From positions 2,727,836-2,791,835 of the forward strand of contig NZ_CP065856.1 in the NCBI RefSeq assembly GCF_016065055.1: a DNA stretch of 64,000 nucleotides, written 5' to 3'. The position numbers and the translations under genes are program-made. Position 1 is the stretch's first letter. The number at the start of each line of letters is the position of its first letter. The DNA is from Halosimplex litoreum (GTDB taxonomy: Archaea; Halobacteriota; Halobacteria; Halobacteriales; Haloarculaceae). Shown here piece by piece: positions 1 through 64,000 of the stretch. The notes beneath the pieces were generated by a model. It did not search any database, had not been told where the DNA came from, and saw nothing but the letters and a program-made list of their open reading frames with translations.

Positions 1-543
1 CCCGTAGGCCTCCCACTTGCCGTAGGAGTCCTCGTGGTGGAGATCGTCGAAGTCTATCTCGCCCCCCTGGTGAGCGCCGCTGGAGTGGGTGACGATACGC
101 GTCTCGCCCGGCGTGGCGACGATCCGCTCTACGAGGTGGCCCGTCAGCGCGAAGTGGCCGAGGTGGTTGACGCCGAACTGCGTCTCGAAGCCGTCGGCGG
201 TCTCCGACCGGGGGATCGCCATCACGCCGGCGTTGTTGCAGAGGACGTGGATCCCCTCGTAGTCGGCCAGCAGGTCGTCGGCGAACGACTCGACCGAAGC
301 GAGGTCGCCCAGGTCGCACTCGCGAACGTCGAGGACGGCCTCCTCGGCCGGGAACCCCTCTCGCTGGCGGATCTCCGCGGCCGCCCGTTCGCCGCGGTCG
401 GTGCTGCGGCAGGCCATCACGACGGTCGCGCCATTCCGGACGAAGGCGCGGGTCGCCTCGAAGCCGAGTCCGCTGTTGGCTCCGGTGACGACGATCGTCT
501 GCCCCGACAGGTCCGGCACGTCGGCGGCGGTCCAGTTGGTCAT
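1..543 (-). CDS. Short-chain dehydrogenase/reductase, 3' end cut by window
   Basis: NAD(P)-dependent oxidoreductase of the classical/extended SDR family, probably cytosolic; substrate unknown. The N-terminus has the nucleotide-binding motif TGANSGLG (residues 20-27), then the structural NNAG motif and the catalytic-region serine in THSSGAH. The window edge falls inside the YxxxK active-site motif: the last visible residues are EAYG, the Y probably being the catalytic tyrosine. The start is the ATG at 543 (MTNWTAAD). It resembles the retinol-dehydrogenase-like SDRs common in haloarchaea. The C-terminal part lies outside the window. Confidence 0.9.
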   Translation of the reverse strand, partial: MTNWTAADVPDLSGQTIVVTGANSGLGFEATRAFVRNGATVVMACRSTDRGERAAAEIRQREGFPAEEAVLDVRECDLGDLASVESFADDLLADYEGIHVLCNNAGVMAIPRSETADGFETQFGVNHLGHFALTGHLVERIVATPGETRIVTHSSGAHQGGEIDFDDLHHEDSYGKWEAYG

Positions 544-652
544 ACCCCTCGTTCGGGCGCCTCCTACTCAAGCCCGGCGCCAAACGAGTGGGGGAGCCCG
601 TCGGAGCGGCTCGCGACGACGTCAGCGGCGACACCGGCGCCAGCGACCCCGG

Positions 653-2005
653 TCAGTCGGTGCGCTCGAGTGGCGTCTCGGTCGGGCCGTCGGCCACCCG
701 GACGGTCGTCAACACGGCGACGATCCCAAGCGTCAGGACGGCGCCGAGGACGAACGGCGACCAGTAGACGACGACGGCGTACAGCGCCGTCATGACCGGC
801 GGGCCGACGGTCCGTCCGAGGCTGCCTGCCCCCTGCGTAACGCCGAAAGCGCCGCCCTGCCGGTCGGCGCTCGTCGCCAGCGAGACCAGCGTCGTCAGCG
901 AGACGTTCAACAGGCTGTTGCCCAGCGACAAAAGCGTCAGCGCGGCAAGCAGCGCGAGCACCCGCGGGCCGAATCCGAAGATCGCCCGCTCGCCGAGCAG
1001 CGCCCGACCGATCTCCGGCGAGAACGGAAAGGCCGCGAGCGCGACGACCAGCAGGGCGGCGCCGGCGACGGCGAGCCGCCTGGCGGGCACGATCCGCGAG
1101 AGCCGTCCGACGACGACGCCCTGGTTGACCACTGCGAGCGCGCCGACGTAGGTGAGCAACAGGCCGGCCTGGGAGGCGTCGTAGCCGTACACGTCCGCGA
1201 CGAACGGGATGAACGCCACCTGGATGCCCGAGAAGGCGACCGACGCGACCAGGAAGGCGCCGACGAGCGGCCCCAGCGTGGCGTCGCGGACGGCGTCGAC
1301 GAACTGCCCGACGATCCGCGGGCGGCCGCCGGCCGTCGCGTGGCGCTGGGGCTCGGGCAGGCCGGCCCACGTCCCGAGGAAGGCGACGAAGCTCAGGACG
1401 GCCGCGCCGAAGCTCGGCAGCGAGAAGCGCGTCGCGGGCACGAAATCCGGGAAGACGGCCGACCCCGCGGCGACGACGCCGTCGCTCGCCAGGACCGACC
1501 CGAGCGCAGGCCCGAAGACGAACCCCAGGCCGAAGGCGGCGCCGACCAGTCCCAGCGCGCCGGCGCGTCGGTCGGCTGGCGTCACGTCGGCGATGTAGGC
1601 CTGGGCGGTGGCGATGTTGCCGCCCATCGCGCCGGCGAGCATCCGCGCGAGGAACAGCGTCGCCAGCGCCGCGGTCGTCCCCGCGACCGCCAGCACCTCG
1701 CCGCCGAGGCCGAAGACGGTCCAGGCGACGGTGTTCGCCGCCAGCGAGAGCATGAGCACCGGTCGCCGGCCGCGGACGTCAGACAGCTGACCCAGAAGCG
1801 GCGCGAAGACGAACTGCATCAGCGAATAGGACGCCGCCAGCAGGCCGTAGACCACGTCGGTCCCGCCGAGATCGCGGACGTAGAACGGGAGGATCGGGAT
1901 GACGATCCCGAACCCCATGAGGTCGACGAAGACGATGGCGAGGATCGCGAGGAGCGGTCGCCGCCGCCCGGCGACCGACGACCCGACGGCACGAGGGTCT
2001 TGCAC
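653..2005 (-). CDS. MFS transporter, drug-efflux-like
   Basis: Major facilitator superfamily permease of about 450 residues with roughly 12 membrane segments. The first helix carries the motif DLMGFGIVIPILPFYV, typical of the DHA1/TetA-like drug:H+ antiporters, and the loop after helix 2 has GQLSDVRGRRPVL, the MFS motif A. The frame is open to 2344, but that extension is antisense-like and overlaps thiE. I chose the GTG at 2005 (MQDPRAVGSS) as the first plausible start before helix 1. The transported compound cannot be inferred. It lies downstream of thiE on the same strand with a 58-base gap. Confidence 0.88.
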   Translation of the reverse strand: MQDPRAVGSSVAGRRRPLLAILAIVFVDLMGFGIVIPILPFYVRDLGGTDVVYGLLAASYSLMQFVFAPLLGQLSDVRGRRPVLMLSLAANTVAWTVFGLGGEVLAVAGTTAALATLFLARMLAGAMGGNIATAQAYIADVTPADRRAGALGLVGAAFGLGFVFGPALGSVLASDGVVAAGSAVFPDFVPATRFSLPSFGAAVLSFVAFLGTWAGLPEPQRHATAGGRPRIVGQFVDAVRDATLGPLVGAFLVASVAFSGIQVAFIPFVADVYGYDASQAGLLLTYVGALAVVNQGVVVGRLSRIVPARRLAVAGAALLVVALAAFPFSPEIGRALLGERAIFGFGPRVLALLAALTLLSLGNSLLNVSLTTLVSLATSADRQGGAFGVTQGAGSLGRTVGPPVMTALYAVVVYWSPFVLGAVLTLGIVAVLTTVRVADGPTETPLERTD

Positions 2006-2063
2006 GGCGGTTCGTTCGGCGCGTATCGGGGAATAGCTATGGGCGACGCCACCCCCAAACTCG

Positions 2064-2705
2064 TCAGTCCTCGCGAGCGTCGGCGACCGTCCCGGCGAGG
2101 TCGCAGGTCGCGGCTTCGGGGTCGTCCGCGCCGGTGATCGCGGTGATGACGGCGACGCCGTCGGCGCCCGCCTCGACGATCGGGGCGGCGTTGTCGGCAG
2201 TGACGCCGCCGATCCCGACGACCGGGATGTCGACGGCGGCGGCGATCTCGCCGACGCGCTCGGGGCCGATCTCGTGCTCGTCGTCGTCGATATCGTCCTT
2301 CGAGCCCGTGGCGTAGACGGCGCCGACGCCCAGATAGTCCGCACCGGCCTTCTCGGCGCGGCGAGCGTCGTCGACGAACGACACCGACCGGCCGATCAGG
2401 GCGTCGGGGCCCAGTTGCTCGCGGGCGACTTCGACGGGCAGGTCGTCGTCGCCGAGGTGGACCCCGTCGGCGTCGACCGCCGCGGCCAGATCGACCCGGT
2501 CGTTGACGACGAACGTGACGCCGGCGTCGCGGGTGAGCTCTCGGAGCTGCCGTCCCAGATGATAGCGCTCGCGGACGTTCCGGTCTTTCTCCCGCAGTTG
2601 TACGACGTCGACGCCGCCCGCGACGGCCGCCTCGACGACGGCCTGCGTCGTTCGCTCGCCCGAGAGACTCTCCTGCGTGACGAGATACACGCCCCAGTCT
2701 GACAT
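2064..2705 (-). CDS. thiE: Thiamine-phosphate synthase
   Basis: Joins hydroxymethylpyrimidine diphosphate to thiazole phosphate to give thiamine phosphate in the cytosol. The 213-residue TIM barrel shows family motifs in order: VQLREKDR, FVVNDRVDLA, GVHLGDDDLP, GVGAVYATGSKDD and VVGIGGVTADN. The length is normal for stand-alone ThiE. The start is the ATG at 2705 (MSDWGVYLVT). An upstream ATG at 2726 would add MGSKSPA and is less likely. No other thiamine gene is visible nearby, so pathway context is missing here. Confidence 0.95.
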   Translation of the reverse strand: MSDWGVYLVTQESLSGERTTQAVVEAAVAGGVDVVQLREKDRNVRERYHLGRQLRELTRDAGVTFVVNDRVDLAAAVDADGVHLGDDDLPVEVAREQLGPDALIGRSVSFVDDARRAEKAGADYLGVGAVYATGSKDDIDDDEHEIGPERVGEIAAAVDIPVVGIGGVTADNAAPIVEAGADGVAVITAITGADDPEAATCDLAGTVADARED

Positions 2706-2845
2706 CGCCGGGGACTTCGAGCCCATCGACCTGTTACTTTCGAACTACCGTCCCGCCCGACGCGTCGGGCGGAGCCGGGCGAACCGGGGTGAACACGCCC
2801 TCGCAACGACTCGGCGGGCGACTCACGCCGGTCTCGCCGCCCCGG

Positions 2846-4708
2846 CTACTCCGTGTCCCACACGTCGGCGATCGGGTTGGACCTCGACTTCGAGCGCCGT
2901 GAGCGGCGACCGCTCCGCGAGTCGTCGCCACCGCCCGAGTTCGACCCCGAGTCGGAACCCGACGCCGACCCACCGGCCGAGCCCGACGAGGATCGACCGG
3001 ACCCGCTCGCGCTCGACCCCGTCGACCGAGAGCGACCCGACCCACTGGACGACGCCGACCCGGTCGCGGCCGTCGCGTCCGCGGCGGGGAGGTCGGGCGT
3101 CGACATCCGGTCGACCTGTTCGGCGAACCAGTCGGGCATGTCGACGCGGGCGCGCTCGAAGAGATCCAGCAGCGAGGAGTCGGCGAGGTACGTCGCGCCG
3201 TAGTCGTCTGGCGCCCGTACCGGGCGGCCACAGGCCTGGATCACCGTGCGGAGGGCGGTCCGGTAGTACCAGCCCCACTGGTCGTCCTCCAGACGGGCGG
3301 CCACGCGGGAGTCGCGGGTGTTCGGATACGGCGCCTTGCACAGCAGTTGCCAGCGACACAGATCCCCCTCCAGATCGAGGGCCTCTTCCATCTTCACCGA
3401 GAGGAACACGTCGGGATCGTCGACCCGCTTCCAGGTCGACAGCTGGGCGTCCCGATCATCGGAGTCGTGGGCGCGGACTCGCGATTCGACGCCGTACTCC
3501 CGCAGATAGTCGAGCAACTGGTCCTGGATCGCGTAGGAGTGACAGTGGACCAACCCCGTCTCGTCGGGGTGGGCGGCCATGATGCGGACGAGCGTCTCGG
3601 CGACCCGGGGGATCGTCTCGTCGCGGGCCTCGTAGGTCATCTTCCCCTGGGTCACGTCGTACAGCGGCCGGTTCTCGACGGGGAAGGTGTGTGGCACCTC
3701 GACGAGTTCGACGCGGTCGGGCGCGAGGCCGACGTTGGCGCAGAAGGCGTCCTTGTTGAGGATCGTCGCCGACAGCAGCGCGAAGTTCCGGGCCCGGTCC
3801 CAGACGGTGTGTTTGAGGTACTTCTCGGGCGCCATCGGCTTGATGGTCACCCGGCTCCCCTCCCCGCCGTTCTGGTCGACGACCCAGGTCGTCCCGCTCT
3901 CGTCGTCGCGGTAGTCCTCGGCGAACCACGAGAGATCGGACTGCAACTGGACGAGTTTGTCGCGCTCGGCGGCCTCTTCGGGGTCGAGTTCGGCCTGCTG
4001 GCGCACCTCCGTCAGTCGGCGGCCGGCCATCGTGTGGAGCGTGTCGGCGTAGGAGACGGCGTCGTCGAGGCCGTCGATGTCGGGCGGTTCGCAGGCGTCC
4101 CAGATGGGGACGGTGTCGGGACCGAGGTCGATGGTGGCGTACATCTCGGCCCAGTTGCCCAGGCCGTGGGCCTCGTCGATCACGAGCACGTCGCGCTGGC
4201 CGAACACGTCCGAGCCGGCGGTCTGCATGAAGTAGGCGAGCGTCATCGCGGCGATGCGGTTGTTCGCGGCGATCGCTCTATCGGAGAAGTAGGGGCAGCG
4301 GTGCTGGACCTGGCAGTCGAACATCCGCTCGCGGGCGCAAGGCGCCTGGTCGACGGGCGTGTCGGTCTCGCCGGGGAGGATGCAGTCGTAGTTGTTCTTG
4401 CCGCGGATCACCTTCAGGTCGGTCAGCAGGTCGTCGCCGGCCACGTCGTCGAGCTGGGAGACCTGCGGGGTGGTGTAGTAGGCGTCGACGACCTCGCCGG
4501 CCTCGCTCTCGCCGGCGGTCCTGGCGCACCCGGCGATGGCGCGAGCCAGGAGGGACTTGCCGCTGCCGGTCGGAGCGCGCACGAGGACGACGTCGTTGTC
4601 GGCCGCGAAGGCGTCGCGGATGTCCGCGAGCGCCTGCTCCTGTGCGCCGCGGTAGGACGGCGCCGGGAACTCCTCGGTGATCCGGCCGGGTTGCACGGCA
4701 GAGACCAC
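2846..4708 (-). CDS. XPD/DinG-like Fe-S DNA helicase
   Basis: Superfamily 2 ATP-dependent DNA helicase of about 620 residues, of the Rad3/XPD-DinG type. Visible parts in order are Walker A APTGSGKS, four cysteines between it and motif II (C in NNYDC, then APCARERMFDC and RC) that fit the Fe-S cluster pattern, the DEAH box in VLVIDEAHGLGNW, and a C-terminal helicase half ending with the QACGRPVRA motif VI. The last ~80 residues are a low-complexity Ser/Gly/Arg tail ending in NPIADVWDTE. Start is GTG 4708 or GTG 4696; the frame upstream overlaps the divergent lipoprotein gene and is rejected. Role in repair is inferred from the family. Confidence 0.9.
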   Translation of the reverse strand: MVSAVQPGRITEEFPAPSYRGAQEQALADIRDAFAADNDVVLVRAPTGSGKSLLARAIAGCARTAGESEAGEVVDAYYTTPQVSQLDDVAGDDLLTDLKVIRGKNNYDCILPGETDTPVDQAPCARERMFDCQVQHRCPYFSDRAIAANNRIAAMTLAYFMQTAGSDVFGQRDVLVIDEAHGLGNWAEMYATIDLGPDTVPIWDACEPPDIDGLDDAVSYADTLHTMAGRRLTEVRQQAELDPEEAAERDKLVQLQSDLSWFAEDYRDDESGTTWVVDQNGGEGSRVTIKPMAPEKYLKHTVWDRARNFALLSATILNKDAFCANVGLAPDRVELVEVPHTFPVENRPLYDVTQGKMTYEARDETIPRVAETLVRIMAAHPDETGLVHCHSYAIQDQLLDYLREYGVESRVRAHDSDDRDAQLSTWKRVDDPDVFLSVKMEEALDLEGDLCRWQLLCKAPYPNTRDSRVAARLEDDQWGWYYRTALRTVIQACGRPVRAPDDYGATYLADSSLLDLFERARVDMPDWFAEQVDRMSTPDLPAADATAATGSASSSGSGRSRSTGSSASGSGRSSSGSAGGSASGSDSGSNSGGGDDSRSGRRSRRSKSRSNPIADVWDTE

Positions 4709-4728
4709 CGGTGCCGGAAGCGTAAAAC

Positions 4729-4735
4729 TGCCGGA
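4729..4735 (-). promoter_or_regulatory. TATA-like box of the helicase gene
   Basis: On the minus strand the segment reads AGTTTTACG about 25 bases before the GTG at 4708, consistent with an archaeal box A and a leaderless transcript. Weak by sequence but correctly placed. Confidence 0.4.
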
Positions 4736-4817
4736 AGGCCCGGACACCGCACCCCGGCTCCGCACCCGACGCCACGAATCCGATTCCCCCGCCCGGCCAC
4801 CGATGTCGGCCAGCAAG

Positions 4818-4823
4818 TATTTA
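4818..4823 (+). promoter_or_regulatory. TATA-like box of the Tat lipoprotein gene
   Basis: The hexamer TATTTA ends 26 bases before the ATG at 4850. That is the spacing expected for a leaderless haloarchaeal transcript. It shares the divergent gap with the helicase promoter. Confidence 0.55.
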
Positions 4824-4849
4824 CCACCGCGCCGGAAAACGCGGGGACG

Positions 4850-6208
4850 ATGACATCCCCGCGACGCAGCTTCCTCCGACGGAGCGCCGCTGCCCTCCTC
4901 GCCGGCGCGACGGCCGGCTGTCTGAGCGACGACACGACCGCGACCGACGGCCCCGGCGGTGCCGGGACCGACACCGACGCGAAGACGGACGCCACGGTGA
5001 CCGGGACACCGAGTCAGACGCCGACCGACACTGCGACGGCGACCGACTCCCCGACGCCGACCGAGACCGCCACGCCGTCGCCCGACGGGCTCGGCAACGC
5101 AGACTACGCCGAGTGGCTGCCGGCGCCGGCGGCGTTCGACCGCGACGGCTACCGGTTCACCTCGATAGCTCCCCGTGATGTCCTCGACCGCGAGTCGGAC
5201 CTCGGCGACGGCGCGACCGAGGGGCTGCGCGGCGACCCGTCGGTCCCGGGTATCGACAGCTACGCCGACGCCGCGGCGTTCCACCGGATCCGGCCGGGGG
5301 TCCTCGTCTTCGAGGCCGACCTCGACCGCGAGACGGTCGCCGAGGACTTGCGCGGTCGGGGACTCACCGAGGTCACGACCAGGGAGGGGTTCGCGGTGTT
5401 TACCGGCGACCGCGGCGCGGCGGCGCTGGCCGAGTCGGCGATCGTCCTGTCGTTGGGGGCCAGCGACCCCGACGCGGCCCGCTCGGTCGTCGAGGCAGTG
5501 GTCGACGCGAAGGCCGGCGCCGGCCCCCGGTACGTCGACGAGTCGGACGACTGCGAGCGCCTGACCGCTGCGATCGGCTCGGCACACCTCGTCAGCGGAC
5601 GGACCTACGCCGCCGAGGCGAGGCTAGAGGGCGCCGTCGCGGGCGGGATCGGTATCGAGGTCGGCGAGACCGAGACGCGGGTCAAGGCGCCCGCGGTCTT
5701 CCCCGAGAACGAAGTCGACGAGGCCGCGCTGGCCGAGTGGGCCGCCGACGCCGACGTGTTTTACGGGCAGGAGCCGACGACTGCCGTCGACGGTCGGGTC
5801 GCGACCGCGAAGGCGTCGATTCCGAGCGCCGAGGTGACGACCTTCGGCACCGGGTCGTTCCCCGGTTCGTCCCGGACCGCCCCGCGAACGCCCCAGGCCA
5901 TCTTCGGGTTCGAGCACGACCCGACAGGCGACGGCGTCGGGATTCTGGAGATTACCCACGAGGGCGGCGACTCGATCGCGAGATCGGAGCTGTACATCCG
6001 CGGTGCGGGTTTCGCGTCTGTCGAGGGAGTCGACCAGACCGCGGCGGGCCAGTGGCAGGGCACCGCAAGCGGGGACGACGAGGCGGTCGTGGCCGGCGAC
6101 CGGGTCGAAGTCGGCGTCGCGAGCGGCTACGAGATCAACGTCGTCTGGGAGTCGGCCGACGGCGGCGTATCGGCGACGCTCGCGACGAACGAGCGACCGG
6201 ACGCCTGA
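4850..6208 (+). CDS. Tat-exported lipoprotein, function unknown
   Basis: Secreted lipoprotein of 452 residues. The N-terminus has a twin-arginine motif PRRSFLRR, a hydrophobic stretch, and a lipobox ending TAGC (Cys about residue 24), so the protein is probably folded before export and lipid-anchored outside the membrane. A Thr/Pro/Asp linker (about residues 35-75) follows, then an acidic globular domain without a motif I recognise. The open frame extends upstream to 3347, but that part is antisense to the helicase. The ATG at 4850 fits both the TATA box and the signal peptide. Confidence 0.85.
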   Translation: MTSPRRSFLRRSAAALLAGATAGCLSDDTTATDGPGGAGTDTDAKTDATVTGTPSQTPTDTATATDSPTPTETATPSPDGLGNADYAEWLPAPAAFDRDGYRFTSIAPRDVLDRESDLGDGATEGLRGDPSVPGIDSYADAAAFHRIRPGVLVFEADLDRETVAEDLRGRGLTEVTTREGFAVFTGDRGAAALAESAIVLSLGASDPDAARSVVEAVVDAKAGAGPRYVDESDDCERLTAAIGSAHLVSGRTYAAEARLEGAVAGGIGIEVGETETRVKAPAVFPENEVDEAALAEWAADADVFYGQEPTTAVDGRVATAKASIPSAEVTTFGTGSFPGSSRTAPRTPQAIFGFEHDPTGDGVGILEITHEGGDSIARSELYIRGAGFASVEGVDQTAAGQWQGTASGDDEAVVAGDRVEVGVASGYEINVVWESADGGVSATLATNERPDA

Positions 6209-6262
6209 TGGGGAGCCGACCGGTCGAGCCTCGGGGTGCCGTCTCGCGCCCGTGGCGACGCC

Positions 6263-6466
6263 TTACAGGTCGGCCACGTCGTCGGCCGTCGGTTCGCGCT
6301 CGTCGGGGAGCCGCTCGATGCAGTCGTAACAGAGGAAGTGGTCGGAGCCGTCGGCCAGTTCGAGCGCCAGCCCGTCGGTCGTCCGGCTCTCCCGGGTCCA
6401 GATGTTCGCGATGCCACCGGCGATGCTCACGTCCTCGCCGCAGCCGTCGCACGGCTGGGTCGTCAT
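6263..6466 (-). CDS. Small zinc-finger protein, haloarchaeal
   Basis: A 67-residue protein starting MTTQPCDGCGED and carrying a second pair, CYDC, about 35 residues later. The two Cys pairs fit a single zinc ribbon of the small CPxCG-related proteins that are numerous in haloarchaea. These often act as adaptors in regulation or complex assembly, but no function is assignable here. The start is the ATG at 6466. The frame continues upstream to 6673 over the kinase promoter and is rejected. Confidence 0.8.
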   Translation of the reverse strand: MTTQPCDGCGEDVSIAGGIANIWTRESRTTDGLALELADGSDHFLCYDCIERLPDEREPTADDVADL

Positions 6467-6660
6467 ACCCGCCGTAGTGGGGCCACCGACAAAAGCGCCG
6501 CGGGCCGTTCGCTGACGAACCGAGACGCCGGCGCCGGCGCGTCGATCGGCCGGCTCGCGTCGGTCGGCCCCGGCCGCCCCCGCCGGTCGATACCATGGTA
6601 TACGATCCCGCCCACTTATGTCGAGGACGGGGAAACACGGATATCGAATCGGGATCTCAC

Positions 6661-8142
6661 ATGTACGGTCCACCGGTCGCGCTGTACGTCGGGTCCGAGG
6701 CGGCGGCGGTCGCCGACGCCTGGGTCGAGTCCGGCGACGGCCTCACGGTCCGCGGAGCGACCCCCGACGGCGACGTAGCGGAGCGACTCGCCGAGGGCGA
6801 CGTCGACGCGGTCGTCTGCGACTGCGACGGCTCGTTCGACGGCCGGGCGACGGTCGAGGCGGTCCGTGACTACTCGGCGTCGCTCCCCGTCGTCGTGTTC
6901 TCGGTCGACGACGCCCTGCCGCTGGCGGCCGCGACGGACCTGGGCGTCGAGACCTACCTGCAGGTCGACGCCGATACCGACCGCGTCGAGCGGCTGGCGG
7001 ACCTGCGCCCGCTGATCGAGCGCCGCCGCGAGGCCCGCCGCGAGTCGACGATGCTCGCCTCGCTGCTGGAGAACGTCCCGCTGTCGGTGTACTTCAAGGA
7101 CCGACGAAGCCGGCACGTCCGAGTCAGCGACGAGATGCCGCGGCTCACCGGTCCCTCGTACCTGGAGGGTCCCGACGGGAAACGCCACGACGCGCCCGAC
7201 GACGTCGTCGGGAAGACGGACTTCGACCTGTACCCACCGGGTCTGTCGGAGGAGGCGGTCGCCGACGACCGCCGCGTCGTCGAGACGGGCGAGTCCGTCG
7301 ACGGCCGAGTGGAACACGCCCACGGCGACGACCTGGAGGAGACCTACGTCACCACCTCGAAGGCGCCCTGGCGCGACGAGCACGGGGCGGTGCTCGGCGT
7401 CGTCGGCGTGACCCGGGACATCACCGAACGCAAGCGCTACGAGAACCAGCTCGAACGCCAGAACGAGCGGCTCCAACGGTTCGCGAGCGTCGTCTCCCAC
7501 GACGTGCGCAACCCGCTGGAGGTCGCGCTGGGCCGGCTGGAGTTCGCCCGCGCCGAGGGCGACGAGGAGCACTTCGAGGCGATCGAGCGGTCGCTCCATC
7601 GGATCGACGCCATCATCGAGGACGTGCTGACGCTCGCCCGCGAGGGCGAAACGGTGAGCGACCCGGAACCGGTCGACCTCGCCGAGGTGGCTGGCCGAGC
7701 CTGGACAGTCGTCGAGACGGGCGAGGCGACGCTGGCCGTCGAGACCGAGGCGACGCTACTGGCCGACGAGAGTCGCCTCCGGCAGCTGCTGGAGAACGTC
7801 GTCTGCAACGCGGTGGCCCACGGCGGCGACGACGTGACGGTCACGGTCGGCGACCTCGGCGAGCGCCAGGGCTTTTTTGTCGCCGACGACGGCGCGGGCG
7901 TCCCCGCGGCTCACCGGGACAGCGTCTTCGACGCGGGGTACTCGACCGACGACGACGGGACGGGGCTGGGTCTGAGTATCGTCCGAACGATCGCCGAAGC
8001 CCACGGGTGGGAGACCGACGTGACCGAGAGCGACTCCGGCGGTGCCCGCTTCGAGTTCGGCGACGTGAACGGTGGTGGCCTCGCCGACTCCCGCGCCGAC
8101 GACGGAGCGGCGGACGAGCGGGCCGGCACGGGCGACGACTGA
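6661..8142 (+). CDS. PAS sensor histidine kinase with receiver-like N-terminus
   Basis: Soluble two-component kinase of 493 residues. Residues 1-120 look like a degenerate receiver fold. A PAS domain follows (about 125-265, ending GVVGVTRDITERKR), then a HisKA dimerisation domain with the phosphorylated histidine in SHDVRNPL, and a HATPase_c domain with N-box ENVVCNAV, G1 DDGAGVP and G2 GTGLGLSIV. There are no membrane segments, so it probably senses a cytoplasmic cue. The ATG at 6661 is preferred over the upstream ATG at 6595, because homology-like sequence begins at MYGPPVALYV. No response-regulator gene lies next to it. Confidence 0.93.
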   Translation: MYGPPVALYVGSEAAAVADAWVESGDGLTVRGATPDGDVAERLAEGDVDAVVCDCDGSFDGRATVEAVRDYSASLPVVVFSVDDALPLAAATDLGVETYLQVDADTDRVERLADLRPLIERRREARRESTMLASLLENVPLSVYFKDRRSRHVRVSDEMPRLTGPSYLEGPDGKRHDAPDDVVGKTDFDLYPPGLSEEAVADDRRVVETGESVDGRVEHAHGDDLEETYVTTSKAPWRDEHGAVLGVVGVTRDITERKRYENQLERQNERLQRFASVVSHDVRNPLEVALGRLEFARAEGDEEHFEAIERSLHRIDAIIEDVLTLAREGETVSDPEPVDLAEVAGRAWTVVETGEATLAVETEATLLADESRLRQLLENVVCNAVAHGGDDVTVTVGDLGERQGFFVADDGAGVPAAHRDSVFDAGYSTDDDGTGLGLSIVRTIAEAHGWETDVTESDSGGARFEFGDVNGGGLADSRADDGAADERAGTGDD

Positions 8143-8223
8143 CGCGAGCGACGCCCGCAGCTACCTGCCCGCAGCGGCCCATCCCGGGCGCGGTCTTTTC
8201 CGCGTCGGCGCCCAAGCGCGGCC

Positions 8224-9087
8224 ATGGAGGTGAACTGCGAGGGGTGTGCCGGCTGCTGTCTCGACTGGCGGGCGCTGGCGCCCGACGACGCCGACCACGG
8301 CCACGAGCGCCGCGGCCGGTACCGACCGCTCGACGACGTCGACAACCTCGCGCCGGTCTCGAGCGACGAAGTGCGGGCGTTCCTCGACGACGGTCTCGCG
8401 GGCGCGCTGGTCGCCCGCCTGTTCCGGATCGACGACGGACCGAGCGTCACCGTCGGTGGCGTCGACGTCGCCGCCGTCCGGGGGCGTCCCGCCTTCCTCG
8501 TCGGGCTGCGGAAGGTCCCCAAACCCGTCGCGCCCTTCGACGCCGAGCCCCGCTGGCTCCCGTCCTGTGCGTTCCTCGACCCCGAGACGCTCCAGTGTCG
8601 CATCCACGACGGCGACGTCTACCCCGAGACCTGTGCGACCTACCCCGGCGACAACCTCGCGCTCGACGCCGAGACCGAATGCGAACGCGTCGAGCGGGTC
8701 CACGGCGGCGAGCGACTCCCCGACGACGAACCGCCGGCCGACGCCGACCCCGTTCTGGGTCCGGGGGCGGTGGGCGCGCGGGTGTTCACTCATCCGGACA
8801 CCGAGCGGGTCGAGGGTGCAGTCGAGCGGCTCGCCGCGAACGAGGCGACGCGGGCCGACCACGCCGAGTTCGTCGCCGTCGCCGCCGCCTCCAGTCCGGG
8901 GACGCTCGCCGTCAGCGACGACCGCTACGAGCGCGCCCGCGAGCGGGCGCTCGCTGCCGAGTCCTGGGTCGACGCCGCCGTCACCGAGTGGACCGACCGC
9001 GCCGACGAGGAGGCCCCGGACCCCGCGACCGCCGCGGCCGTCGAGGCCGACCGGGGTGCACCCGAGACGCCTGGATGGGACGGCTGA
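8224..9087 (+). CDS. YkgJ-family cysteine cluster protein
   Basis: 287 residues beginning MEVNCEGCAGCCLDW, the N-terminal Cys cluster of the YkgJ/UPF0153 family. Further Cys follow in LPSCAFLD, LQCRIHD and ETCATYP. This spacing is characteristic of the proposed Zn/Fe chelating fold. The biochemical role of the family is not settled. The C-terminal half is acidic and Ala-rich and is probably a haloarchaeal extension. The stop is followed by a 68-base gap before the next co-directional gene. Confidence 0.88.
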   Translation: MEVNCEGCAGCCLDWRALAPDDADHGHERRGRYRPLDDVDNLAPVSSDEVRAFLDDGLAGALVARLFRIDDGPSVTVGGVDVAAVRGRPAFLVGLRKVPKPVAPFDAEPRWLPSCAFLDPETLQCRIHDGDVYPETCATYPGDNLALDAETECERVERVHGGERLPDDEPPADADPVLGPGAVGARVFTHPDTERVEGAVERLAANEATRADHAEFVAVAAASSPGTLAVSDDRYERARERALAAESWVDAAVTEWTDRADEEAPDPATAAAVEADRGAPETPGWDG

Positions 9088-9155
9088 CCCTCGGCGCCAC
9101 TGCAACGCGGCGGGGTCGCCGCCCTCGTTAAGGGGGCGGAGTCCCTGGATCGGGT

Positions 9156-10106
9156 ATGCACGTGCTCGTCACAGGGGCGACAGGGTTCGTCGGTGGGCGG
9201 CTCGTCCCCGCCCTGACCGGCGCCGGCCACGAGGTGCGGACGCTGGTCCGGGACCCCTCGGCTTACGACCCGCCGCCGGGCGTCGAGGTGGTTCAGGGCG
9301 ACCTGCTCGAACCCGGCACGCTCGCGTCCGCCTTCGAAGGGATCGACGCGGCGTACTACCTCGTCCACTCGATGCGAGCCGGTGACGACTTCGAGGAGCG
9401 CGACCGGAGCGCGGCGAGCAACTTCGCCGCGGTCGCGAGCGACGCTGGTGTCGACCGGGTCGTCTACCTGGGCGGCCTCGGCGAGGACGGCGACGACCTC
9501 TCGCCGCACCTGCGTTCCCGGCGGGAGGTCGAGATGATCCTCGCCGACGCCGACTACGCGCTGACGACGCTACGGGCGGCCGTCATCGTCGGCGACGGCA
9601 GCGCCAGCTTCCGGATGGTCCGTCAGCTCGTCCGCCGGCTGCCGCTGATGGTCACGCCCAGGTGGGTGAGAAACGAGTGCCAGCCCATCGCCGTCGACGA
9701 CGTGGTCGCCTACCTCGTGGGCGTCCTCGACGCGCCGGAGACCGCCGGCGAGACCTACGGTATCGGCGGCCCCGACGTGTTGACGTACCGTGAGATGCTC
9801 GCCCGCACCGCCGAGGCGATGGGGCGGCGGCGGCCGCTTATCCTCTCGGTACCCGTACTCACGCCGAAGCTGTCCTCCTACTGGATCGGATTGGTGACCG
9901 ACGTACCGACCAGCGTGGCGCGCCCGCTCGTCCTCGGGCTGAAGAACCCGGTCGTCGTCACCGACGACGCCATCCGCGACCACGTCTCCGTGGAACTGAC
10001 GACCTTCGACGACGCCGTCCGGAAGGCGCTCGCGCCGGATGCGGGCACGTCCAGGCCCGCTCCCGGCGGAAGTCCGACGACCGGCGAGCGCGGAGGGCGG
10101 CGCTGA
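9156..10106 (+). CDS. NmrA-like NAD(P)-binding SDR protein
   Basis: Atypical SDR of 316 residues with the Rossmann motif TGATGFVGG near the N-terminus. It lacks an obvious YxxxK catalytic motif, which suggests an NmrA/complex I 39-kDa-subunit-like binding protein rather than a classical dehydrogenase. The middle contains VYLGGLGEDG and the later region GETYGIGGPDVLTYREM, typical of this group. Its TGA overlaps the ATG of the next gene by one base (10106), so the two are probably cotranscribed and translationally coupled. Confidence 0.88.
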   Translation: MHVLVTGATGFVGGRLVPALTGAGHEVRTLVRDPSAYDPPPGVEVVQGDLLEPGTLASAFEGIDAAYYLVHSMRAGDDFEERDRSAASNFAAVASDAGVDRVVYLGGLGEDGDDLSPHLRSRREVEMILADADYALTTLRAAVIVGDGSASFRMVRQLVRRLPLMVTPRWVRNECQPIAVDDVVAYLVGVLDAPETAGETYGIGGPDVLTYREMLARTAEAMGRRRPLILSVPVLTPKLSSYWIGLVTDVPTSVARPLVLGLKNPVVVTDDAIRDHVSVELTTFDDAVRKALAPDAGTSRPAPGGSPTTGERGGRR

Positions 10107-10864
10107 TGGGCGCCGATTCGAGCCCCGAGACCGACCGACTCGTCCCCGAGTACGGCGAGACCTGGGTGTACGAGAGCATCTTCGGCGCGCTCCCCGGGAT
10201 CCACATCTCCGAGCGGCTGGCCCTGGCGCTGCAGTTCTCGCTGTTCGAGGCCGGCGTCCTGGTGCTGGCCTGGTACTACGGCCTCCTCGACGGCGCCCTC
10301 GCCGGGACCGCCGCGGTCGTCGTCGCCACCGCCGGCAGCGTCGAGATGCTCCGGATCAGCAAACACGTCCGACGGGCCGACCCGCCGGAGTCCTACCGGC
10401 GGCTCCTCTTCGGCTCCAGCATCGAGGTCGTCCTCGGCGTCTTGGCCTTCGTCGCCCTGTTGACCTACCTGTTCGTCGTCGACCCGCGCTCGACCCGGCC
10501 GCTGGTGACCGGCCTGCTCGGCCCCGAGCCACCGCTGGCCGCGACGTATCTCACCCTCCTGATCCTCTGGGACGTGTGCTACCGCATCGGCACCGGCTGG
10601 TGGGCCAGCGTCGCCGCGCTGTGGCGGTCGGCTCGCTTTCGCTTCACGCCCGAACAGACGCGAGTCCTCGCCCGCGCGGATCTCGAGACGATGGGCTTTG
10701 GCATCCTCCAGCTGCTGCTCGTCCCCTTCCTGCTGGACCACACGATCCTGCTGGTCGCCGTCGTCGGCCACGTCGTCGCCGTCGCGACCGTCACGACGCT
10801 ATCGCTGGTCGTCCTCTACCGGCGCACAGAAGGGACCGACGCGATTACGAAGTTATCTCCCTGA
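10106..10864 (+). CDS. Haloarchaeal membrane protein, unknown function
   Basis: Integral membrane protein of 252 residues with about six hydrophobic segments, for example LALQFSLFEAGVLVLAWYYG and VVLGVLAFVALLTYLFVV. It is coupled to the NmrA-like gene by a one-base overlap. I do not recognise a functional family. The 3' end overlaps the convergent small gene on the minus strand by 20 bases (10845-10864), so the two mRNAs are complementary at their ends. Confidence 0.85.
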   Translation: MGADSSPETDRLVPEYGETWVYESIFGALPGIHISERLALALQFSLFEAGVLVLAWYYGLLDGALAGTAAVVVATAGSVEMLRISKHVRRADPPESYRRLLFGSSIEVVLGVLAFVALLTYLFVVDPRSTRPLVTGLLGPEPPLAATYLTLLILWDVCYRIGTGWWASVAALWRSARFRFTPEQTRVLARADLETMGFGILQLLLVPFLLDHTILLVAVVGHVVAVATVTTLSLVVLYRRTEGTDAITKLSP

Positions 10865-11015
10865 ACTGGTCGAGCAACTCCTCGGTCGACTCGTCGCTGT
10901 CGTACGCCACCTCGCCGCGGTACTCCGTCCGCCGGTCGTCGTCGCTCACCTCGACTTCCCCGTTCTTGCGCTCGCGGCGTTCATGCTCCACTTCGTCGTA
11001 TGCTCCCATAGACAT
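10845..11015 (-). CDS. DUF5786-like small acidic protein
   Basis: A 56-residue protein starting MSMGAYDEVEHERRERKNG and ending EELLDQFREITS. The conserved start MSMGAYDE and the RTEYRGEVAYDSDEST segment are characteristic of a small family found across haloarchaea, which I know as DUF5786. Function is unknown. It is charged and probably cytosolic. The second in-frame ATG at 11009 is an alternative start. Its stop lies inside the convergent membrane-protein gene, with a 20-base tail-to-tail overlap. Confidence 0.85.
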   Translation of the reverse strand: MSMGAYDEVEHERRERKNGEVEVSDDDRRTEYRGEVAYDSDESTEELLDQFREITS

Positions 11016-11186
11016 TGTGTATCACACCCACACTTGTGAGTTAACACCTATCAATGTAACGGTCGGTGAGATACTCCGTCGAACACGGTCGAACCGTCCG
11101 ACCCGCTGGGGGATCCGGACGGGCGCCGGACGGCGGTGCGGCGACGAGTCCGAACAGTGTATACCGCTGGCGGCCTCTCCCCCGAT

Positions 11187-12188
11187 ATGGCCGGACCGGT
11201 TCGCTTTCGGCGGTCGACGCAGCGCTGGGACGAGGAGCGGGTCAGACGCGACCTGCTCGCCCCGCTGGACGACCGCTTCGGCGCCCGACTGACGACGCCG
11301 AAGATCGACGGCCCGCGCGGGTATCACGCCCGCCGGATCGAGATGGACAACGGCGACCTCGCGCTGTTCGCCTGGGACGACGACGGCGCCTACTGGCTGG
11401 GCAACACCGAGACCCCCGAGACGTTGTGGCGCACCGACAAGGAGACTTTCGACGAGGCACCGTTCGAGGTCGCTCGCTGGGCACAGCGCGAACTCACCTA
11501 CGACCTCCGACGGCAGGCCCCCTGGCTCGCCGCCTACGAGTACGTCTCGTGGTTCTTCCTCCCCGTCCTCTTCTCGAAAGACGGCCGCGAGACCACCCGC
11601 GCTTTCTTCGACAACGACGCCGCGGGCTTCCCCGACGCCACCCGGGAGGAGGGTCTCGAATTCTACGAGCGCCTGCTCGACAGCGGCGTCCTCGACGACC
11701 ACCGCTACACCATGGCCGCCAAGCTCGGCACCAGCGAGCGCAACGAGTTCGGCCGCATGCGTGCCACCATGGGCGAGTTCGACGCCGCCAAGCTGCTCGC
11801 CGACGCCGGGATCCCCTTCGTTCCCGAGTCCGAACGCGATTCGGGCCACGCGCTCGATTTCGCCGTCGAGACGCCACAGGGCGAGCGCCTGGTCGAAGTC
11901 ACCCGTCCGATGGCCCCCCGCAATCGCCCCGCCGGCACCGCCATCGCCGCCCTGCGGCGCACCGTCGACTCGAAGACCCGCGACCAGCTCGCCATCCACG
12001 ACGACGCCGTCCTCTTCGTCGACTGCACCTCCTTCCGCGACGACGAGTGGAACCCCATCCGCGCCGAGCGCCCCTCCGTCGGCTACCAGCCCACCGTCGT
12101 CTTCCGCTACCGACCCGACGGCCGCTGCGAGGGCTACCGCCACGGCGACGTGTCGCTGGACCTCGACGGCGCTATCGAGTGGGTCTGA
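11187..12188 (+). CDS. DUF5784-like protein, possible nuclease-fold domain
   Basis: A 333-residue haloarchaeal protein (MAGPVRFRRST) with no membrane segment or export signal. It matches what I recall of DUF5784. The N-terminal half contains LALFAWDDDGAYWLGN and a Trp-rich LAAYEYVSWFF stretch. The C-terminal third has LDFAV, a short turn, LVEVTRP, and later AVLFVDCTSF. That order resembles the beta-strand core of PD-(D/E)XK nucleases, but the expected Lys is Thr (EVT). Function is therefore open. The ATG at 11187 is chosen over 11136, which would prepend an Arg-rich non-conserved stretch. Confidence 0.85.
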   Translation: MAGPVRFRRSTQRWDEERVRRDLLAPLDDRFGARLTTPKIDGPRGYHARRIEMDNGDLALFAWDDDGAYWLGNTETPETLWRTDKETFDEAPFEVARWAQRELTYDLRRQAPWLAAYEYVSWFFLPVLFSKDGRETTRAFFDNDAAGFPDATREEGLEFYERLLDSGVLDDHRYTMAAKLGTSERNEFGRMRATMGEFDAAKLLADAGIPFVPESERDSGHALDFAVETPQGERLVEVTRPMAPRNRPAGTAIAALRRTVDSKTRDQLAIHDDAVLFVDCTSFRDDEWNPIRAERPSVGYQPTVVFRYRPDGRCEGYRHGDVSLDLDGAIEWV

Positions 12189-12513
12189 GGCTTCGGGCCT
12201 TCGGAGTGACGGAGGATCGACAACTTCGCAAACGGCGCGTGCCGTCGACCGCTGGGAGTGACGGCGCCTCGGTGGGAATCGCGCTGGATCGGAACTCCCA
12301 CGGATCGTACGAGCGGGCCGCTGGCCCGCGATCGGACGGCGCCGCCGTGAGCGTGTCCTCCTGGCGGGCCGCTCGAAACAGTCGCAAGTCTACGGGCGAC
12401 CGTCCTTCTCGCGGCGGAGCGACCCGAAACCACTCCTCGACGGGCACGTCCCCGCGTGCGGACACGGATCCGCGAGCCGAAAGCTTTTGCCGCCGATCCA
12501 CATAGGTTCTCAC
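12189..12513. other. Intergenic region without a supportable gene
   Basis: 325 bases between the DUF5784-like gene and hsp20. Open frames exist on the minus strand, but their Arg/Ser/Pro-rich translations show no family motif. There is a short palindrome around GGGCCGCTGGCCC near 12315. The 30 bases before the hsp20 ATG contain AAGCTTTTG and ACATAGG, weak promoter candidates. Nothing else is visible. Confidence 0.6.
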
Positions 12514-12918
12514 ATGCGACGCGACGACCGCGACGACCCCTTCGACGAGTTCTTCCGGGAGATAGAGCGGATGATGAACGACGTGATGGACGACGCCCGT
12601 GCCCGCGGCGGTGCCGGCGCTGGCGGACCCGCCCCCTCGGACCCGTCGGGTGCGGACGTGCACCTCGACGTGTACGAGGAGGACGACTCCCTGCGGGTCG
12701 TCGCTGACATCCCCGGGGTCGACAAGGACGATATCGACCTGCGCTGTGACGGCGAGGTACTCACCCTCGACGCCGCGGCCGACGCCCGCGAGTACCACGA
12801 GCGGGTCCGCCTGCCCGCCCGCGTCGACGAACACTCCGCCTCGGCGTCGTACAACAACGGCATCCTCGAAGTGACCTTCGACCGCGCCGACGACTCCGCG
12901 AACATCGACCTGTCCTGA
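12514..12918 (+). CDS. Hsp20/alpha-crystallin small heat-shock protein
   Basis: ATP-independent chaperone of 134 residues. An acidic N-terminal region with DEFFREIERMM precedes an alpha-crystallin domain (about residues 45-130) that has the strands VHLDVYEEDDSLRVVADIPGV and the signature IDLRCDGEVLTLDA. The closing NNGILEVTF strand matches the usual A-x-x-x-n-G-v-L motif. The ATG at 12514 (MRRDDRDDPFDEF) is preferred to that at 12487. Haloarchaea carry several Hsp20 paralogues, so this one may be constitutive or heat-induced; the sequence does not decide. Confidence 0.93.
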   Translation: MRRDDRDDPFDEFFREIERMMNDVMDDARARGGAGAGGPAPSDPSGADVHLDVYEEDDSLRVVADIPGVDKDDIDLRCDGEVLTLDAAADAREYHERVRLPARVDEHSASASYNNGILEVTFDRADDSANIDLS

Positions 12919-13081
12919 GTCCCCGGTCGATCGGTCGTCCCCACCGCCGCGGTCGCTGCGGGAGTCGCTCCGTTCCGCCGACCTTCGTCCGTCCGCATCG
13001 CTCTCGCCCGCAGCGGCATCGCCGACCAGCGCCCCGACCGCCGAGGATAGCGTTTTGTTCCTCCGCCGTGAGGTCGACTCG

Positions 13082-13678
13082 ATGGGTGTCGATACGTCGA
13101 ACCCGGCCTGCCCCGACTGCGGCGAACCGGTCGGGACGCGCGCCGACTACTGCATGCACTGCGGGGCGGAGTTCGACGATCCCGTCGGTGGGGCGGCGAC
13201 CGACGACGCGGACGCGACGGGGCCGGTCGCTCCGGATCCCGACGGAGCGTCGGTCTCGGACGCGTCGTCGCGGTCGGACGAGTCGACCCGGTCGGGCGGA
13301 CTGCTCCGATCGGACGGACGGCTGGACGGCGCGCTGACGGTCGCCGTGGGCGTCGCAGCCGGGCTCTTCGTCGGGATCGCGGCCGCGTTCGCGGTCGGAT
13401 CGGCGTTCCCGGTCGGTGGCGGCGGCGCGGGACTGCTCGCGTGGGTCGGGACGACCGGCTACGTGCTCCGCAGCGAGTCGGTGTTCGGCGCGGTCAGGCT
13501 CGGCGCCTACGCGGTCGCGGTCGCCCTGGTCGTCGGTCCGCTCGGGATCGCGACCGGGGCCGACGGCGGGCTCGCCGGCGTGGTCGTCGGCTACCTGCTC
13601 ATGGCCGTCCCGCTGGGCGTCGTCGCGCTCGCCCTCGTCGCCGTCGGATATCTGGCCGGGCGGGCTCGCCCCGCCTGA
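13082..13678 (+). CDS. Zinc-ribbon membrane protein
   Basis: 198 residues. The N-terminus has a zinc ribbon with CPDCG and CMHCG pairs (about residues 9-32), followed by a Ser/Asp-rich linker and four hydrophobic segments, starting at LTVAVGVAAGLFVGIAA. This architecture is common in haloarchaea and has no assigned function. ATG 13082 is chosen over 13055 because the ribbon starts 8 residues later. It lies 52 bases upstream of the co-directional HTH gene. Confidence 0.85.
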   Translation: MGVDTSNPACPDCGEPVGTRADYCMHCGAEFDDPVGGAATDDADATGPVAPDPDGASVSDASSRSDESTRSGGLLRSDGRLDGALTVAVGVAAGLFVGIAAAFAVGSAFPVGGGGAGLLAWVGTTGYVLRSESVFGAVRLGAYAVAVALVVGPLGIATGADGGLAGVVVGYLLMAVPLGVVALALVAVGYLAGRARPA

Positions 13679-13730
13679 GGACGGCGCGCCGGCCGCAACG
13701 TACAGGAGCGAGGCGTCCGGATCGCCGCCG

Positions 13731-14108
13731 ATGACCGCTCCGGTCGACGATCCGGCCGAGGCCTTCGACGTGCTGGGCGACCAGACGCGCCTGTCGATCC
13801 TGCGGGCGCTGGCCGACGCCGACGAACCGCTCTCGTTTACCCGGCTACGCGAGCGCTGCGGCGTGGCCGACTCCGGCCGGTTCAGCTACCACCTGCGGCG
13901 CCTGTGCGAGTACTTCGTTCGCGAGACGGGCGACGGATACGAACTCGGCCACGCCGGCAGTCGCGTGATCGCGGCGACGGGCGACTCAGCGAGCGGACGG
14001 CCGGAGCCGAGCGACGCCGCCGGATCCGAGGCGCGTCCCGTCTGGGGCGACGAGGGGTGCGGGAAGCTGTTCCACGTCCACCTCTCGGCGCCGTGGCGCG
14101 CGGAGTGA
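13731..14108 (+). CDS. ArsR-type winged-helix protein, apparently truncated
   Basis: 125 residues. Residues 8-75 form a winged helix (EAFDVLGDQTRLSILRALAD, then RLRERCGVADSGRFSYHLRRL). Haloarchaeal proteins with this N-terminus are usually much longer, with a C-terminal Cys-rich domain. Here only a short tail remains, RPVWGDEGCGKLFHVHL, which keeps one cysteine and ends at SAPWRAE. This may be the product of an internal deletion or simply a short paralogue. It borders the toxin-antitoxin remnants, which favours rearrangement. Confidence 0.75.
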   Translation: MTAPVDDPAEAFDVLGDQTRLSILRALADADEPLSFTRLRERCGVADSGRFSYHLRRLCEYFVRETGDGYELGHAGSRVIAATGDSASGRPEPSDAAGSEARPVWGDEGCGKLFHVHLSAPWRAE

Positions 14109-14117
14109 ACGAGCCGT

Positions 14118-14456
14118 TCAAGACGTGACGGATTCGGGCGCGTATCCGTGGAGCGCGGCCGCGGCTCGCCGGACGAGCGATTCGACGACTGCCCCTTGCT
14201 ATCGATCGAACGCCGCGTGTTTCACCGTAGCGACGTACCACGGCGAGACGTACGCCCGTCTCTCGGACCCGCCGGCGACCCACGCATCGTCGGGGACGGC
14301 GATCCCCTCGTCGTGGTCCTGTGTCGTCATCGCGGCGCAGATGCACTCCTCGCGTCCGAACGGATGTGCGTCGGTGCTGAGGGTCAACCACGGGCGATAC
14401 GCGGGTGTGTCTTTGTGCGGCGCAGGACCCCACCAGACCTCGCCCCGCGACGGCAT
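14118..14456 (-). pseudogene. PemK/MazF-like toxin interrupted by an amber codon
   Basis: The gene begins MPSRGEVWWGPAPHKDT, with the GEVWW and ICAAMTTQ motifs of the PemK/MazF-like endoribonuclease fold, and runs to KHAAFDR (85 residues) where TAG lies at 14199-14201. Beyond the stop the same frame continues QGAVVESLVRR and ends at a TGA at 14118-14120. The whole frame would give 112 positions, close to family length. The TAG sits where family members that I recall have Gln, so a single C-to-T change would explain it. The ATG directly follows the stop codon (TAG) of the MarR-like gene. Either a pseudogene or a shortened protein lacking the last helix. Confidence 0.7.
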
Positions 14457-14819
14457 CTACTCGTCCTCCGAATCGTCGACACCGGGGCCCCACTCGGCCG
14501 GGTCTTCGGCTCCGAACCGGTCGCTCGCAGCCCGGGCGACGTGAACACTCGTGAGCGCCGCGTCGATATCGGCGTCGGGTGCGATCGCCCAGTACTCCCC
14601 CCGGTGGCGGACGAGTCCCCTGTCTTCCAGTCGACTCAACACGACGCCGACACTTCCCCGCGCCACGTCGGTCGCCCCCCTGATCTCTTTCGGCGTGAAC
14701 GCCTGGTCGTCGTGTGCGGCGAGGAACGCCAGCACTCGCTCCCCGTTGGTCGGCCCGTTCCCGCCGGCGCGGAGTTCGGCCTCCGGTGACTCCTCGAACT
14801 CCTCGACGTCGATAGGCAT
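14457..14819 (-). CDS. MarR-like HTH protein, probable antitoxin partner
   Basis: 120 residues starting MPIDVEEFEESPEAEL. A winged-helix segment (about residues 25-75: VLAFLAAHDDQAFTPKEIRG, then GSVGVVLSRLEDRGLVRHRG) is followed by an acidic tail ending PGVDDSEDE. Its stop codon abuts the ATG of the PemK/MazF-like gene, the usual antitoxin-then-toxin order. It probably represses its own promoter and neutralises the toxin; both are inferred from the arrangement. The first 24 codons of the longest frame (from 14891) cover the promoter and are rejected. Confidence 0.82.
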   Translation of the reverse strand: MPIDVEEFEESPEAELRAGGNGPTNGERVLAFLAAHDDQAFTPKEIRGATDVARGSVGVVLSRLEDRGLVRHRGEYWAIAPDADIDAALTSVHVARAASDRFGAEDPAEWGPGVDDSEDE

Positions 14820-14820
14820 C

Positions 14821-14837
14821 GTAACTACTGTAACTAC
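14821..14837 (-). promoter_or_regulatory. Tandem operator-like repeats at the antitoxin start
   Basis: GTAACTAC occurs at 14821-14828 and again at 14830-14837, a 9-base period, immediately before the MarR-like gene's start codon. The sequence beyond continues GTAAC. The site lies between the TATA-like box and the ATG, a good place for an autorepressor. Confidence 0.5.
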
Positions 14838-14848
14838 GTAACCGAACG

Positions 14849-14857
14849 TAATAATTT
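14849..14857 (-). promoter_or_regulatory. TATA-like box of the MarR-like/PemK-like operon
   Basis: On the minus strand the segment reads AAATTATTA, ending 29 bases before the ATG at 14819. This predicts a nearly leaderless mRNA. It is one of the few AT-rich spots in this region. Confidence 0.6.
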
Positions 14858-14979
14858 CGACGGCAGCGACCAGCGACACGGGGCGCGCCACTGTGTCGAC
14901 CGTGTCTCCGCTGTCTCCCCAGCATCAAAACTACCATACCCTCCCGCTCCGAGCGTTCCGGTAACGAACGGTGGTTTCC

Positions 14980-16092
14980 GTGTCCAAGAAACAGGAATAC
15001 ACAGGCGACTACGACGACAAGACGCTGTACATCCCCGGTCCGACCGAAGTCCGCGAGGACGTCATCGACGAGATGGCCCAGCCGATGTTCGGCCACCGGA
15101 TGGACCGGATGACCGACCTCTACACGACCATCGTCGAGGACACCAAGGAGTTCCTCGGCACCGACAACGAGGTGGTCATCCTCACCGCGTCGGGCACCGA
15201 GTTCTGGGAGTCCACGACGCTGAACCTCGTCGACGAGAACATCCTCGTCCCGACCTGCGGGAGCTTCAGCGAGCGCCACGCCAACGTCGCCGAACGGCTC
15301 GGCAAGGACGTCGACCGCCTCGAGTACGAGTGGGGCGAGGCGATCAAGCCCGAAGACATCCGCGCCGAACTGGAGGAGAGCGACAAACACTACGACGTGG
15401 TCGCGACCGTGATGAACGAGTCCTCGACGGGCGTCCGCAATCCGATAGAGGAGATCGGCGACGTGGTCGCCGACTACCCGGACACCTACTTCGTCGTCGA
15501 CGCCGTCTCCGCGCTGGGCGGCGACTACGTCGACATCGACGAACACGACATCGACGTGATCTTCGCCTCCACCCAGAAGGCCTTCGCCATGCCGCCCGGA
15601 CTCGCGGTCTGCGTCGTCAGCGACGACGCCTACGACCGCGAACTGGAGAAGGGGTCGGCCTCGTGGTACGGCGGCTTCCAGCGCACGATCGACTACTACG
15701 ACCGGAAGGGCCAGACCCACTCCACCCCGGCGATCCCGGTCATGCTCGCCTACCGCAAGCAGATGAAGTACATGCTCGAAGAGGGCCACGAGGGCCGCGA
15801 CGAGCGCCACCGCGAGATGACCGAGTACGTCCACGACTGGGCCGAAGAGCACTTCGATCTGTTCGCCGAAGAAGGCTACCGCTCTCAGACCGTGTCCTGC
15901 ATCGAGAACACCCAGGACATCGACGTGGCCGCGACCATCGAGCAGGTCTCCGAGGAGTACGACTTCGTGTTCTCGAACGGCTACGGCTCCCAGCTCGGCG
16001 AGAAAACCTTCCGCATCGGTCACATGGGCGAACACGACGTCGAGAGCATCGAGGAGCTGACCGACGCCATCGAAGACGTGGCCGACCTCTGA
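14980..16092 (+). CDS. Class-V aminotransferase (serine-pyruvate/alanine-glyoxylate type)
   Basis: PLP-dependent aminotransferase of 370 residues. It opens YTGDYDDKTLYIPGPTEVRED, has the glycine-rich and aromatic PLP site in LTASGTEFWESTTLNL, the conserved VVDAVSALGGDYVDID with the PLP-contacting Asp, and the Schiff-base lysine in FASTQKAFAMPPG. The exact amino donor and acceptor are uncertain. I prefer GTG 14980 (MSKKQEY); GTG 14971 is nine bases upstream. It is intact and well conserved although it lies inside the toxin-antitoxin remnant patch. Confidence 0.9.
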   Translation: MSKKQEYTGDYDDKTLYIPGPTEVREDVIDEMAQPMFGHRMDRMTDLYTTIVEDTKEFLGTDNEVVILTASGTEFWESTTLNLVDENILVPTCGSFSERHANVAERLGKDVDRLEYEWGEAIKPEDIRAELEESDKHYDVVATVMNESSTGVRNPIEEIGDVVADYPDTYFVVDAVSALGGDYVDIDEHDIDVIFASTQKAFAMPPGLAVCVVSDDAYDRELEKGSASWYGGFQRTIDYYDRKGQTHSTPAIPVMLAYRKQMKYMLEEGHEGRDERHREMTEYVHDWAEEHFDLFAEEGYRSQTVSCIENTQDIDVAATIEQVSEEYDFVFSNGYGSQLGEKTFRIGHMGEHDVESIEELTDAIEDVADL

Positions 16093-16113
16093 TCGCTCGC
16101 GGGACCCCAGACA

Positions 16114-16301
16114 GTGCCCCTGTCGCATCCGACTGTCGACGACGTGCTGGCGATACACGAGCAGATCGTCGAGCGGAGCGACGAGGCGTCCGAGGGCGTC
16201 GCGCGGAGGACTCGACGGATCGAGAGGCTCTCGTCCGCCGCCTCTTCGAACGCGACTTCGAGCGCCACCGCGAGATTTACGAGAAACTCGAAGACGAGTA
16301 G
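16114..16301 (+). pseudogene. Doc-like (death-on-curing) toxin fossil
   Basis: Two pieces of what looks like one Doc/Fic-type toxin. From GTG 16114 the frame gives PLSHPTVDDVLAIHEQIV, similar to the N-terminus of Doc proteins. From about 16212 another frame gives DREALVRRLFERDFERHRE and ends KLEDE at the TAG 16299-16301, similar to C-termini of haloarchaeal Doc-like proteins as I recall them. The central catalytic HxFxxxNKR region is absent. An internal deletion with a frame change would produce this. Assignment of the C-terminal piece is the weaker half. Confidence 0.5.
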
Positions 16302-16348
16302 CCGACCCGATCGGCTCCTGGGACGTTCGTATCGAGAAGCAGTGTCAT
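16277..16348 (-). pseudogene. vapC: Truncated VapC-like PIN toxin
   Basis: The ATG at 16348 overlaps the stop codon of the VapB-like gene (ATGA), as in vapBC operons. The product starts MTLLLDTNV, the first strand of a PIN domain with its catalytic Asp, but then reads PGADRVGYSSSSFS and stops after 23 residues. The rest of the PIN domain is missing. The break point meets the end of the Doc-like fossil on the other strand, so a deletion probably joined two toxin genes. Confidence 0.7.
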
Positions 16349-16497
16349 CGCCGTTCGCGGATGTCGCGAATCGCCTCGACGGCATCGACTTCGACGTCGA
16401 CGGCCAGCTCCCCCAGCGCGTCGCCCAGCGGGACGCTCTCGTCGTCCTCCGGGTCCGTCGCCGCGAACTCCGCGAGGTCGTCCGTCGTGAGGCTCAT
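16345..16497 (-). CDS. VapB-like antitoxin, orphaned
   Basis: A 50-residue acidic protein, MSLTTDDLAEFAATDPEDDE to IRDIRERR. Its size, charge and ATGA overlap with a PIN-domain start identify it as the antitoxin of a type II pair. It is too short for homology to be certain from reading alone. With vapC truncated it has no local target. It may persist neutrally or act as an anti-addiction gene against a related toxin elsewhere. Confidence 0.7.
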   Translation of the reverse strand: MSLTTDDLAEFAATDPEDDESVPLGDALGELAVDVEVDAVEAIRDIRERR

Positions 16498-16665
16498 GTA
16501 TCTCGGTCACGCGGCCGTTCGAAAAAATCTGCTGGTGGTTCGTCCTCCGGTCGACCGCCGAGGACCCCGACGTGGAGGCCATGACCGTCGCCGAGGGCGT
16601 GTTGGGCGACGATTGACGCCGGAATACGACGCATAACGATGTGTCGACGCGCCGTTCGATCGGCC

Positions 16666-16926
16666 ATGCCCACGCCAGCCCGTCGGGACGGGTCGATCGC
16701 GCGACGCTCGCTCTCGGAGACCCAGGCGCGGCTCCTCTCGTATCTGTGCGACCGGGTCGACGGGACCGCCTACCTGAAGGCCAAGCACGTCGCCGACGAG
16801 CTCGATCTGTCCTCGAAGGAGGTCGGTATCAACATGGGGATCCTCGCCGACCGAACCGACGACGTGACGATCGAGCAGTGGGGCCGCTCGTCGAGCACGA
16901 CCTGGAAAGTGAGCGCGCGGGACTGA
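16666..16926 (+). CDS. DUF7123-like small haloarchaeal protein
   Basis: 86 residues starting MPTPARRDGS. The body contains SETQARLLSYLCDRVDGTAY and KHVADELDLSSKEVGINMGI, a helix-turn-helix-like arrangement, and ends WGRSSSTTWKVSARD. The pattern is typical of a small predicted DNA-binding family widespread in haloarchaea, which I recall as DUF7123. ATG 16666 is preferred over 16639. It is followed closely by ligA on the same strand (70-base gap). Confidence 0.8.
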   Translation: MPTPARRDGSIARRSLSETQARLLSYLCDRVDGTAYLKAKHVADELDLSSKEVGINMGILADRTDDVTIEQWGRSSSTTWKVSARD

Positions 16927-16996
16927 GTTCCGGGGAGCGCGGGTCGGGCGGTTCGCACCGACGGTTCAAAGAGGGTGCCGCCGCGAGAGAGGGGCA

Positions 16997-19090
16997 ATGA
17001 CCGACGACGCGGCCGACATACCCGCGGACAACCCCTATCTCGCCGAGCCCTCGACCGACTTCGACCCGGTCGAGGCCCTCACTGGAACCGACGCGGAAGC
17101 CCAGGCCGAGCGGCTCCGCGAGGCGATCCGCTATCACGACCAGCGCTACTACGTCGAGAACGACCCCGCCATCGACGACCGGAGGTACGACGCGCTGTTC
17201 TCGCGACTGCGCGACCTCGAAGAGCGGTTCGACGTGCAGACCCCGGACAGCCCGACCCGGCGCGTCGGTGGCGCCCCCCGCGACGAACTGCCGGACGTCG
17301 AGCACGTCGCACCGATGCGCTCTATCGACCAGGGCGGCGAAGCCGAAGACGCCCGCGAGTTCGACCGCCGCGTCCGCGAGGGGCTCGACTCCGCGGACTG
17401 GGACGGGGAGATCGAGTACTACTGCGAGCCGAAGTTCGACGGTCTCTCGGTCGAGGTGGTCTACGAGGACGGCGTCTTCGAGCGCGCGGCGACCCGCGGC
17501 GACGGCCAGGTGGGGGACGACGTGACCGAGAACGTCCGCACCATCCCGAGCGTCCCTCAGCGCCTGCGCGGCGACTACCCCGAGTTCCTCGCGGTCCGGG
17601 GCGAGGTGTACATGCCAAAGCCCGCCTTCCAGGACTACAACCGCGAACTCGTCGAACGCGGCGACGACCCCTTCGCCAACCCCCGCAACGCCGCCGCCGG
17701 CACGCTCCGCCAGCTCGACCCCTCCGTCACCGCCGAGCGCCCGCTCTCCGTGTTCTTCTTCGACGTCCTCGACGGGGTCGAGTTCGACACCCGCTGGGAG
17801 ATGCACGAGACTCTCCCCGAGTGGGGGCTGCGGACCTGCGATCGGACCGAACTCGTCGACGATATCGAGGCGGCCGTCGACTACCGCGACGCCCGACTAG
17901 ACGAACGGGACGACCTGGACTACGAGATCGACGGCGTCGTCGTCTCCGTGAACGACACCGACGCCTGCGACGAACTGGGCACCACTTCGCGGGCGCCCCG
18001 CTGGGCCTTCGCCTACAAGTTCCCCGCCCGCAGCGAGCACACGACGGTCCGGGACGTGGTCGTTCAGGTCGGCCGAACCGGACGGTTGACCCCCGTCGCG
18101 CTGATGGACCCCGTCGAGGTCGGCGGCGTCACGGTCTCGCGGGCCTCCCTGCACAACCCCGCGGAGATCGAGCGCCTCGGCGTCGACGTGGGCGACGGGG
18201 TGCGCGTCCGCCGCGCGGGCGACGTGATCCCCGAGGTCGCCGAGGTGACCGACGCCGACGGGGAGGGCCACTTCGCGTTCCCCGACGAGTGCCCGGTCTG
18301 CGGGAGCGCCGTCGAGCGCGACGGGCCGATGGCCTTCTGTTCCGGTGGACTGGGCTGTCCCGGTCAGCGCGAGCGGTCGGTCCAGCACTACGCCTCCCGC
18401 ACGGGACTCGATATCGAGGGCGTCGGCGAGGAGCGCGTCCAGCAGCTGCTCGACGCCGGCCTGGTCGACGACGTGGCAGACCTCTACGAACTGACCGTCG
18501 ACGACCTCACCGACCTGGAAGGGTGGGGCGAGACCAGCGCCGAGAACCTGGTCGCCGAACTCGACGACGCCCGCGAACCGCCGCTCGCCGACTTCCTCAC
18601 CGCCGTCGGCATTCCGGAGGTCGGCGAGACCGTCGCGGCCTCGCTCGCACGGTACTTCGGCACCTTCGACGCCGTCCGCGAGGCAGGCGAGGACGACCTG
18701 CAGGCCGTCTCCGACGTTGGGCCGACCGTCGCCGCCGAGATCCGGGACTTCTTCGACAGCGAGGCCAACCGGGACGTGCTGGACCGGTTGCTCGCCCACG
18801 TCGACCCCCAGGAGGCCGAGACTTCGACCGGCGACGCTTTAGCGGGGCTGACCTTCGTCTTCACCGGCTCGCTCGACGGCTACACCCGCAGCGACGCCCA
18901 GGACCTGGTCGAGCGGGCCGGCGGCTCGGCGACCAGCAGCGTCTCGGGCAACACGGACTTCCTCGTGACCGGCGAGAACCCCGGGCAGACCAAGCGCGAC
19001 GACGCCGCCGAGCACGACGTGCCGATCCTCGACGGCGTCGAGGCGTTCGAGTCGAAACTGCGTGAGTACGGCGTCGAGGCAGCGGACTGA
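16997..19090 (+). CDS. ligA: NAD-dependent DNA ligase
   Basis: Seals nicks using NAD+. 697 residues with the full LigA architecture: an Ia domain (the YYVENDPAIDDRRYD region), the adenylation domain with catalytic Lys146 in the KFDG motif, an OB fold, a zinc finger (CPVCGS with a second Cys pair around CSGGLGC), helix-hairpin-helix repeats, and a C-terminal BRCT domain (GLTFVFTGSLDGYTRS). NAD-dependent ligase is bacterial by origin, and haloarchaea are known to have acquired it beside their ATP-dependent ligase. Codon usage looks fully adapted. Confidence 0.97.
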   Translation: MTDDAADIPADNPYLAEPSTDFDPVEALTGTDAEAQAERLREAIRYHDQRYYVENDPAIDDRRYDALFSRLRDLEERFDVQTPDSPTRRVGGAPRDELPDVEHVAPMRSIDQGGEAEDAREFDRRVREGLDSADWDGEIEYYCEPKFDGLSVEVVYEDGVFERAATRGDGQVGDDVTENVRTIPSVPQRLRGDYPEFLAVRGEVYMPKPAFQDYNRELVERGDDPFANPRNAAAGTLRQLDPSVTAERPLSVFFFDVLDGVEFDTRWEMHETLPEWGLRTCDRTELVDDIEAAVDYRDARLDERDDLDYEIDGVVVSVNDTDACDELGTTSRAPRWAFAYKFPARSEHTTVRDVVVQVGRTGRLTPVALMDPVEVGGVTVSRASLHNPAEIERLGVDVGDGVRVRRAGDVIPEVAEVTDADGEGHFAFPDECPVCGSAVERDGPMAFCSGGLGCPGQRERSVQHYASRTGLDIEGVGEERVQQLLDAGLVDDVADLYELTVDDLTDLEGWGETSAENLVAELDDAREPPLADFLTAVGIPEVGETVAASLARYFGTFDAVREAGEDDLQAVSDVGPTVAAEIRDFFDSEANRDVLDRLLAHVDPQEAETSTGDALAGLTFVFTGSLDGYTRSDAQDLVERAGGSATSSVSGNTDFLVTGENPGQTKRDDAAEHDVPILDGVEAFESKLREYGVEAAD

Positions 19091-19158
19091 GCCGGACCGC
19101 GAGCGGGCCGCTCCCGGTTTCGTCGATACCCGAGCGAACTCCCAGCGGCGGGACCGCG

Positions 19159-19164
19159 AAAAAA
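19159..19164 (-). terminator. T-rich terminator after the ABC permease
   Basis: Six consecutive A on the plus strand (a T6 run on the minus strand) lie 29-34 bases beyond the permease stop. Archaeal transcription often ends at such T tracts. It sits in the convergent gap with ligA. Confidence 0.5.
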
Positions 19165-19192
19165 CGAGGCCCGGCCGAACCGCGACCGACGG

Positions 19193-20227
19193 TCAGAGGT
19201 CGACGCGGTCGAAGGTGTAGTAGCTGACCGCGGCGGCGAGCCCGATCCAGAGGAGGAGACTCACGAAGACGGCGGGGTCGGAGAAGTAGACGGGGAGGCC
19301 GGACCCGCCGGTCTGGCAGACGGTCTGGTTGCGGAACATGGTCTGGCGAACCTGCGGGGTGCCGCCGAGCACGTCGCCGCAGATGACGCCCATGGCCTCG
19401 GAGCCCTGCTGGAACATGCCGTAGCGGGCGGTGGTCGCGGCGCCCGCGCCCTCGCCGAGCATCGAGTTGGTGAGCGTCCTGTACGCCTGGGTCGGGCTGA
19501 GCAGCTTGACGAACAGGACGATCTGCCAGCGCAGCGCCTCCCCGATCCCGGCGAAGTCGGCCAGCAGGTCGCCGATCGAGTTCGCGAGGGAGTTCCAGGC
19601 GAAGGAGAGGTAGAAGTAGACGATGCCGGCGCCGGCCAGCGACCGGAGGTTCGTCGACATCGCGCCGGAGATGCTGACGACGACGGCGGTGAAGACCACG
19701 GTGAAGACGACCGTGTACAGGACGAACCACGCGAAGACGCCGAGCTTGAAGGTGAACGGCGAGACGGCGAAAAACAGGCCCGTCAGGCCGAGCGCCGCGA
19801 GCAGCGGGACGCCGACGACGGCGCTGCGGCCGACGACCTTCCCGACGATCACGTCGCGGCGGGAGAACGGCAGCGACAGGAGCACCTTCAGCGACCCGCT
19901 GGTGCGCTCGTCGGAGACGGCCGCGTAGGCCGCGAAGATGGCGACGATGGGAACCAGCAGCGTGACGATGTCCAGGTACGGCCGAGAGATCGCCACCTGG
20001 AGGCCGAACTCCTGCAGGCGCCGCGGCACCTGCTCGGCACCGCGCAGGGTCCACCAGTTGCGCGCCGCCGGGATGACGAACAGCGTCGTGAACAGGAAGG
20101 AGAGAACCCACAGCCCCTTCGATCGGATGGCGTCGCGGAACTCCTTTTTGGCGACCGGGTACCAGTCGAAGGTCTCGCGAAGCGCGCCGTCGAGACCGCC
20201 GCCGCCGCTCTCGGCGTCCGCGCTCAT
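19193..20227 (-). CDS. ABC-2 type transporter permease
   Basis: Membrane component of an ABC exporter, 344 residues. The N-terminus is cytoplasmic (TFDWYPVAKKEFRDAIRSKG), followed by about six membrane segments and a large outside loop rich in Gly and Cys/Gln (VCQTGGSG) before the last helices. It belongs to the NosY-like/ABC-2 group. Its ATG overlaps the ATPase stop (ATGA, 20224-20227), so ATPase and permease form one operon. Substrate unknown. Confidence 0.92.
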   Translation of the reverse strand: MSADAESGGGGLDGALRETFDWYPVAKKEFRDAIRSKGLWVLSFLFTTLFVIPAARNWWTLRGAEQVPRRLQEFGLQVAISRPYLDIVTLLVPIVAIFAAYAAVSDERTSGSLKVLLSLPFSRRDVIVGKVVGRSAVVGVPLLAALGLTGLFFAVSPFTFKLGVFAWFVLYTVVFTVVFTAVVVSISGAMSTNLRSLAGAGIVYFYLSFAWNSLANSIGDLLADFAGIGEALRWQIVLFVKLLSPTQAYRTLTNSMLGEGAGAATTARYGMFQQGSEAMGVICGDVLGGTPQVRQTMFRNQTVCQTGGSGLPVYFSDPAVFVSLLLWIGLAAAVSYYTFDRVDL

Positions 20228-21231
20228 CGGTCCGCACCTCCCTCGGCGTCGTCGGCCTTCGCATCGCCGTCGGCGTCCGTATCGCTCCCGCCGCCCGCGG
20301 TCGCCGCCGGGGTGGCGTCGGTCTCGGCGTCGGTGTAGGCGGCGAACAGGTCTTCGAGCGACGCCTCCTCGGTCTCGAAGTCGTCGACCGCGATCCCGGC
20401 GTCCTCGATCGCAGTGAGGACGCTCATCTTCGCGTCGCTGTCGACCGCGACGACGAGGTCGTCACCCTCTACGGTCGCGCCTTCGACCGCCGGAACCTCG
20501 TGTGCGGCCTCGGCGGCGGCATCCGCATCGTCGGGGTCGACGCTGACGACCAGTCGCGTCCCGGTGTCGGTCGCCCCGCGCAGGCCCCCGACGGTATCGA
20601 CGGCGATCACCTCGCCGTCCTGGAGGATGGCGACGCGGTCGCAGACCGATTCGACCTGCCCGAGGATGTGACTGGAGAAGAAGACGGTCGCTCCCCGCTC
20701 GTTCTCCTCGCGGACGATCTGTCGCATCAGGCGCGCGCCGTTGGGGTCCAGTCCCGAGGAGGGCTCGTCGAGGATCAGCAGATCGGGCTCGCCGACCAAG
20801 GCCATGCCCAGCGCGAGCCGCTGGGCCATCCCGCGGGAGTACCCCCCGACCTTGCGGTCGAGGTCCTCGCGGTCGAGGCCGACGCGGTCGGCGATGGCCT
20901 CGGGGTCGGGGTCGGCCCGCTTTGCCTCGCCGACGAACTCGAGGTGGTGGCGACCGGTCAGGCGGTCGTACAGGTCGTAGCCCTCCGGGAGCACCCCCAG
21001 TCGCTCACGGATGGTCTCCGACTCCTCGCGGGCGTCGAGACCGAGCACTTCGGCCGAGCCCGCGGTCGGCCGGACGAAGTCGAGGAGGATGTCGATGGTC
21101 GTCGTCTTGCCGGCGCCGTTGGGCCCCAGAAACCCGAACACGTCCCCGTCCTCGACGGTCATGTCGACCCCCCGCAAGGCGGTGACGTCGTCGAAGCGTT
21201 TCGTCACGCCGTCGAGTTCGATCGCTGGCAT
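20224..21231 (-). CDS. ABC transporter ATP-binding protein
   Basis: ATPase of the exporter, 335 residues. It has Walker A GPNGAGKTT, a Q-loop region (LGVLPEGYDLYD), signature YSRGMAQRLALG and Walker B LLILDEPSSGLDP. A C-terminal regulatory-like domain and an acidic tail (after about residue 300) follow. ATG 21231 (MPAIELDGVTKRF) is chosen; the frame to 21357 is upstream noise. It precedes the permease with a four-base overlap. Confidence 0.95.
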   Translation of the reverse strand: MPAIELDGVTKRFDDVTALRGVDMTVEDGDVFGFLGPNGAGKTTTIDILLDFVRPTAGSAEVLGLDAREESETIRERLGVLPEGYDLYDRLTGRHHLEFVGEAKRADPDPEAIADRVGLDREDLDRKVGGYSRGMAQRLALGMALVGEPDLLILDEPSSGLDPNGARLMRQIVREENERGATVFFSSHILGQVESVCDRVAILQDGEVIAVDTVGGLRGATDTGTRLVVSVDPDDADAAAEAAHEVPAVEGATVEGDDLVVAVDSDAKMSVLTAIEDAGIAVDDFETEEASLEDLFAAYTDAETDATPAATAGGGSDTDADGDAKADDAEGGADR

Positions 21232-21372
21232 GGCCGGGCCTTTCGCGCCCTCCGATTTAGGTTTTGATACACTTTCGACCCCCCGACCGACGAGTCCGTC
21301 GGGGTAGTGGTGGCGCGGGCGGCGGGCGGCCCGCGGGGTGCGGTGGACGCCGGCCACGCCCGGACGCCGGTC

Positions 21373-21636
21373 TCACACCTCGTCGTCGGGGTCGTGCGAG
21401 TCGGCCATCGACCGGGCCTGGGTCGCGTAGCGCTCGCGCTCGTCGTCGGCCGTCGGCTCTAGCTTCTCGGAGTCGACGTCGACGGCCGCGGTCGTGGGTT
21501 TGCGCGAGAGCAACTGGAAGGACAGCTGTTTGGTGAGGTGGCGCTCGCCGTCGGTGGTGGCGTACACCAGCGTGACGAGGTTCTCGTCGCGGGAGATCCG
21601 GTCGACCAGCCAGCACCTGACCGTGTCGTCGCTCAT
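21373..21636 (-). CDS. Small haloarchaeal protein, unknown function
   Basis: 87 residues, MSDDTVRCWLVDRISRDEN to HDPDDEV. A beta-rich first half (VTLVYATTDGERHLTKQLSF) is followed by an acidic helix. I cannot assign a family with certainty. It lies 83 bases downstream of the co-directional membrane protein gene. The frame is open far upstream but overlaps that gene and is rejected before 21636. Confidence 0.75.
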   Translation of the reverse strand: MSDDTVRCWLVDRISRDENLVTLVYATTDGERHLTKQLSFQLLSRKPTTAAVDVDSEKLEPTADDERERYATQARSMADSHDPDDEV

Positions 21637-21719
21637 ACCGTCACGTGGAACGGCGCGGGTTTGTAGCCAGCGGATCGAGCGGTGGCGGGTCGCCGCCTCC
21701 TCGTCGGCCCCGCCCAGGG

Positions 21720-22388
21720 TCACGTCGACGAGCGCGGTCGGAACGAGGCCGGTGTCGTCCGCTCGGCACACTCGCGGCGCGCGACCGCGACGCCGGCGAC
21801 GTGTTCGACCAGCAACGCGGTCGCGAGCGCCCCCGATCCGACGATATCGGGCGCGAGGCCGACGCCGAGGTCGGCGAGCGGGTCGCCGCTCGCGACTCCC
21901 GTCTCCAGAGCGAGCCAGGCGGTCGCGCCGGCGGCGGTGACGAGGCTGTAGCCGACGGTGCTGGGGTCGACGAGTCGCGACCCCAGCGGCGCCCCCCGGA
22001 GGGCGTCGACCTCGGCGGTGTGCTGGAGCGCCAGCGCGACGGCGAAGGCGACACTGCCGACGAACGCGCCGCGGGAGCCGCCGATAGCGGCGACGACGGC
22101 CAGCCACCCCGTCCAGACCGCGGTCTCGCTGAGCGCGACGCCCAGTGTTCGCCCGAGCGGGAACCCGACTGCGGAACCGTTGACCGCCAGGTCGACCAGG
22201 AACTGGCAGACGAGGAAGGCGACGGCGAGCACCACCGCGCCGACGGCGACGTCCCGAGCGGCGGGGCTCGCGCCGGCGAGCAACGCCAACCAGATCGACA
22301 GCGCCGCCGCTTCGACGCCGGTGACCGCCACGACCAGCACCCAGCGACAGGCCGCCGCGAGCACTCCCCGTCGGAAGACGTCGACCAT
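21720..22388 (-). CDS. Multi-spanning membrane protein, unknown
   Basis: 222 residues from ATG 22388 (MVDVFRRGVLAAACRW). There are about six hydrophobic segments, including VAVTGVEAAALSIWLALLAG and TAVWTGWLAVVAAIGG, and a short Arg-rich C-terminus. No family motif is recognised. The gene is divergent from the PH-domain-like membrane gene at 22506, and the shared gap of 117 bases should hold both promoters. Confidence 0.82.
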   Translation of the reverse strand: MVDVFRRGVLAAACRWVLVVAVTGVEAAALSIWLALLAGASPAARDVAVGAVVLAVAFLVCQFLVDLAVNGSAVGFPLGRTLGVALSETAVWTGWLAVVAAIGGSRGAFVGSVAFAVALALQHTAEVDALRGAPLGSRLVDPSTVGYSLVTAAGATAWLALETGVASGDPLADLGVGLAPDIVGSGALATALLVEHVAGVAVARRECAERTTPASFRPRSST

Positions 22389-22505
22389 GCGTCGCGCTCG
22401 CGCGGTGACCCACGTAGTTATCCGCCACCTACCGGCGACTGCACGGGTATCAATCGAGAGACTCCGGGCCACAGTTTCAAGACCCAGCGCGAGACAGGGG
22501 GTCAC

Positions 22506-23219
22506 ATGTCCCGACTCCGCGGAGTGCTCGACAGCGTCCGGGGGACGGGTGGGCGGGCGTGGGCCGGGTCCGTCGACGACCTGTGCTACGACGGCGAGTC
22601 GATCCGCGAGCGCGTCGAACTGGGCGAGGGCACTCGGGTCGTCGTCACGACCCACCGCCTGCTAGCGTTTACGCCCGACCGCGACGGAGAGAACTACCGC
22701 GCCGTCGAGCTGCCGAACGTCGCCGACGTGCGCGAAGGCCACGAGGGCGAGGACAACCTCATCCGACAGGGCGCCCGGCTCGGCGTCTACGGCGTCGTCC
22801 TGCTCGCAGTGGGCGTCTTCGTCGACTTCGGGTCGTTCGTCCCGACCGACGCGTTCGCGGGCGCCGGTGCCGGCCAGCTCGGGATGGGGGGGCTGCTCTC
22901 GATCCTCCAGCGGTTCCTCTCGCTGATCGCCCGCATCGACGAGTTCGCGCGGCTGATCGGCGCCTTCCTCGTGCTGTTCGCCGTCTTCGTCTTCGCCGTC
23001 TACCTGCTGACTCGCGACCGCGTGCTCGAAGTGACCGTCGCCGGCGACGACGACCCGATCCGCGTCCCCGCCGACGACGACACCATCGACGGCGCCGTCG
23101 CCGACCTGGAAGTCGTCCTGTTCGGGTCGGACGGGTCGGCCGAACCCGACGACGGCCCGCCCGAAGGTGCCGCGAGCGGCTCGGAGACCGGGAGCACGGA
23201 CCCGCTCGGCGGGCGGTGA
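22506..23219 (+). CDS. PH-domain-like membrane protein
   Basis: 237 residues. The first part (SIRERVELGEGTRVVVTTHR to LAFTPDRDGENYRAV) looks like the start of a bacterial/archaeal PH domain. Two membrane segments (YGVVLLAVGVFVDFGSF and LIGAFLVLFAVFVFAVYLL) are then followed by more PH-like strands (TRDRVLEVTVAGDDDP) and an acidic tail. Function unknown. The ATG is at 22506. Confidence 0.8.
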   Translation: MSRLRGVLDSVRGTGGRAWAGSVDDLCYDGESIRERVELGEGTRVVVTTHRLLAFTPDRDGENYRAVELPNVADVREGHEGEDNLIRQGARLGVYGVVLLAVGVFVDFGSFVPTDAFAGAGAGQLGMGGLLSILQRFLSLIARIDEFARLIGAFLVLFAVFVFAVYLLTRDRVLEVTVAGDDDPIRVPADDDTIDGAVADLEVVLFGSDGSAEPDDGPPEGAASGSETGSTDPLGGR

Positions 23220-23265
23220 GCCCGGACGGGCCGGACCGCTCGGCGGTCCGCACTCCGTCTCGAGT

Positions 23266-24249
23266 TCAGTGGCCGGTGACGCCGACGGCCTCGTAGGGTT
23301 CTTCGAGGTACTCGCGCTCCGAGTCGCTCAGGTCGATCTCGACGGCTTCCACGGCGTCTTCGAGGTGGTCGACGCTGGAGACGCCGAGGATCGGCGCGTC
23401 GACGGCGGGCTGGTGGAGGAGCCACGCCAGCGAGATCTGGGCCATCGAGACGCCCTTCTCCGCGGCGAGTTCCTGGACCCGTTCGTTGGTCTCGACGCCG
23501 CCGCCGGCGCGGTAGTGTTCGTCGATCCGCTCGCTGCGCTCGGCGGCGTCGTTGGCGCCGCGCTCGGTGGATTCGAACTCGTCGTCCGGCCGCGCGAGAT
23601 AGCCCCGGCCGAGCGGGCTCCACGGGATGGCGCCGACGCCCCGCTCCTCACAGAGCGGCAGCATCTCCCGTTCCTCTTCGCGGTAGACGAGGTTGTAGTG
23701 GTTCTGCATCGTCTCGAAACGGTCGAGGCCGAGCCGGTCGCTCGCGTGGAGCGCCTCGGCGAACTGGTAGGCCCACATCGAGGAGGCGCCCAGATACCGG
23801 ACCTTCCCGCGGCGCACCGCGTCGTCCAGTGTTCGAAGCGTGGTCTCGATCGGGGTGTCCGGGTCCCACCGGTGGATCTGATACAGGTCGACCGTGTCGA
23901 CGCCCAGCCGGTCGAGCGAGTTGTCGAGTTCCTGCTCGATGGTCTTCCGGGAGAGGCCCGCGGCGTTGGGGTGGTCGTCGACGCCGGGGAACCGGACCTT
24001 CGTCGCGATCACCTGCTCGTCGCGGTCGTACTCGGCCAGCGCGTCGCCGAGGATCGACTCGGACTCGCCGGCGTTGTAGACGTTGGCCGTGTCGAAGAAG
24101 TTCACACCCAGCTCGACCGCGCGGTCGACGATCTCCGTCGCCGTCTCCCGGTCGACGTTCCAGCCCTCGCCCGACTCGCTGAAGCTCATACAGCCGAGAC
24201 AGATCTCGCTGACGCTCGTTCCCGTGCTCCCGAGTGTCGTGTACTCCAT
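23266..24249 (-). CDS. Aldo/keto reductase
   Basis: NAD(P)H-dependent reductase of 327 residues with the AKR TIM barrel. It starts MEYTTLGSTGTSVSEICLGC, has the catalytic region FFDTANVYNAGESE (Asp and Tyr), the lysine in ATKVRFPG, the histidine in YQIHRWDPDTP, and a C-terminal cofactor-binding segment. It resembles the YdhF/Tas-like AKR11-13 group. The substrate cannot be predicted. ATG 24249 is preferred to 24321. Confidence 0.94.
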   Translation of the reverse strand: MEYTTLGSTGTSVSEICLGCMSFSESGEGWNVDRETATEIVDRAVELGVNFFDTANVYNAGESESILGDALAEYDRDEQVIATKVRFPGVDDHPNAAGLSRKTIEQELDNSLDRLGVDTVDLYQIHRWDPDTPIETTLRTLDDAVRRGKVRYLGASSMWAYQFAEALHASDRLGLDRFETMQNHYNLVYREEEREMLPLCEERGVGAIPWSPLGRGYLARPDDEFESTERGANDAAERSERIDEHYRAGGGVETNERVQELAAEKGVSMAQISLAWLLHQPAVDAPILGVSSVDHLEDAVEAVEIDLSDSEREYLEEPYEAVGVTGH

Positions 24250-24354
24250 GCGGGCCGCACGAGTGGGCGAGGAAAGTGCCTGTGGGAACCGGCGGGTCGC
24301 TCCCCCTCGGTCCGCTCCCACGGCTCACATCGCTCACGGGGACACTCGCTCCTC

Positions 24355-24415
24355 CCCTCCGAGCGCGCGCTCGCCTCGTTCGCTCGCCGACCGCGTGACC
24401 CGATACAGCGAGCGG
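24355..24415. repeat. Palindromic GC-rich intergenic element
   Basis: The stretch contains GAGCGCGCGCTC and CGCCTCGTTCGCTCG, self-complementary segments of the same style (a gagcgaa-gcgag core) as the elements at 24880-24960 and 44034-44184. It lies in the 211-base gap between the divergent aldo/keto reductase and a small membrane protein gene. No gene is evident here. Confidence 0.45.
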
Positions 24416-24431
24416 ACGACCGGGAGAACGC

Positions 24432-24437
24432 ATTTAT
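24432..24437 (+). promoter_or_regulatory. TATA-like box
   Basis: ATTTAT ends 23 bases before the GTG at 24461, fitting a leaderless mRNA for the small membrane protein. Confidence 0.55.
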
Positions 24438-24460
24438 CCACCGCCGGACATACACCGCCC

Positions 24461-24679
24461 GTGAACCTCGTTGCGGTCGGCCTCGGCGTCTTCCTGGTCG
24501 CGTTCGCCGTGTATATCGTCGGCGACCCAGTGAACCGGGTCCGGCTGTGGACCGCCACACGCGAGTACGAGCGTGACCCGACGGGTGCGAAGGAGACCCA
24601 GCGGACGAGGACGGTCGTCTACGCCACCGCCGTCGGCGCAACCGGGCTCCTGTTCGTCGCGCTCGGGGTGGCGCTCTGA
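24461..24679 (+). CDS. Small membrane protein with two helices
   Basis: 72 residues from GTG 24461: MNLVAVGLGVFLVAFAVYIV forms the first membrane helix, a basic/acidic loop (RLWTATREYERDPT) follows, and VVYATAVGATGLLFVALGVAL forms the second. No family is recognised. A correctly spaced TATA-like box supports the GTG. The gene lies upstream of uvrC with a 126-base gap. Confidence 0.75.
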   Translation: MNLVAVGLGVFLVAFAVYIVGDPVNRVRLWTATREYERDPTGAKETQRTRTVVYATAVGATGLLFVALGVAL

Positions 24680-24805
24680 CGCGTCTCGGCCGGCGAGCAG
24701 CCGGTGGGGCTCCCGAGGCCCAGCGATCGGCGCGTCACCCGCACGGAGCAGGCACCCACCCCGCGGACGCAGGGTTCAAATCCGCCGAGTCGCTACCGAC
24801 GAGCG

Positions 24806-26716
24806 ATGGATCCCGACGCGGTCCGGGACCGAGCCGGCGAGTTGCCCGCCGAGCCCGGCGTCTACCAGTTCCTCGCCCGCGAATCGCGCGGCCGAGCGAA
24901 GCGAGGCCACGGAACTGACGAGCGGCGAAGCCGCGAGTCCCGCGGGTCGGGCGTGGCCGACGGTGACGGCGGCGATCCGGCCGACGCCGAGTCCGTCGGA
25001 GCCGACGCCGACCTCGCCGAGACGGACTCCTACGAACGGGTCCTCTACGTCGGGAAAGCGGTGAACCTGCGGAGTCGCGTGCGGTCGTACGCCGACCCGC
25101 GCAGCGAGCGCATCCGGCGGATGGTCGCCGCGGCCGAGTCCGTCGAGGTGGCGGTCACCGACACGGAGACCCAGGCCCTCCTCCTCGAAGCGAACCTGAT
25201 CAAACGGCATCGGCCGCGGTACAACGTCCGGCTGAAAGACGACAAGTCCTACCCGCTGGTCCAGCTGACCGCTCACGAGTTTCCCCGGATCGAGATCACC
25301 CGCGACCCCGCTCCGGGCGCGACCGTCTTCGGCCCGTTCACCGACAAGGGCCGCCTGGAGACCGTGGTCAAGGCCGTCCGCGAGACCTACGGCCTGCGGG
25401 GCTGTTCGGACCACAAGTTCGAAAACCGCGACCGGCCGTGTCTCGACCACGACATCGGCCTCTGTTCGGGTCCCTGCGTCCCCGAGACCGACGTGGACGG
25501 CGAGGCCTACGTGGGCGACGCCGAGGCGGTCGAGCGGTTCTTCGAGGGGGAGACGGGGGCGCTGGCGGACCCGATCCGCCGCGAGATGGAGGCCGCGGCG
25601 GGCGACCGGGAGTTCGAGCGGGCGGCGAACTGCCGCGACCGGCTGGACGCGGTCGAAGCGATCCACGGCGAGGCCGGCGACGCGGTGGCGAACGAGGGCC
25701 GCCACGAGGACGCCGAGCGCGAGCGGGCGGTGGACGTGCTCGGCGTCGCCGTCGAGGGCGAGACCGCGACGGTCGCGCGCCTGCACAGCGAGGACGGCAA
25801 GCTTGTCGACCGCGAGCGCCACACGCTCGACGCGCCGGCGGGCGAACGCGCCGGTGCGGTGTTGGCGGCCTTTATCACCCAGTTCTACGCCGAGCGCGAG
25901 CTGCCCGACGCCGTCCTCTGTTCGGACCACCCCGACGACGCCGACCTGGAGGCGTGGCTGGAGCGGGAGGGCGTCGCCCTGCGGGTGCCCGGTGCCGGCC
26001 GCGAGGCGACGCTGGTCGACTTGGCGCTGAAGAACGCCCGCCGCCGGGACCGAAGGGACGACGAGGGGCGGGCGCTGGCCGACGCGCTCGGTCTGGACTC
26101 GCGGGTCGAGCGGATCGAGGGCTTCGACGTGAGCCACGCCCAGGGACGGTCGGCGGTCGGCAGCGACGTGACCGTCGTCGACGGCGAACCCGCGAAGGCC
26201 GACTACCGACGGAAGAAGCTGACCGACGAGAACGACGACTACGCGAACATGCGGTCGCTGGTTCGGTGGCGCGCCGACCGCGCCGTGGACGGCCGTGACG
26301 ACCGGCCCGACCCCGACCTGCTGCTCATCGACGGCGGTGAGGGCCAACTGGGCGCTGCGCGCGACGCGCTCGCGGCCGCGGGCTGGGACGTGCCCGCGAT
26401 CGCCCTCGCCAAAGACGAGGAACTGGTCGTGACTCCCACAGGGGTGTACGACTGGCCGGACGACGCCGGCCACCTGCATCTCCTCCAGCGCGCCCGCGAC
26501 GAGGCCCACCGCTTCGCCGTCCAGTACCACCAGACCCTTCGGGACGACGTCTCCACCGTGCTGGACGACATCGACGGCGTGGGCCCCGAGACGCGCAAGC
26601 GGCTCCTCCGGCGGTTCGGCAGCATCGAGAACGTCCGGTCGGCCTCCCGCGAGGAACTGGAGCGCGTCGACGGCGTCGGGGCCAAGACCGCCGGGACGCT
26701 CGCCGAGCGGCTGTGA
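24806..26716 (+). CDS. uvrC: Excinuclease ABC subunit C with an N-terminal insertion
   Basis: Endonuclease that cuts both sides of UvrB-marked DNA damage. 636 residues: GIY-YIG domain (GVYQFL, then [33 protein letters not shown]), Cys-containing region, UVR motif ([20 protein letters not shown]), RNase H-like endonuclease domain ([32 protein letters not shown]) and C-terminal HhH pair. About 55 residues (24-78; 24875-25039), charged and low-complexity, split the GIY part (GVYQFL) from VLYVGKA. UvrC normally has only a few residues there. The DNA in the insert carries palindromes. ATG 24806 is the start. Confidence 0.95.
24880..24960 (+). repeat. Palindromic element inside uvrC
   Basis: The segment holds a perfect hairpin GCGGC-GAA-GCCGC (24922-24934) and a GGCCGAGCGAAGCGAGGCC inverted repeat just before it. 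The same GAGCGAAGCGAG core occurs upstream of uvrB. It coincides with the start of the extra residues in the GIY-YIG domain. Confidence 0.6.
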
Positions 26717-26771
26717 GCGCCGCCCGACGGAGCCGCGCCCGCCGGAGCCGCGCCCGCCAGGCGACACGTGA

Positions 26772-26778
26772 TTTATTA
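26772..26778 (+). promoter_or_regulatory. TATA-like box
   Basis: TTTATTA lies 31 bases before the ATG at 26810, giving a short or absent leader for the DUF5518-like gene. It follows uvrC after 55 bases. Confidence 0.55.
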
Positions 26779-26809
26779 CGCCGCCGCCGGAACTGTCGAC
26801 CGAACCGCT

Positions 26810-27268
26810 ATGTCCCGATCTGGTCCCGATTCAGGCCCCCTCCCCGGTTCGCTCTCGCGGACGTGGCAGTACGCCCTCGTCGGCGGCGTGATATCGATGC
26901 CACTCACGCTCGCCGCTTACTGGAGTTCCGGCGCGAGCGACTCGTTTTCGTTCAACATGGTCGTCGTCGGTGGAGTGGTCGCCGGCTTCCTCGCCCGCCG
27001 GTACTCGGCCGACGTGAGCGCTGCGAGTCTCAGGGCCGGCGTGATCGGCGGCCTGGCCGGCTACGTCTGGATGGCTCCGGGGATACTCGCCACCGCCGAA
27101 AGTTTCGCCGAGGCGTGGTCGTTCGCGCCCGCGACCGGACTGCTGTTCGCCGTCTTCAGTGCCGTCGTCCTCTGCATTGCAGCGATCCCGGGGCTGATCG
27201 GCGGCGTCGTCGGCGCCTGGATCTGCGGGGTGCTCGGTCGGGAGAGCCCGCCGACCGCGAGCGCCTGA
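26810..27268 (+). CDS. DUF5518-like membrane protein
   Basis: 152 residues from ATG 26810 (MSRSGPDSGP) with about four membrane helices. GGVVAGFLARRYSADVSAAS is the conserved basic loop seen in small haloarchaeal proteins that I know as DUF5518, and a Gly-rich helix pair with GLIGGVVGAWI ends the protein. Function unknown. The longer frame from 26768 covers the TATA box and is rejected. Confidence 0.8.
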   Translation: MSRSGPDSGPLPGSLSRTWQYALVGGVISMPLTLAAYWSSGASDSFSFNMVVVGGVVAGFLARRYSADVSAASLRAGVIGGLAGYVWMAPGILATAESFAEAWSFAPATGLLFAVFSAVVLCIAAIPGLIGGVVGAWICGVLGRESPPTASA

Positions 27269-27352
27269 GGCCGCTGGTTGCCGTCGACCGGTAGGCTCGC
27301 GCTACGCGCGAAGCCGGCGGGTAACTATCGGCGCGGTCGCCGACGACCCTCC

Positions 27353-27502
27353 ATGGCGTATCGAACGACCCTCGGGTGGTCGCTCATCAGTTCCGGCGTC
27401 GTCACGCTCCTGCTCGAATTCCTCCCGTACCCGTCGCTCTACTGGGGGGTTGGTCTGCTCGTCTTGGGACTTCTCGTCTTCTTCACGCGGCGGATCTACT
27501 GA
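27353..27502 (+). CDS. Small two-helix membrane protein
   Basis: 49 residues from ATG 27353, MAYRTTLGWSLISSGVV onward. It has two hydrophobic segments separated by PYPSLYWG, then a basic C-terminus FFTRRIY. The codon usage and hydrophobic pattern support a real gene, but I recognise no family. Confidence 0.65.
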   Translation: MAYRTTLGWSLISSGVVTLLLEFLPYPSLYWGVGLLVLGLLVFFTRRIY

Positions 27503-27571
27503 CGGCGCCGACCGAGCGGGTCCCCGCCCGTCCGAAACGGTCAACGGGGCGCCCCCCGTGGACCCGATACC

Positions 27572-28411
27572 GTGACAGACCCACCCTCGACCGACGCGGC
27601 GGACCGTCCGCCGGACGCCCTCGCCGCCGCGGCGCCCGAACGGCGGGTCGTCGAGACCGAGCGCCGACCGCACGACGCCGATCGGGCGACCGCCGCGAAC
27701 CCCGTCCACGCGGTCGGGATCGGTCCCGGGAGCCTCGAGTACCTCACCCCGCGGGGCGAGCGGGCGATCCGCGAGGCCGACGCGGTCGTCGGGTTCGAGA
27801 CCGTCGTCGACTACGTCCGCGACCGGATCGACGGCGACGTCTTCGCCTGCGGTTACGACGACCAGGGTGAGACGCTGGCCGCGTTCGCCGACCGCGTCGC
27901 CGACGGCGCCGCGGGGACGGCGGTGTTGATGGGCGACCCCAACGTCTCGGGGTACCAGTTCCTCGGTCGCGTCGAACGGGCCGTCGACGATCCGGTCGAG
28001 GTCGTGCCGGGGATCTCCGCGGTCCAGGTCGCCGCGAGCCGTGCCCGGACGCCGATCGAGGACGCGACGTTCGTCACGCTCCACAGGCGCGGCGACCTGA
28101 CCGCCGCCCGCGAGCGACTGCGGGCCGCGGTCGGCGACCGCCACCTGCTCGTGCTCCCGCGACCCTACGACCTGATGCCCGGGGACGTGGCCGCCGACCT
28201 GTGCGACGCCGGCGCCGACCCGGCCCTCACCGCGCTCGTCTGCGAGCGACTCACCCACGCCGACGAAGCGGTGACGCGGGCCACGCTCGGCGAACTGGCG
28301 GCCCACGCGGGCGGCGACGGCCCCGACGACACGCCCTTTTCGGATCTGTCGGTGCTGGTCGTCCGGGCCGACGACCCCGAGCCGGGGCGAACGGGAGGCC
28401 GCGACGAATGA
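27572..28411 (+). CDS. cbiE: Precorrin/cobalt-precorrin methyltransferase, CbiE-type
   Basis: SAM-dependent methyltransferase of cobalamin synthesis, 279 residues. The TP-methylase fold is shown by VGIGPGSLEYLTPR (about residue 49), the acidic loop, LMGDPNVSGYQFLGR and VVPGISAVQVAASR. The order and content fit CbiE (C5 methylation of the corrin ring) better than the other CbiH/F/L paralogues, which I cannot fully exclude. The N-terminus has an unusual acidic/Ala-rich extension of about 45 residues, and no internal ATG/GTG is available to shorten it. The stop overlaps the cobB start (ATGA). Confidence 0.85.
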   Translation: MTDPPSTDAADRPPDALAAAAPERRVVETERRPHDADRATAANPVHAVGIGPGSLEYLTPRGERAIREADAVVGFETVVDYVRDRIDGDVFACGYDDQGETLAAFADRVADGAAGTAVLMGDPNVSGYQFLGRVERAVDDPVEVVPGISAVQVAASRARTPIEDATFVTLHRRGDLTAARERLRAAVGDRHLLVLPRPYDLMPGDVAADLCDAGADPALTALVCERLTHADEAVTRATLGELAAHAGGDGPDDTPFSDLSVLVVRADDPEPGRTGGRDE

Positions 28412-29727
28412 AGGGCCTGGTCCTCGGCGGGACGAGTTCCGGCGTCGGCAAGACCGTCGCGACGCTCGCCGTCGTCCGCGCCCTCGACCGCGAGGGCGTC
28501 GCCGTTCAGCCGGCCAAGGCCGGCCCCGACTTCATCGACCCGAGCCACCACGAGCGCGTCGCCGGTCGCCGTTCGCGGACGCTCGACCGCTGGCTCCAGG
28601 GCGAGGACGGCCTCCGGCGCAACTACTACCGCGGTGAGGGCGACGTCTGCGTCGTCGAGGGTGTCATGGGGCTGTACGACGGCGACGCCTCCTCGACGGC
28701 GATGGTCGCCGAGACGCTCGACCTGCCCGTCGTCCTCGTCGTCGACGCCGAGGCGGGGATGGAGAGCGTCGCCGCCACCGCCGTCGGCTTCCGCGAGTAC
28801 GCGTCCCACGCCGGTCGGGACATCGACCTGACGGGCGTGATCGCCCAGCGCGCCCACGGCGGCCGACACGCCGAGGGGATCCGGGAGGCGCTGCCCGAGG
28901 ACCTGACCTACGTCGGCCGGATCGCACCCGACGACGACCTCGACATCCCGGACCGACACCTCGGCCTCCACATGGGCGGCGAATCGCCGCTCGACGAGGG
29001 CGCGGTGGACGCCGCCGCCGCACACCTCCGAGTCGACCGGCTGCGCGAAGTGGCCCGGGAACCGGCCGAACCGGACGACCAGGGGTTCACCGCGGCGCAA
29101 CCCGAGCGTGGCGACGGCGACCGCCCCCGCGTCGCCGTCGCGCGCGACGATGCCTTCTGCTTCGCCTACCCGGCGACGCTCGAACGGATCCGCGAGCGGG
29201 GCGAACTCGTCCCGTTCGCGCCCGCCGACGGCGAGGCCCTCCCCGACTGCGACGGCGTCTACCTCCCCGGCGGCTACCCCGAGAACCACGCCGCCGCCCT
29301 CGCCGAGAGCCCCGCACTCGACACGCTGGCCGACCGCGCCGCCGACGGTCTCCCCGTCTTCGGCGAGTGCGGCGGGCTGATGGCCCTCTCGGAGTCGCTG
29401 ACGACGACGGAGGGGACGACCCACGAGATGGCCGGCGTCCTGCCCGCCGACGTGGCGATGCGCGACCGGTATCAGGCGCTGGACCACGTCGAGCTGCGTG
29501 CGCGGACCGACACCCTCACCGCAGCGGCGGGCGAGCGTCGCCGAGGCCACGAGTTCCACTACTCGACGGCCGACCCCGCCGGCGACGCCCGCTTCGCCTT
29601 CGACGTGGAACGCGGCGAGGGCATCGCCGACGGTCGCGACGGCCTCACCGAACACCGGACGCTCGGCACCTACTGCCACTGCCACCCCGAGAGCGGCGCC
29701 GTCGACGCCTTCCTCGACGCGCTGTAG
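28408..29727 (+). CDS. cobB: Cobyrinic acid a,c-diamide synthase
   Basis: ATP- and glutamine-dependent amidation of the corrin ring carboxylates a and c. 439 residues: a P-loop-like start MKGLVLGGTSSGVGKT, the FIDPSHHE and VMGLYDG motifs of the CobQ/CobB/BioD-like domain, then a C-terminal class I glutamine amidotransferase with nucleophile Cys in VFGECGGLMALSE and His in GHEFHYS. Also called CbiA/CobB. The ATG at 28408 overlaps the cbiE stop by four bases. Coupling to cbiE gives a two-gene cobalamin operon, with the remaining genes elsewhere. Confidence 0.95.
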   Translation: MKGLVLGGTSSGVGKTVATLAVVRALDREGVAVQPAKAGPDFIDPSHHERVAGRRSRTLDRWLQGEDGLRRNYYRGEGDVCVVEGVMGLYDGDASSTAMVAETLDLPVVLVVDAEAGMESVAATAVGFREYASHAGRDIDLTGVIAQRAHGGRHAEGIREALPEDLTYVGRIAPDDDLDIPDRHLGLHMGGESPLDEGAVDAAAAHLRVDRLREVAREPAEPDDQGFTAAQPERGDGDRPRVAVARDDAFCFAYPATLERIRERGELVPFAPADGEALPDCDGVYLPGGYPENHAAALAESPALDTLADRAADGLPVFGECGGLMALSESLTTTEGTTHEMAGVLPADVAMRDRYQALDHVELRARTDTLTAAAGERRRGHEFHYSTADPAGDARFAFDVERGEGIADGRDGLTEHRTLGTYCHCHPESGAVDAFLDAL

Positions 29728-29797
29728 CCGTTTCTCTCAGGCCCGGTCGACGGCCCCCGTTCCCCGCGCAACTCCATTTTGTATCGCGAAATGCAAT

Positions 29798-29805
29798 TTA
29801 TAAAT
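29798..29805. promoter_or_regulatory. Strong palindromic TATA-like site in a convergent gap
   Basis: TTTATAAA at 29798-29805 is self-complementary and lies in an AT-rich island (29773-29810) between the 3' ends of cobB and the alpha/beta hydrolase gene. No conventional gene starts after it. A GTG at 29828 lies 22 bases downstream, opening a 77-codon frame that is mostly antisense to the hydrolase gene. Confidence 0.5.
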
Positions 29806-29893
29806 CCGATCGGACCGCTCGAAGCACGTGCGAGAACGCCGGCGAAGCGGTCGCTCGGCGGGCTGGATCGGGAATTTCGCTGGAGACGAGTGG

Positions 29894-30745
29894 CTATCGC
29901 GGGACGAACTCGCCGATCAGGTCGACGACGGCGTCCGGTCGCTCGCGGGGCGCCCAGTGAGCGCAGTCCTCGAGGAGCTGGAACTCCGCGTCGGGGATGC
30001 GGGCGGCCGCCCGATCGCTCCAGTGGTAGGGGAACACCTCGTCGCACTCGCCGTGGAGTAGCAGCGTCGGGGTGTCGAGGCCGTCGAGGCGGCCGGTGAA
30101 ATCCGTCCGGTAGCCATCGGGGCCGACTTCCGCGGCGCGAAAGCTCCGGTAGGCCTTCCCGACGCCGGGGCGCTTGGCCTCTTCCCAGACGGCGTCGACT
30201 GCCTCCGCCGAGAGGCGATCGGTGTCGTGGACGATGGTCCCCAGGCTGGCCTTCGTGAACCCCCGACTGCGCCGCATCAACGCGATAGCGAGCCTGTTGG
30301 TCACCCCCTGTTTCGACAGCAGACGCGTGAGCCCGCCGTTGGGGAGTTCGGTCCCGAGCCCGTAGCTGTCGAGCAGGACGAGCCTGTCGACGCGCGCAGG
30401 CGACCGGAGTGCGAGTCCCAGCGCGGCGCCGCCGCCCATCGAGATGCCGGCGACCGCGGGCCGGTCGAGGCCGACCGTCTCGACGAACGCCTCGACCACC
30501 TCGACGTGGGTGTCCAGCGAGTAGGTCACGTCGGGCTTGGCGCTGCGACCGTACCCCAGGAGGTCGGGCGCGACCACGCGATAGTCGCGTGCGAGCGGGC
30601 CGAGGACGGCACCCCAGCTCACGCTCGCCGCGTCGACGATCCCGCCGTGCAGGAGGACGAGCGGCGGATCCGCCGGGTCGCCGGCGGCCAGGTAGTGAAC
30701 CCGATAGCCGTCGACGACGGCCGTCTCGTGACTTGCCTCGACCAT
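29894..30745 (-). CDS. Alpha/beta hydrolase
   Basis: Cytosolic hydrolase of 283 residues. The oxyanion motif is LLHGG; the nucleophile elbow GISMGG carries Ser (about residue 99); the acid Asp is in LLHGECDEVFP, and the C-terminal His in ALEDCAHWAP. It is similar to the esterase/2-hydroxymuconic semialdehyde hydrolase group. It is 25 bases downstream of a second, unrelated-length hydrolase gene on the same strand and may be in one operon with it. Confidence 0.93.
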   Translation of the reverse strand: MVEASHETAVVDGYRVHYLAAGDPADPPLVLLHGGIVDAASVSWGAVLGPLARDYRVVAPDLLGYGRSAKPDVTYSLDTHVEVVEAFVETVGLDRPAVAGISMGGGAALGLALRSPARVDRLVLLDSYGLGTELPNGGLTRLLSKQGVTNRLAIALMRRSRGFTKASLGTIVHDTDRLSAEAVDAVWEEAKRPGVGKAYRSFRAAEVGPDGYRTDFTGRLDGLDTPTLLLHGECDEVFPYHWSDRAAARIPDAEFQLLEDCAHWAPRERPDAVVDLIGEFVPR

Positions 30746-30770
30746 ACGGTCCGGTCGCCCGCCGGACCAA

Positions 30771-31712
30771 TCAATCCCGCGGCGCGATATCGAACACGCG
30801 AACTCGAGCGTCTAGCAGCGTCATCAGGTGGTCGCCGTCGAGGACGGTCACGTCGGCGTCGGGCAGTCGGTCCCGCAGGCGTTCGGCGTCTTCCAACGGG
30901 ACGTTCGCGTCGTCGCTGCCGTGCCACAGGCGGACCGGTACCGCCACGTCCGTCGGCGAGACGCCCCAGCCCTCGCCGACCCAGACGAGTTCGGTGACCG
31001 CGCCGTCGCGCGAGCGACCGAGGGCTTCGAGGAAGTCCGCGCGAACGAGTTCGGCCGCGTCGGCCGAAACGTCTCCGGGGTCGTCGGTGTACTGCGCGAG
31101 CACGGTCGACGGTCCGCTCCGCTCGGCCAGTCGGACCTGCGCCCGGAGAGCCGCCCTGAGGAGCCGCGGCGTCGTCGCCGCCAGTCGGCCCAGGAGGCGC
31201 TGGAGCGGCGGCGTCTCGGTGGCGACCGACGGCGGCGCGGCCCCCGAGACGAGGTCGAGCCGGCCGACCAGATCCGGCCGTTCCGACCCGAGCGCGAGCG
31301 CGTCGGCGGCGCCGCCGGAGAACGCGACGACGCGCGCCCGCTCGACCCCGGCGTCCGCGAGCAGCGGTTCGAACCACGCGGCCGCGTCGGCCGGCCCCCG
31401 TCCCGGCCAGTCCGAGGACTCGCCGAACCCCGGCCGATCCGGGGCGAGCAGGCGGACGCCGGCCTCACGCGCGGCGTCGTCGAGGAGCGCGCTCAGCCGC
31501 CGCGAGCCCGGCGTCCCGTGGAGGAAGACGGCCGGCTCGCCGTCGGCCGTCCCGTACTCGGCGTACGCTAACTCTCGTCCTGTCGTCCCGTATTCGACCG
31601 TTCGCGGCTCGTCGCCGGTGTCGGCCGCCGTCGGCGCGGCGCCGGTCTCGCCACCGTCCGACGACGCGGTGTCGGTCCCGTCGGTGCGCTCCGCGGGGGT
31701 CGACTGGCTCAT
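30771..31712 (-). CDS. Alpha/beta hydrolase
   Basis: 313 residues from ATG 31712. An acidic/Thr-rich N-terminal stretch (about 40 residues) precedes VFLHGTPGSRRLSALLDDA (oxyanion region) and the nucleophile elbow FSGGAAD. A catalytic Asp region LWHGSDDANVP and the His in LDGDHLMTLLDA complete the triad. The earlier in-frame ATG at 31808 is antisense to the divergent HTH gene and is rejected. Substrate unknown. Tandem with the preceding hydrolase. Confidence 0.92.
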   Translation of the reverse strand: MSQSTPAERTDGTDTASSDGGETGAAPTAADTGDEPRTVEYGTTGRELAYAEYGTADGEPAVFLHGTPGSRRLSALLDDAAREAGVRLLAPDRPGFGESSDWPGRGPADAAAWFEPLLADAGVERARVVAFSGGAADALALGSERPDLVGRLDLVSGAAPPSVATETPPLQRLLGRLAATTPRLLRAALRAQVRLAERSGPSTVLAQYTDDPGDVSADAAELVRADFLEALGRSRDGAVTELVWVGEGWGVSPTDVAVPVRLWHGSDDANVPLEDAERLRDRLPDADVTVLDGDHLMTLLDARVRVFDIAPRD

Positions 31713-31766
31713 CGATCGATCGTAATCACGCTGGACCCTCGGCCGTTGTCCCGGATCAGTACGGTC

Positions 31767-31774
31767 TTTTATAT
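31767..31774 (+). promoter_or_regulatory. TATA-like box of the HTH-10 gene
   Basis: TTTTATAT ends 20 bases before the ATG at 31795, the shortest workable spacing for a leaderless transcript. It is one of the most AT-rich spots in the window. Confidence 0.6.
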
Positions 31775-31794
31775 GCAGATGGAAGCGGCGACCG

Positions 31795-32439
31795 ATGCGG
31801 CAGGTCACCTTCGAGACGACGTACCCACCCGAGGCGGCTCACCCGATCCACCGGCGACTGGCGGACGAGGGGCCGGCGACGCGGGCCGACGTGCTGATCT
31901 GGGGGCCGACGGCCGACGTGACGGCGCTCGTCTGGTTCGACGGGGAACCGTCGGCGGTGGAGGAAGTGCTCGACGCGGTCGACTCGGCGACGGGGACGCA
32001 GCTGGTCGCCGCCGACGACGGAACCTACGCGTTCGTCCGTCAGTCCGAGTACGAACTCCCCGACGACGCGCTGGAAGCGGTCGCCGGCTCGCGAGTCGCC
32101 TTCGTGCCGCCACTTTCGTTCCGGGCGTCGGGCGTCGCGCGGTTCGAAGCGGTCGGCGAACCGGCCGCCGTTTCGGAGTTCTACGGGGACCTGGACGCGG
32201 CTTTCGACACGGCGGTGGTCCGGGTTCGCGAGTTCCGCCGCTGGCCCGAGCCAGCGCGGTTGACCGACCGCCAGCGGCAGGCGCTGGAAGCCGCCGTCGC
32301 CGTCGGCTACTACGACGTAGACCGGTCGGGCTCGGTCACCGACGTGGCGGCGGAACTGGACTGCGCACCCAGTACGGCGGGCGAACTCCTGCGGCGGGCG
32401 GAATCGACGGTTCTGACGGCGTTCGTCGGCGAGTCGTGA
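31795..32439 (+). CDS. Bacterio-opsin-activator-type HTH-10 regulator
   Basis: 214-residue transcription factor of the Bat/HTH_10 family. The N-terminal two thirds form a GAF/Bat-type sensor part (MRQVTFETTYPPEA; ALVWFDGEPSAVEE). The C-terminal HTH spans LTDRQRQALEAAVAVGYYDV, VTDVAAELDCAPSTAGELLR and ends AFVGES. The target genes are unknown. It is divergent from the alpha/beta hydrolase pair at 31712, so it may regulate these; this is inference only. Confidence 0.9.
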   Translation: MRQVTFETTYPPEAAHPIHRRLADEGPATRADVLIWGPTADVTALVWFDGEPSAVEEVLDAVDSATGTQLVAADDGTYAFVRQSEYELPDDALEAVAGSRVAFVPPLSFRASGVARFEAVGEPAAVSEFYGDLDAAFDTAVVRVREFRRWPEPARLTDRQRQALEAAVAVGYYDVDRSGSVTDVAAELDCAPSTAGELLRRAESTVLTAFVGES

Positions 32440-32527
32440 CCGCCTCGGCACGATCGCTCGGGCGTCGGTCGCCGGCAGGCGTCGCGGCAACCGCAACCTG
32501 AAGGGTCGGGCGGCGCCAACGTGTGGT

Positions 32528-33340
32528 ATGCCCACGCTCTCCGAGATCCGGGTCTACCCCGTCAAGTCGCTCGACCCCGAACCCGTTCAGTCGGTCCGGC
32601 TGACCGACGCGGGCGCTATCGCGGCCGACCGCGAGTACGCCCTGTTCGACGCCGACGGCGACTACGTCAACGGGAAAAGCGAGCGTCGGATCCACCGCAT
32701 CCGCTCCGAGTTCGACTTCGAGACTGGTGAACTCCGCCTGCGCGAAGAGGGAACCGACGGCTGGGACCGGTTCGACCCCGACGCCGACCGCGACGGGCTC
32801 GAAGCGTGGTTCGGCGACTTTCTGGGCTACGACGTGACCGTCCGACGCGACGACGAACGGGGGTATCCCGACGACACGAACGCCGGCGGGCCGACGCTCG
32901 TCTCGACGGGCACGCTCGAAGCCGCCGCCGAGTGGTTCGACGGGGAGTCGGGGCGACCGGCGATCGACGCCCCGGAACTCCGGCGACGCTTTCGCCCGAA
33001 CCTCGTCGTCGACGCGCCCGCCTTCTGGGAGGACCGACTGTACGCAGATCGCGAGTCGACCGTCCCCTTCTCCGTCGGCGGCGTCGCGTTCGCCGGCGTC
33101 AACCCCTGTCAGCGCTGCGTCGTCCCGACACGGGACCCGACGACCGGCGAGGCCGACGACGGCTTCCGCGAGCGGTTGATCGAGCGCCGCCGGGCGACCC
33201 TGCCCGAGTGGGTCGACCGCGACTGGTACGACCACTTCTACCGACTGATGGTCAACACCCGCGTCCCCGGCGCCCCCGCGACGCTCTCGGTCGGAAACTC
33301 GGTCACCTGCGACCGCGAACCGACCGCTGACGCGGCCTGA
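32528..33340 (+). CDS. MOSC-domain protein, molybdenum cofactor sulfurase-type
   Basis: 270 residues. The N-terminal MOSC_N beta barrel (MPTLSEIRVYPVKSLDPEPV) is followed by the C-terminal MOSC domain with the conserved Cys motif NPCQRCVVPTRDPTTG. The family binds the Mo cofactor or transfers sulfur to it (mARC/MOCOS C-terminal type). The length is normal. The ATG is at 32528. No molybdenum enzyme is adjacent. Confidence 0.9.
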   Translation: MPTLSEIRVYPVKSLDPEPVQSVRLTDAGAIAADREYALFDADGDYVNGKSERRIHRIRSEFDFETGELRLREEGTDGWDRFDPDADRDGLEAWFGDFLGYDVTVRRDDERGYPDDTNAGGPTLVSTGTLEAAAEWFDGESGRPAIDAPELRRRFRPNLVVDAPAFWEDRLYADRESTVPFSVGGVAFAGVNPCQRCVVPTRDPTTGEADDGFRERLIERRRATLPEWVDRDWYDHFYRLMVNTRVPGAPATLSVGNSVTCDREPTADAA

Positions 33341-33413
33341 AGCCGCTATCCTCCGTCCGCTCTCGACTCGTCGACTTCGCCACACGCGCCTCGATAAACC
33401 TCTATCCGCGATA

Positions 33414-33427
33414 CGGAACCGGTTCCG
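33414..33427. repeat. 14-base perfect palindrome in a convergent gap
   Basis: CGGAACCGGTTCCG lies between the 3' ends of the MOSC gene and the first PQQ-propeller gene. It may act as a bidirectional transcription end, although no T tract follows. Confidence 0.45.
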
Positions 33428-33498
33428 CGACGGGGTGGCAGCGGCTGGGGACGGTAGGCGGCTCGGAGACCACGAGCGGTGAGAAATCCGTCGCCGAG

Positions 33499-36204
33499 TC
33501 AGTTGTCGTCGTCGTCGAGACCGCCGCCCCAGTTCAGGGCGTCGGCCTGCTTGCCGCCGGTGCCGCCGGTGCCGCCGTTGCCGCCACCGCCGAAGCGTCT
33601 GACGGCGGCGCCGAGGGCGGCGACCGCGGCGACCGCGCCGGCGCCGGCGTAGGGGAGCCAGTCGGGCTCGATATCGAGTCCGTCCAGCGGGCCGCCACCG
33701 CCCCCACCGCCCCCACCGCCCCCACTCTCGCCATCGCCGTCTGCACCGCCACCGGTGGTCGTCGGCGATGGTGTCGGTGCGTCGGTCGGCGTGGTCGCGT
33801 CGCCGGCCGCCGTCGTGGACCCCGGTGTCCCGGTCGGGGTGGCGGTCGGAGTGTCACCGGCCGGGCCGTCGTTCGGCGTCGCCGTCGGCGTCTCGGTCGG
33901 CGTCGTTCCGGCGGGCGTGTCCGTCGGCGTCGGCGTGCCGTCGGCGCCATCCGTCGGCGTCGATGTCGACGTGCCGGCCGGCGTCGAGGGGTCGCCCGGC
34001 GTCGCCGTCGGCGCGGGCGTCTGGACGGTGTTGGGCGGGTCGAGCGCGGCGACCTCGGCGCTGGCGACGTAGACGGTGTCGTTACCGAAGGCGGCGGTCG
34101 TCCGCAGCGGCGCGGCGGTGTCGTAGGCCCACCGCTCGCTCCCGTCGGCCGCGTCGAAGGCGTAGATACTCTCGTTCTCGCTGCCGACGGTCACGAGGTC
34201 GCCGGCGACGCCGGGCTTGGCGCGGATCGCCGTGCCGACCTCCGCCTGCCATCGGTCGTTGCCTTCCAGGTCGAAGGCGTACAGCGACCCGGCGACCGTC
34301 CCGACGTAGACGGTGTCACCCGCCACGGTCGGGGCGGCCCTGACGGCGCCGTCCAGCTCGACCGACCACCGCTCGCTGCTCCGGTCGTCGCGCTCGGCGT
34401 TCACCGCGTAGAACCGACCGTTGCGGTCGCCGACGTAGACGGTGTCGGCGCTCGCGGCCGGCGACGCGACGGCCGCGCTCTCGCGGACGCGGAAGCCCCA
34501 CAGTTCCTCGCCCGTGGCGGCGTCGAACGCGGAGACGACGCCGCTGGGCGAACTCGCGTAGATCCGATCGCCGCCCACGGCCGGTCTGGTCCCACCGCTG
34601 TCGATGCGGCCGGTCCACCGTTCGGTCCCCGCCGCGCGGTCGACTCCGTAGAGCCGCCCGCCGGCGTCCATAGCGACGGCGAGGTCCGACCACGTGACCG
34701 GCGCCGTCGGCACCGGGTCGTCGGTCTCGACGGACCACCGCTCGGACCCGTCGGCCGCGGCGAGCGCGCGAACGGTTCCGTCGCCCGCCCCGAGGTAGGC
34801 GCCGTCGGCGTCGGCGACCGGGCCGGTCAGGTCGGTGTCGGCCTCGTAGCGCCACAGTTCGTCGCCCTCCGCCGGGTCCAGCGCGTGACAGACTCGCGCG
34901 TCGTCGGCGGTGTAGAGTGCGTCGTCCGTGAGCGCGGGTGACCCCGTCGCGGTCCCGTCGGTCGCGTACGTCCACCGCGTCGTCACCGCGTCGAACGACC
35001 CGCGGTCGATCGCGGTCTCCGGCCCGCTCTCGACGGCCACGTAGAGGTCGCCGACGACCGCGACCACGTCGTCGACGACCGATATCGAGGGGTCGTTGAC
35101 GGGCAGGTCCGCCCGCCAGGCCTCGGTAGCGCCCGTACGAGGGTACGCGTAGACGGTGTCCTCGGCGGTCGCGACGTAGACGGCGTCGTCGGTGACGACC
35201 GGTTTGCGACTCGCCGGCGCGCCCAGGTCGACCGACCAGCGCTCGCTCCCGCGAGTCGTGTTGCGAGCGTAGAGCGTCCCCTCGGCCGTCGGGACGAACA
35301 CCGTGTTGCGCGCGACGGTCGGCCCGCCGACGACGGCGCCGTCCAGGTCGACCCGCCAGCGGACCCGGCCGTCGGTTCTGTCGAGCGCGTACACCGTCCC
35401 GTCGCTGTCACCGACGTACACACGGTCGCCGCTGACGACCGGTGGAACCGCCTCCGTGCGAGCGTCGGCCTCGAACTGCCAGCGGCTGTTCCCGCTCGTC
35501 GCGTCGCGAGCGGAGACGGTCCCGTCGGCGGCGGCGACGAAGACGCGGTCGCCGCCGCGAGCCGGCGCGGCGGCGATCGACTCGCCGGCGTCGAACGACC
35601 ACCTGTTGGCGCCGCCGTCGCGACTCAGCGAGTACAGCGTGCCGGCGTCGGTGCCCGCGAGGACCCGCGAGTCGGTGACCGTGACCGGCGCGGAGACGAC
35701 GCCGTCGAGTTCGGTGCGCCAGTAGCGGCGCTGAGAGCCGGTTCGGACGGCCAGTACCGCAGCGCCGTCGTCCATGAACGCGGTGCCGCCGGCGACGGCC
35801 GCCGCGGTCGGCGAGGCGCTCTCGCCGTCGGTCTCGTAGCGCCATCGCGTCTCGCCCGAGCCGCGGTCGAGGGCGTACAGGCTGCCGTCCGTGCTCCGAA
35901 CGTACGCGTTGACGTCGTCGAACGTCGGCTCCCCGGTCGCGTCGATAGCGCGGTCCCAGCGGACCGCGATCCCGTCGACGGGCGCGCTCGCGCTACTGTA
36001 CCCGGTGTTTGCCGCATCGTACGCGAACATCGGCCAGTTCCGCGAGGCCGTCGCGTTCGTCATGCTCCCGACGGCCGAGGGCGGTTCGCCGGCGACAGTG
36101 GAGAGCGTCGAGCCGACCGCGCCGGCCGCGGTCAGGCCGGCGAGGAAGCGCCGTCGCGTCGGTGCGGGACCGCTCGTGTCTGAGTGCGGGGTCGTATCGT
36201 CCAT
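33499..36204 (-). CDS. Secreted PQQ-type beta-propeller protein
   Basis: 901 residues. The Tat motif TRRRFLAG lies near the N-terminus, so export is probable. The body is a long series of PQQ-like WD blades with the repeat patterns YALDRxxGExRW and VYVGDxDGTVYALD, more than one propeller's worth. A Thr/Pro linker (nt about 33790-34030), a Gly tract and a final hydrophobic helix (YAGAGAVAAVAALGAAVRRF) with a Gly/Asp tail follow. That pattern is that of a cell-surface protein with a C-terminal anchor. No PQQ-binding dehydrogenase catalytic residues were identified, so a scaffold or BamB-like role is likely. Confidence 0.85.
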   Translation of the reverse strand: MDDTTPHSDTSGPAPTRRRFLAGLTAAGAVGSTLSTVAGEPPSAVGSMTNATASRNWPMFAYDAANTGYSSASAPVDGIAVRWDRAIDATGEPTFDDVNAYVRSTDGSLYALDRGSGETRWRYETDGESASPTAAAVAGGTAFMDDGAAVLAVRTGSQRRYWRTELDGVVSAPVTVTDSRVLAGTDAGTLYSLSRDGGANRWSFDAGESIAAAPARGGDRVFVAAADGTVSARDATSGNSRWQFEADARTEAVPPVVSGDRVYVGDSDGTVYALDRTDGRVRWRVDLDGAVVGGPTVARNTVFVPTAEGTLYARNTTRGSERWSVDLGAPASRKPVVTDDAVYVATAEDTVYAYPRTGATEAWRADLPVNDPSISVVDDVVAVVGDLYVAVESGPETAIDRGSFDAVTTRWTYATDGTATGSPALTDDALYTADDARVCHALDPAEGDELWRYEADTDLTGPVADADGAYLGAGDGTVRALAAADGSERWSVETDDPVPTAPVTWSDLAVAMDAGGRLYGVDRAAGTERWTGRIDSGGTRPAVGGDRIYASSPSGVVSAFDAATGEELWGFRVRESAAVASPAASADTVYVGDRNGRFYAVNAERDDRSSERWSVELDGAVRAAPTVAGDTVYVGTVAGSLYAFDLEGNDRWQAEVGTAIRAKPGVAGDLVTVGSENESIYAFDAADGSERWAYDTAAPLRTTAAFGNDTVYVASAEVAALDPPNTVQTPAPTATPGDPSTPAGTSTSTPTDGADGTPTPTDTPAGTTPTETPTATPNDGPAGDTPTATPTGTPGSTTAAGDATTPTDAPTPSPTTTGGGADGDGESGGGGGGGGGGGPLDGLDIEPDWLPYAGAGAVAAVAALGAAVRRFGGGGNGGTGGTGGKQADALNWGGGLDDDDN
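33760..34035 (-). repeat. Thr/Pro-rich imperfect repeat within the propeller gene
   Basis: Degenerate units encoding TPT, TPTA and similar, with the DNA period 6-12 bases (gtcggcgtc-type). It is coding low complexity, not a separate element. Confidence 0.7.
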
Positions 36205-36242
36205 CCAGCGGACCTCTGCCGGGGAGTCGTCCGGGCCCGTCA

Positions 36243-36249
36243 AATATCT
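36243..36249 (-). promoter_or_regulatory. TATA-like box of the first propeller gene
   Basis: The minus strand reads GATATTT, about 38 bases before the ATG at 36204. Confidence 0.45.
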
Positions 36250-36259
36250 TGTCGCACAC

Positions 36260-36277
36260 CGCTTGCGAGCGCAAGCG
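36260..36277. repeat. Perfect 8+8 inverted repeat upstream of the propeller promoter
   Basis: CGCTTGCG-AG-CGCAAGCG lies just upstream of the TATA-like box at 36243-36249. The position suits a regulator-binding site for the propeller gene. Confidence 0.55.
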
Positions 36278-36347
36278 ACCGATTGTCGTCACCGGGTCGT
36301 CCCTACCCTGCCGTCACCGGATTGCACTCGTCCCGTCGTCACCGCCG

Positions 36348-37937
36348 TCAGGCGTCGCCGTCCGGCCCGTCGTCGCCGGTCCGCCGGAGCCCCAGTGCAG
36401 CCAGCCCACCGACGCCGGCCAGCGCCGTCCACACTGGCAGCGAGCCATCACCGCTGGTCGTCGTCGCCGCGCTACCGTCGTCGCTCTGGCCGTCCCCACC
36501 CCCGGTCGGCGTCGCCGTGGCCGTGGCGGTCGGCGTCGCCGTGGGCGTGACGGTCGGCGTCGCCGTGAGCGTGGCGGTCGGCGTCGCCGTGGGCGTTGCG
36601 GCCGGGGCCGCGGTTTCGGCGACCGTCGGCGTGGCGGTCGCGGTCGCGGTATCGGTGACCGCGGGCGTCGCCGTCGGCGTGGCGGTCTGTGTCGCCGTAG
36701 CGGTCGGCGTCGCGGTCGGCGTCGGGGTCTCCGTGGCGACCGTCGTCGCGTCGCCCTCGGCGATGGCGGTGACGCCGTCCCCGACGGCGTAGACGGTGTC
36801 CGAAACCGCCAGCGACGGCGTGCCGACACCCAGTCGCGCCCGCCACAGTTCGTTGCCCTGCCCGTCGAAGGCGACGACTTCCCCAGCGGTCGTCGGGACG
36901 TACACGGCGGCGTCGCCGACGGCGGGCGCGCTTCGCACCGGGCTCCCGACGTCGACGCGCCAGATCTCCTCCCCGTCCTGGTCGCCGACCGCGTAGAGGC
37001 TCCCCGCCTCGGTGGCGACGTACGCCCGACGGCTCTCGAAGGAGGGCGTCGCGGAGACGGCGCCGTCGACGCCGTACGTCCAGCGGGTGTCCCCGTTGCG
37101 GGAGTCGAGCCCGTAGACGGTCCCGGCGTCGGTCCCCACGTAGAGGAAGTTCCCCTTGATAGCCACCGAGCCGCCGACGCTCCCCGGGACGGTCGCCGTC
37201 CAGCGCTCGCGGCCGGTCTCGATGTCGACGCCGTGGACGGTCCCGGACTCGGTGACGGCGTACGCCGTCTCGGTGTCCCGCGAGGCGGCGACCGCCGTCG
37301 AGACGGCCTCGCCGACCTCGTACTCCCAGTTCGTCCGCCCCCGTATCGGGTCGAACTCGTAGAGGAAGCCGGCGTCGGTCCCCACGTGGACCTCCGAGTC
37401 GCCGATCGAGGTGGTGATCGACGGTGCCACCGGGGCGCCCTCGACCGTCACCGCCCACGACTGTTCGGCGCTGCGGGTGTCGACGGCGTACACGGTCCCG
37501 CCCTCGGTGCCGGCGAACACGTCCCCGTCGTAGAAGGCCGGACAGCCGCTCACCGGGGTCTCGGTCTCGAACGTCCAGTCGCCCTCGCCGTCCTGATCGC
37601 TGACCGCGACGATGCCGTCGTCCGTCCCGAACGCGAGACGGTTGTCCTTGAGCGCCGGCGCTGTCGCCGCGACGTGGTCCGTCCGCCAGCCGATCCGGAC
37701 GCCGTCGACCGGTCCCTGGTCGTTCGTCGCACCGCGGTGGACCGCGTTCTGCCCGAACATCGGCCATTCGGTGTGGGTCGTCGCGGTCGCCCCGACGCCG
37801 TCGCTGCCCGCCGCCGCTCGGTCGTCGCCCGCCGCGTCCGCGCCGCTCGCGACTCCGTTCAGGAGTCCCACGCCCGCGAGACCGCCCGCCAGCGCCCCGA
37901 GGAACCGCCGCCTGCCGGGTCGCCCGTCGTCGCTCAT
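36348..37937 (-). CDS. Secreted PQQ-type beta-propeller protein
   Basis: 529 residues, Tat signal GRRRFLGALAGGLAG near the start. About seven PQQ-like blades follow (for example VYAVDTRSAEQSW and VYGLDSRNGDTRW), then a long Thr/Pro/Ala linker of alternating TPTA, ATAT and TPTV units (nt about 36500-36740), a hydrophobic segment PVWTALAGVGGLAALGL and a short basic/acidic end. That is a C-terminal membrane anchor. It is paralogous to the neighbouring gene. ATG 37937 is preferred over 37979. The 410 bases between the two starts and ends do not couple them, so they may have separate promoters. Confidence 0.85.
   Translation of the reverse strand: MSDDGRPGRRRFLGALAGGLAGVGLLNGVASGADAAGDDRAAAGSDGVGATATTHTEWPMFGQNAVHRGATNDQGPVDGVRIGWRTDHVAATAPALKDNRLAFGTDDGIVAVSDQDGEGDWTFETETPVSGCPAFYDGDVFAGTEGGTVYAVDTRSAEQSWAVTVEGAPVAPSITTSIGDSEVHVGTDAGFLYEFDPIRGRTNWEYEVGEAVSTAVAASRDTETAYAVTESGTVHGVDIETGRERWTATVPGSVGGSVAIKGNFLYVGTDAGTVYGLDSRNGDTRWTYGVDGAVSATPSFESRRAYVATEAGSLYAVGDQDGEEIWRVDVGSPVRSAPAVGDAAVYVPTTAGEVVAFDGQGNELWRARLGVGTPSLAVSDTVYAVGDGVTAIAEGDATTVATETPTPTATPTATATQTATPTATPAVTDTATATATPTVAETAAPAATPTATPTATLTATPTVTPTATPTATATATPTGGGDGQSDDGSAATTTSGDGSLPVWTALAGVGGLAALGLRRTGDDGPDGDA
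36500..36740 (-). repeat. Degenerate Thr/Pro/Ala repeat in the second propeller gene
   Basis: DNA is a chain of gtcggcgtc- and gccgtgggc-type units encoding the linker before the anchor. Length varies by simple slippage, so this part may differ between strains. Confidence 0.7.
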
Positions 37938-38124
37938 CGACGGCCTCCCTCGGCGTCGGTCGATCGCCCGTTCGCCCACTGTCGCTCGCCCTGAACCCGT
38001 TCCATGCCGTGAGGACTGTCGACTTTCGGGAAATAACTTTCCGTTGGCACAGGATCGGCCGCGACCGGTCAGGGTCGCGGCCGGGCCGCGCCGGGTCGCC
38101 GCTCCGGCCGTCCCGGGGCGTCGC

Positions 38125-39120
38125 TTACCACTCTAGCTGGCCGCCGCTCTGGTACTCGGTGACCTGCGTCTCGAAGAAGTTCTTCTCCTTGTCGAGGTCG
38201 GCCGCCTCGGACATCCACTCGAAGGGGTTGTCCGTCCCGTACTGCTCGGGCAGGTCCAGTTGCGAACAGCGCCGGTCGGCGACGTACTCGACGTACTCGG
38301 CGAACTGCTCGGGTCCCATCCCGAGGACCTCGTCGGGGCAGGCCTCGCGGGCGTAGCGCTGCTCGAGTTCGACGGCCTCGCGGATCAGCTCGACGATCTC
38401 CGCCTCGAAGTCGTCGGTCCAGGCGTCGGTCTCGGTCCGGATCTGGTCGATCAGGTCGACGCCGAAGCCCAGGTGCAGCGACTCGTCGCGCATGATGTAC
38501 TCGAACTGCTGGCCGATGCCCGTGAGTTTGTTCTGGCGTTTCAGCCCGAGCATCATCGCGAAGCCGGCGTAAAAGAAGATGCCCTCCATGACGACGTAGA
38601 AGCCGATCAGGTCCCGGAGAAAGGCGCGCACGTCCGCCTCGTCGTCGATGGTGAACTCGGGGTCGTCGACGACGCGGGTCAGGTCGACGACGAAGTCGTC
38701 TTTCGCCTCGATGGCCGGGATGCGGTCGTACATGCCGTAGAGGTACTCCGGATCGAACCCCAGCGAGTCACAGCAGTAGATGAACGTGTCGGTGTGGACG
38801 GCCTCCTCGTAGGCCTGCCGGAGGAGATACTGGCGACACTCCGGCGCGGTGACGTAGTCGTAGACGGCGAGGACGATGTTGTTGGCCGTCAGCGACTCGG
38901 CGGTCGAGAAGAAGCCGAGGTTCCACTCCACGAGGTCCTTCTCGGCCTCGCTGAGCGTGCCGTCCTCGTACTGTTTGGCGTCCTCGCCCATGGGGATCTC
39001 CTCGGGCGTCCAGTTGTTGGCGACGCCCGACTGGTAGTACTCGCGGGCCCACTCGTAGTCCATCGGCAGGATCTTGTTCGGGTCGTGCGTGTCGTCGTCA
39101 GTCGTGTAGGTTATCGGCAT
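38125..39120 (-). CDS. nrdB: Class I ribonucleotide reductase small subunit
   Basis: Ferritin-like diiron subunit that makes the radical for dNTP synthesis. 331 residues with diiron ligand helices visible in EKDLVEWNLGFFSTAESL and EEAVHTDTFIYCC, the second pair in GFYVVMEGIFFYAGFAM and RDESLHLGFG (His ligand), and the conserved C-terminal acidic end. It lies 37 bases downstream of nrdA on the same strand. The metal (iron or manganese) is not decidable by reading. Confidence 0.95.
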   Translation of the reverse strand: MPITYTTDDDTHDPNKILPMDYEWAREYYQSGVANNWTPEEIPMGEDAKQYEDGTLSEAEKDLVEWNLGFFSTAESLTANNIVLAVYDYVTAPECRQYLLRQAYEEAVHTDTFIYCCDSLGFDPEYLYGMYDRIPAIEAKDDFVVDLTRVVDDPEFTIDDEADVRAFLRDLIGFYVVMEGIFFYAGFAMMLGLKRQNKLTGIGQQFEYIMRDESLHLGFGVDLIDQIRTETDAWTDDFEAEIVELIREAVELEQRYAREACPDEVLGMGPEQFAEYVEYVADRRCSQLDLPEQYGTDNPFEWMSEAADLDKEKNFFETQVTEYQSGGQLEW

Positions 39121-39157
39121 CGTGAGTTGCTCCTGATGGTCGCTCGCAGGTCGGTGC

Positions 39158-41692
39158 TCACTGGCAGGCGTCGCAGGTCGGGTCCTCGACGCTCGGCAGG
39201 TCGCTGTCGGTCGATCCGTCCGTCTCCGCTCCGCTGTCGCCCTCGGCCGTCCCGTCGCTCCCGGCCGGTCCGTCCGCGCTCACGTCGCCGCCGCGGTCTT
39301 TCGTCTGTGTCCGGCCGTACTCGCTCATGTCCAGCGTGGACTTCTCGAACTGGCTGGCGCCCAGCGTCCGCAGGTAGTAGGTCGTCTTCAGGCCGAGGTC
39401 CCAGGCGGTCTCGTACACGTCGGCGAGGAGACTCCCGTCGGTCTCGGGGAAGAAGACGTTGTGGCTTTGGCTCTGGTCGATCCAGACACCGCGAGCCGCG
39501 CTCAATCGGAGCTGGTGGCGCGGGTCGACCTCGAAGGCCGTGCGGTACAGCTCCCGCAGATCCTCCGGGATCTCGGTGATATCCTGGACGGAGCCGTCGT
39601 GGAACTTGATCCGGTCGCGGACCTCGTCGGTCCAGAGGTCCCGGGCTTCGAGGTCGGCGACCAGGTCGTCGTTGACGACCGTGAAGTCGCCGCTCATGTT
39701 CGACTTGACGTAGAGGTTCGAATAGAGCGGCTCGATGGAGGCGGAGGTGCCGGCGATGGTCGAGATCGTGGCGGTGGGCGCGACGGCCATCGTATTGGAG
39801 TTGCGCATGCCGTGCTCGGCGACGTGCTCTCGCACCCGGTCCCAGTCGAGTCGCTCCGAGACCTCGACGTCGACCTCGCGGCCGCGCTCGTCTTCCAGGA
39901 GCTCGACGGTGTCCTGCGGGAGCAGGCCGCGGTCCCACTTCGACCCCTCGTAGCTGTCGTAGGTCCCGCGCTCGGCGGCGAGCTTCGAGGAGGTCAGGAT
40001 CGCGTTGTACGCGACGAACTCGGTCACTTCGTCGGCGAACTCGACGGCGTCCTCGGCGTTCATCGGAATCGACTGCTCGATCAGCGCCTCGTGAAAGCCC
40101 ATCATCCCGAGGCCGATGGGACGGTGAGTCGTGTTCGAGTCCGCCGAACGGTCGGTCGGGTAGAAGTTCAAGTCGACCACGTTGTCGAGCATCCGCATCG
40201 CCGTCTCGACGGTCGATTCGAGCTTCGCGCGCTGAATGCCCTCCTCGGTCACGTGCTCGGAGAGGTTGATCGACCCGAGGTTACAGACCGCGGTCTCCTC
40301 GGTGGAGGTGTTGAGCGTGATCTCCGTACAGAGGTTCGACGAGCGGATGGTGCCGGCGTGGTCCTGGGGCGAGCGGACGTTGCAGGCGTCCTTGAACGTG
40401 ATCCACGGATGTCCGGTCTCGAAGAGGCGAGTGAGGGTATCGCGCCACAGATCCGCGGCGTCGACCCGTTCGTACTGGCGGAGTTCGCCCGCGTCGGCCT
40501 TCCGTTCGTACTCGCGATAGAGTTCCGCGAACTCCTCGCCGTGGGCCTCGTGCAGGCCGGGCACCTCGTCGGGCGAGAACAGCGTCCATTGCTCGTCGGC
40601 CTGCACGCGCTTCATGAACAGGTCGGGGACCCACGCGGCGGTGTTCATGTCGTGGGTGCGCCGCCGTTCGTCGCCGGTGTTGCGCTTCAGGTCGAGGAAG
40701 TCGGGGTAGTCGAGGTGCCACGGCTCCATGTAGGCGCAGGCGGCGCCGCGACGCTTGCCCGAGCGGTTGATCGCGGCGGTCACGTCGTTGGAGATCTTGA
40801 GGAACGGCACCGTGCCCGTCGACTCGACGCCGGTCGACTCGATGAGCGAGCCCGAGGCCCGCACCGGCGTCCAGTCGGTGCCCAGGCCGCCGGACCACTT
40901 CGAGAGCTTGGCGTGGGACTTGTAGGCGTCGAAGATGCCCTCCAGGTCGTCGGGCACGGTCGTGACGTAACAGGAGGCCAGTTGCGGGTGGGTGGTACCG
41001 GCGTGGAACAGCGTCGGTGAGGAGTGGACGAACCGCAGTGTCGACAGCAGTTCGTAGAACTCGCGTGCGCGCTCGGCGCGGTCGTCGACGGGCTCGCGCA
41101 GGGCGATCCCCATCGCGACGCGCATCCAGAACGCCTGGGGGAGTTCCAGCGGGTCGCCGTCGTCGTCGAGGAAGTACCGCTGGGCGAGCGTGTCGACGGC
41201 GATGTAGTCGAACCGTTCGTCCCGTTCGGGCCGGATGGCTGCGGCCATCTCCGCCAGGTCGTAGGTCAGGAGCCGCTCGTCGACGATGTCGGCGCGGACT
41301 CCCTGCTCGATCCCCTCGACGAACGCCTCGCGGTAGGCGTCGGCGTAGTCGTCGTCCAGATCGCCCGCGTCGTCGTCGGCGACGCGACCGTCCGCGTCGG
41401 CGGGGAGCGCCCAGTCGTCGCCCGGCGGGTTCTCGCCGGTGACCGCGCGGAAGTGTTTCCGACGGGCGACGCGGGCGGCCGCGTCGTCGTAGGCGGGGTG
41501 CCGTTCGATCCGGGCGGTCAGCTCCCCGACGATGCCCTCGTCGCGCTCGTCGGCGTCGACGCCGTCGTACAGCGACCGCTCGACCGATTCGACCAGCTCG
41601 TCGAGAGTCTCGTCGTCGATGATGTCTTCGTGGCCTGTGCGTGCGCGCTCCAGGACGGAGCGGATCGTCGACTGCGCTGTCAGCGTACTCAT
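39158..41692 (-). CDS. nrdA: Class I ribonucleotide reductase large subunit
   Basis: Catalytic subunit, 844 residues. Active-site pieces visible: the first Cys in LASCYVTTVPDD, the N-x-C-x-E triad in SSNLCTEI, the second Cys region CNLGSINLSE, the two tyrosines in KTTYYLRTLG, and the C-terminal CxxC in EDPTCDACQ for thioredoxin/glutaredoxin re-reduction. The N-terminal domain is long but a complete ATP-cone is not obvious to me. ATG 41692 (MSTLTAQSTI). The two genes form an nrdAB operon with a 5' leader of about 100 bases if the TATA-like site at 41817 is used. Confidence 0.95.
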   Translation of the reverse strand: MSTLTAQSTIRSVLERARTGHEDIIDDETLDELVESVERSLYDGVDADERDEGIVGELTARIERHPAYDDAAARVARRKHFRAVTGENPPGDDWALPADADGRVADDDAGDLDDDYADAYREAFVEGIEQGVRADIVDERLLTYDLAEMAAAIRPERDERFDYIAVDTLAQRYFLDDDGDPLELPQAFWMRVAMGIALREPVDDRAERAREFYELLSTLRFVHSSPTLFHAGTTHPQLASCYVTTVPDDLEGIFDAYKSHAKLSKWSGGLGTDWTPVRASGSLIESTGVESTGTVPFLKISNDVTAAINRSGKRRGAACAYMEPWHLDYPDFLDLKRNTGDERRRTHDMNTAAWVPDLFMKRVQADEQWTLFSPDEVPGLHEAHGEEFAELYREYERKADAGELRQYERVDAADLWRDTLTRLFETGHPWITFKDACNVRSPQDHAGTIRSSNLCTEITLNTSTEETAVCNLGSINLSEHVTEEGIQRAKLESTVETAMRMLDNVVDLNFYPTDRSADSNTTHRPIGLGMMGFHEALIEQSIPMNAEDAVEFADEVTEFVAYNAILTSSKLAAERGTYDSYEGSKWDRGLLPQDTVELLEDERGREVDVEVSERLDWDRVREHVAEHGMRNSNTMAVAPTATISTIAGTSASIEPLYSNLYVKSNMSGDFTVVNDDLVADLEARDLWTDEVRDRIKFHDGSVQDITEIPEDLRELYRTAFEVDPRHQLRLSAARGVWIDQSQSHNVFFPETDGSLLADVYETAWDLGLKTTYYLRTLGASQFEKSTLDMSEYGRTQTKDRGGDVSADGPAGSDGTAEGDSGAETDGSTDSDLPSVEDPTCDACQ

Positions 41693-41816
41693 GGTAGTGT
41701 CGCCACTGTTCGGTGGCAAAGCGGCACACGTGGCCGCTCGGCTACCCGGGCGATCGCGCCCGAGACCTCCGAATACGGCCGCTCGCGGTGCGTTCTATCC
41801 TGTCCGACGCGTCCCG

Positions 41817-41824
41817 AATAAAGC
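41817..41824 (-). promoter_or_regulatory. TATA-like box of nrdAB
   Basis: The minus strand reads GCTTTATT about 125 bases before the nrdA ATG. The gap 41693-41937 holds no gene. The leader would be unusually long for a haloarchaeal gene. Confidence 0.4.
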
Positions 41825-41847
41825 TTTCCAACAACGCTTTCACTAAG

Positions 41848-41861
41848 ACAAGTTCAGTTGT
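41848..41861. promoter_or_regulatory. Inverted repeat upstream of nrdA
   Basis: ACAAGTTCAGTTGT (arms ACAA/TTGT, and ACAAG is close to GTTGT) lies just upstream of the TATA-like site. It might bind an nrd regulator; haloarchaea carry NrdR-like proteins, but this does not match the bacterial NrdR box. Confidence 0.35.
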
Positions 41862-41937
41862 TCAGGGTGCAACGAGGGGCGGACGGAGGCGGGTAGAGGA
41901 CGCGAGAAGAGACGGACGCGAGCGGAGACGCGAACCG

Positions 41938-44001
<2,064 letters not shown>

Positions 44002-44033
44002 TACTCGGGGCTAGTGGCGGACGGACTTGAGAA

Positions 44034-44184
44034 GCGTGGTCCGAACGCAGTGAGGACCACGCAATTGCGAGCGGGGAACGAAGTGACCCGCGAGCAGCGA
44101 GGCGCGAGCGAAGCGAGCGCCTCGGAAACGCGAACGGGCGCGAAGCGCCCGTGAGCGACGGGCGGACCACGCAATTGCGAGCGG
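44034..44184. repeat. Cluster of palindromes with a 21-base direct repeat upstream of uvrB
   Basis: Contains GGACCACGCAATTGCGAGCGG at 44054-44074 and again at 44164-44184 (110-base spacing). Inverted repeats: CGTGGTCC/GGACCACG (44035-44061), AGGCGC/GCGCCT (44100-44122) and CGGGCGC-GAA-GCGCCCG (44135-44151). Gap 44002-44249 has no gene. The cores share the GAGCGAAGCGAG theme with the uvrC insert. Confidence 0.75.
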
Positions 44185-44249
44185 CGCGGGAGGTGCGAGC
44201 GGCGAACGCCGGCCGCAGGTTCACCGGGGTCGCGCTCTAACGCGCGGGC

Positions 44250-44513
44250 ATGCAGGTGTACTGCACCGACGGGACCGTCGTCGACTGTGCCAGGTACGAA
44301 GTCAACGAGTACGGACTCGTCCTGTACGGGACCGAGACTCAGCAGGACCGGGAACGCTACGACACGGGCGACCCCCAGCAGGTCGGATTCGTGCCCCACG
44401 ACCGGCTGTGGTACGTACTGCCCGAAGGCGTGACACCGCAGGTAGGACTGTCGGCGCCCGGGCAGGCTCAGCCCGACGTGGGGACGCGACCGCAACCACG
44501 GCCGCGAGGGTGA
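44250..44513 (+). CDS. Small haloarchaeal protein, unknown
   Basis: 87 residues, MQVYCTDGTVVDCARYEVNE to PRPRG. Beta-rich first 60 residues with two Cys and the segment YGTETQQDRERYDTGDPQQV are followed by a Pro/Gln/Arg-rich tail. I recall similar small proteins in haloarchaea but cannot assign a role. It is immediately downstream of the palindrome cluster. Confidence 0.7.
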   Translation: MQVYCTDGTVVDCARYEVNEYGLVLYGTETQQDRERYDTGDPQQVGFVPHDRLWYVLPEGVTPQVGLSAPGQAQPDVGTRPQPRPRG

Positions 44514-44556
44514 GACGGCGGCGCGGTGGTGCGGTCGGGTGGACCCCGCGGTTCCC

Positions 44557-45825
44557 CTACGGCTGGAAGCCCTGTCGTTCGATCTCGTCGGCGAGCGGGC
44601 CGGGGAGGTACTCGTCCTCGCCGGGGGTGATCTCGGGGGTGAGCCAGCCGCCCTTGCAGTAGTGGTGGGCGTCGTGCTGGCAGGCGCCCGGCGCGTCGAT
44701 ACGACCGACGACGTTGTGAAGCAGTTCGTGGACGACGACGTGGCGCTGGGTCGGGTCCGCAGCCCCGGCGTCGACCAGCGCGAACCGACCGCCGACCGAG
44801 CCGTAGCCGACGGCGTCGTCGGCGAAGTGGGTCACGACGACCTGGTGATACGCGCCCGCGCGCGGTCCCAGCCGGTCGCGGTAGTGGTCGGCCCTGATCG
44901 TCTGGAAGTTCTCGCCCGTGAAGACGACGGTTTCGTTGACCTGCCCGCCCCTGCGGACGTGGACGTCGATGCCAGTCTCCGTCCGCGCGCGGACCGGCAT
45001 CTCCGCGAACTCGGACTCGACGAAGTCGTAGAACGCGGGCGAGGGGGCTTCGACGCCGCGGGCGTAGTCCACCTGAACGTACAGGTCCATCGCCAGCGGG
45101 TCGCTCTCGGGGAGAGGGGCGCCCGACGGCGTCTCCCCACGGTACTCCCAGCCGTCGAGGAGCCTGTCGCCGTCCGTGTCGGCGACGGTGGGGTCGGTCC
45201 CGAGTGCGACCTCGCGCCGGTCGCCGAGACCGTCGTCGTCGGTGTCGGGGTCGAACGGGTCGGTGCCGAGGTCGAGTTCGCGCTCGTCGGTGAGCCCGTC
45301 GGCGTCGGCGTCGACCGACCGCGGGCTCGTCCCCCGTTCGAGCTCTCTGGCGTCCGAGACGCCGTCGCCGTCGGTGTCGGGGTTCAGCGGGTCGGTACTG
45401 AGATCGATCTCGCGTCCGTCGAGGAGGCCGTCGCCGTCCGTGTCGGGGTCGAACACGTCGGTGCCGAGTTCCCGCTCCCGGCTGTCGGCGAGCCCGTCGC
45501 CGTCGGAATCCAGCGCGTCGACGCCGTCGGGCTCGTCGGCCGACGGCTCGGTCCCGGAGTCGGAGTCACCGTCTCCGGTGGCGTTCGACCCGCTCGTCTC
45601 GCCGGCTCCGTCGGCCATATCGCCGGCCGACGAGACGCCCAACTGTTCGAGCTTCTCGAGAAACACGTCGCTGGCGTCCCCGCTCCCGAGCGGGGACGTG
45701 TCACCCGTCTCGCCCGTCGGCACCGCTGCAGGCCCGTCGCGAGCGTCGACCGTCTTCGCCCCCAGCGCTCCGACGCCCGCGACGAGTACCATGCCGAGCA
45801 ACACCATCGCCAGGACGCGACGCAC
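44557..45825 (-). CDS. Secreted metalloprotease-like protein with calcium repeats
   Basis: 422 residues from GTG 45825. An N-terminal hydrophobic segment (VLAMVLLGMVLVAGVGALGA) is a Sec-type signal peptide. Residues about 105-235 hold five thrombospondin type-3-like calcium repeats (DSDGDGLADSRERELGTD pattern, DxDxDG). The C-terminal part has a gluzincin-type motif HVVVHELLHNVVG (HExxH), then a third-ligand candidate His/Asp later around DAHHYCKGG. Likely a cell-surface or secreted zinc peptidase, perhaps needing salt and calcium; activity is inferred. The TATA-like site at 45849 supports the GTG start. Confidence 0.82.
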   Translation of the reverse strand: MRRVLAMVLLGMVLVAGVGALGAKTVDARDGPAAVPTGETGDTSPLGSGDASDVFLEKLEQLGVSSAGDMADGAGETSGSNATGDGDSDSGTEPSADEPDGVDALDSDGDGLADSRERELGTDVFDPDTDGDGLLDGREIDLSTDPLNPDTDGDGVSDARELERGTSPRSVDADADGLTDERELDLGTDPFDPDTDDDGLGDRREVALGTDPTVADTDGDRLLDGWEYRGETPSGAPLPESDPLAMDLYVQVDYARGVEAPSPAFYDFVESEFAEMPVRARTETGIDVHVRRGGQVNETVVFTGENFQTIRADHYRDRLGPRAGAYHQVVVTHFADDAVGYGSVGGRFALVDAGAADPTQRHVVVHELLHNVVGRIDAPGACQHDAHHYCKGGWLTPEITPGEDEYLPGPLADEIERQGFQP

Positions 45826-45848
45826 ACGCCCCTCGTGAACTCCCTCCG

Positions 45849-45856
45849 TAAAAATA
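45849..45856 (-). promoter_or_regulatory. TATA-like box of the metalloprotease gene
   Basis: The minus strand reads TATTTTTA, ending 23 bases before the GTG at 45825, fitting a leaderless start. Confidence 0.6.
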
Positions 45857-45944
45857 GTTGGTCATACGACGTGAACGCGTCGACCGCGCGTTCACTCACC
45901 AACGACGGAGACAGACGGAACGAGGCGGGCGGGACGAGGCGGAG

Positions 45945-46568
45945 TTAACAGACCGGCTTCGGGTTGACGCCCAGTTCCTCGAGCGTCTCGAAGTAGTCCT
46001 CGTAGTCGGCCTCGATGGCGCCGGTAGCGGCGGCGACGGCGTCGTCCCGGTCGTCCGCGCTCTCGCAGGTGTCGGCGATCAGGTCGCTCGCGCGCTCGAC
46101 GTACTCGTCGTAGTCGTCGCCGAACGCACGGAACGTGCTCGCGGTGCGGGGGCTGGCCTGGCCGACGAAGTAGCCGACGACCTGGTCGGCGTTGTTGCCT
46201 GCCGCCAGCGCCCAGCCGACGAACGCGCCGAGCCGCTCGGTGGTCCCGGAGACACCCTCGAGGTGGGCGGCCACCGCCGGTTCCTCGCCGGGGTCGTACT
46301 CGCCGCGCTCGTCGGCGGCCGCCTCGGCGTGGTCACGCTCGGTCGCTGCGGCGTCGGCGAACAGCTCGCTCGCCTCGCCCGACTCCTCGTCGGCCCAGGC
46401 GTCGAAGCGCTCGGCGGCGAAGTGCGCACGGTCGGCCGCGGCACCCGTTACGGCGTCGTCGTCCATCTCGCCCTCGGTGTCGGCGTACAGCGCCTTCGAC
46501 GAGCCGAGCCGCGACAGCGGCGTCGCCGACTCCTCGCGGACCGTCTCGGCGAACTCCTGTGAATCCAT
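45945..46568 (-). CDS. Rubrerythrin-like (ferritin-fold) protein
   Basis: 207 residues from ATG 46568 (MDSQEFAETVREE). Helical and Ala/Glu-rich, with ADRAHFAAERFDAWAD and a single TERDH (ExxH) motif. Two of the four helices of a ferritin-like fold would be covered by these, but a full pair of diiron ligand sets is not obvious. It may be a degenerate or specialised rubrerythrin-family protein. The upstream frame to 47276 is antisense to the enolase-superfamily gene. Confidence 0.7.
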   Translation of the reverse strand: MDSQEFAETVREESATPLSRLGSSKALYADTEGEMDDDAVTGAAADRAHFAAERFDAWADEESGEASELFADAAATERDHAEAAADERGEYDPGEEPAVAAHLEGVSGTTERLGAFVGWALAAGNNADQVVGYFVGQASPRTASTFRAFGDDYDEYVERASDLIADTCESADDRDDAVAAATGAIEADYEDYFETLEELGVNPKPVC

Positions 46569-46721
46569 GTCGGACCCGTCGGCTGGCGGCGGCTTGTAAC
46601 CATCGCCTCCCGTCGCGACGGACGGTTCCGGGGCCGCTGTGCCCGCTCGTCGACCGCGCCGCGTCCCGGAACGGCTCGCCGCGAGGCGCCCTTTCATGGA
46701 GCGATCGGCCGTTACGGCGGT

Positions 46722-47867
46722 ATGGAGATCAGACACGCCGACGCCGTGGCGACGCGACCGGGGCGAAACTACGTGCTGGTGCGCGTCGAGACGGCCGACG
46801 GACTCGTCGGCTGGGGCGATGCAACGCTCAACGGCCGTGAGAAGGCCGTCGAGGCCACACTCGACCACCACGTCGCGCCCGAACTGGAGGGGCGCGACGC
46901 TGCCCGCGTCGAAGACGTCTGGCAGTCCCTCTTCCGGGGCACCTACTGGCGGGGCGGACCGGTGCTCAACAGCGCACTCTCCGGGGTCGACATGGCGCTG
47001 TGGGACCTGAAAGGCAAAGCGGCCGGCGCGCCGGTCTACGACTTGCTCGGCGGTCGCACCCGCGAGCAGGCGACCGCCTACACGCACTGCGGTGACGACG
47101 ATATCGACGCCATCGTCGACAACTGCGAATCGGCGGCCGAGCGCGGCTTCGACCACTTCCGGGTCAACGTCGGCGACCCGGCGGGCGAGTACCTGAACCT
47201 CGACCGCGTCATCGACGGCGTCGGCGAAGTCCGCGAACGGCTCGGACCGGACCCGGAACTGATCGTCGACATCCACGGTCGGGCGAGCCCCCGGGAGGCC
47301 AGACGCGTCGCGAGCGGGCTCGAAGCCGCCGACCTGTACTTCCTCGAAGACCCCCTTCGACCGGAGAATCGCGACGCGTTCGAGCAGCTGCGGGCGGCGA
47401 CGACCGCACCGCTGGCGATGGGGGAGCTGTTCACGAATCCCTGGGAGATGCGGCCGCTGATCGAGGACGAGTTGGTCGATTTCCTACGAGTCGACCTCTC
47501 GCACGTCGGGGGGATCACGGCCGCGCGGAAGCTCGCGGCAGTCGCCGAACACCACTACGTCGAGACGGCCTTCCACGGGCCGCCCGACCTCTCGCCGGTC
47601 GGCCAGGCCGCGAGCGTCCACGTCGACCTCGCCGTCCCGAACTTCGGCGTTCAGGAGTTCACCGACCACGAGGCGGTCTACGGCGACCCCATCGGCGACG
47701 TGTTCTCCGGCGGTGCGACGCTGGAGTCGTCCGTCGGCGGGCTCGACGTTCCGGACGAACCGGGGCTGGGCGTCGACGTCGACCGCGAGGCCGCGCTGTC
47801 GTACGAGTACGAGCGCAGCCACCTCCCGACCGTCCGACGGGAGGACGGCAGCGTCGCCGACTGGTGA
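46722..47867 (+). CDS. Enolase-superfamily sugar-acid dehydratase, mannonate dehydratase type
   Basis: 381 residues in the mandelate racemase/muconate lactonizing group. The barrel ligands are visible: VDIHGRA (Asp and His at the D-x-H positions of the ManD type), FLEDPLRPEN (Glu), MGELFTNPWEM (Glu), and HGPPDLSPVGQ (His). The last block matches the ManD/GalD/GlcD pattern. Substrate may be mannonate, gluconate or galactonate; sequence reading cannot choose. Haloarchaea degrade sugars by semi-phosphorylative Entner-Doudoroff routes that need such dehydratases. No sugar transporter or kinase is adjacent. Confidence 0.88.
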   Translation: MEIRHADAVATRPGRNYVLVRVETADGLVGWGDATLNGREKAVEATLDHHVAPELEGRDAARVEDVWQSLFRGTYWRGGPVLNSALSGVDMALWDLKGKAAGAPVYDLLGGRTREQATAYTHCGDDDIDAIVDNCESAAERGFDHFRVNVGDPAGEYLNLDRVIDGVGEVRERLGPDPELIVDIHGRASPREARRVASGLEAADLYFLEDPLRPENRDAFEQLRAATTAPLAMGELFTNPWEMRPLIEDELVDFLRVDLSHVGGITAARKLAAVAEHHYVETAFHGPPDLSPVGQAASVHVDLAVPNFGVQEFTDHEAVYGDPIGDVFSGGATLESSVGGLDVPDEPGLGVDVDREAALSYEYERSHLPTVRREDGSVADW

Positions 47868-47928
47868 ACGGCCCGACGGCCGCTCGCGGACCCGAAAACA
47901 CTTGACCGAGACTCCCACACTACGATCG

Positions 47929-48897
47929 ATGCCCTCCCGCTCGCCCTCCCGTCGCGAGTTCCTCGCAGCCGCCGGCCTGGCCGCCGGAACGTCCCTGGCC
48001 GGCTGCGCTGCCGTCGAGGGACTCTCCGGCGAACAGCAGCTGACATACACGCTCGACACCGACCGGATCGGCACGTCGCTCGCACCGCTGGCGCTGTGGG
48101 AACCGCCCGAGGAGCCCCGTCCCTGGACCGCCGACTACGCGGCGAACGTCGACGCCGCCGTCGCCGGCGAGCGCCCGACCACCCACGGCTACCGACCGAT
48201 TCCCGACGGCGAGTACGTCGAGCGCGACGACACGTACTACCGACTCGCCGTCGTCACGACCGGCCTCGAACGGATCGAACGTCCGGTCCTCCGACTGGAG
48301 TGGGTCGGGCGGCTCGACGAACTGGACGATCCACCCGGTCGGGTCCGTCTCCCGGCGCTGACCCGACTGGACCAGCGCGCGGTCAAGATCGCGTACGTCG
48401 CCGCCCGCCACCGCGAGGTGGGCGGGACCGCTCCCGGCGGCGCGGTCGAGGCTGGCGGCTACGTCTACCGCCGGGGCTACGAGGGGCCACAGAGCGCGTT
48501 CGCACCCGACCCGCTGCACGAGCACGTCGAGTTCAACGGAACCGTCCTCGAAGTCTCCGTCGAGCGCCGCGAGTTCGCCGAACCCGCGAGGACCGGCGTC
48601 GCGATCCCGGTCGCCGACTCCGAGGCCGGGTTCGAGCGCGCACTCGACGGCGAGATGGTCGACGCGCGGCTCGACCCCGAGACGCTCTCGGAAGACCAGC
48701 GGCCGATGCTGTACCGCGACGGCTACGAGGAGACGACGCCGCTGTCGGAGGACTACCGCGAGCTGATCGCGGATCTGGGGCTCGGCGACCTGCTAGACGT
48801 CGGTACCGAGACCGGTTCCCGCGCCGAGAACGGGCTGCATCTCGCGCTGGGCGAGGAGTACTACCGCTACGGGCTGTACGTCAATCCGGCGGACTGA
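47929..48897 (+). CDS. Tat-exported lipoprotein, unknown
   Basis: 322 residues from ATG 47929. The Tat motif SRREFLAAAG and a lipobox LAGC (Cys about residue 25) mark an exported, lipid-anchored protein. The rest (YTLDTDRIGTSLAPLALWEP; HVEFNGTVLEVSVERREF) is an acidic globular domain of unknown family. It is 61 bases downstream of the sugar-acid dehydratase gene, but nothing ties the functions. Confidence 0.82.
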   Translation: MPSRSPSRREFLAAAGLAAGTSLAGCAAVEGLSGEQQLTYTLDTDRIGTSLAPLALWEPPEEPRPWTADYAANVDAAVAGERPTTHGYRPIPDGEYVERDDTYYRLAVVTTGLERIERPVLRLEWVGRLDELDDPPGRVRLPALTRLDQRAVKIAYVAARHREVGGTAPGGAVEAGGYVYRRGYEGPQSAFAPDPLHEHVEFNGTVLEVSVERREFAEPARTGVAIPVADSEAGFERALDGEMVDARLDPETLSEDQRPMLYRDGYEETTPLSEDYRELIADLGLGDLLDVGTETGSRAENGLHLALGEEYYRYGLYVNPAD

Positions 48898-48928
48898 CGG
48901 CCGGAGGCCGCCCGGACGGTCCCGCCGT

Positions 48929-49570
48929 TCAGTTCGCGTCGGCCCAGTCGACGGCGTTGCCCAGCAGCGTCACGAACGAGTCGTGGCCGAGCGCCTCGTC
49001 GGTGTGGCCCAGCGAGATGTACGCGACGCGGCCTTCCTCGTCGTTGGTCCAGACGACGGGGTACTCCTCGAGGTCGGGGTGGGCCATCGTCGCGAGCACT
49101 TGCACGTCCTCGTCGACCGTCACCTGGTAGGGCTCGTCGAAGACGCTGAAGTCCTCGACGCCCTCGGTGATCGGGTGGTCCTCGACGATTTCGACGCTGA
49201 ACTCCGAATTCTCGGGGTGGGTGAGGAAGTGCCCGCCGATCAGCTCGCGCAGTTGCGGGAACGGCTCCTCGCGTGGGTCGAGCAGTTCGTCGGGGTCGTC
49301 GGCCGCCGTAGAGGTCAGGTCGGAGGCGCAGTGGACGCCGACGTAGCCGCCGCCGGCCTCGACGTGGGCCAGCAGCGCGTCGAGTTGGTCGTCGGTGAGC
49401 GACGAGTCCGTGAGGTAGTCGACGAGCACGTCGTACTCGCCGGTCAGGGCGTCGCGGTCGGTCGTGATCGTCAGGTCGTACCCTTCCAGCGCGGCCGCGA
49501 AGGCGTCGCGCTTCTCGTCGATAGCGTGGAACGGGAAGGTGTTCTCCCCGACCACGAGCACGCGTGTCAT
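48929..49570 (-). CDS. ThuA-like domain protein
   Basis: 213 residues from ATG 49570 (MTRVLVVGENTFPFHAIDE). Class I glutamine-amidotransferase-like fold of the ThuA (trehalose utilisation-like) group: strand VDYLTDSSLTDDQLDALLAH, GGYVGVHCASDLTST, and the EFSVEIVEDHPITEGVEDF strands. Such proteins often accompany sugar or glycoside utilisation, so the dehydratase two genes away is suggestive. The catalytic role is unclear even for the family. The upstream ATG at 49720 overlaps the shared promoter region. Confidence 0.85.
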   Translation of the reverse strand: MTRVLVVGENTFPFHAIDEKRDAFAAALEGYDLTITTDRDALTGEYDVLVDYLTDSSLTDDQLDALLAHVEAGGGYVGVHCASDLTSTAADDPDELLDPREEPFPQLRELIGGHFLTHPENSEFSVEIVEDHPITEGVEDFSVFDEPYQVTVDEDVQVLATMAHPDLEEYPVVWTNDEEGRVAYISLGHTDEALGHDSFVTLLGNAVDWADAN

Positions 49571-49688
49571 GTCCGTCCCGTCGGCGCTCGCCGGGTTAGC
49601 TCCACCGGTCCCGGAAGCCGCTTCGGGGACCGCCGGCGGCCGCGTAGACGTCACCGGGACCGTCGTCTGTGGCTCGTTCGCACTGATC

Positions 49689-49709
49689 GTATGTCCTGTG
49701 AACACATAC
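49689..49709. promoter_or_regulatory. Inverted repeat in the ThuA/zinc-finger divergent gap
   Basis: GTATGT (49689-49694) and ACATAC (49704-49709) form 6-base arms around a 9-base spacer, just upstream of the zinc-finger gene's TATA-like box. The spacing suits a dimeric regulator. Confidence 0.45.
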
Positions 49710-49720
49710 CTGCTAAACAA

Positions 49721-49727
49721 TTATTAA
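49721..49727 (+). promoter_or_regulatory. TATA-like box of the small zinc-finger gene
   Basis: TTATTAA ends 22 bases before the ATG at 49750, in an AT-rich island (49711-49730). Confidence 0.6.
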
Positions 49728-49749
49728 CGTCCGGTGCGAAGGTGGATCC

Positions 49750-49878
49750 ATGGCAACACGCCAGTCCACGTCGGACGCGACTCCGACATACCACACGTGC
49801 AGCTGTGGGAAACAGTTCGAGACCACAGAGGACCTGCTCGAACACGCACGAGAGACGCACGGACTGAGCGTATTCTAG
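49750..49878 (+). CDS. Small C2H2-like zinc-finger protein
   Basis: 42 residues, MATRQSTSDATPTYHTCSCG to THGLSVF. The finger is HTCSCGKQFETTEDLLEH then ARETH: a C-x-C, not the usual C-x-x-C, followed by two His at the correct helix positions. Such tiny proteins are frequent in haloarchaea and may bind DNA or partner proteins. A good TATA-like box and a perfect frame support it although it is short. Confidence 0.75.
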   Translation: MATRQSTSDATPTYHTCSCGKQFETTEDLLEHARETHGLSVF

Positions 49879-49915
49879 ACCCCACGCCGGCCTCGGGCTG
49901 GACCGGCGCCGCGGG

Positions 49916-50182
49916 TCAGTACACCCGTACCTGAAACTGTTCGTAGCCGCCGTGAGACAGTTCTAGCGACCCGATCCACCAGTTCCATCGCTCGACGAGC
50001 GAGTGGTCCGCCGGTGCGTCGTCGAGGTTCTCCAGCACCGCTTCGACGGTGAGCTCGAACCCCAGGTCATCGGCGATCCGCCCCGAGTCCGCCAGGTCTC
50101 GCGCCTGTCGAGTGACCACCTGACGCGCGTCCGCGTCACCCTCGAAGCGTTCGAGTTCCGACTCCAGTCGCTCCCGGTTCAC
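49916..50182 (-). CDS. Small helical haloarchaeal protein, unknown
   Basis: 88 residues from GTG 50182 (MNRERLESELERFEGD). Helical and acidic with WNWWIGSLELSHGGYEQFQ near the end. No known family motif, no membrane segment. Its stop is 38 bases beyond the zinc-finger stop, tail to tail. Confidence 0.65.
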   Translation of the reverse strand: MNRERLESELERFEGDADARQVVTRQARDLADSGRIADDLGFELTVEAVLENLDDAPADHSLVERWNWWIGSLELSHGGYEQFQVRVY

Positions 50183-50245
50183 ACGGGTCCGATCGGCGTC
50201 GGGACTCTTGAATTGCCGTCATCGCGGCAGATCTCCCTCCACCAC

Positions 50246-50342
50246 CTTTTTCCCACCCGGGTTTCCTCGGTCGCTGCGCTCCCTGCGGAGAACCCGGGGC
50301 AAAAACGTGGGTGAAAAAGCGCCTCCGCCGTCTTCGACGGCG
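50246..50342 (-). terminator. Terminator-like hairpins and T tracts after dph6
   Basis: The minus strand leaving dph6 meets a hairpin CGCCGTC-TTC-GACGGCG (50326-50342) followed by T5 runs (GCTTTTTC, then CGTTTTTG), and then the arms AACCCGGG/CCCGGGTT (50256-50263 and 50291-50298). Archaeal termination at T tracts would stop the dph6 transcript here. The whole gap 50183-50378 has no gene. Confidence 0.55.
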
Positions 50343-50378
50343 TCGGCGGTGAACCGCGCGCCCAGGGGCGCGCGGACG

Positions 50379-51110
50379 CTACGCCAGCCGAGCGTCCTCG
50401 ATCCGCACCGTCCCGCGAGTTCCGTCCCACTCGGTCTCGTACTCCAGTTCGATCGCTTGCCCCATGTGCGGACCGTCGGTGACCAGGGTTTCGAACTCAC
50501 CGCCCTCGCCGAGTACGTGGACGCCGTACTTCTCGTTGAGAACCCCCAGTTCGTCGAGAGCGTCGGCGTCGAGGCGGCGGCCGAGCCAGGACTCGTCGAG
50601 TCCGCCGGCGGCGACGCGGACGATCCGGATCTCGAAGCCCGCCGCCAGCATCTCGTCGGCGAGTTCTCTGGGGTCCCGTTGCCACAGTGGCGCGAACACC
50701 TCGGCGTCGAGCCGGTCGGCCATCGCCTCGATGCGGGAGGTCTGGTACTCGCTCTCGACCGCACCGGCGGTGACGCCCGCGAGGCCGCCCGGGAGGTCCG
50801 AATCGATGTCCCGCAGCGCGGCCTCCAGCGGTTCGAGCTCTGCGTCGCCCTGCGCCCCGGAGTCGACCGTCTCGCTCGCGTCGAAGTCGCCGGGTTCGAC
50901 CTCGACCAGCGGGATCCCGACGCTCTCGGCGGCCAGGCTCGCCAGGCGCGTCGCCGGCACGTGGTACATGTAGGAGTCGCCCTCCGGGTGGACGGTCACG
51001 AGCCGCTCGACCGGGAGGCCGCGTTCGAGCGCCCGGTACAGCGCCCACGAGGAGTCCTTCCCGCCCGAGAAGAGCGACACCCAGCCGCCCCCGTCCGCGT
51101 CGTCTGTCAT
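50379..51110 (-). CDS. dph6: Diphthine--ammonia ligase
   Basis: Last step of diphthamide formation on the histidine of elongation factor 2. 243 residues of the adenine nucleotide alpha-hydrolase fold, beginning with the ATP motif SLFSGGKDSSWALYRALE. Conserved later blocks: GVTAGAVESEYQTSRIE, LAPLWQRDPRELADEM-type segment, and LGEGGEFETLVTDGP. The reaction is known from yeast/archaeal Dph6 homologues. ATG 51110. It is not in an operon with other diphthamide genes here. Confidence 0.94.
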   Translation of the reverse strand: MTDDADGGGWVSLFSGGKDSSWALYRALERGLPVERLVTVHPEGDSYMYHVPATRLASLAAESVGIPLVEVEPGDFDASETVDSGAQGDAELEPLEAALRDIDSDLPGGLAGVTAGAVESEYQTSRIEAMADRLDAEVFAPLWQRDPRELADEMLAAGFEIRIVRVAAGGLDESWLGRRLDADALDELGVLNEKYGVHVLGEGGEFETLVTDGPHMGQAIELEYETEWDGTRGTVRIEDARLA

Positions 51111-51293
51111 ACCCTCGATTGGACTCCGTACACACTTACCGACTCCGGAACCGACGCCGCGTCACTCGCCCGAGCGGACCACGCTCCGAGCGAGCCTGGT
51201 CGCCGTCCCCCGACGTCTGCCCACACCGGTTCGACCGGAAGCGGCAGCCGACGGCCAGTCCGGCCGGAATTTCGCCACGTGCGTCGGCGTAGG

Positions 51294-51304
51294 TTTTTTA
51301 TATT
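51294..51304 (+). promoter_or_regulatory. TATA-like box and short palindrome of the HTH-CBS gene
   Basis: TTTTTTATATT lies 20 bases before the ATG at 51324. It is directly followed by ACCC-A-GGGT (51304-51312), an arm pair around the expected start site that could be an autoregulatory operator. Confidence 0.6.
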
Positions 51305-51323
51305 ACCCAGGGTTATCAGAGAT

Positions 51324-51878
51324 ATGGATTTACCGACGCCGGCGGACCTGCGGGAGCGGCGGAACGAGTTGGGGTTGACCCAGAGCGACCTGGCCGACAG
51401 GGCGGACGTGTCACAGCCGCTGATCGCGCGGATCGAGGGCGGAGACGTGGACCCGCGGCTGTCGACGCTGCGGCGGATCGTCAACGCCCTGCAGGAGGCC
51501 GAGGGGGCTATCCTGCGTGCGGAGGACCTGATGACCTCGCCGATCGTGAGCGTCAGGCCCGACGATTCGGTCCACGAGACTCAGGAGCTGATGGACGAAC
51601 CGGGGTTCTCGCAGGTGCCGGTCGTCCGCGACGGCACGCCGCTGGGACTGATCAGCCACTCGGACATCCGCCAGCGCTCGGACGACTCGGAGGCCGACAA
51701 CGTCGGCGACTACCCCGTCGACGAGGTCAAACGCGAGTCCATCGCGACCGTCGAGCCCGACGCGACCATCGACGAGATAAACGACTACCTCAACCACAAC
51801 GACGCCGTCCTCGTCGTCGAAGACGGCGAGACCGTCGGGATCATCACCGAAGCCGACATCGCCGCCCACCTCAGCTGA
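51324..51878 (+). CDS. HTH regulator with a CBS-domain pair
   Basis: 184 residues. An N-terminal Cro/C1-type HTH (residues 8-62, ERRNELGLTQSDLADRADVS) is fused to two CBS domains (VSVRPDDSVHETQELMDEPG; VEPDATIDEINDYLNHNDA). CBS pairs bind adenosyl ligands, so the protein probably senses energy state or a nucleotide to control transcription. This HTH-CBS fusion is a known haloarchaeal architecture. The ATG at 51324 and TATA spacing agree. The target is unknown. Confidence 0.92.
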   Translation: MDLPTPADLRERRNELGLTQSDLADRADVSQPLIARIEGGDVDPRLSTLRRIVNALQEAEGAILRAEDLMTSPIVSVRPDDSVHETQELMDEPGFSQVPVVRDGTPLGLISHSDIRQRSDDSEADNVGDYPVDEVKRESIATVEPDATIDEINDYLNHNDAVLVVEDGETVGIITEADIAAHLS

Positions 51879-51990
51879 ACCGGCGTTACGCGGCGCGCTC
51901 CCCGCTCGGCGCACACGCGACTCTCGTGGCGCTGCTCCCGTTCGACTGCCACTCCGTCGTTTCGGTCGCCGCCTTCCCTGTGAGCAGCCC

Positions 51991-52635
51991 CTACGTCTCG
52001 TCGTCTTCGTCGCCGTCCGTGGCGACGTCGACGGGGATCGAGGTCTGTTCGGCCTCGCCGAACCCGGCGCTGAGCACGCGCGTCAGCGCCTCCTCGACGC
52101 GTTCGTCGGTCTCCTCGTAGGAGTCGGGGTCGACCTCGACGACGAACCCGGTGGTGATGTTCGGTGCGGTCGGGAGAAAGAGCACGTCGCGGCCGTCTTC
52201 GGTCGTCTGTCCGGTCTTGAACGCCGTCATCCGCATGCCTTGCCAGGTTTCGATCTTGACCGGCTCCTGGAGTTCGTCGGCGCCGGAGACGACCGTCTCG
52301 ACGGCCATCTTCGAGGCGTTGTAGACGACGCGGAGCCCGGGGAGCTGGTTCATGACGCCGTCGATCCCGCTCTCGATGACGTCGCCGAACGTGGTCCGCA
52401 TCAGATAGCCCAGCGAGAAGACGACCAGAACGAAGATGAGGAGCGTCAGGAGGACCCGGAGCGGACTGCCGACGTCCACGTCGCCGGTTCCGACCGTGAC
52501 GTTGTGGCTGTCGACCGGCAACGGGAGCCCCGCCAGCGCCGTGTAGATCCAGACGATGATGTATGCCGTCACCAGCAACGGCACGAGGATCACCAGCCCG
52601 CTGGCGAAATCGCGCTTCCAGGATGCCGAACTCAT
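51991..52635 (-). CDS. DUF502 membrane protein
   Basis: 214 residues from ATG 52635. Two membrane segments (FASGLVILVPLLVTAYIIVW and LRVLLTLLIFVLVVFSLGYL) with a loop carrying LPLPVDSHNVTV, followed by the conserved DUF502 block IPGLRVVY-like NQLPGLRVVYNASKMAVET and PNITTGFVVEVD. Family role unknown. The acidic tail (DEDDET) is haloarchaeal. The gene follows proline dehydrogenase on the same strand (115-base gap). Confidence 0.92.
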   Translation of the reverse strand: MSSASWKRDFASGLVILVPLLVTAYIIVWIYTALAGLPLPVDSHNVTVGTGDVDVGSPLRVLLTLLIFVLVVFSLGYLMRTTFGDVIESGIDGVMNQLPGLRVVYNASKMAVETVVSGADELQEPVKIETWQGMRMTAFKTGQTTEDGRDVLFLPTAPNITTGFVVEVDPDSYEETDERVEEALTRVLSAGFGEAEQTSIPVDVATDGDEDDET

Positions 52636-52750
52636 CTGCGGGTATCTGCCCGCCGGAACGTAGTAAGCGTGTTCCTTCAGGACGCGAACAGGAACGGCGT
52701 CCGACGGCGAGACCGTTCGTCGGTGACCCTTCCGCGGAGTGGGCCGTCGC

Positions 52751-53587
52751 TTACCCGGCGACGACCGCTCGTAGCGCGAAGGCCAGGTTCTCCTTCCGTT
52801 CGAGTACCCGCCGGTAGAAGTACGACAGCCACTTCGAGCCGTAGGGGGCGTACTGCCAGACTTCACAGTCCCCTGCCAGTTCGGTCTGGGCGTCCTCACG
52901 GACGCCCATCAGCATCTGCACCTCGTAGGGTGTCCCGTGCTCGTCGTGTAGCTTCTCGGCGAGCGCGATCATCGCCGGGTCGTGACTCCCCACGGCGACC
53001 CCGTCGTCGAACGCCTCGAACATGTATTCGAGGCAGTCCCGATACGACTCGTTCACCCGCGATTTCTCCCGGTACCCCACCGATTCGGGCGGGTCGTACG
53101 CGCCTTTCACCAGCCGGACCTTCCCCGGCAGGTCGGACAGTCGTTCGAGGTCCTTGCGCGTCCGTCTGAGATTCGCCTGAACGCAGACGCCGACCGCCCC
53201 GTCGGTCTCGCGGGCGTGTTCCGCGAAGACGTCCAGCGTCGCGTCGGTCGTCGTGTGGTCCTCCATGTCGATCCAGACGAACTCCCCGTGTTCGTCCGCC
53301 CGCTCGACGACGCGGGCGAGGTTCTCCCTGAACACCGCCTCGCCGACGTCGAGCCCCAGCTGTGAGGGTTTGACCGAGATGCACGCCCGCAGGTCCGTCC
53401 GCGCCAGGTCGTCGAGGAGGTCGCAGTAGGCCTCGGTGTCTTCGTCGGCGGGCTCGCGCTCGTCGTAGTGCTCGCCGAGCAGATTCAAGATCACCCCGAC
53501 CCCGCGATCGTTGGTCGCCCGGGCGTGTTCCAGCGCGACTGGGGCCGTCTCACCGGCGACGAAGCGACTCGCTATCGGCGGAAGCAT
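52751..53587 (-). CDS. Proline dehydrogenase
   Basis: FAD enzyme oxidising proline to pyrroline-5-carboxylate. 278 residues, a TIM barrel with motifs ACISVKPSQLGLDVGEAVF, WIDMEDHTTTDATLDVF, VQANLRRTRKDLERLSD, RLVKGAYDPPES (Lys) and YEVQMLMGVREDAQTE. The C-terminal YGSKWLSYFYRRVLERKENL fits PRODH/PutA. The length (about 280) matches short stand-alone enzymes. ATG 53587. The pyrroline-5-carboxylate dehydrogenase is not in this window. Confidence 0.93.
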   Translation of the reverse strand: MLPPIASRFVAGETAPVALEHARATNDRGVGVILNLLGEHYDEREPADEDTEAYCDLLDDLARTDLRACISVKPSQLGLDVGEAVFRENLARVVERADEHGEFVWIDMEDHTTTDATLDVFAEHARETDGAVGVCVQANLRRTRKDLERLSDLPGKVRLVKGAYDPPESVGYREKSRVNESYRDCLEYMFEAFDDGVAVGSHDPAMIALAEKLHDEHGTPYEVQMLMGVREDAQTELAGDCEVWQYAPYGSKWLSYFYRRVLERKENLAFALRAVVAG

Positions 53588-53752
53588 GCTGGTAAGTATT
53601 GCCGCCAGTGGCAAAGGGGTATCGGCGTCGCGTCCGGCGACGACGGGGCGCTGGGAGTGCGGCCGCGGACCGGGCGCCGACGCCGACCGGTCTAAAATTG
53701 TCGGCGGGGCGAACCACGGCGACTTAAGAACCACGGGACTGTCGGCGTCGGT

Positions 53753-54298
53753 ATGGACCTGGTCACGGCGGTGGTGACGGCGCTGTGGGCGATGTTGCCC
53801 GCGTACGTGCCGAACAACGCGGCGGTGCTGGCGGGCGGCGGCCGCCCCATCGACGGCGGGCGCACCTGGGGCGGTCGGCGCGTCCTCGGTGACGGGAAGA
53901 CCTGGCGCGGGACCGCCGCCGGCACCGCCGCCGGCGTCGCGCTCGCGTTCGGTCTGAACGCCGCGTCGGGACCGATCGCGGACCTGTTGAGCGTCCCCGC
54001 GGTGGAGTTCCCGCTCCCGGCCGCCGTGGGCCTGGCGCTGGGCGCGATGGCCGGCGACATCGGCGCGTCGTTCGTCAAACGGCGCAGCGGCCGCGAGCGC
54101 GGCGCCCCGTTCCCGGGCCTCGACCAGCTCGACTTCGTCGTCGGCGCGCTCGGGCTCGCCGCCGTCCTCGACTTCGAGTGGGTGGCCGCGACGTTCACCC
54201 CGCCGGTGCTCGCCACCGTCCTGATCGTGACGCCGCTGTTGCACGTCGTCACCAACGGGATCGCCTACCTCGTCGGCGCGAAAGACGAACCCTGGTAG
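53753..54298 (+). CDS. carS: CDP-archaeol synthase
   Basis: Membrane CTP:archaetidate cytidylyltransferase of ether-lipid synthesis, 181 residues. About five membrane helices; conserved block [19 protein letters not shown] and [15 protein letters not shown] (metal/phosphate region), plus [20 protein letters not shown] and [12 protein letters not shown] near the end. This enzyme family is archaeal-specific. The start ATG is 53753. It is followed by the hydrolase gene after 79 bases. Confidence 0.95.
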
Positions 54299-54377
54299 CC
54301 GTCCGGTTCCGTCCGCGGCTCGGCCGGGTCCGTCCCAGCAGGGCTTTTGCTTCGGCGCCACCTACGGTCGCCTAGTC

Positions 54378-54950
54378 ATGCAACTCGACGCCGACAGCGC
54401 CGCGGTCGTCGCGGTGGACATGCAGAACGGCTTCTGCCACCCGGACGGCAGCCTCCACGCGCCGGGCAGCGAGGACGCCATCGAACCCGTGAGCGAGGCC
54501 GTGTCGTCGGCCCGCGAGGCGGGCGCCGAGGTCGTCTGGACCCGCGACGTACACCCGCCGGAGCAGTTCGACGACGCCCACTACTACGACGAGTTCGAGC
54601 GCTGGGGCGAGCACGTCCTCGAAGGCTCGTGGGAGGCCGAGATCGTCGACGATCTCGAACCCAGGGAGGACGATCTCGTCGTCGTGAAACACACGTACGA
54701 CGCGTTCTATCAGACCCAGCTCGAAGCGTGGCTCGACGCCCACGGCATCGACGACCTGGTGATCTGCGGGACGCTGGCGAACGTCTGCGTGCTGCACACC
54801 GCCTCCAGCGCCGGTCTGCGCGACTTCCGGCCGGTGCTGGTCGAGGACGCCGTCGGCCACATCGAAGCGGGCCATCGCGAGTACGCGCTCGAACACGCCG
54901 ACTTCCTGTTCGGCGAAGTCACGCCGCTGGCGGACATCGAGTTCGTCTGA
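54378..54950 (+). CDS. Cysteine hydrolase of the isochorismatase/nicotinamidase family
   Basis: 190 residues. The catalytic triad positions are visible: Asp in VVAVDMQNGFC, Lys in VVVKHTYDAF, and Cys in GTLANVCVLHT. The cis-peptide motif VICGTLAN precedes the nucleophile. It could be a nicotinamidase (PncA-like) but lacks a certain metal-site pattern by eye, so the substrate stays open. Its stop codon is directly followed by the ATG of the GNAT gene, so the two are one transcription unit. Confidence 0.9.
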   Translation: MQLDADSAAVVAVDMQNGFCHPDGSLHAPGSEDAIEPVSEAVSSAREAGAEVVWTRDVHPPEQFDDAHYYDEFERWGEHVLEGSWEAEIVDDLEPREDDLVVVKHTYDAFYQTQLEAWLDAHGIDDLVICGTLANVCVLHTASSAGLRDFRPVLVEDAVGHIEAGHREYALEHADFLFGEVTPLADIEFV

Positions 54951-55463
54951 ATGGGGTCGAACGCCGACAGCGACGCGGCGGCCGGTCGGCTCCGACGGTA
55001 CGAGCCCCGGGACCGCGATGTCGTCTGGGACCTCCACCGCACCGCGTTGCGCGCGGCGGGGTCGAACCCCGAAGACGTGCCCGACAACGACGACATCCGC
55101 GATATCGAGGCCAACTACCTCGATCCGGGCGGGGAGTTCCTCGTCGTGGAATCCGACGGCGAGGTGGTGGCGATAGGCGGGCTGGCGGTCGAAGACGAGG
55201 GGATCCCCGACGACGCGGGCGAACTCCTGCGGATCGCGGTCGACCCGGACCACCAGCGGACGGGCCACGGCGACCGCGTGGTCGCCGGGCTGGAGGACGC
55301 GGCTCGCGAGCGCGGGCTCGACCGGGTCTTCCTCTGGACGGCCCAGCGCCAGCGGTCGGCGGTCCGGTTCTATCGGGCACGGGGCTACGAGGGCACCGAC
55401 CACCGGACCGAGGGGGAGTACGAACTGATCCGCTTCGAGAAGGCGCTGGGTAGCTCCGACTGA
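54951..55463 (+). CDS. GNAT-family N-acetyltransferase
   Basis: 170 residues with the GNAT fold: beta4 VVAIGGLAVEDEG, motif A RIAVDPDHQRTGHGDRVVAG (acetyl-CoA pyrophosphate loop, QRTGHG), and motif B ALYRARGYE-like VRFYRARGYEGTDHR. The acceptor is unknown. The start ATG abuts the stop of the cysteine hydrolase gene, indicating coupling. Confidence 0.92.
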   Translation: MGSNADSDAAAGRLRRYEPRDRDVVWDLHRTALRAAGSNPEDVPDNDDIRDIEANYLDPGGEFLVVESDGEVVAIGGLAVEDEGIPDDAGELLRIAVDPDHQRTGHGDRVVAGLEDAARERGLDRVFLWTAQRQRSAVRFYRARGYEGTDHRTEGEYELIRFEKALGSSD

Positions 55464-55475
55464 CCGCTTCGGTCG

Positions 55476-56414
55476 CTACGGCTCGTGCGGTTCTATCTCG
55501 ACGGTCACCTCGGCGCCGACCGGCAGGTCGATCCCCTCGCCGACGAACTTCGCGCCGGCGTGGTCGCGACCGAGCGCGAGCGCGATGCCCCGAACGGGCT
55601 CGCCGTTCGCCAGCACGGTCAGGTCGGCCCAGGTCACGTCCCGGCCTTCGGCGCGTCCGACGCGCTCGCCGCAGAGGAACACGTCCGCGGGGTCGTCCGT
55701 GCCGGCGCCGTCTCGGCCGTCGACCTCGCCGGTCGCGTCGCGACGACGGAGCAGCCCACCGCAGTCGTAGTGCGGGAGTCCGCCGTCGAGGATGCCCAGC
55801 AGTTCCCCGTCCACATCGGTGGCTGCGAGACCGGCGAAGCGTTCGCCCGGTGCCGGATGCACGGGCGAATCGAGGACGGCGTACGTGTCGCCGGCGGCGA
55901 CGACGGTCCCGGTTCCGTCCCACGGGAGAGCCTCGACCGCCAGTTCGGGGTCGAGTTCGAGCGGCAGCGAGCCGGTGGCGCGGTGGTGGTTCGCGCCGTG
56001 CTCGCGAAACCCCAGATGAACGTGGTTGGCGACCCACGGCGCGAAGAAGCCGGCGCGGACGAGCCGGCCCAGCGAGTCGCCGACCGCGACGCGCTCGCCC
56101 GCCGAAACCGCGGGCTCGACGTGCAGGAGGCGGGCCACGCGCTCGCCGGTGTCGACGAGGATCAGGTGGTCCTCGTCGGCCGCGTAGGGTCGCGAGGGGG
56201 CTCGCACCGTCCGCGTCTCGACGACCTCGCCGGCGACGGGCGAGGGCGCGTCGATCCGGGGACCGTCCTCGGGGTTCGGCTGGAGGGCGTCGCCGCGCTC
56301 GTCGCCGGGGTACAGGTCGACGGCGCAGCCCCGCTCGTGAGCGGCGAAGGGGGAGTTGTAGAGCGTGACCCGCCGGAACGGCGCGAGCGCGCCGGCGGAC
56401 AGCGTGACGGTCAT
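55476..56414 (-). CDS. Peptidase M23-like (LytM-fold) protein
   Basis: 312 residues. The pattern H-x-x-x-x-x-x-D in FAAHERGCAVDLYPG followed much later by HVHLGF (about residue 135) matches the LytM H-x(n)-D and H-x-H metal sites, and IDAPSPVAGEVVETRTV resembles the biotinyl/lysostaphin-like strand block. No signal peptide is apparent. Haloarchaea lack murein, so an unknown substrate is likely. The distribution of the ligands is what supports the call; reading alone leaves doubt. Confidence 0.65.
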   Translation of the reverse strand: MTVTLSAGALAPFRRVTLYNSPFAAHERGCAVDLYPGDERGDALQPNPEDGPRIDAPSPVAGEVVETRTVRAPSRPYAADEDHLILVDTGERVARLLHVEPAVSAGERVAVGDSLGRLVRAGFFAPWVANHVHLGFREHGANHHRATGSLPLELDPELAVEALPWDGTGTVVAAGDTYAVLDSPVHPAPGERFAGLAATDVDGELLGILDGGLPHYDCGGLLRRRDATGEVDGRDGAGTDDPADVFLCGERVGRAEGRDVTWADLTVLANGEPVRGIALALGRDHAGAKFVGEGIDLPVGAEVTVEIEPHEP

Positions 56415-56466
56415 CGGCGGCGGTTAGGGGAGAAGACACATTACGGTCGCGCTTCCGATCCGGACC

Positions 56467-56931
56467 GTGAACCGGCGCATCGCCGCCCTCGTGGCCGTCC
56501 TCGTCGGCGTGGGACTGATGACGGTCCCGGCGCTCGCCCAGTTCCAGACGCCCGACGGCGACCCGGTCAGATTCCAGGTCTGGACCGACGAGCCACCGTC
56601 CGAAGACGCGTCGTGGGACAGTCCGACGACGGTGAACGCCTCGGCGATCCCCGACAGCGTCGTCGCGGAGATCCGGGAGGCGGGCGCTGGCGACGACGGC
56701 GAGTCCGTTCGGACACGCACGGCGGTGATCGACGAGACGCTGTACCCGGCGCTGGAGTCCTCGCCAGAGGCGGTCTACGTGCGCGACGGCTCGACGTGGT
56801 ACCGTCTCAACCGGAGCTGGGGGACCGGCGGCTTCGTCGACGCTTCGCTGGTGCTGGGAGGCGTCAGTTTCGTCGCCGGACTCGTGATCACCGCTCTCGG
56901 CGGGTGGTACGGCGTCTTCGGTGGAGAGTGA
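56467..56931 (+). CDS. Exported membrane-anchored small protein, unknown
   Basis: 154 residues from GTG 56467. Signal-like helix RRIAALVAVLVGVGLMTVPALA, an extracytoplasmic acidic domain (FQVWTDEPPSEDASWDSP; ALESSPEAVYVRDGSTWYRL) and a C-terminal membrane segment VLGGVSFVAGLVITALGGWY. Topology suggests a protein exposed outside with one anchor. No family is recognised. Confidence 0.72.
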   Translation: MNRRIAALVAVLVGVGLMTVPALAQFQTPDGDPVRFQVWTDEPPSEDASWDSPTTVNASAIPDSVVAEIREAGAGDDGESVRTRTAVIDETLYPALESSPEAVYVRDGSTWYRLNRSWGTGGFVDASLVLGGVSFVAGLVITALGGWYGVFGGE

Positions 56932-56973
56932 CGAGATCGGAGGCGCTTTTCCGCGACGCCTCTAGAACCGAGT

Positions 56974-57672
56974 ATGCGTGTCTACCGCGGTCGGGCCGAC
57001 GCCATCGACGCCGACCGGACGGTCTCGGACCGACTGGTCGACCGGGTCGCCGCCGACCGCGAGCCGGCCGTGCGAGTCTGGCGACCCCACCGGCAGGTCG
57101 CGTTCGGCCGTCGCGACGCACGCGCAGAGAGATACGAGACGGCCCACGAACTCGCCGAGGAGCGCGGATTCCCGGCGGTCGAGCGGGAGGTCGGCGGCCG
57201 TGCGGTCGCCTACACCGGGTCGACGGTGGCGTTCGCCCGCGTGACGCCGGTCGACGACCCGCGCTCGGGACTGAGCGATCGCTACGACGCTGCCACCGCC
57301 GACCTGCTCGCCGCCCTGGACTCGCTGGGCGTCGACGCCAGCGAGGGCGAACCGGCCGACTCGTTCTGTCCGGGGACGCACTCGGTCCAGGCCGATTCGG
57401 GTGGCCGAGCCCGGAAACTCGCCGGCCTGGCCCAGCGGGTCCGTGCCGACGCGGCCGTCGTCGCGGGCGTGCTCCTCGTCCGCGACCACGACGAGATCGC
57501 GTCGGTGCTCGACCCGGTCTACGCGGCGCTGGACGTGCCCTTCGACCCCGAGACGGTCGGGAGCGTCGGGCGGGCGGGGGGCGTGAGTGACCCGGACGCG
57601 GTCGTCGCAGCAGTCGAGTCGGCGCTGGTCGGCGCGGGCACGGGACCGACGACGATCGAACGGGTCGGCTAA
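56974..57672 (+). CDS. Lipoate-protein ligase-like protein
   Basis: 232 residues of the biotin/lipoate ligase fold. The conserved blocks are RPHRQVAFGRRDARAERYE, REVGGRAVAYTGSTVAFARV (the RxxGGxxV motif) and RARKLAGLAQRVRADAAVVAGV, with the catalytic-type Lys in KLAG. It is probably a lipoyl or octanoyl transferase for 2-oxoacid dehydrogenase or glycine-cleavage H protein. No H protein gene is next to it. ATG 56974. Confidence 0.85.
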   Translation: MRVYRGRADAIDADRTVSDRLVDRVAADREPAVRVWRPHRQVAFGRRDARAERYETAHELAEERGFPAVEREVGGRAVAYTGSTVAFARVTPVDDPRSGLSDRYDAATADLLAALDSLGVDASEGEPADSFCPGTHSVQADSGGRARKLAGLAQRVRADAAVVAGVLLVRDHDEIASVLDPVYAALDVPFDPETVGSVGRAGGVSDPDAVVAAVESALVGAGTGPTTIERVG

Positions 57673-57752
57673 GCTCCGCTTCCCACCGAACACGTGCCAA
57701 TCGGGCTGCAGGAAACCAGTGAACTTAGGGTACCGGGCGTTTGAGGTGGGGT

Positions 57753-59174
57753 ATGCTGTTCCGGAACGCGACGCTCGCGGACGGCCGGCGGCGGGACGTC
57801 CGCGTGTCGGGCGAGACCGTCGCCGCGGTCGGGGAGGATCTGGGTGTCCGGGAGGACGAGCGGACGGTCGACGCGACCGGCAAGCGCCTGCTCCCGGGGA
57901 TGATCGACGCACACGTCCACTTCCGCGAGCCCGGCGACTCGCACAAGGAGGACTGGACGACGGGTTCGGCGAGCGCCGCCGCCGGCGGCGTGACGACCGT
58001 CGTCGACCAGCCAAACACCTCGCCGCCGACCGTCGACGGGGACGCCTTCGGCGAGAAGGCGACGCTGGCGGCCGACTCGCTGGTCGACTTCGGGCTCAAC
58101 GGCGGCGTCACCGCCGACTGGGACCCCGACTCGCTGCTCGACCGCGACGTCTTCGCGCTCGGTGAGGTGTTCCTCGCCGACTCGACGGGCAACATGGGCG
58201 TCGAGGAACCGCTCTTTCTCGACGCGCTCGCCGAGGCCGACGCCCGCGACGTGACCGTCACCGTCCACGCCGAGGACGCGAGCCTGTTCAACGTCTCCGC
58301 GCAGGAGCGCGACGACGCCGACGCCTGGAGCGCCTACCGCACCGCCCGCGCGGAGGCCGCCGCCGTCGAGCGGGCCTGCGAAGTCGCCGCCGAGCGCGAT
58401 ACCGAGATCCACGTCGCTCATACCTCGACGCCGAAGGGGATCGATATCGCGAGCGAGGCCGGGATGACCTGTGAGGTCACGCCCCACCACATGTACCTCT
58501 CGCGCAACGACCTGCGCGAGCTCGGCACCCACGGGCGGATGAACCCGCCGCTGCGCCGCGAGAAGCGCCGTCAGAAGGTGTACGACCGCGTCGTCGACGG
58601 CACCGTCGACATGGTCGCGACGGACCACGCTCCGCATACCGCCGCGGAGAAAGACGCCGCGATCTGGGACGCGCCGTCGGGCGTCCCCGGCGTCGAGACC
58701 GCGCTACCGCTCCTGCTCGCCGACGCCCGCACCGGCGACCTGACCTACGAGCGCGTCCGCGACCTGACCGCCGCCAACCCCGCCGAGGTGTTCGACCTGC
58801 CGTCGAAGGGCCGCGTCGCGGAGGGCATGGACGCCGACCTCGTGCTGGTCGACCCCGGCAAGACCCACCCGATCCGCGCCGACCGGCTGCACACCAAGTG
58901 CGACTGGACGCCCTTCGAGGGTCACGAGGCCGTCTTCCCCGAACTGACGCTGGTTCGGGGCTCGGTCGTCTACGAGCGCGATTCCGACGACCGCCCCGGC
59001 GGCGCGAGCGAGACCTTCGGCGACGCCGGCGGGCGGAACGTCCGCACGGCGGCCGAAGCGAACGCCGACCGTGCCTCAGAGTCGGGACCGGTCACCCGCG
59101 GCGAAGAGACCGAATCGATCGCCGACCTCGCCGCCGAAGTCGTCGAGGAGCGTCCCGACGACGAGCAGCGCTGA
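57753..59174 (+). CDS. pyrC: Dihydroorotase
   Basis: Pyrimidine synthesis enzyme closing carbamoyl-aspartate to dihydroorotate. 473 residues with amidohydrolase motifs: LLPGMIDAHVHFREPGDSHKEDW (HxH), GGVTTVVDQPNTSPPT, CEVTPHHMYLSRNDL, and VDMVATDHAPHTAAEKD (catalytic Asp and His). Class I dihydroorotase length is about 420-450 residues. Here an acidic, Ala/Glu/Asp-rich extension of about 50 residues (from GRNVRTAAEANADR) follows. ATG 57753 (MLFRNATLADG). Monocistronic. Confidence 0.94.
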   Translation: MLFRNATLADGRRRDVRVSGETVAAVGEDLGVREDERTVDATGKRLLPGMIDAHVHFREPGDSHKEDWTTGSASAAAGGVTTVVDQPNTSPPTVDGDAFGEKATLAADSLVDFGLNGGVTADWDPDSLLDRDVFALGEVFLADSTGNMGVEEPLFLDALAEADARDVTVTVHAEDASLFNVSAQERDDADAWSAYRTARAEAAAVERACEVAAERDTEIHVAHTSTPKGIDIASEAGMTCEVTPHHMYLSRNDLRELGTHGRMNPPLRREKRRQKVYDRVVDGTVDMVATDHAPHTAAEKDAAIWDAPSGVPGVETALPLLLADARTGDLTYERVRDLTAANPAEVFDLPSKGRVAEGMDADLVLVDPGKTHPIRADRLHTKCDWTPFEGHEAVFPELTLVRGSVVYERDSDDRPGGASETFGDAGGRNVRTAAEANADRASESGPVTRGEETESIADLAAEVVEERPDDEQR

Positions 59175-59223
59175 GCGGTACTTTCCCTCTCGTCCTCGCC
59201 GGCCACACCTTCTCTCCGGCTTG

Positions 59224-59228
59224 TTTTT
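59224..59228 (+). terminator. T-tract terminator after pyrC
   Basis: A T5 run (GTTTTTC) follows the pyrC stop by about 50 bases and lies at the end of the convergent membrane-protein gene. Confidence 0.45.
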
Positions 59229-59623
59229 CAGACCGCCCGCTCCCGCGCGGCGTCGAGTCGCGACTTCGGCACCGGGCGCACGACGCCGAAGACGAACCGG
59301 TAACAGAGCAAGCCGGCACCCATCCCCGCGAGCCCGGCGCTGACGACCGTCAGGACGACTAGGTCAGTCGCGACGGCGACGAGGCCGACGGCGACTGCGG
59401 CGGCCACGACACCGACGGTCGCCGCGGCGTAGCGCCGCCAGTCGCCCCAGCCGAACAGGTCGTGTTCGTCGGTGTACGCGACGGCGACCGTCGCGACCGC
59501 CGCCGCGAATGCGACCCACCACGCCGCGCGCAGCCCCGCGAGCCCGACGTTCACGACGCCGAGCGCGATCCAGAGGGTTCCCATGGTGCCTTCGAGGAGG
59601 ACGACGCGTCGGGCGGTGTCCAT
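59228..59623 (-). CDS. Membrane protein with four to five helices
   Basis: 131 residues, ATG 59623 (MDTARRVVLLEGTMGTLW). Helices: LEGTMGTLWIALGVVNVGLA, AAWWVAFAAAVATVAVAY, YAAATVGVVAAAVAVGLVAV and LTVVSAGLAGMGAGLL, ending in a basic tail. No function recognised. It follows the DUF5806-like gene on the same strand after 39 bases. Confidence 0.78.
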   Translation of the reverse strand: MDTARRVVLLEGTMGTLWIALGVVNVGLAGLRAAWWVAFAAAVATVAVAYTDEHDLFGWGDWRRYAAATVGVVAAAVAVGLVAVATDLVVLTVVSAGLAGMGAGLLCYRFVFGVVRPVPKSRLDAARERAV

Positions 59624-59662
59624 ACCCGTCCGTAGAACAGGACGCCAAATAAAGGACGACGC

Positions 59663-60409
59663 TCAGTCGTCGTCGACGGCGTCGGCGGCGGTGGCCTCGA
59701 AGTGGTGGCCGCAGTCGGGACACTCTACCTCGTCGTGGCGCAGCGCCGCGGAGTGTTCGCGGACCTCGCGCATCACCTCGGAGATCTCGTCCTCGGCCGC
59801 CAGCTCCTCCTCGACGGAGAGCTCGACGCCCTCCACTTCGAGCAGGAACTTCGCGACCTCGGTGGCCTCGTACATCACGTCGTCCAGCTCCTCGGCGGTG
59901 AAGAAGTCGCACATCGCCCCGTAGAGGAAGGTCGCGCCGGCCTTGCGGACCTTCTCCTCGAAGGAGGCGCGGGCCTGGTTGACGGCCTGGGGCGTGTACG
60001 TGTCGGTCATAAAGGGGACGAGTTCGGGGAGGTTCTCGCCGATCTTCGTCATCTCGACGCCGGTCTCGGTGCGAAAGTCGGCGCAGAGCCGAGCGATGGC
60101 CCACTCGCGGGCGGTGACGTACGTCCGGTCGCGCAGGAAGTCGTTGGCGCGGTCGTAGGTGCCGCCGTCGATCTTCTTGAAGCGGTCGTACTTGGCCACG
60201 TCCGGCGGTAGATCCGGATCCGGGGCGGCCGGCGCGTCGGTATCGACACCGCTCGCGTCGGGTTCGGCTGGGTCCGTCGGTCCGGTGCCGTCGGCCTCGG
60301 TGCCGTCGGTCGATCGTGCGTCGGTGGTCTGGTTCCGTGGCTCTCCCTCCCTCTCGGTCGACTCCGCCCCGAGCCCGTCACCCTCGCCCGCTTCGGGTCC
60401 GTCGGTCAT
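59663..60409 (-). CDS. DUF5806-like haloarchaeal protein
   Basis: 248 residues. The first 75 residues are acidic/Thr/Asp low complexity. The conserved core is DVAKYDRFKKIDGGTYDRAN and AIARLCADFRTETGVEMTKI, helical and Leu/Glu-rich. The C-terminus carries a CPDCGHHFE zinc-ribbon half. I know this core as DUF5806; role unknown. The longest open frame (59663-61285) is antisense to the genes upstream. ATG 60409. Confidence 0.83.
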   Translation of the reverse strand: MTDGPEAGEGDGLGAESTEREGEPRNQTTDARSTDGTEADGTGPTDPAEPDASGVDTDAPAAPDPDLPPDVAKYDRFKKIDGGTYDRANDFLRDRTYVTAREWAIARLCADFRTETGVEMTKIGENLPELVPFMTDTYTPQAVNQARASFEEKVRKAGATFLYGAMCDFFTAEELDDVMYEATEVAKFLLEVEGVELSVEEELAAEDEISEVMREVREHSAALRHDEVECPDCGHHFEATAADAVDDD

Positions 60410-60501
60410 GGTCCCTTCTGTGTCGCGGTCCCGAAAAAGCGTGTCGGCGTCGGCACCGTGCGGTGGGACCGGCGTTCTTCTCGGTTTCGTTAAAAGAATA
60501 A

Positions 60502-60508
60502 TTATAAA
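60502..60508 (+). promoter_or_regulatory. TATA-like box
   Basis: TTATAAA lies 34 bases before the ATG at 60542 in an AT-rich island (60490-60510). It also sits in the divergent gap with the DUF5806-like gene. Confidence 0.6.
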
Positions 60509-60541
60509 TGCTGGGTGAAAAGTTGTGTGTGGGAACGTACC

Positions 60542-60973
60542 ATGGCAAACACGACCTACCTCGCGAGCACGGTACTGATGGGGCTGCTCGGGGTCGGGGT
60601 CGTCCTGTTCGTCCTCCGGTCGCGTCGGTGGCGCCGCTACGTCCCGCGAGCCGCCGTCGCAGTCGCCGCCGGCGAGCGACCGGCCCCGGGGCTGACCGAG
60701 TTCGCCGGGCGGACGAGCACGTGGACGGCCACCTACATCGCGCTCGTGCTCGGGTTCATGTTCGGCGCGATGGCCTACGCCGGCGGGGCGATCACCGGAC
60801 CGGTCGTCATCGGCGCCGTCGTCGCGCTGGTCGCCGGGTTCCTCGTCGCCGGCGTCTACGTCGCGATGCGCGACAACGGTCGCCCGAGCGCGCAGGCGGC
60901 GGCGGGCAGCGCCGTCGCCACGGGCATGCTCGCCGTCCTCGCGATCACCGTCGTCCTCGTCACGACCGGGTGA
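60542..60973 (+). CDS. Membrane protein next to the cytochrome oxidase genes
   Basis: 143 residues (MANTTYLASTVLMGLLGVGV). Four membrane helices: VLMGLLGVGVVLFVLRS, TYIALVLGFMFGAMAYAGGA, VVIGAVVALVAGFLVAGVYV and the last GMLAVLAITVVLVTTG. I recall small proteins of this type beside haloarchaeal oxidase clusters but the exact family number is uncertain. Its stop is four bases from the next ATG, so cotranscription is probable. Confidence 0.75.
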   Translation: MANTTYLASTVLMGLLGVGVVLFVLRSRRWRRYVPRAAVAVAAGERPAPGLTEFAGRTSTWTATYIALVLGFMFGAMAYAGGAITGPVVIGAVVALVAGFLVAGVYVAMRDNGRPSAQAAAGSAVATGMLAVLAITVVLVTTG

Positions 60974-60976
60974 TCG

Positions 60977-61681
60977 ATGGCCCACTCGACGCGCGACCGA
61001 GCGCCGTCCTTGCCGGCCGGCGCGGGACTGCTGGCCGCAGTCGTCGCCCTTGAGGGCGTCCTCGTCGTCGGCTACTTCCTCGCCACGCCGGGGACCGTCA
61101 CCGTCCCGCGCTACGTGCTCTACCCGTTCGTCTGGATCGACGCCGTCCTCGTCGCCGCCTACCGCACCCCGATGCCGTCGGCACCACCGCGCCGACATCT
61201 CTTCGCGGGCGCGCTCGCAGTCGGCTACTTCCTGTTGCTGGCCAACTGGGCGGCCCTGATCGGGCTGACAGTCGGTGGCCACCACCCGATCCCCGACGGC
61301 GTCCTCGGACTCAGCGTCGGCGCCGGCTCGCCCGGCTGGGGACGGGTCCGCCTGATCACCGAGACGTTCTACGTTTCGTTCGTCCCGTACCGCGTGATCG
61401 GCTATCTGGGGCTCACCTACCTCGTCTACGCCGCGCTCGTCGACGCCACCGGCGTCGTCGCGTCGGGCACGCTCGGCTTCGTCTCCTGTCTCAGCTGTTC
61501 CGCCCCGATCTTCGCGTCCGCCGTCACCGGCGTCCTCGGCGGGTGGGTCACGCTCATGTCGACCGCTATCGCCTACTCGGTCGACATCTCGACGGTCGCC
61601 TTCCTCGCGTCGGTGGCGCTGCTGTACTGGCGGCCGGGAGCCCCGTCGCTCCCCGGTGGGCGCGACGAGGCGGACGGATGA
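60977..61681 (+). CDS. Polytopic membrane protein with a Cys pair, near the oxidase genes
   Basis: 234 residues, about seven membrane helices. A conserved-looking SCLSCSAPIFASAVTGVLGG helix carries two Cys three residues apart. That is unusual in a membrane helix and may bind metal or form a disulfide. The family resembles DUF7546 proteins of haloarchaea as I recall them, with low certainty. Possibly an assembly factor for the terminal oxidase; inferred from position only. Confidence 0.75.
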   Translation: MAHSTRDRAPSLPAGAGLLAAVVALEGVLVVGYFLATPGTVTVPRYVLYPFVWIDAVLVAAYRTPMPSAPPRRHLFAGALAVGYFLLLANWAALIGLTVGGHHPIPDGVLGLSVGAGSPGWGRVRLITETFYVSFVPYRVIGYLGLTYLVYAALVDATGVVASGTLGFVSCLSCSAPIFASAVTGVLGGWVTLMSTAIAYSVDISTVAFLASVALLYWRPGAPSLPGGRDEADG

Positions 61682-61708
61682 TGGACGAAACGGTGTCGAG
61701 CGGGGCCC

Positions 61709-62875
61709 TCAGGGCCCGCTTGGCACGCGCGGCGGTTCGCAGTCCGAAGACGTGTTCTGGCCGTCGACGAGGATCGCCGTCTGGAACGAGCAGTCGTACA
61801 CCGTGGCCGAGTCGCGGGGGATCCGCAGCGAGTCGCCGGTCACGGGGTTGGCGAGGACGAGCTGGACCCGCGACTCGACGGTCGTCCGCTCGCCGTTGCG
61901 GACGTGGCTGGTGAACCACTCGTCGACGCGGTCGTTGTCCATCGTCACCGCGAAGGCGACCTCCCGCGTCTCGTTCGGCCCTATCAACAGCGGCGATTCG
62001 GCGTTGCGCGCCGAGAGCGACCCGCCGTCGGCCTCGAACGTCGGGACGTCGTTCAGGTCGATGCTGACGCCGATCCCCTCCGGTGAGCCCGGTACGGGCA
62101 CGTCGCCGGGGTTGTGGACCCGCATGTGGAAGACGACGGTCGTCCGGTTCGCCGTCACCTCGCCCCAGGTGGCCCAGCCGCGTTCGATCTCGTAGCCGAC
62201 GGTGAGACTCCCGGTCTCGCTCAGTCCGGTGCCTTCCAACAGCGAGTCGGACGCCTCGCCCGCGCCGACCGACCGCGTGTAGGTGCCGCTGGTCCGGTTG
62301 GCCGAGGCCGACAGCGAGTCGATCACCGGCGTCGACTCCGTCAGCATCGTTCGGTTCCGGTGGACGTCGTAGGTCACCGGGAGCGGCGTATCGACGCGGA
62401 GCGTCGCGTTGGCGTCGACGGCGACGGTCTCGTTGCTCCGGACGTATCTCACCCACCAGTCCGCCAGGCGGTCGTTCAGCACGTCCGTCCGCAACTGCTC
62501 GGTGCTGTTGCCCCTCGGGACGGTGATGTTCGACTTCGTCCCCTCAGCGAGCAACACGTCGTTGAGAGAGATGTCGTAATCGGCGGTGACCGTGTCGCCG
62601 AGCGAGACGCCGACGGGGTTCGGGTTGTTCACCCACACGGTCGTGACGATCTCCGTGCGCTCGTCGGTCACTTCCCCCCAGTCGCCGCGGTCGACCAGCC
62701 CCGCGCTCGGCGCCCCGACGATGCCGAGCAGGTACAGCAGGACGAACAGCCCCACCAGCGCGCCCAGTCCGGTGGCGATCCTCCGCGGCCAGGTGCCGAC
62801 GAGCGCGGCGAGTCGCGACCTCCAGCCCCCCTCCGCGCTCTCCGCTCCCGAACCCGCCGGACCAGCCTCTGACAT
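61709..62875 (-). CDS. LEA14/WHy-type membrane-anchored protein
   Basis: 388 residues from ATG 62875. After a cytoplasmic stretch, one membrane helix (IATGLGALVGLFVLLYLLGI) anchors an outside domain with two LEA type 2 (WHy) repeats: EIVTTVWVNNPNPVGVSLGD and RTTVVFHMRVHNPGDVPVPG, each followed by beta strands. WHy domains are linked to desiccation and stress tolerance in plants and bacteria. Function here is inferred. The gene is convergent with the Cys-pair membrane gene (28-base gap). Confidence 0.85.
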   Translation of the reverse strand: MSEAGPAGSGAESAEGGWRSRLAALVGTWPRRIATGLGALVGLFVLLYLLGIVGAPSAGLVDRGDWGEVTDERTEIVTTVWVNNPNPVGVSLGDTVTADYDISLNDVLLAEGTKSNITVPRGNSTEQLRTDVLNDRLADWWVRYVRSNETVAVDANATLRVDTPLPVTYDVHRNRTMLTESTPVIDSLSASANRTSGTYTRSVGAGEASDSLLEGTGLSETGSLTVGYEIERGWATWGEVTANRTTVVFHMRVHNPGDVPVPGSPEGIGVSIDLNDVPTFEADGGSLSARNAESPLLIGPNETREVAFAVTMDNDRVDEWFTSHVRNGERTTVESRVQLVLANPVTGDSLRIPRDSATVYDCSFQTAILVDGQNTSSDCEPPRVPSGP

Positions 62876-62979
62876 GACTGGACGGACAGATAGCGTCGAG
62901 CGGATAAACGCTGGCGATCGGATCCGAACGGGTTCGGGCGGCGGTTCGACGGGCCCCCGGAGCGGCGACCGCGCGACCG

Positions 62980-63261
62980 CTACAGGATCGAGTAGGCCGC
63001 GGCGGTCGTCAGCGCGAGCGCGACGAACAGCCCGCCGAGGAACAGGTAGGTGACCGACCGGGGTTCCCACCGGAGGTGCATGTAGTAGGTCGCGACGAAC
63101 GTCGCCTTGACGAACGAGAGGACGAGGATGACGCCGAACGCCGTCCAGTAGGTCCCCGGTGCGTCGAAGTCGACCATGCCCGTCCGCTCGACGACCGCCT
63201 GCGTCGTCGACAGGCCCATCAGTACCACGAATATCGCCGTGTACAGTTTGAATCGTGCCAT
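62980..63261 (-). CDS. coxD: Cytochrome c oxidase subunit IV-like
   Basis: 93 residues, three helices: FKLYTAIFVVLMGLSTTQAVV, YWTAFGVILVLSFVKATFVA and SVTYLFLGGLFVALALTTAA, with the conserved ATYYMHLRWEPR in the middle. It matches the bacterial/archaeal caa3/quinol oxidase subunit IV family. The ATG is at 63261, three bases from the coxC stop region, in one operon with it. Confidence 0.88.
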   Translation of the reverse strand: MARFKLYTAIFVVLMGLSTTQAVVERTGMVDFDAPGTYWTAFGVILVLSFVKATFVATYYMHLRWEPRSVTYLFLGGLFVALALTTAAAYSIL

Positions 63262-63263
63262 GA

Positions 63264-64000
63264 TTACAGGATGTAGAACAGCGGGAACAGGAACAGCCAG
63301 ACGATGTCGACGAAGTGCCAGTACAGCCCGAAGTACTCGATGCTGGAGTCGTCGTCGAGGTACGCGCCCCGCCAGGCCCGCGGGATCATGTACAGCAGCA
63401 TGATCAACCCGACGACGACGTGGGCGCCGTGGAGTCCGGTCGTCAGGTAGAACGTCGAGGAGGCGACGTTCGTCCCCACGTTCCAGCCGTTCGGGAACGC
63501 GTCCGTCGAGACGTGGAACAGGTGCTGCCACTCCAGGCCCTTGTTGATCAGGAAGCCGACGCCGAGCAACCAGGTCACCGAGAGGCTCGCGACCACGCCC
63601 CGTCTGGAGTTCCGGTGGGCGGCCACCAGCGAGAGCACGACTGCGAAACTGCTCGCCAGCAGCAGGTACGTGTTGACGAGCCCGGGGAACGTGACGTGCG
63701 CTTCGGGAACGAACTCGTGGTGCCAGTGGATCCAGCCGTTGGCGACCCGCAGGAACAGGTACGAGCCGATGAACCCGCCGAACAACACCACGTCGGAGGC
63801 GAGGAACGTCCACATCCCCAGCTTCATGTTCTCGACGCCGCCGAACGGCCACTGCTCGGCGACCGTCGGTTCGGGCACGTAGAACGACTCGCTGGCGAAG
63901 CCGACGAACCCGACGGCGCTCAGGAGACCCCCGACCGCGGTCAGTCCGAGATAGGCACCGCCGCTCTGGATCCCCGAGACGCCGAGGAAGGTGAGGAAGC
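63264..64000 (-). CDS. coxC: Cytochrome c oxidase subunit III, 5' end beyond window
   Basis: Heme-copper oxidase subunit III. At least 240 residues are visible and the frame is open to the window edge at 64000, so the true start is outside. The visible part starts FLTFLGVSGIQSGGAYLGLT, has EPTVAEQWPFGGVENMKLGM and then seven-helix features: FLINKGLEWQHLF, GLHGAHVVVGLIMLLY and YWHFVDIVWLFLFPLFYIL. These are the conserved subunit III signatures. The GTG at 63878 is an internal Val in the subunit III fold, not the start. Followed directly by coxD. Confidence 0.9.
   Translation of the reverse strand, partial: FLTFLGVSGIQSGGAYLGLTAVGGLLSAVGFVGFASESFYVPEPTVAEQWPFGGVENMKLGMWTFLASDVVLFGGFIGSYLFLRVANGWIHWHHEFVPEAHVTFPGLVNTYLLLASSFAVVLSLVAAHRNSRRGVVASLSVTWLLGVGFLINKGLEWQHLFHVSTDAFPNGWNVGTNVASSTFYLTTGLHGAHVVVGLIMLLYMIPRAWRGAYLDDDSSIEYFGLYWHFVDIVWLFLFPLFYIL

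Follow-up and report, generated by a model that had tools for sequence, protein, structure and literature searches.

Palindromes in the uvrC gene of Halosimplex litoreum as a probable copy of a dispersed haloarchaeal hairpin repeat

Known hairpin repeats and the insertion in uvrC

Bacterial hairpin repeats of the REP/BIME/REPIN type carry GTAG and CGTC tags (PMC3733652, PMC2817692, PMC3116915), and REPs are also found in frame within genes, with the excision-repair genes uvrA and uvrB among their hosts (PMC3733652). Rickettsia palindromic elements (RPEs) measure about 150 bp and lie in frame in unrelated protein genes, where they are tolerated as extra segments (PMC10969869). In Haloquadratum, PATEs, MITEs and small mobile repeats are transposase-free, and the PATEs have near-terminal palindromes (PMC3119063). 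At the level of DNA chemistry, d(GCGNAGC) was described as an extraordinarily stable minihairpin, GAA being more stable than GTA (Hirao 1994; Yoshizawa 1997; both as cited in PMC6479982). Here, we analysed a stretch of 64,000 nucleotides of H. litoreum (contig NZ_CP065856.1, positions 2,727,836 to 2,791,835; called the window, the numbering of which is used below) containing a uvrC gene with a palindromic insertion.

The gene (24806-26716, + strand) encodes 636 amino acids in an intact frame. A preliminary description of this DNA had placed an in-frame insertion of 55 codons at 24875-25039 (+), which proved exact: codons 24-78, flanked by GVYQFL and VLYVGKA, occupy the β1-β2 turn of the GIY-YIG domain. 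In most UvrC proteins of haloarchaea, only about 5 residues stand at this place. Pfam searches detected the split GIY-YIG, the UVR, both UvrC RNase H-like and the HHH domains, and the domain set was normal except that the GIY-YIG profile matched only from its position 14, past the loop. The earlier statement that the insertion separates the two core strands of GIY-YIG is in line with these matches, the rest of UvrC being intact. The tyrosines Y20 (in GVY) and Y81 (in LYVG) were invariant. Modelling of the fold with the loop, proposed earlier as a check, yielded strands at residues 18-25 and 76-83 separated by coil (AlphaFold2); only these strand positions were taken from the model because confidence in the GIY-YIG domain was low (pLDDT 33-50). 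UvrC would be expected to keep working with the loop.

The spacer between YQF and (V/T)LYVG was measurable in 49 haloarchaeal loci and was mostly 5-9 residues long, 13 in one locus and 23-58 in eight; the long form was restricted to the Halosimplex clade and three other lineages (L060, L068 and L072). A long linker was present in 8/8 Halosimplex genomes, with a sequence varying among species. In H. litoreum, this hypervariable acidic linker corresponds to 24940-25039 (+), and the palindromes to a two-hairpin repeat copy at 24877-24939 (+), which among Halosimplex was found only in H. litoreum itself and in H. carlsbadense (genome G120; loci L031/L194). We read the insertion as two layers, a genus-old hypervariable linker and a younger palindromic element within it. 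Because the linker hosting the repeat copy also exists without it, uvrC offers no cleanly empty site for comparison. The preliminary description had suspected the insertion of an element, to be checked by its strain-specificity, and had taken the same insertion with different DNA in most haloarchaea as the mark of an old protein feature. As the linker occurs in all eight Halosimplex genomes, the outcome is twofold: strain-specificity does not hold for the linker, an old protein feature of ordinary, variable acidic sequence, but the younger palindromic element, confined to the two species, is traced to a dispersed element. An independent long linker was observed at the same site in the uvrC of Halobacterium TGN-42-S1 (L060, 3001-3300). 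It contains 13 nt identical to the short hairpin of the element, in another reading frame (p 0.0025 by codon shuffling, the linker being one of eight that were compared), which is suggestive and is not counted as proof.

Hairpin 1 of the uvrC copy (24887-24911, +; long type) reads CGCGGCC-GA-GC-GAA-GC-GA-GGCCACG, with one C/A mismatch in the arms. Its inner part, GGCC-GA-GC-GAA-GC-GA-GGCC at 24890-24908, from which the arms extend to 24887-24911, is the GGCC-arm hairpin previously described as perfect; it is present and imperfect because of its GA/GA mismatches. The core of hairpin 2 (24917-24939, +; short type; GAC-GA-GCGGC-GAA-GCCGC-GA-GTC) is the perfect hairpin GCGGC-GAA-GCCGC at 24922-24934, just as first noted. 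In H. carlsbadense, hairpin 1 has perfect arms and the loop AAA instead of GAA; loop and second hairpin of that copy are damaged, and a comparison of the two species shows partial degradation of the cap, the arms and the second hairpin. The local fold energy was ordinary (z -0.24 for 24870-24945; z -2.1 for 24916-24942 alone), and the palindromes are more than chance because they are members of a family, not because of their plain fold. When the insertion was searched against the own genome, 24877-24929 matched an intergenic copy (L002) with 87% identity over 53 nt (E 1.6e-11); further partial copies were returned, two of them within the genes of Trm1 and of an enoyl-CoA hydratase. The uvrC copy was also matched by a covariance model (E 1e-3, whole own genome searched) and has the same layout as 12 other units. 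These matches make it very probable that it belongs to the hairpin family.

Structure and distribution of the hairpin family

At sites with GAGCGNAGCGAG, the flanks were often inverted repeats of differing sequence. The hairpins of the repeat form a directional pair, in which variable but complementary arms enclose tandem GA/GA mismatches and a short stem that ends in a GNA triloop. Each unit runs from a long hairpin (an arm of mostly 6-9 bp, then GA, 2 bp, the GNA loop, 2 bp, GA and the second arm) over a spacer of 4-11 nt to a short hairpin, GARC-GGS-(cap or loop)-SCC-GYGAG; 13 units including the uvrC copy share this one layout, with a unit length of about 50-60 nt. Sheared tandem GA pairs are stable. 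The GNA loop is closed by C-G as in d(GCGNAGC), with GAA the commonest loop and GTA the rarest; unlike in those test-tube oligonucleotides, the cap is here the constant part of a genomic repeat.

Hairpins were counted by the shape arm(5)-2 nt-2 bp-3 nt-2 bp-2 nt-arm with arms of at least 5 bp. Those with GA/GA and GNA numbered 20 in 800 kb of unbiased own sequence versus 0 in Markov-3 and Markov-4 simulations, and 2, 5 and 12 in three other genomes (three families, 400 kb each), with 0 in the simulations. Pooled over the four genomes, 39 GA-GNA-GA hairpins in 2.0 Mb stand against 0 simulated, and alternative control caps gave 0-4. Beyond the unbiased 800 kb, the own sequence analysed also took in short pieces surrounding individual sites. 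Arm covariation is partly built in because matches were chosen for paired arms; the independent evidence lies in the letters of the cap and in the excess over simulated sequence. Of 63 own copies, 58 were intergenic (gene calls for this and for the orientation counts came from a home-made predictor), the loops were GAA in 32, GGA in 19, GCA in 10 and GTA in 2, so that all four GNA loops were seen, and the cap stems included GC/GC, AC/GT, CC/GG, GT/AC and CT/AG. Neighbouring hairpins at most 80 bp apart lay on the same strand in 45/45 cases, mostly spaced by 28-33 or 40 bp. No replication-strand bias of the hairpins was seen (runs test z -1.1), and Rfam matched only a tRNA in nine loci holding hairpins or the hairpin cap.

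A covariance model built on the 27-nt hairpin was used to count copies at E<=0.01. The own genome (4.16 Mb) contains 108 hairpins, and the other Halosimplex genomes 101 (G119), 57 (G120), 11 (G121), 4 (G122), 101 (G123) and 105 (G124). Of the 22 Halobacteriales genomes in a sample drawn evenly from the phylum, 20 were positive, with 3-52 copies each among the matches listed; genomes of the phylum outside Halobacteriales gave 0-7 weak matches among the matches listed. G122 and G123 are sister species with 4 versus 101 hairpins, yet their uvrC linkers are nearly identical. This swing is a mass gain or loss and offers the most promising clue to the mechanism.

The family resembles REP/BIME/REPIN in that its short hairpins, numbering about 100 per genome, are grouped in pairs and arrays and lie mostly between genes, with some in frame within genes. 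It differs from REPs in having no GTAG/CGTC tag at the hairpin feet (by inspection, the 13 units start with CGWGG-like or other arms and end in GYGAG), in lacking a link to Y1/RAYT genes, in combining variable but complementary arms with a fixed GA-GNA cap, and in its archaeal host. Its pairs are direct, in contrast to the inverted pairs of REPINs. In-frame insertions demonstrated by empty orthologues (enoyl-CoA hydratase, Trm1, isochorismatase) are shared with RPEs, which are conserved in sequence; the present units are 54-57 nt long, conserved in structure and variable in their arms, and are set apart by size and arm variability. Like the Haloquadratum repeats they are small, transposase-free and haloarchaeal, but the ends of PATEs and MITEs (IS605- or transposon-related, or inverted terminal repeats) were not recognised in an unsystematic look. 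The family is set apart from REPs and RPEs because the tests of tag, pair orientation, transposase link and size failed, and we regard it, by analogy, as acting like REP/RPE while differing as an archaeal variant. Within the literature that could be searched, from which many subscription papers are absent, no archaeal account of the hairpin turned up, and the family is apparently undescribed in archaea.

Gains and losses at orthologous sites

A dense intergenic array in the window (44034-44155, +) consists of two long and two short hairpins: GCGTGGTCC-GAACGCAGTGA-GGACCACGC (long, 44034-44062), GCGGG-GAACGAAGTGA-CCCGC (short, 44071-44091), CGAGGCGC-GAGCGAAGCGA-GCGCCTCG (long, 44098-44124) and GAAC-GGGCGC-GAA-GCGCCC-GTGAG (short, 44132-44155), the last with the design of uvrC hairpin 2. 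The array is orthologous in three other Halosimplex genomes. Within 44034-44124, the own genome and G124 have the cap stem AC/GT and G120 has CC/GG; G125 shows T-A in place of an arm pair G-C. As read from the aligned letters, this is compensatory change at a fixed orthologous site. Several further repeats were observed. The motif GGGCTTTCACGCTGT (6 matches in 800 kb; own-genome loci L113, L118 and L143) is found between genes on both strands, as pairs with a spacing of about 100-280 bp, and frequently lies close to the cap sequence of the hairpins. The dispersed motif CTTTTTCNCCCANGTTTTT (7 in 800 kb; window position 50301, - strand, and loci L129, L135, L136, L140 and L141) often lies just 3' of hairpin caps and is possibly a terminator-like or repeat boundary sequence. 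At L188 (1631-2377; own genome C1:3611687-3612377), a 166-bp unit is repeated five times in tandem with one GA-GNA hairpin in each.

Alignment of orthologous genes showed in-frame gain or loss of 54-57-nt units within several Halosimplex genes. The enoyl-CoA hydratase gene is longer by 57 nt in the own genome and G123 and has a remodelled version in G124; the site is empty in G119, G121, G122 and G125, where both flanks align cleanly. The Trm1 gene carries an additional 57 nt in the own genome and 54 nt in G124 and is empty in the other Halosimplex genomes, at a slightly less clean site. For isochorismatase, again a clean site, 54 nt (own) and 57 nt (G120) are added, and G123 is empty. Near the N-terminus of ScpA, one to several units were found in the own genome, G122, G123 and G124, and none in G121. 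In this N-terminal tail (L282-L288), the number of units varies by Halosimplex species, a hot spot of growth. Direct repeats at the insertion ends, such as GAGGGCGAG in the enoyl-CoA hydratase gene of G123, were not uniform across sites and are suggestive only.

Proposed origin and alternative explanations

As far as sequence comparison reaches, it is shown that the family is real, that its fold is kept while the letters change, that it lies mostly between genes and that it turns over between species. Our best explanation of the uvrC palindromes, which we consider probable, is that they are a copy of this dispersed, directional haloarchaeal repeat, tolerated in UvrC. Related hairpins are scattered genome-wide and across haloarchaea, and for this reason the copy is seen as tolerated repeat DNA and not as a change made for UvrC; it is likely to be a tolerated passenger, a view favoured by its partial degradation between the two species that share it and by the presence of a linker in every Halosimplex genome. 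The element would act as single-stranded DNA in which a GNA minihairpin stacks on the sheared GA pairs, and further copies would arise through an activity recognising the hairpin. Such recognition on single-stranded DNA is suggested by the absence of strand preference together with the retention of mismatches that template copying would remove, and we propose it tentatively, as somewhat less than an even chance, as the way in which the repeat spreads. In-gene copies would survive only when they preserve the frame, are hydrophilic and lie in a loose loop. The uvrC copy may have entered a tolerated loop, or given rise to one, at the turn joining the two strands of GIY-YIG; there it would be translated as a charged and probably disordered loop, and it may now be decaying.

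Alternatively, the hairpins might act in RNA, with effects on mRNA stability, on termination or on translational pausing, and the copy in uvrC might regulate expression of that gene. An action partly at the RNA level is assumed for bacterial REPs (PMC3733652), a slight surplus of hairpins was seen in gaps between 3'-facing genes (16 versus 6), and of the copies in predicted genes 8/8 were in sense orientation, one of them probably by chance. The sense bias is, however, sufficiently explained if the host protein has to survive: charged or small residues are encoded in the sense frames (RAKR/ERSE/SEAS), more hydrophobic ones in the antisense frames (ARFA/LASL/SLRS). In gaps between co-directional genes, the hairpins showed no strand preference (17 versus 17), and no Rfam family was matched. 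From the known chemistry and this absent orientation bias we infer an action as DNA rather than RNA, and consider the RNA role improbable.

Slightly less probable still is that the hairpins were made in place by fold-back template switching, one arm being host sequence and the other its copy. In favour of this, the left arm GAGGGC(GAG) of the enoyl-CoA hydratase unit can already be read at the empty site, and G124 has a remodelled left arm, GAGGCGC, that is likewise host-like. Yet the Trm1 left arm is absent from the empty sites, the whole unit with its second hairpin arrives each time, and the GA/GA mismatch is retained everywhere, where copying would give GA/TC.

A classic REP moved by a Y1/IS200-type transposase (RAYT) would account for hairpin repeats of similar size in pairs and arrays, and a Y1 gene (PF01797) was detected in 18 of the 26 haloarchaea tested. 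Its presence does not follow the hairpins: seven positive Halobacteriales (G094, G038, G044, G059, G069, G089 and G112) and G119, with its 101 hairpins, had no Y1 match; G084 (10 matches, most broken with stop codons) and G116 (3) had no hairpins; and G122 and G123 have 2 matches each despite their 4 versus 101 hairpins. Together with the direct orientation of the pairs, this makes the reading very unlikely, and Y1 transposase was rejected as the driver. Equally unlikely is that the insertion is merely a genus-specific acidic linker made by slippage in GC-rich DNA with palindromes by chance, a reading that fits the differing linker DNA of every Halosimplex species and the unremarkable fold energy and stands for 24940-25039, but is largely refuted for 24877-24939 by the 87% identical intergenic copy, the two-hairpin layout common to 12 other units and the lack of such hairpins in simulated sequence.

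For the tolerated repeat copy that we favour, no activity moving the repeat was found, Y1 transposase genes not tracking the hairpins. A bolder form, in which an undescribed mobile DNA is recognised by shape (GNA minihairpin, tandem GA), is moved by a non-Y1 activity in bursts and purges between sister species and seeds in-frame segments, including the same uvrC site in more than one genus, is in our view rather unlikely.

If the explanation holds, archaea would own a counterpart to REPs and Rickettsia palindromic elements, built on a chemically known stable hairpin, and odd charged peptides in haloarchaeal proteins (ERSE, RAKR, GSEAT) would have a simple origin. The pair G122 and G123 provides a natural experiment for the factor that spreads or removes the repeat, and the in-frame copies show repeat DNA adding loops to essential proteins.
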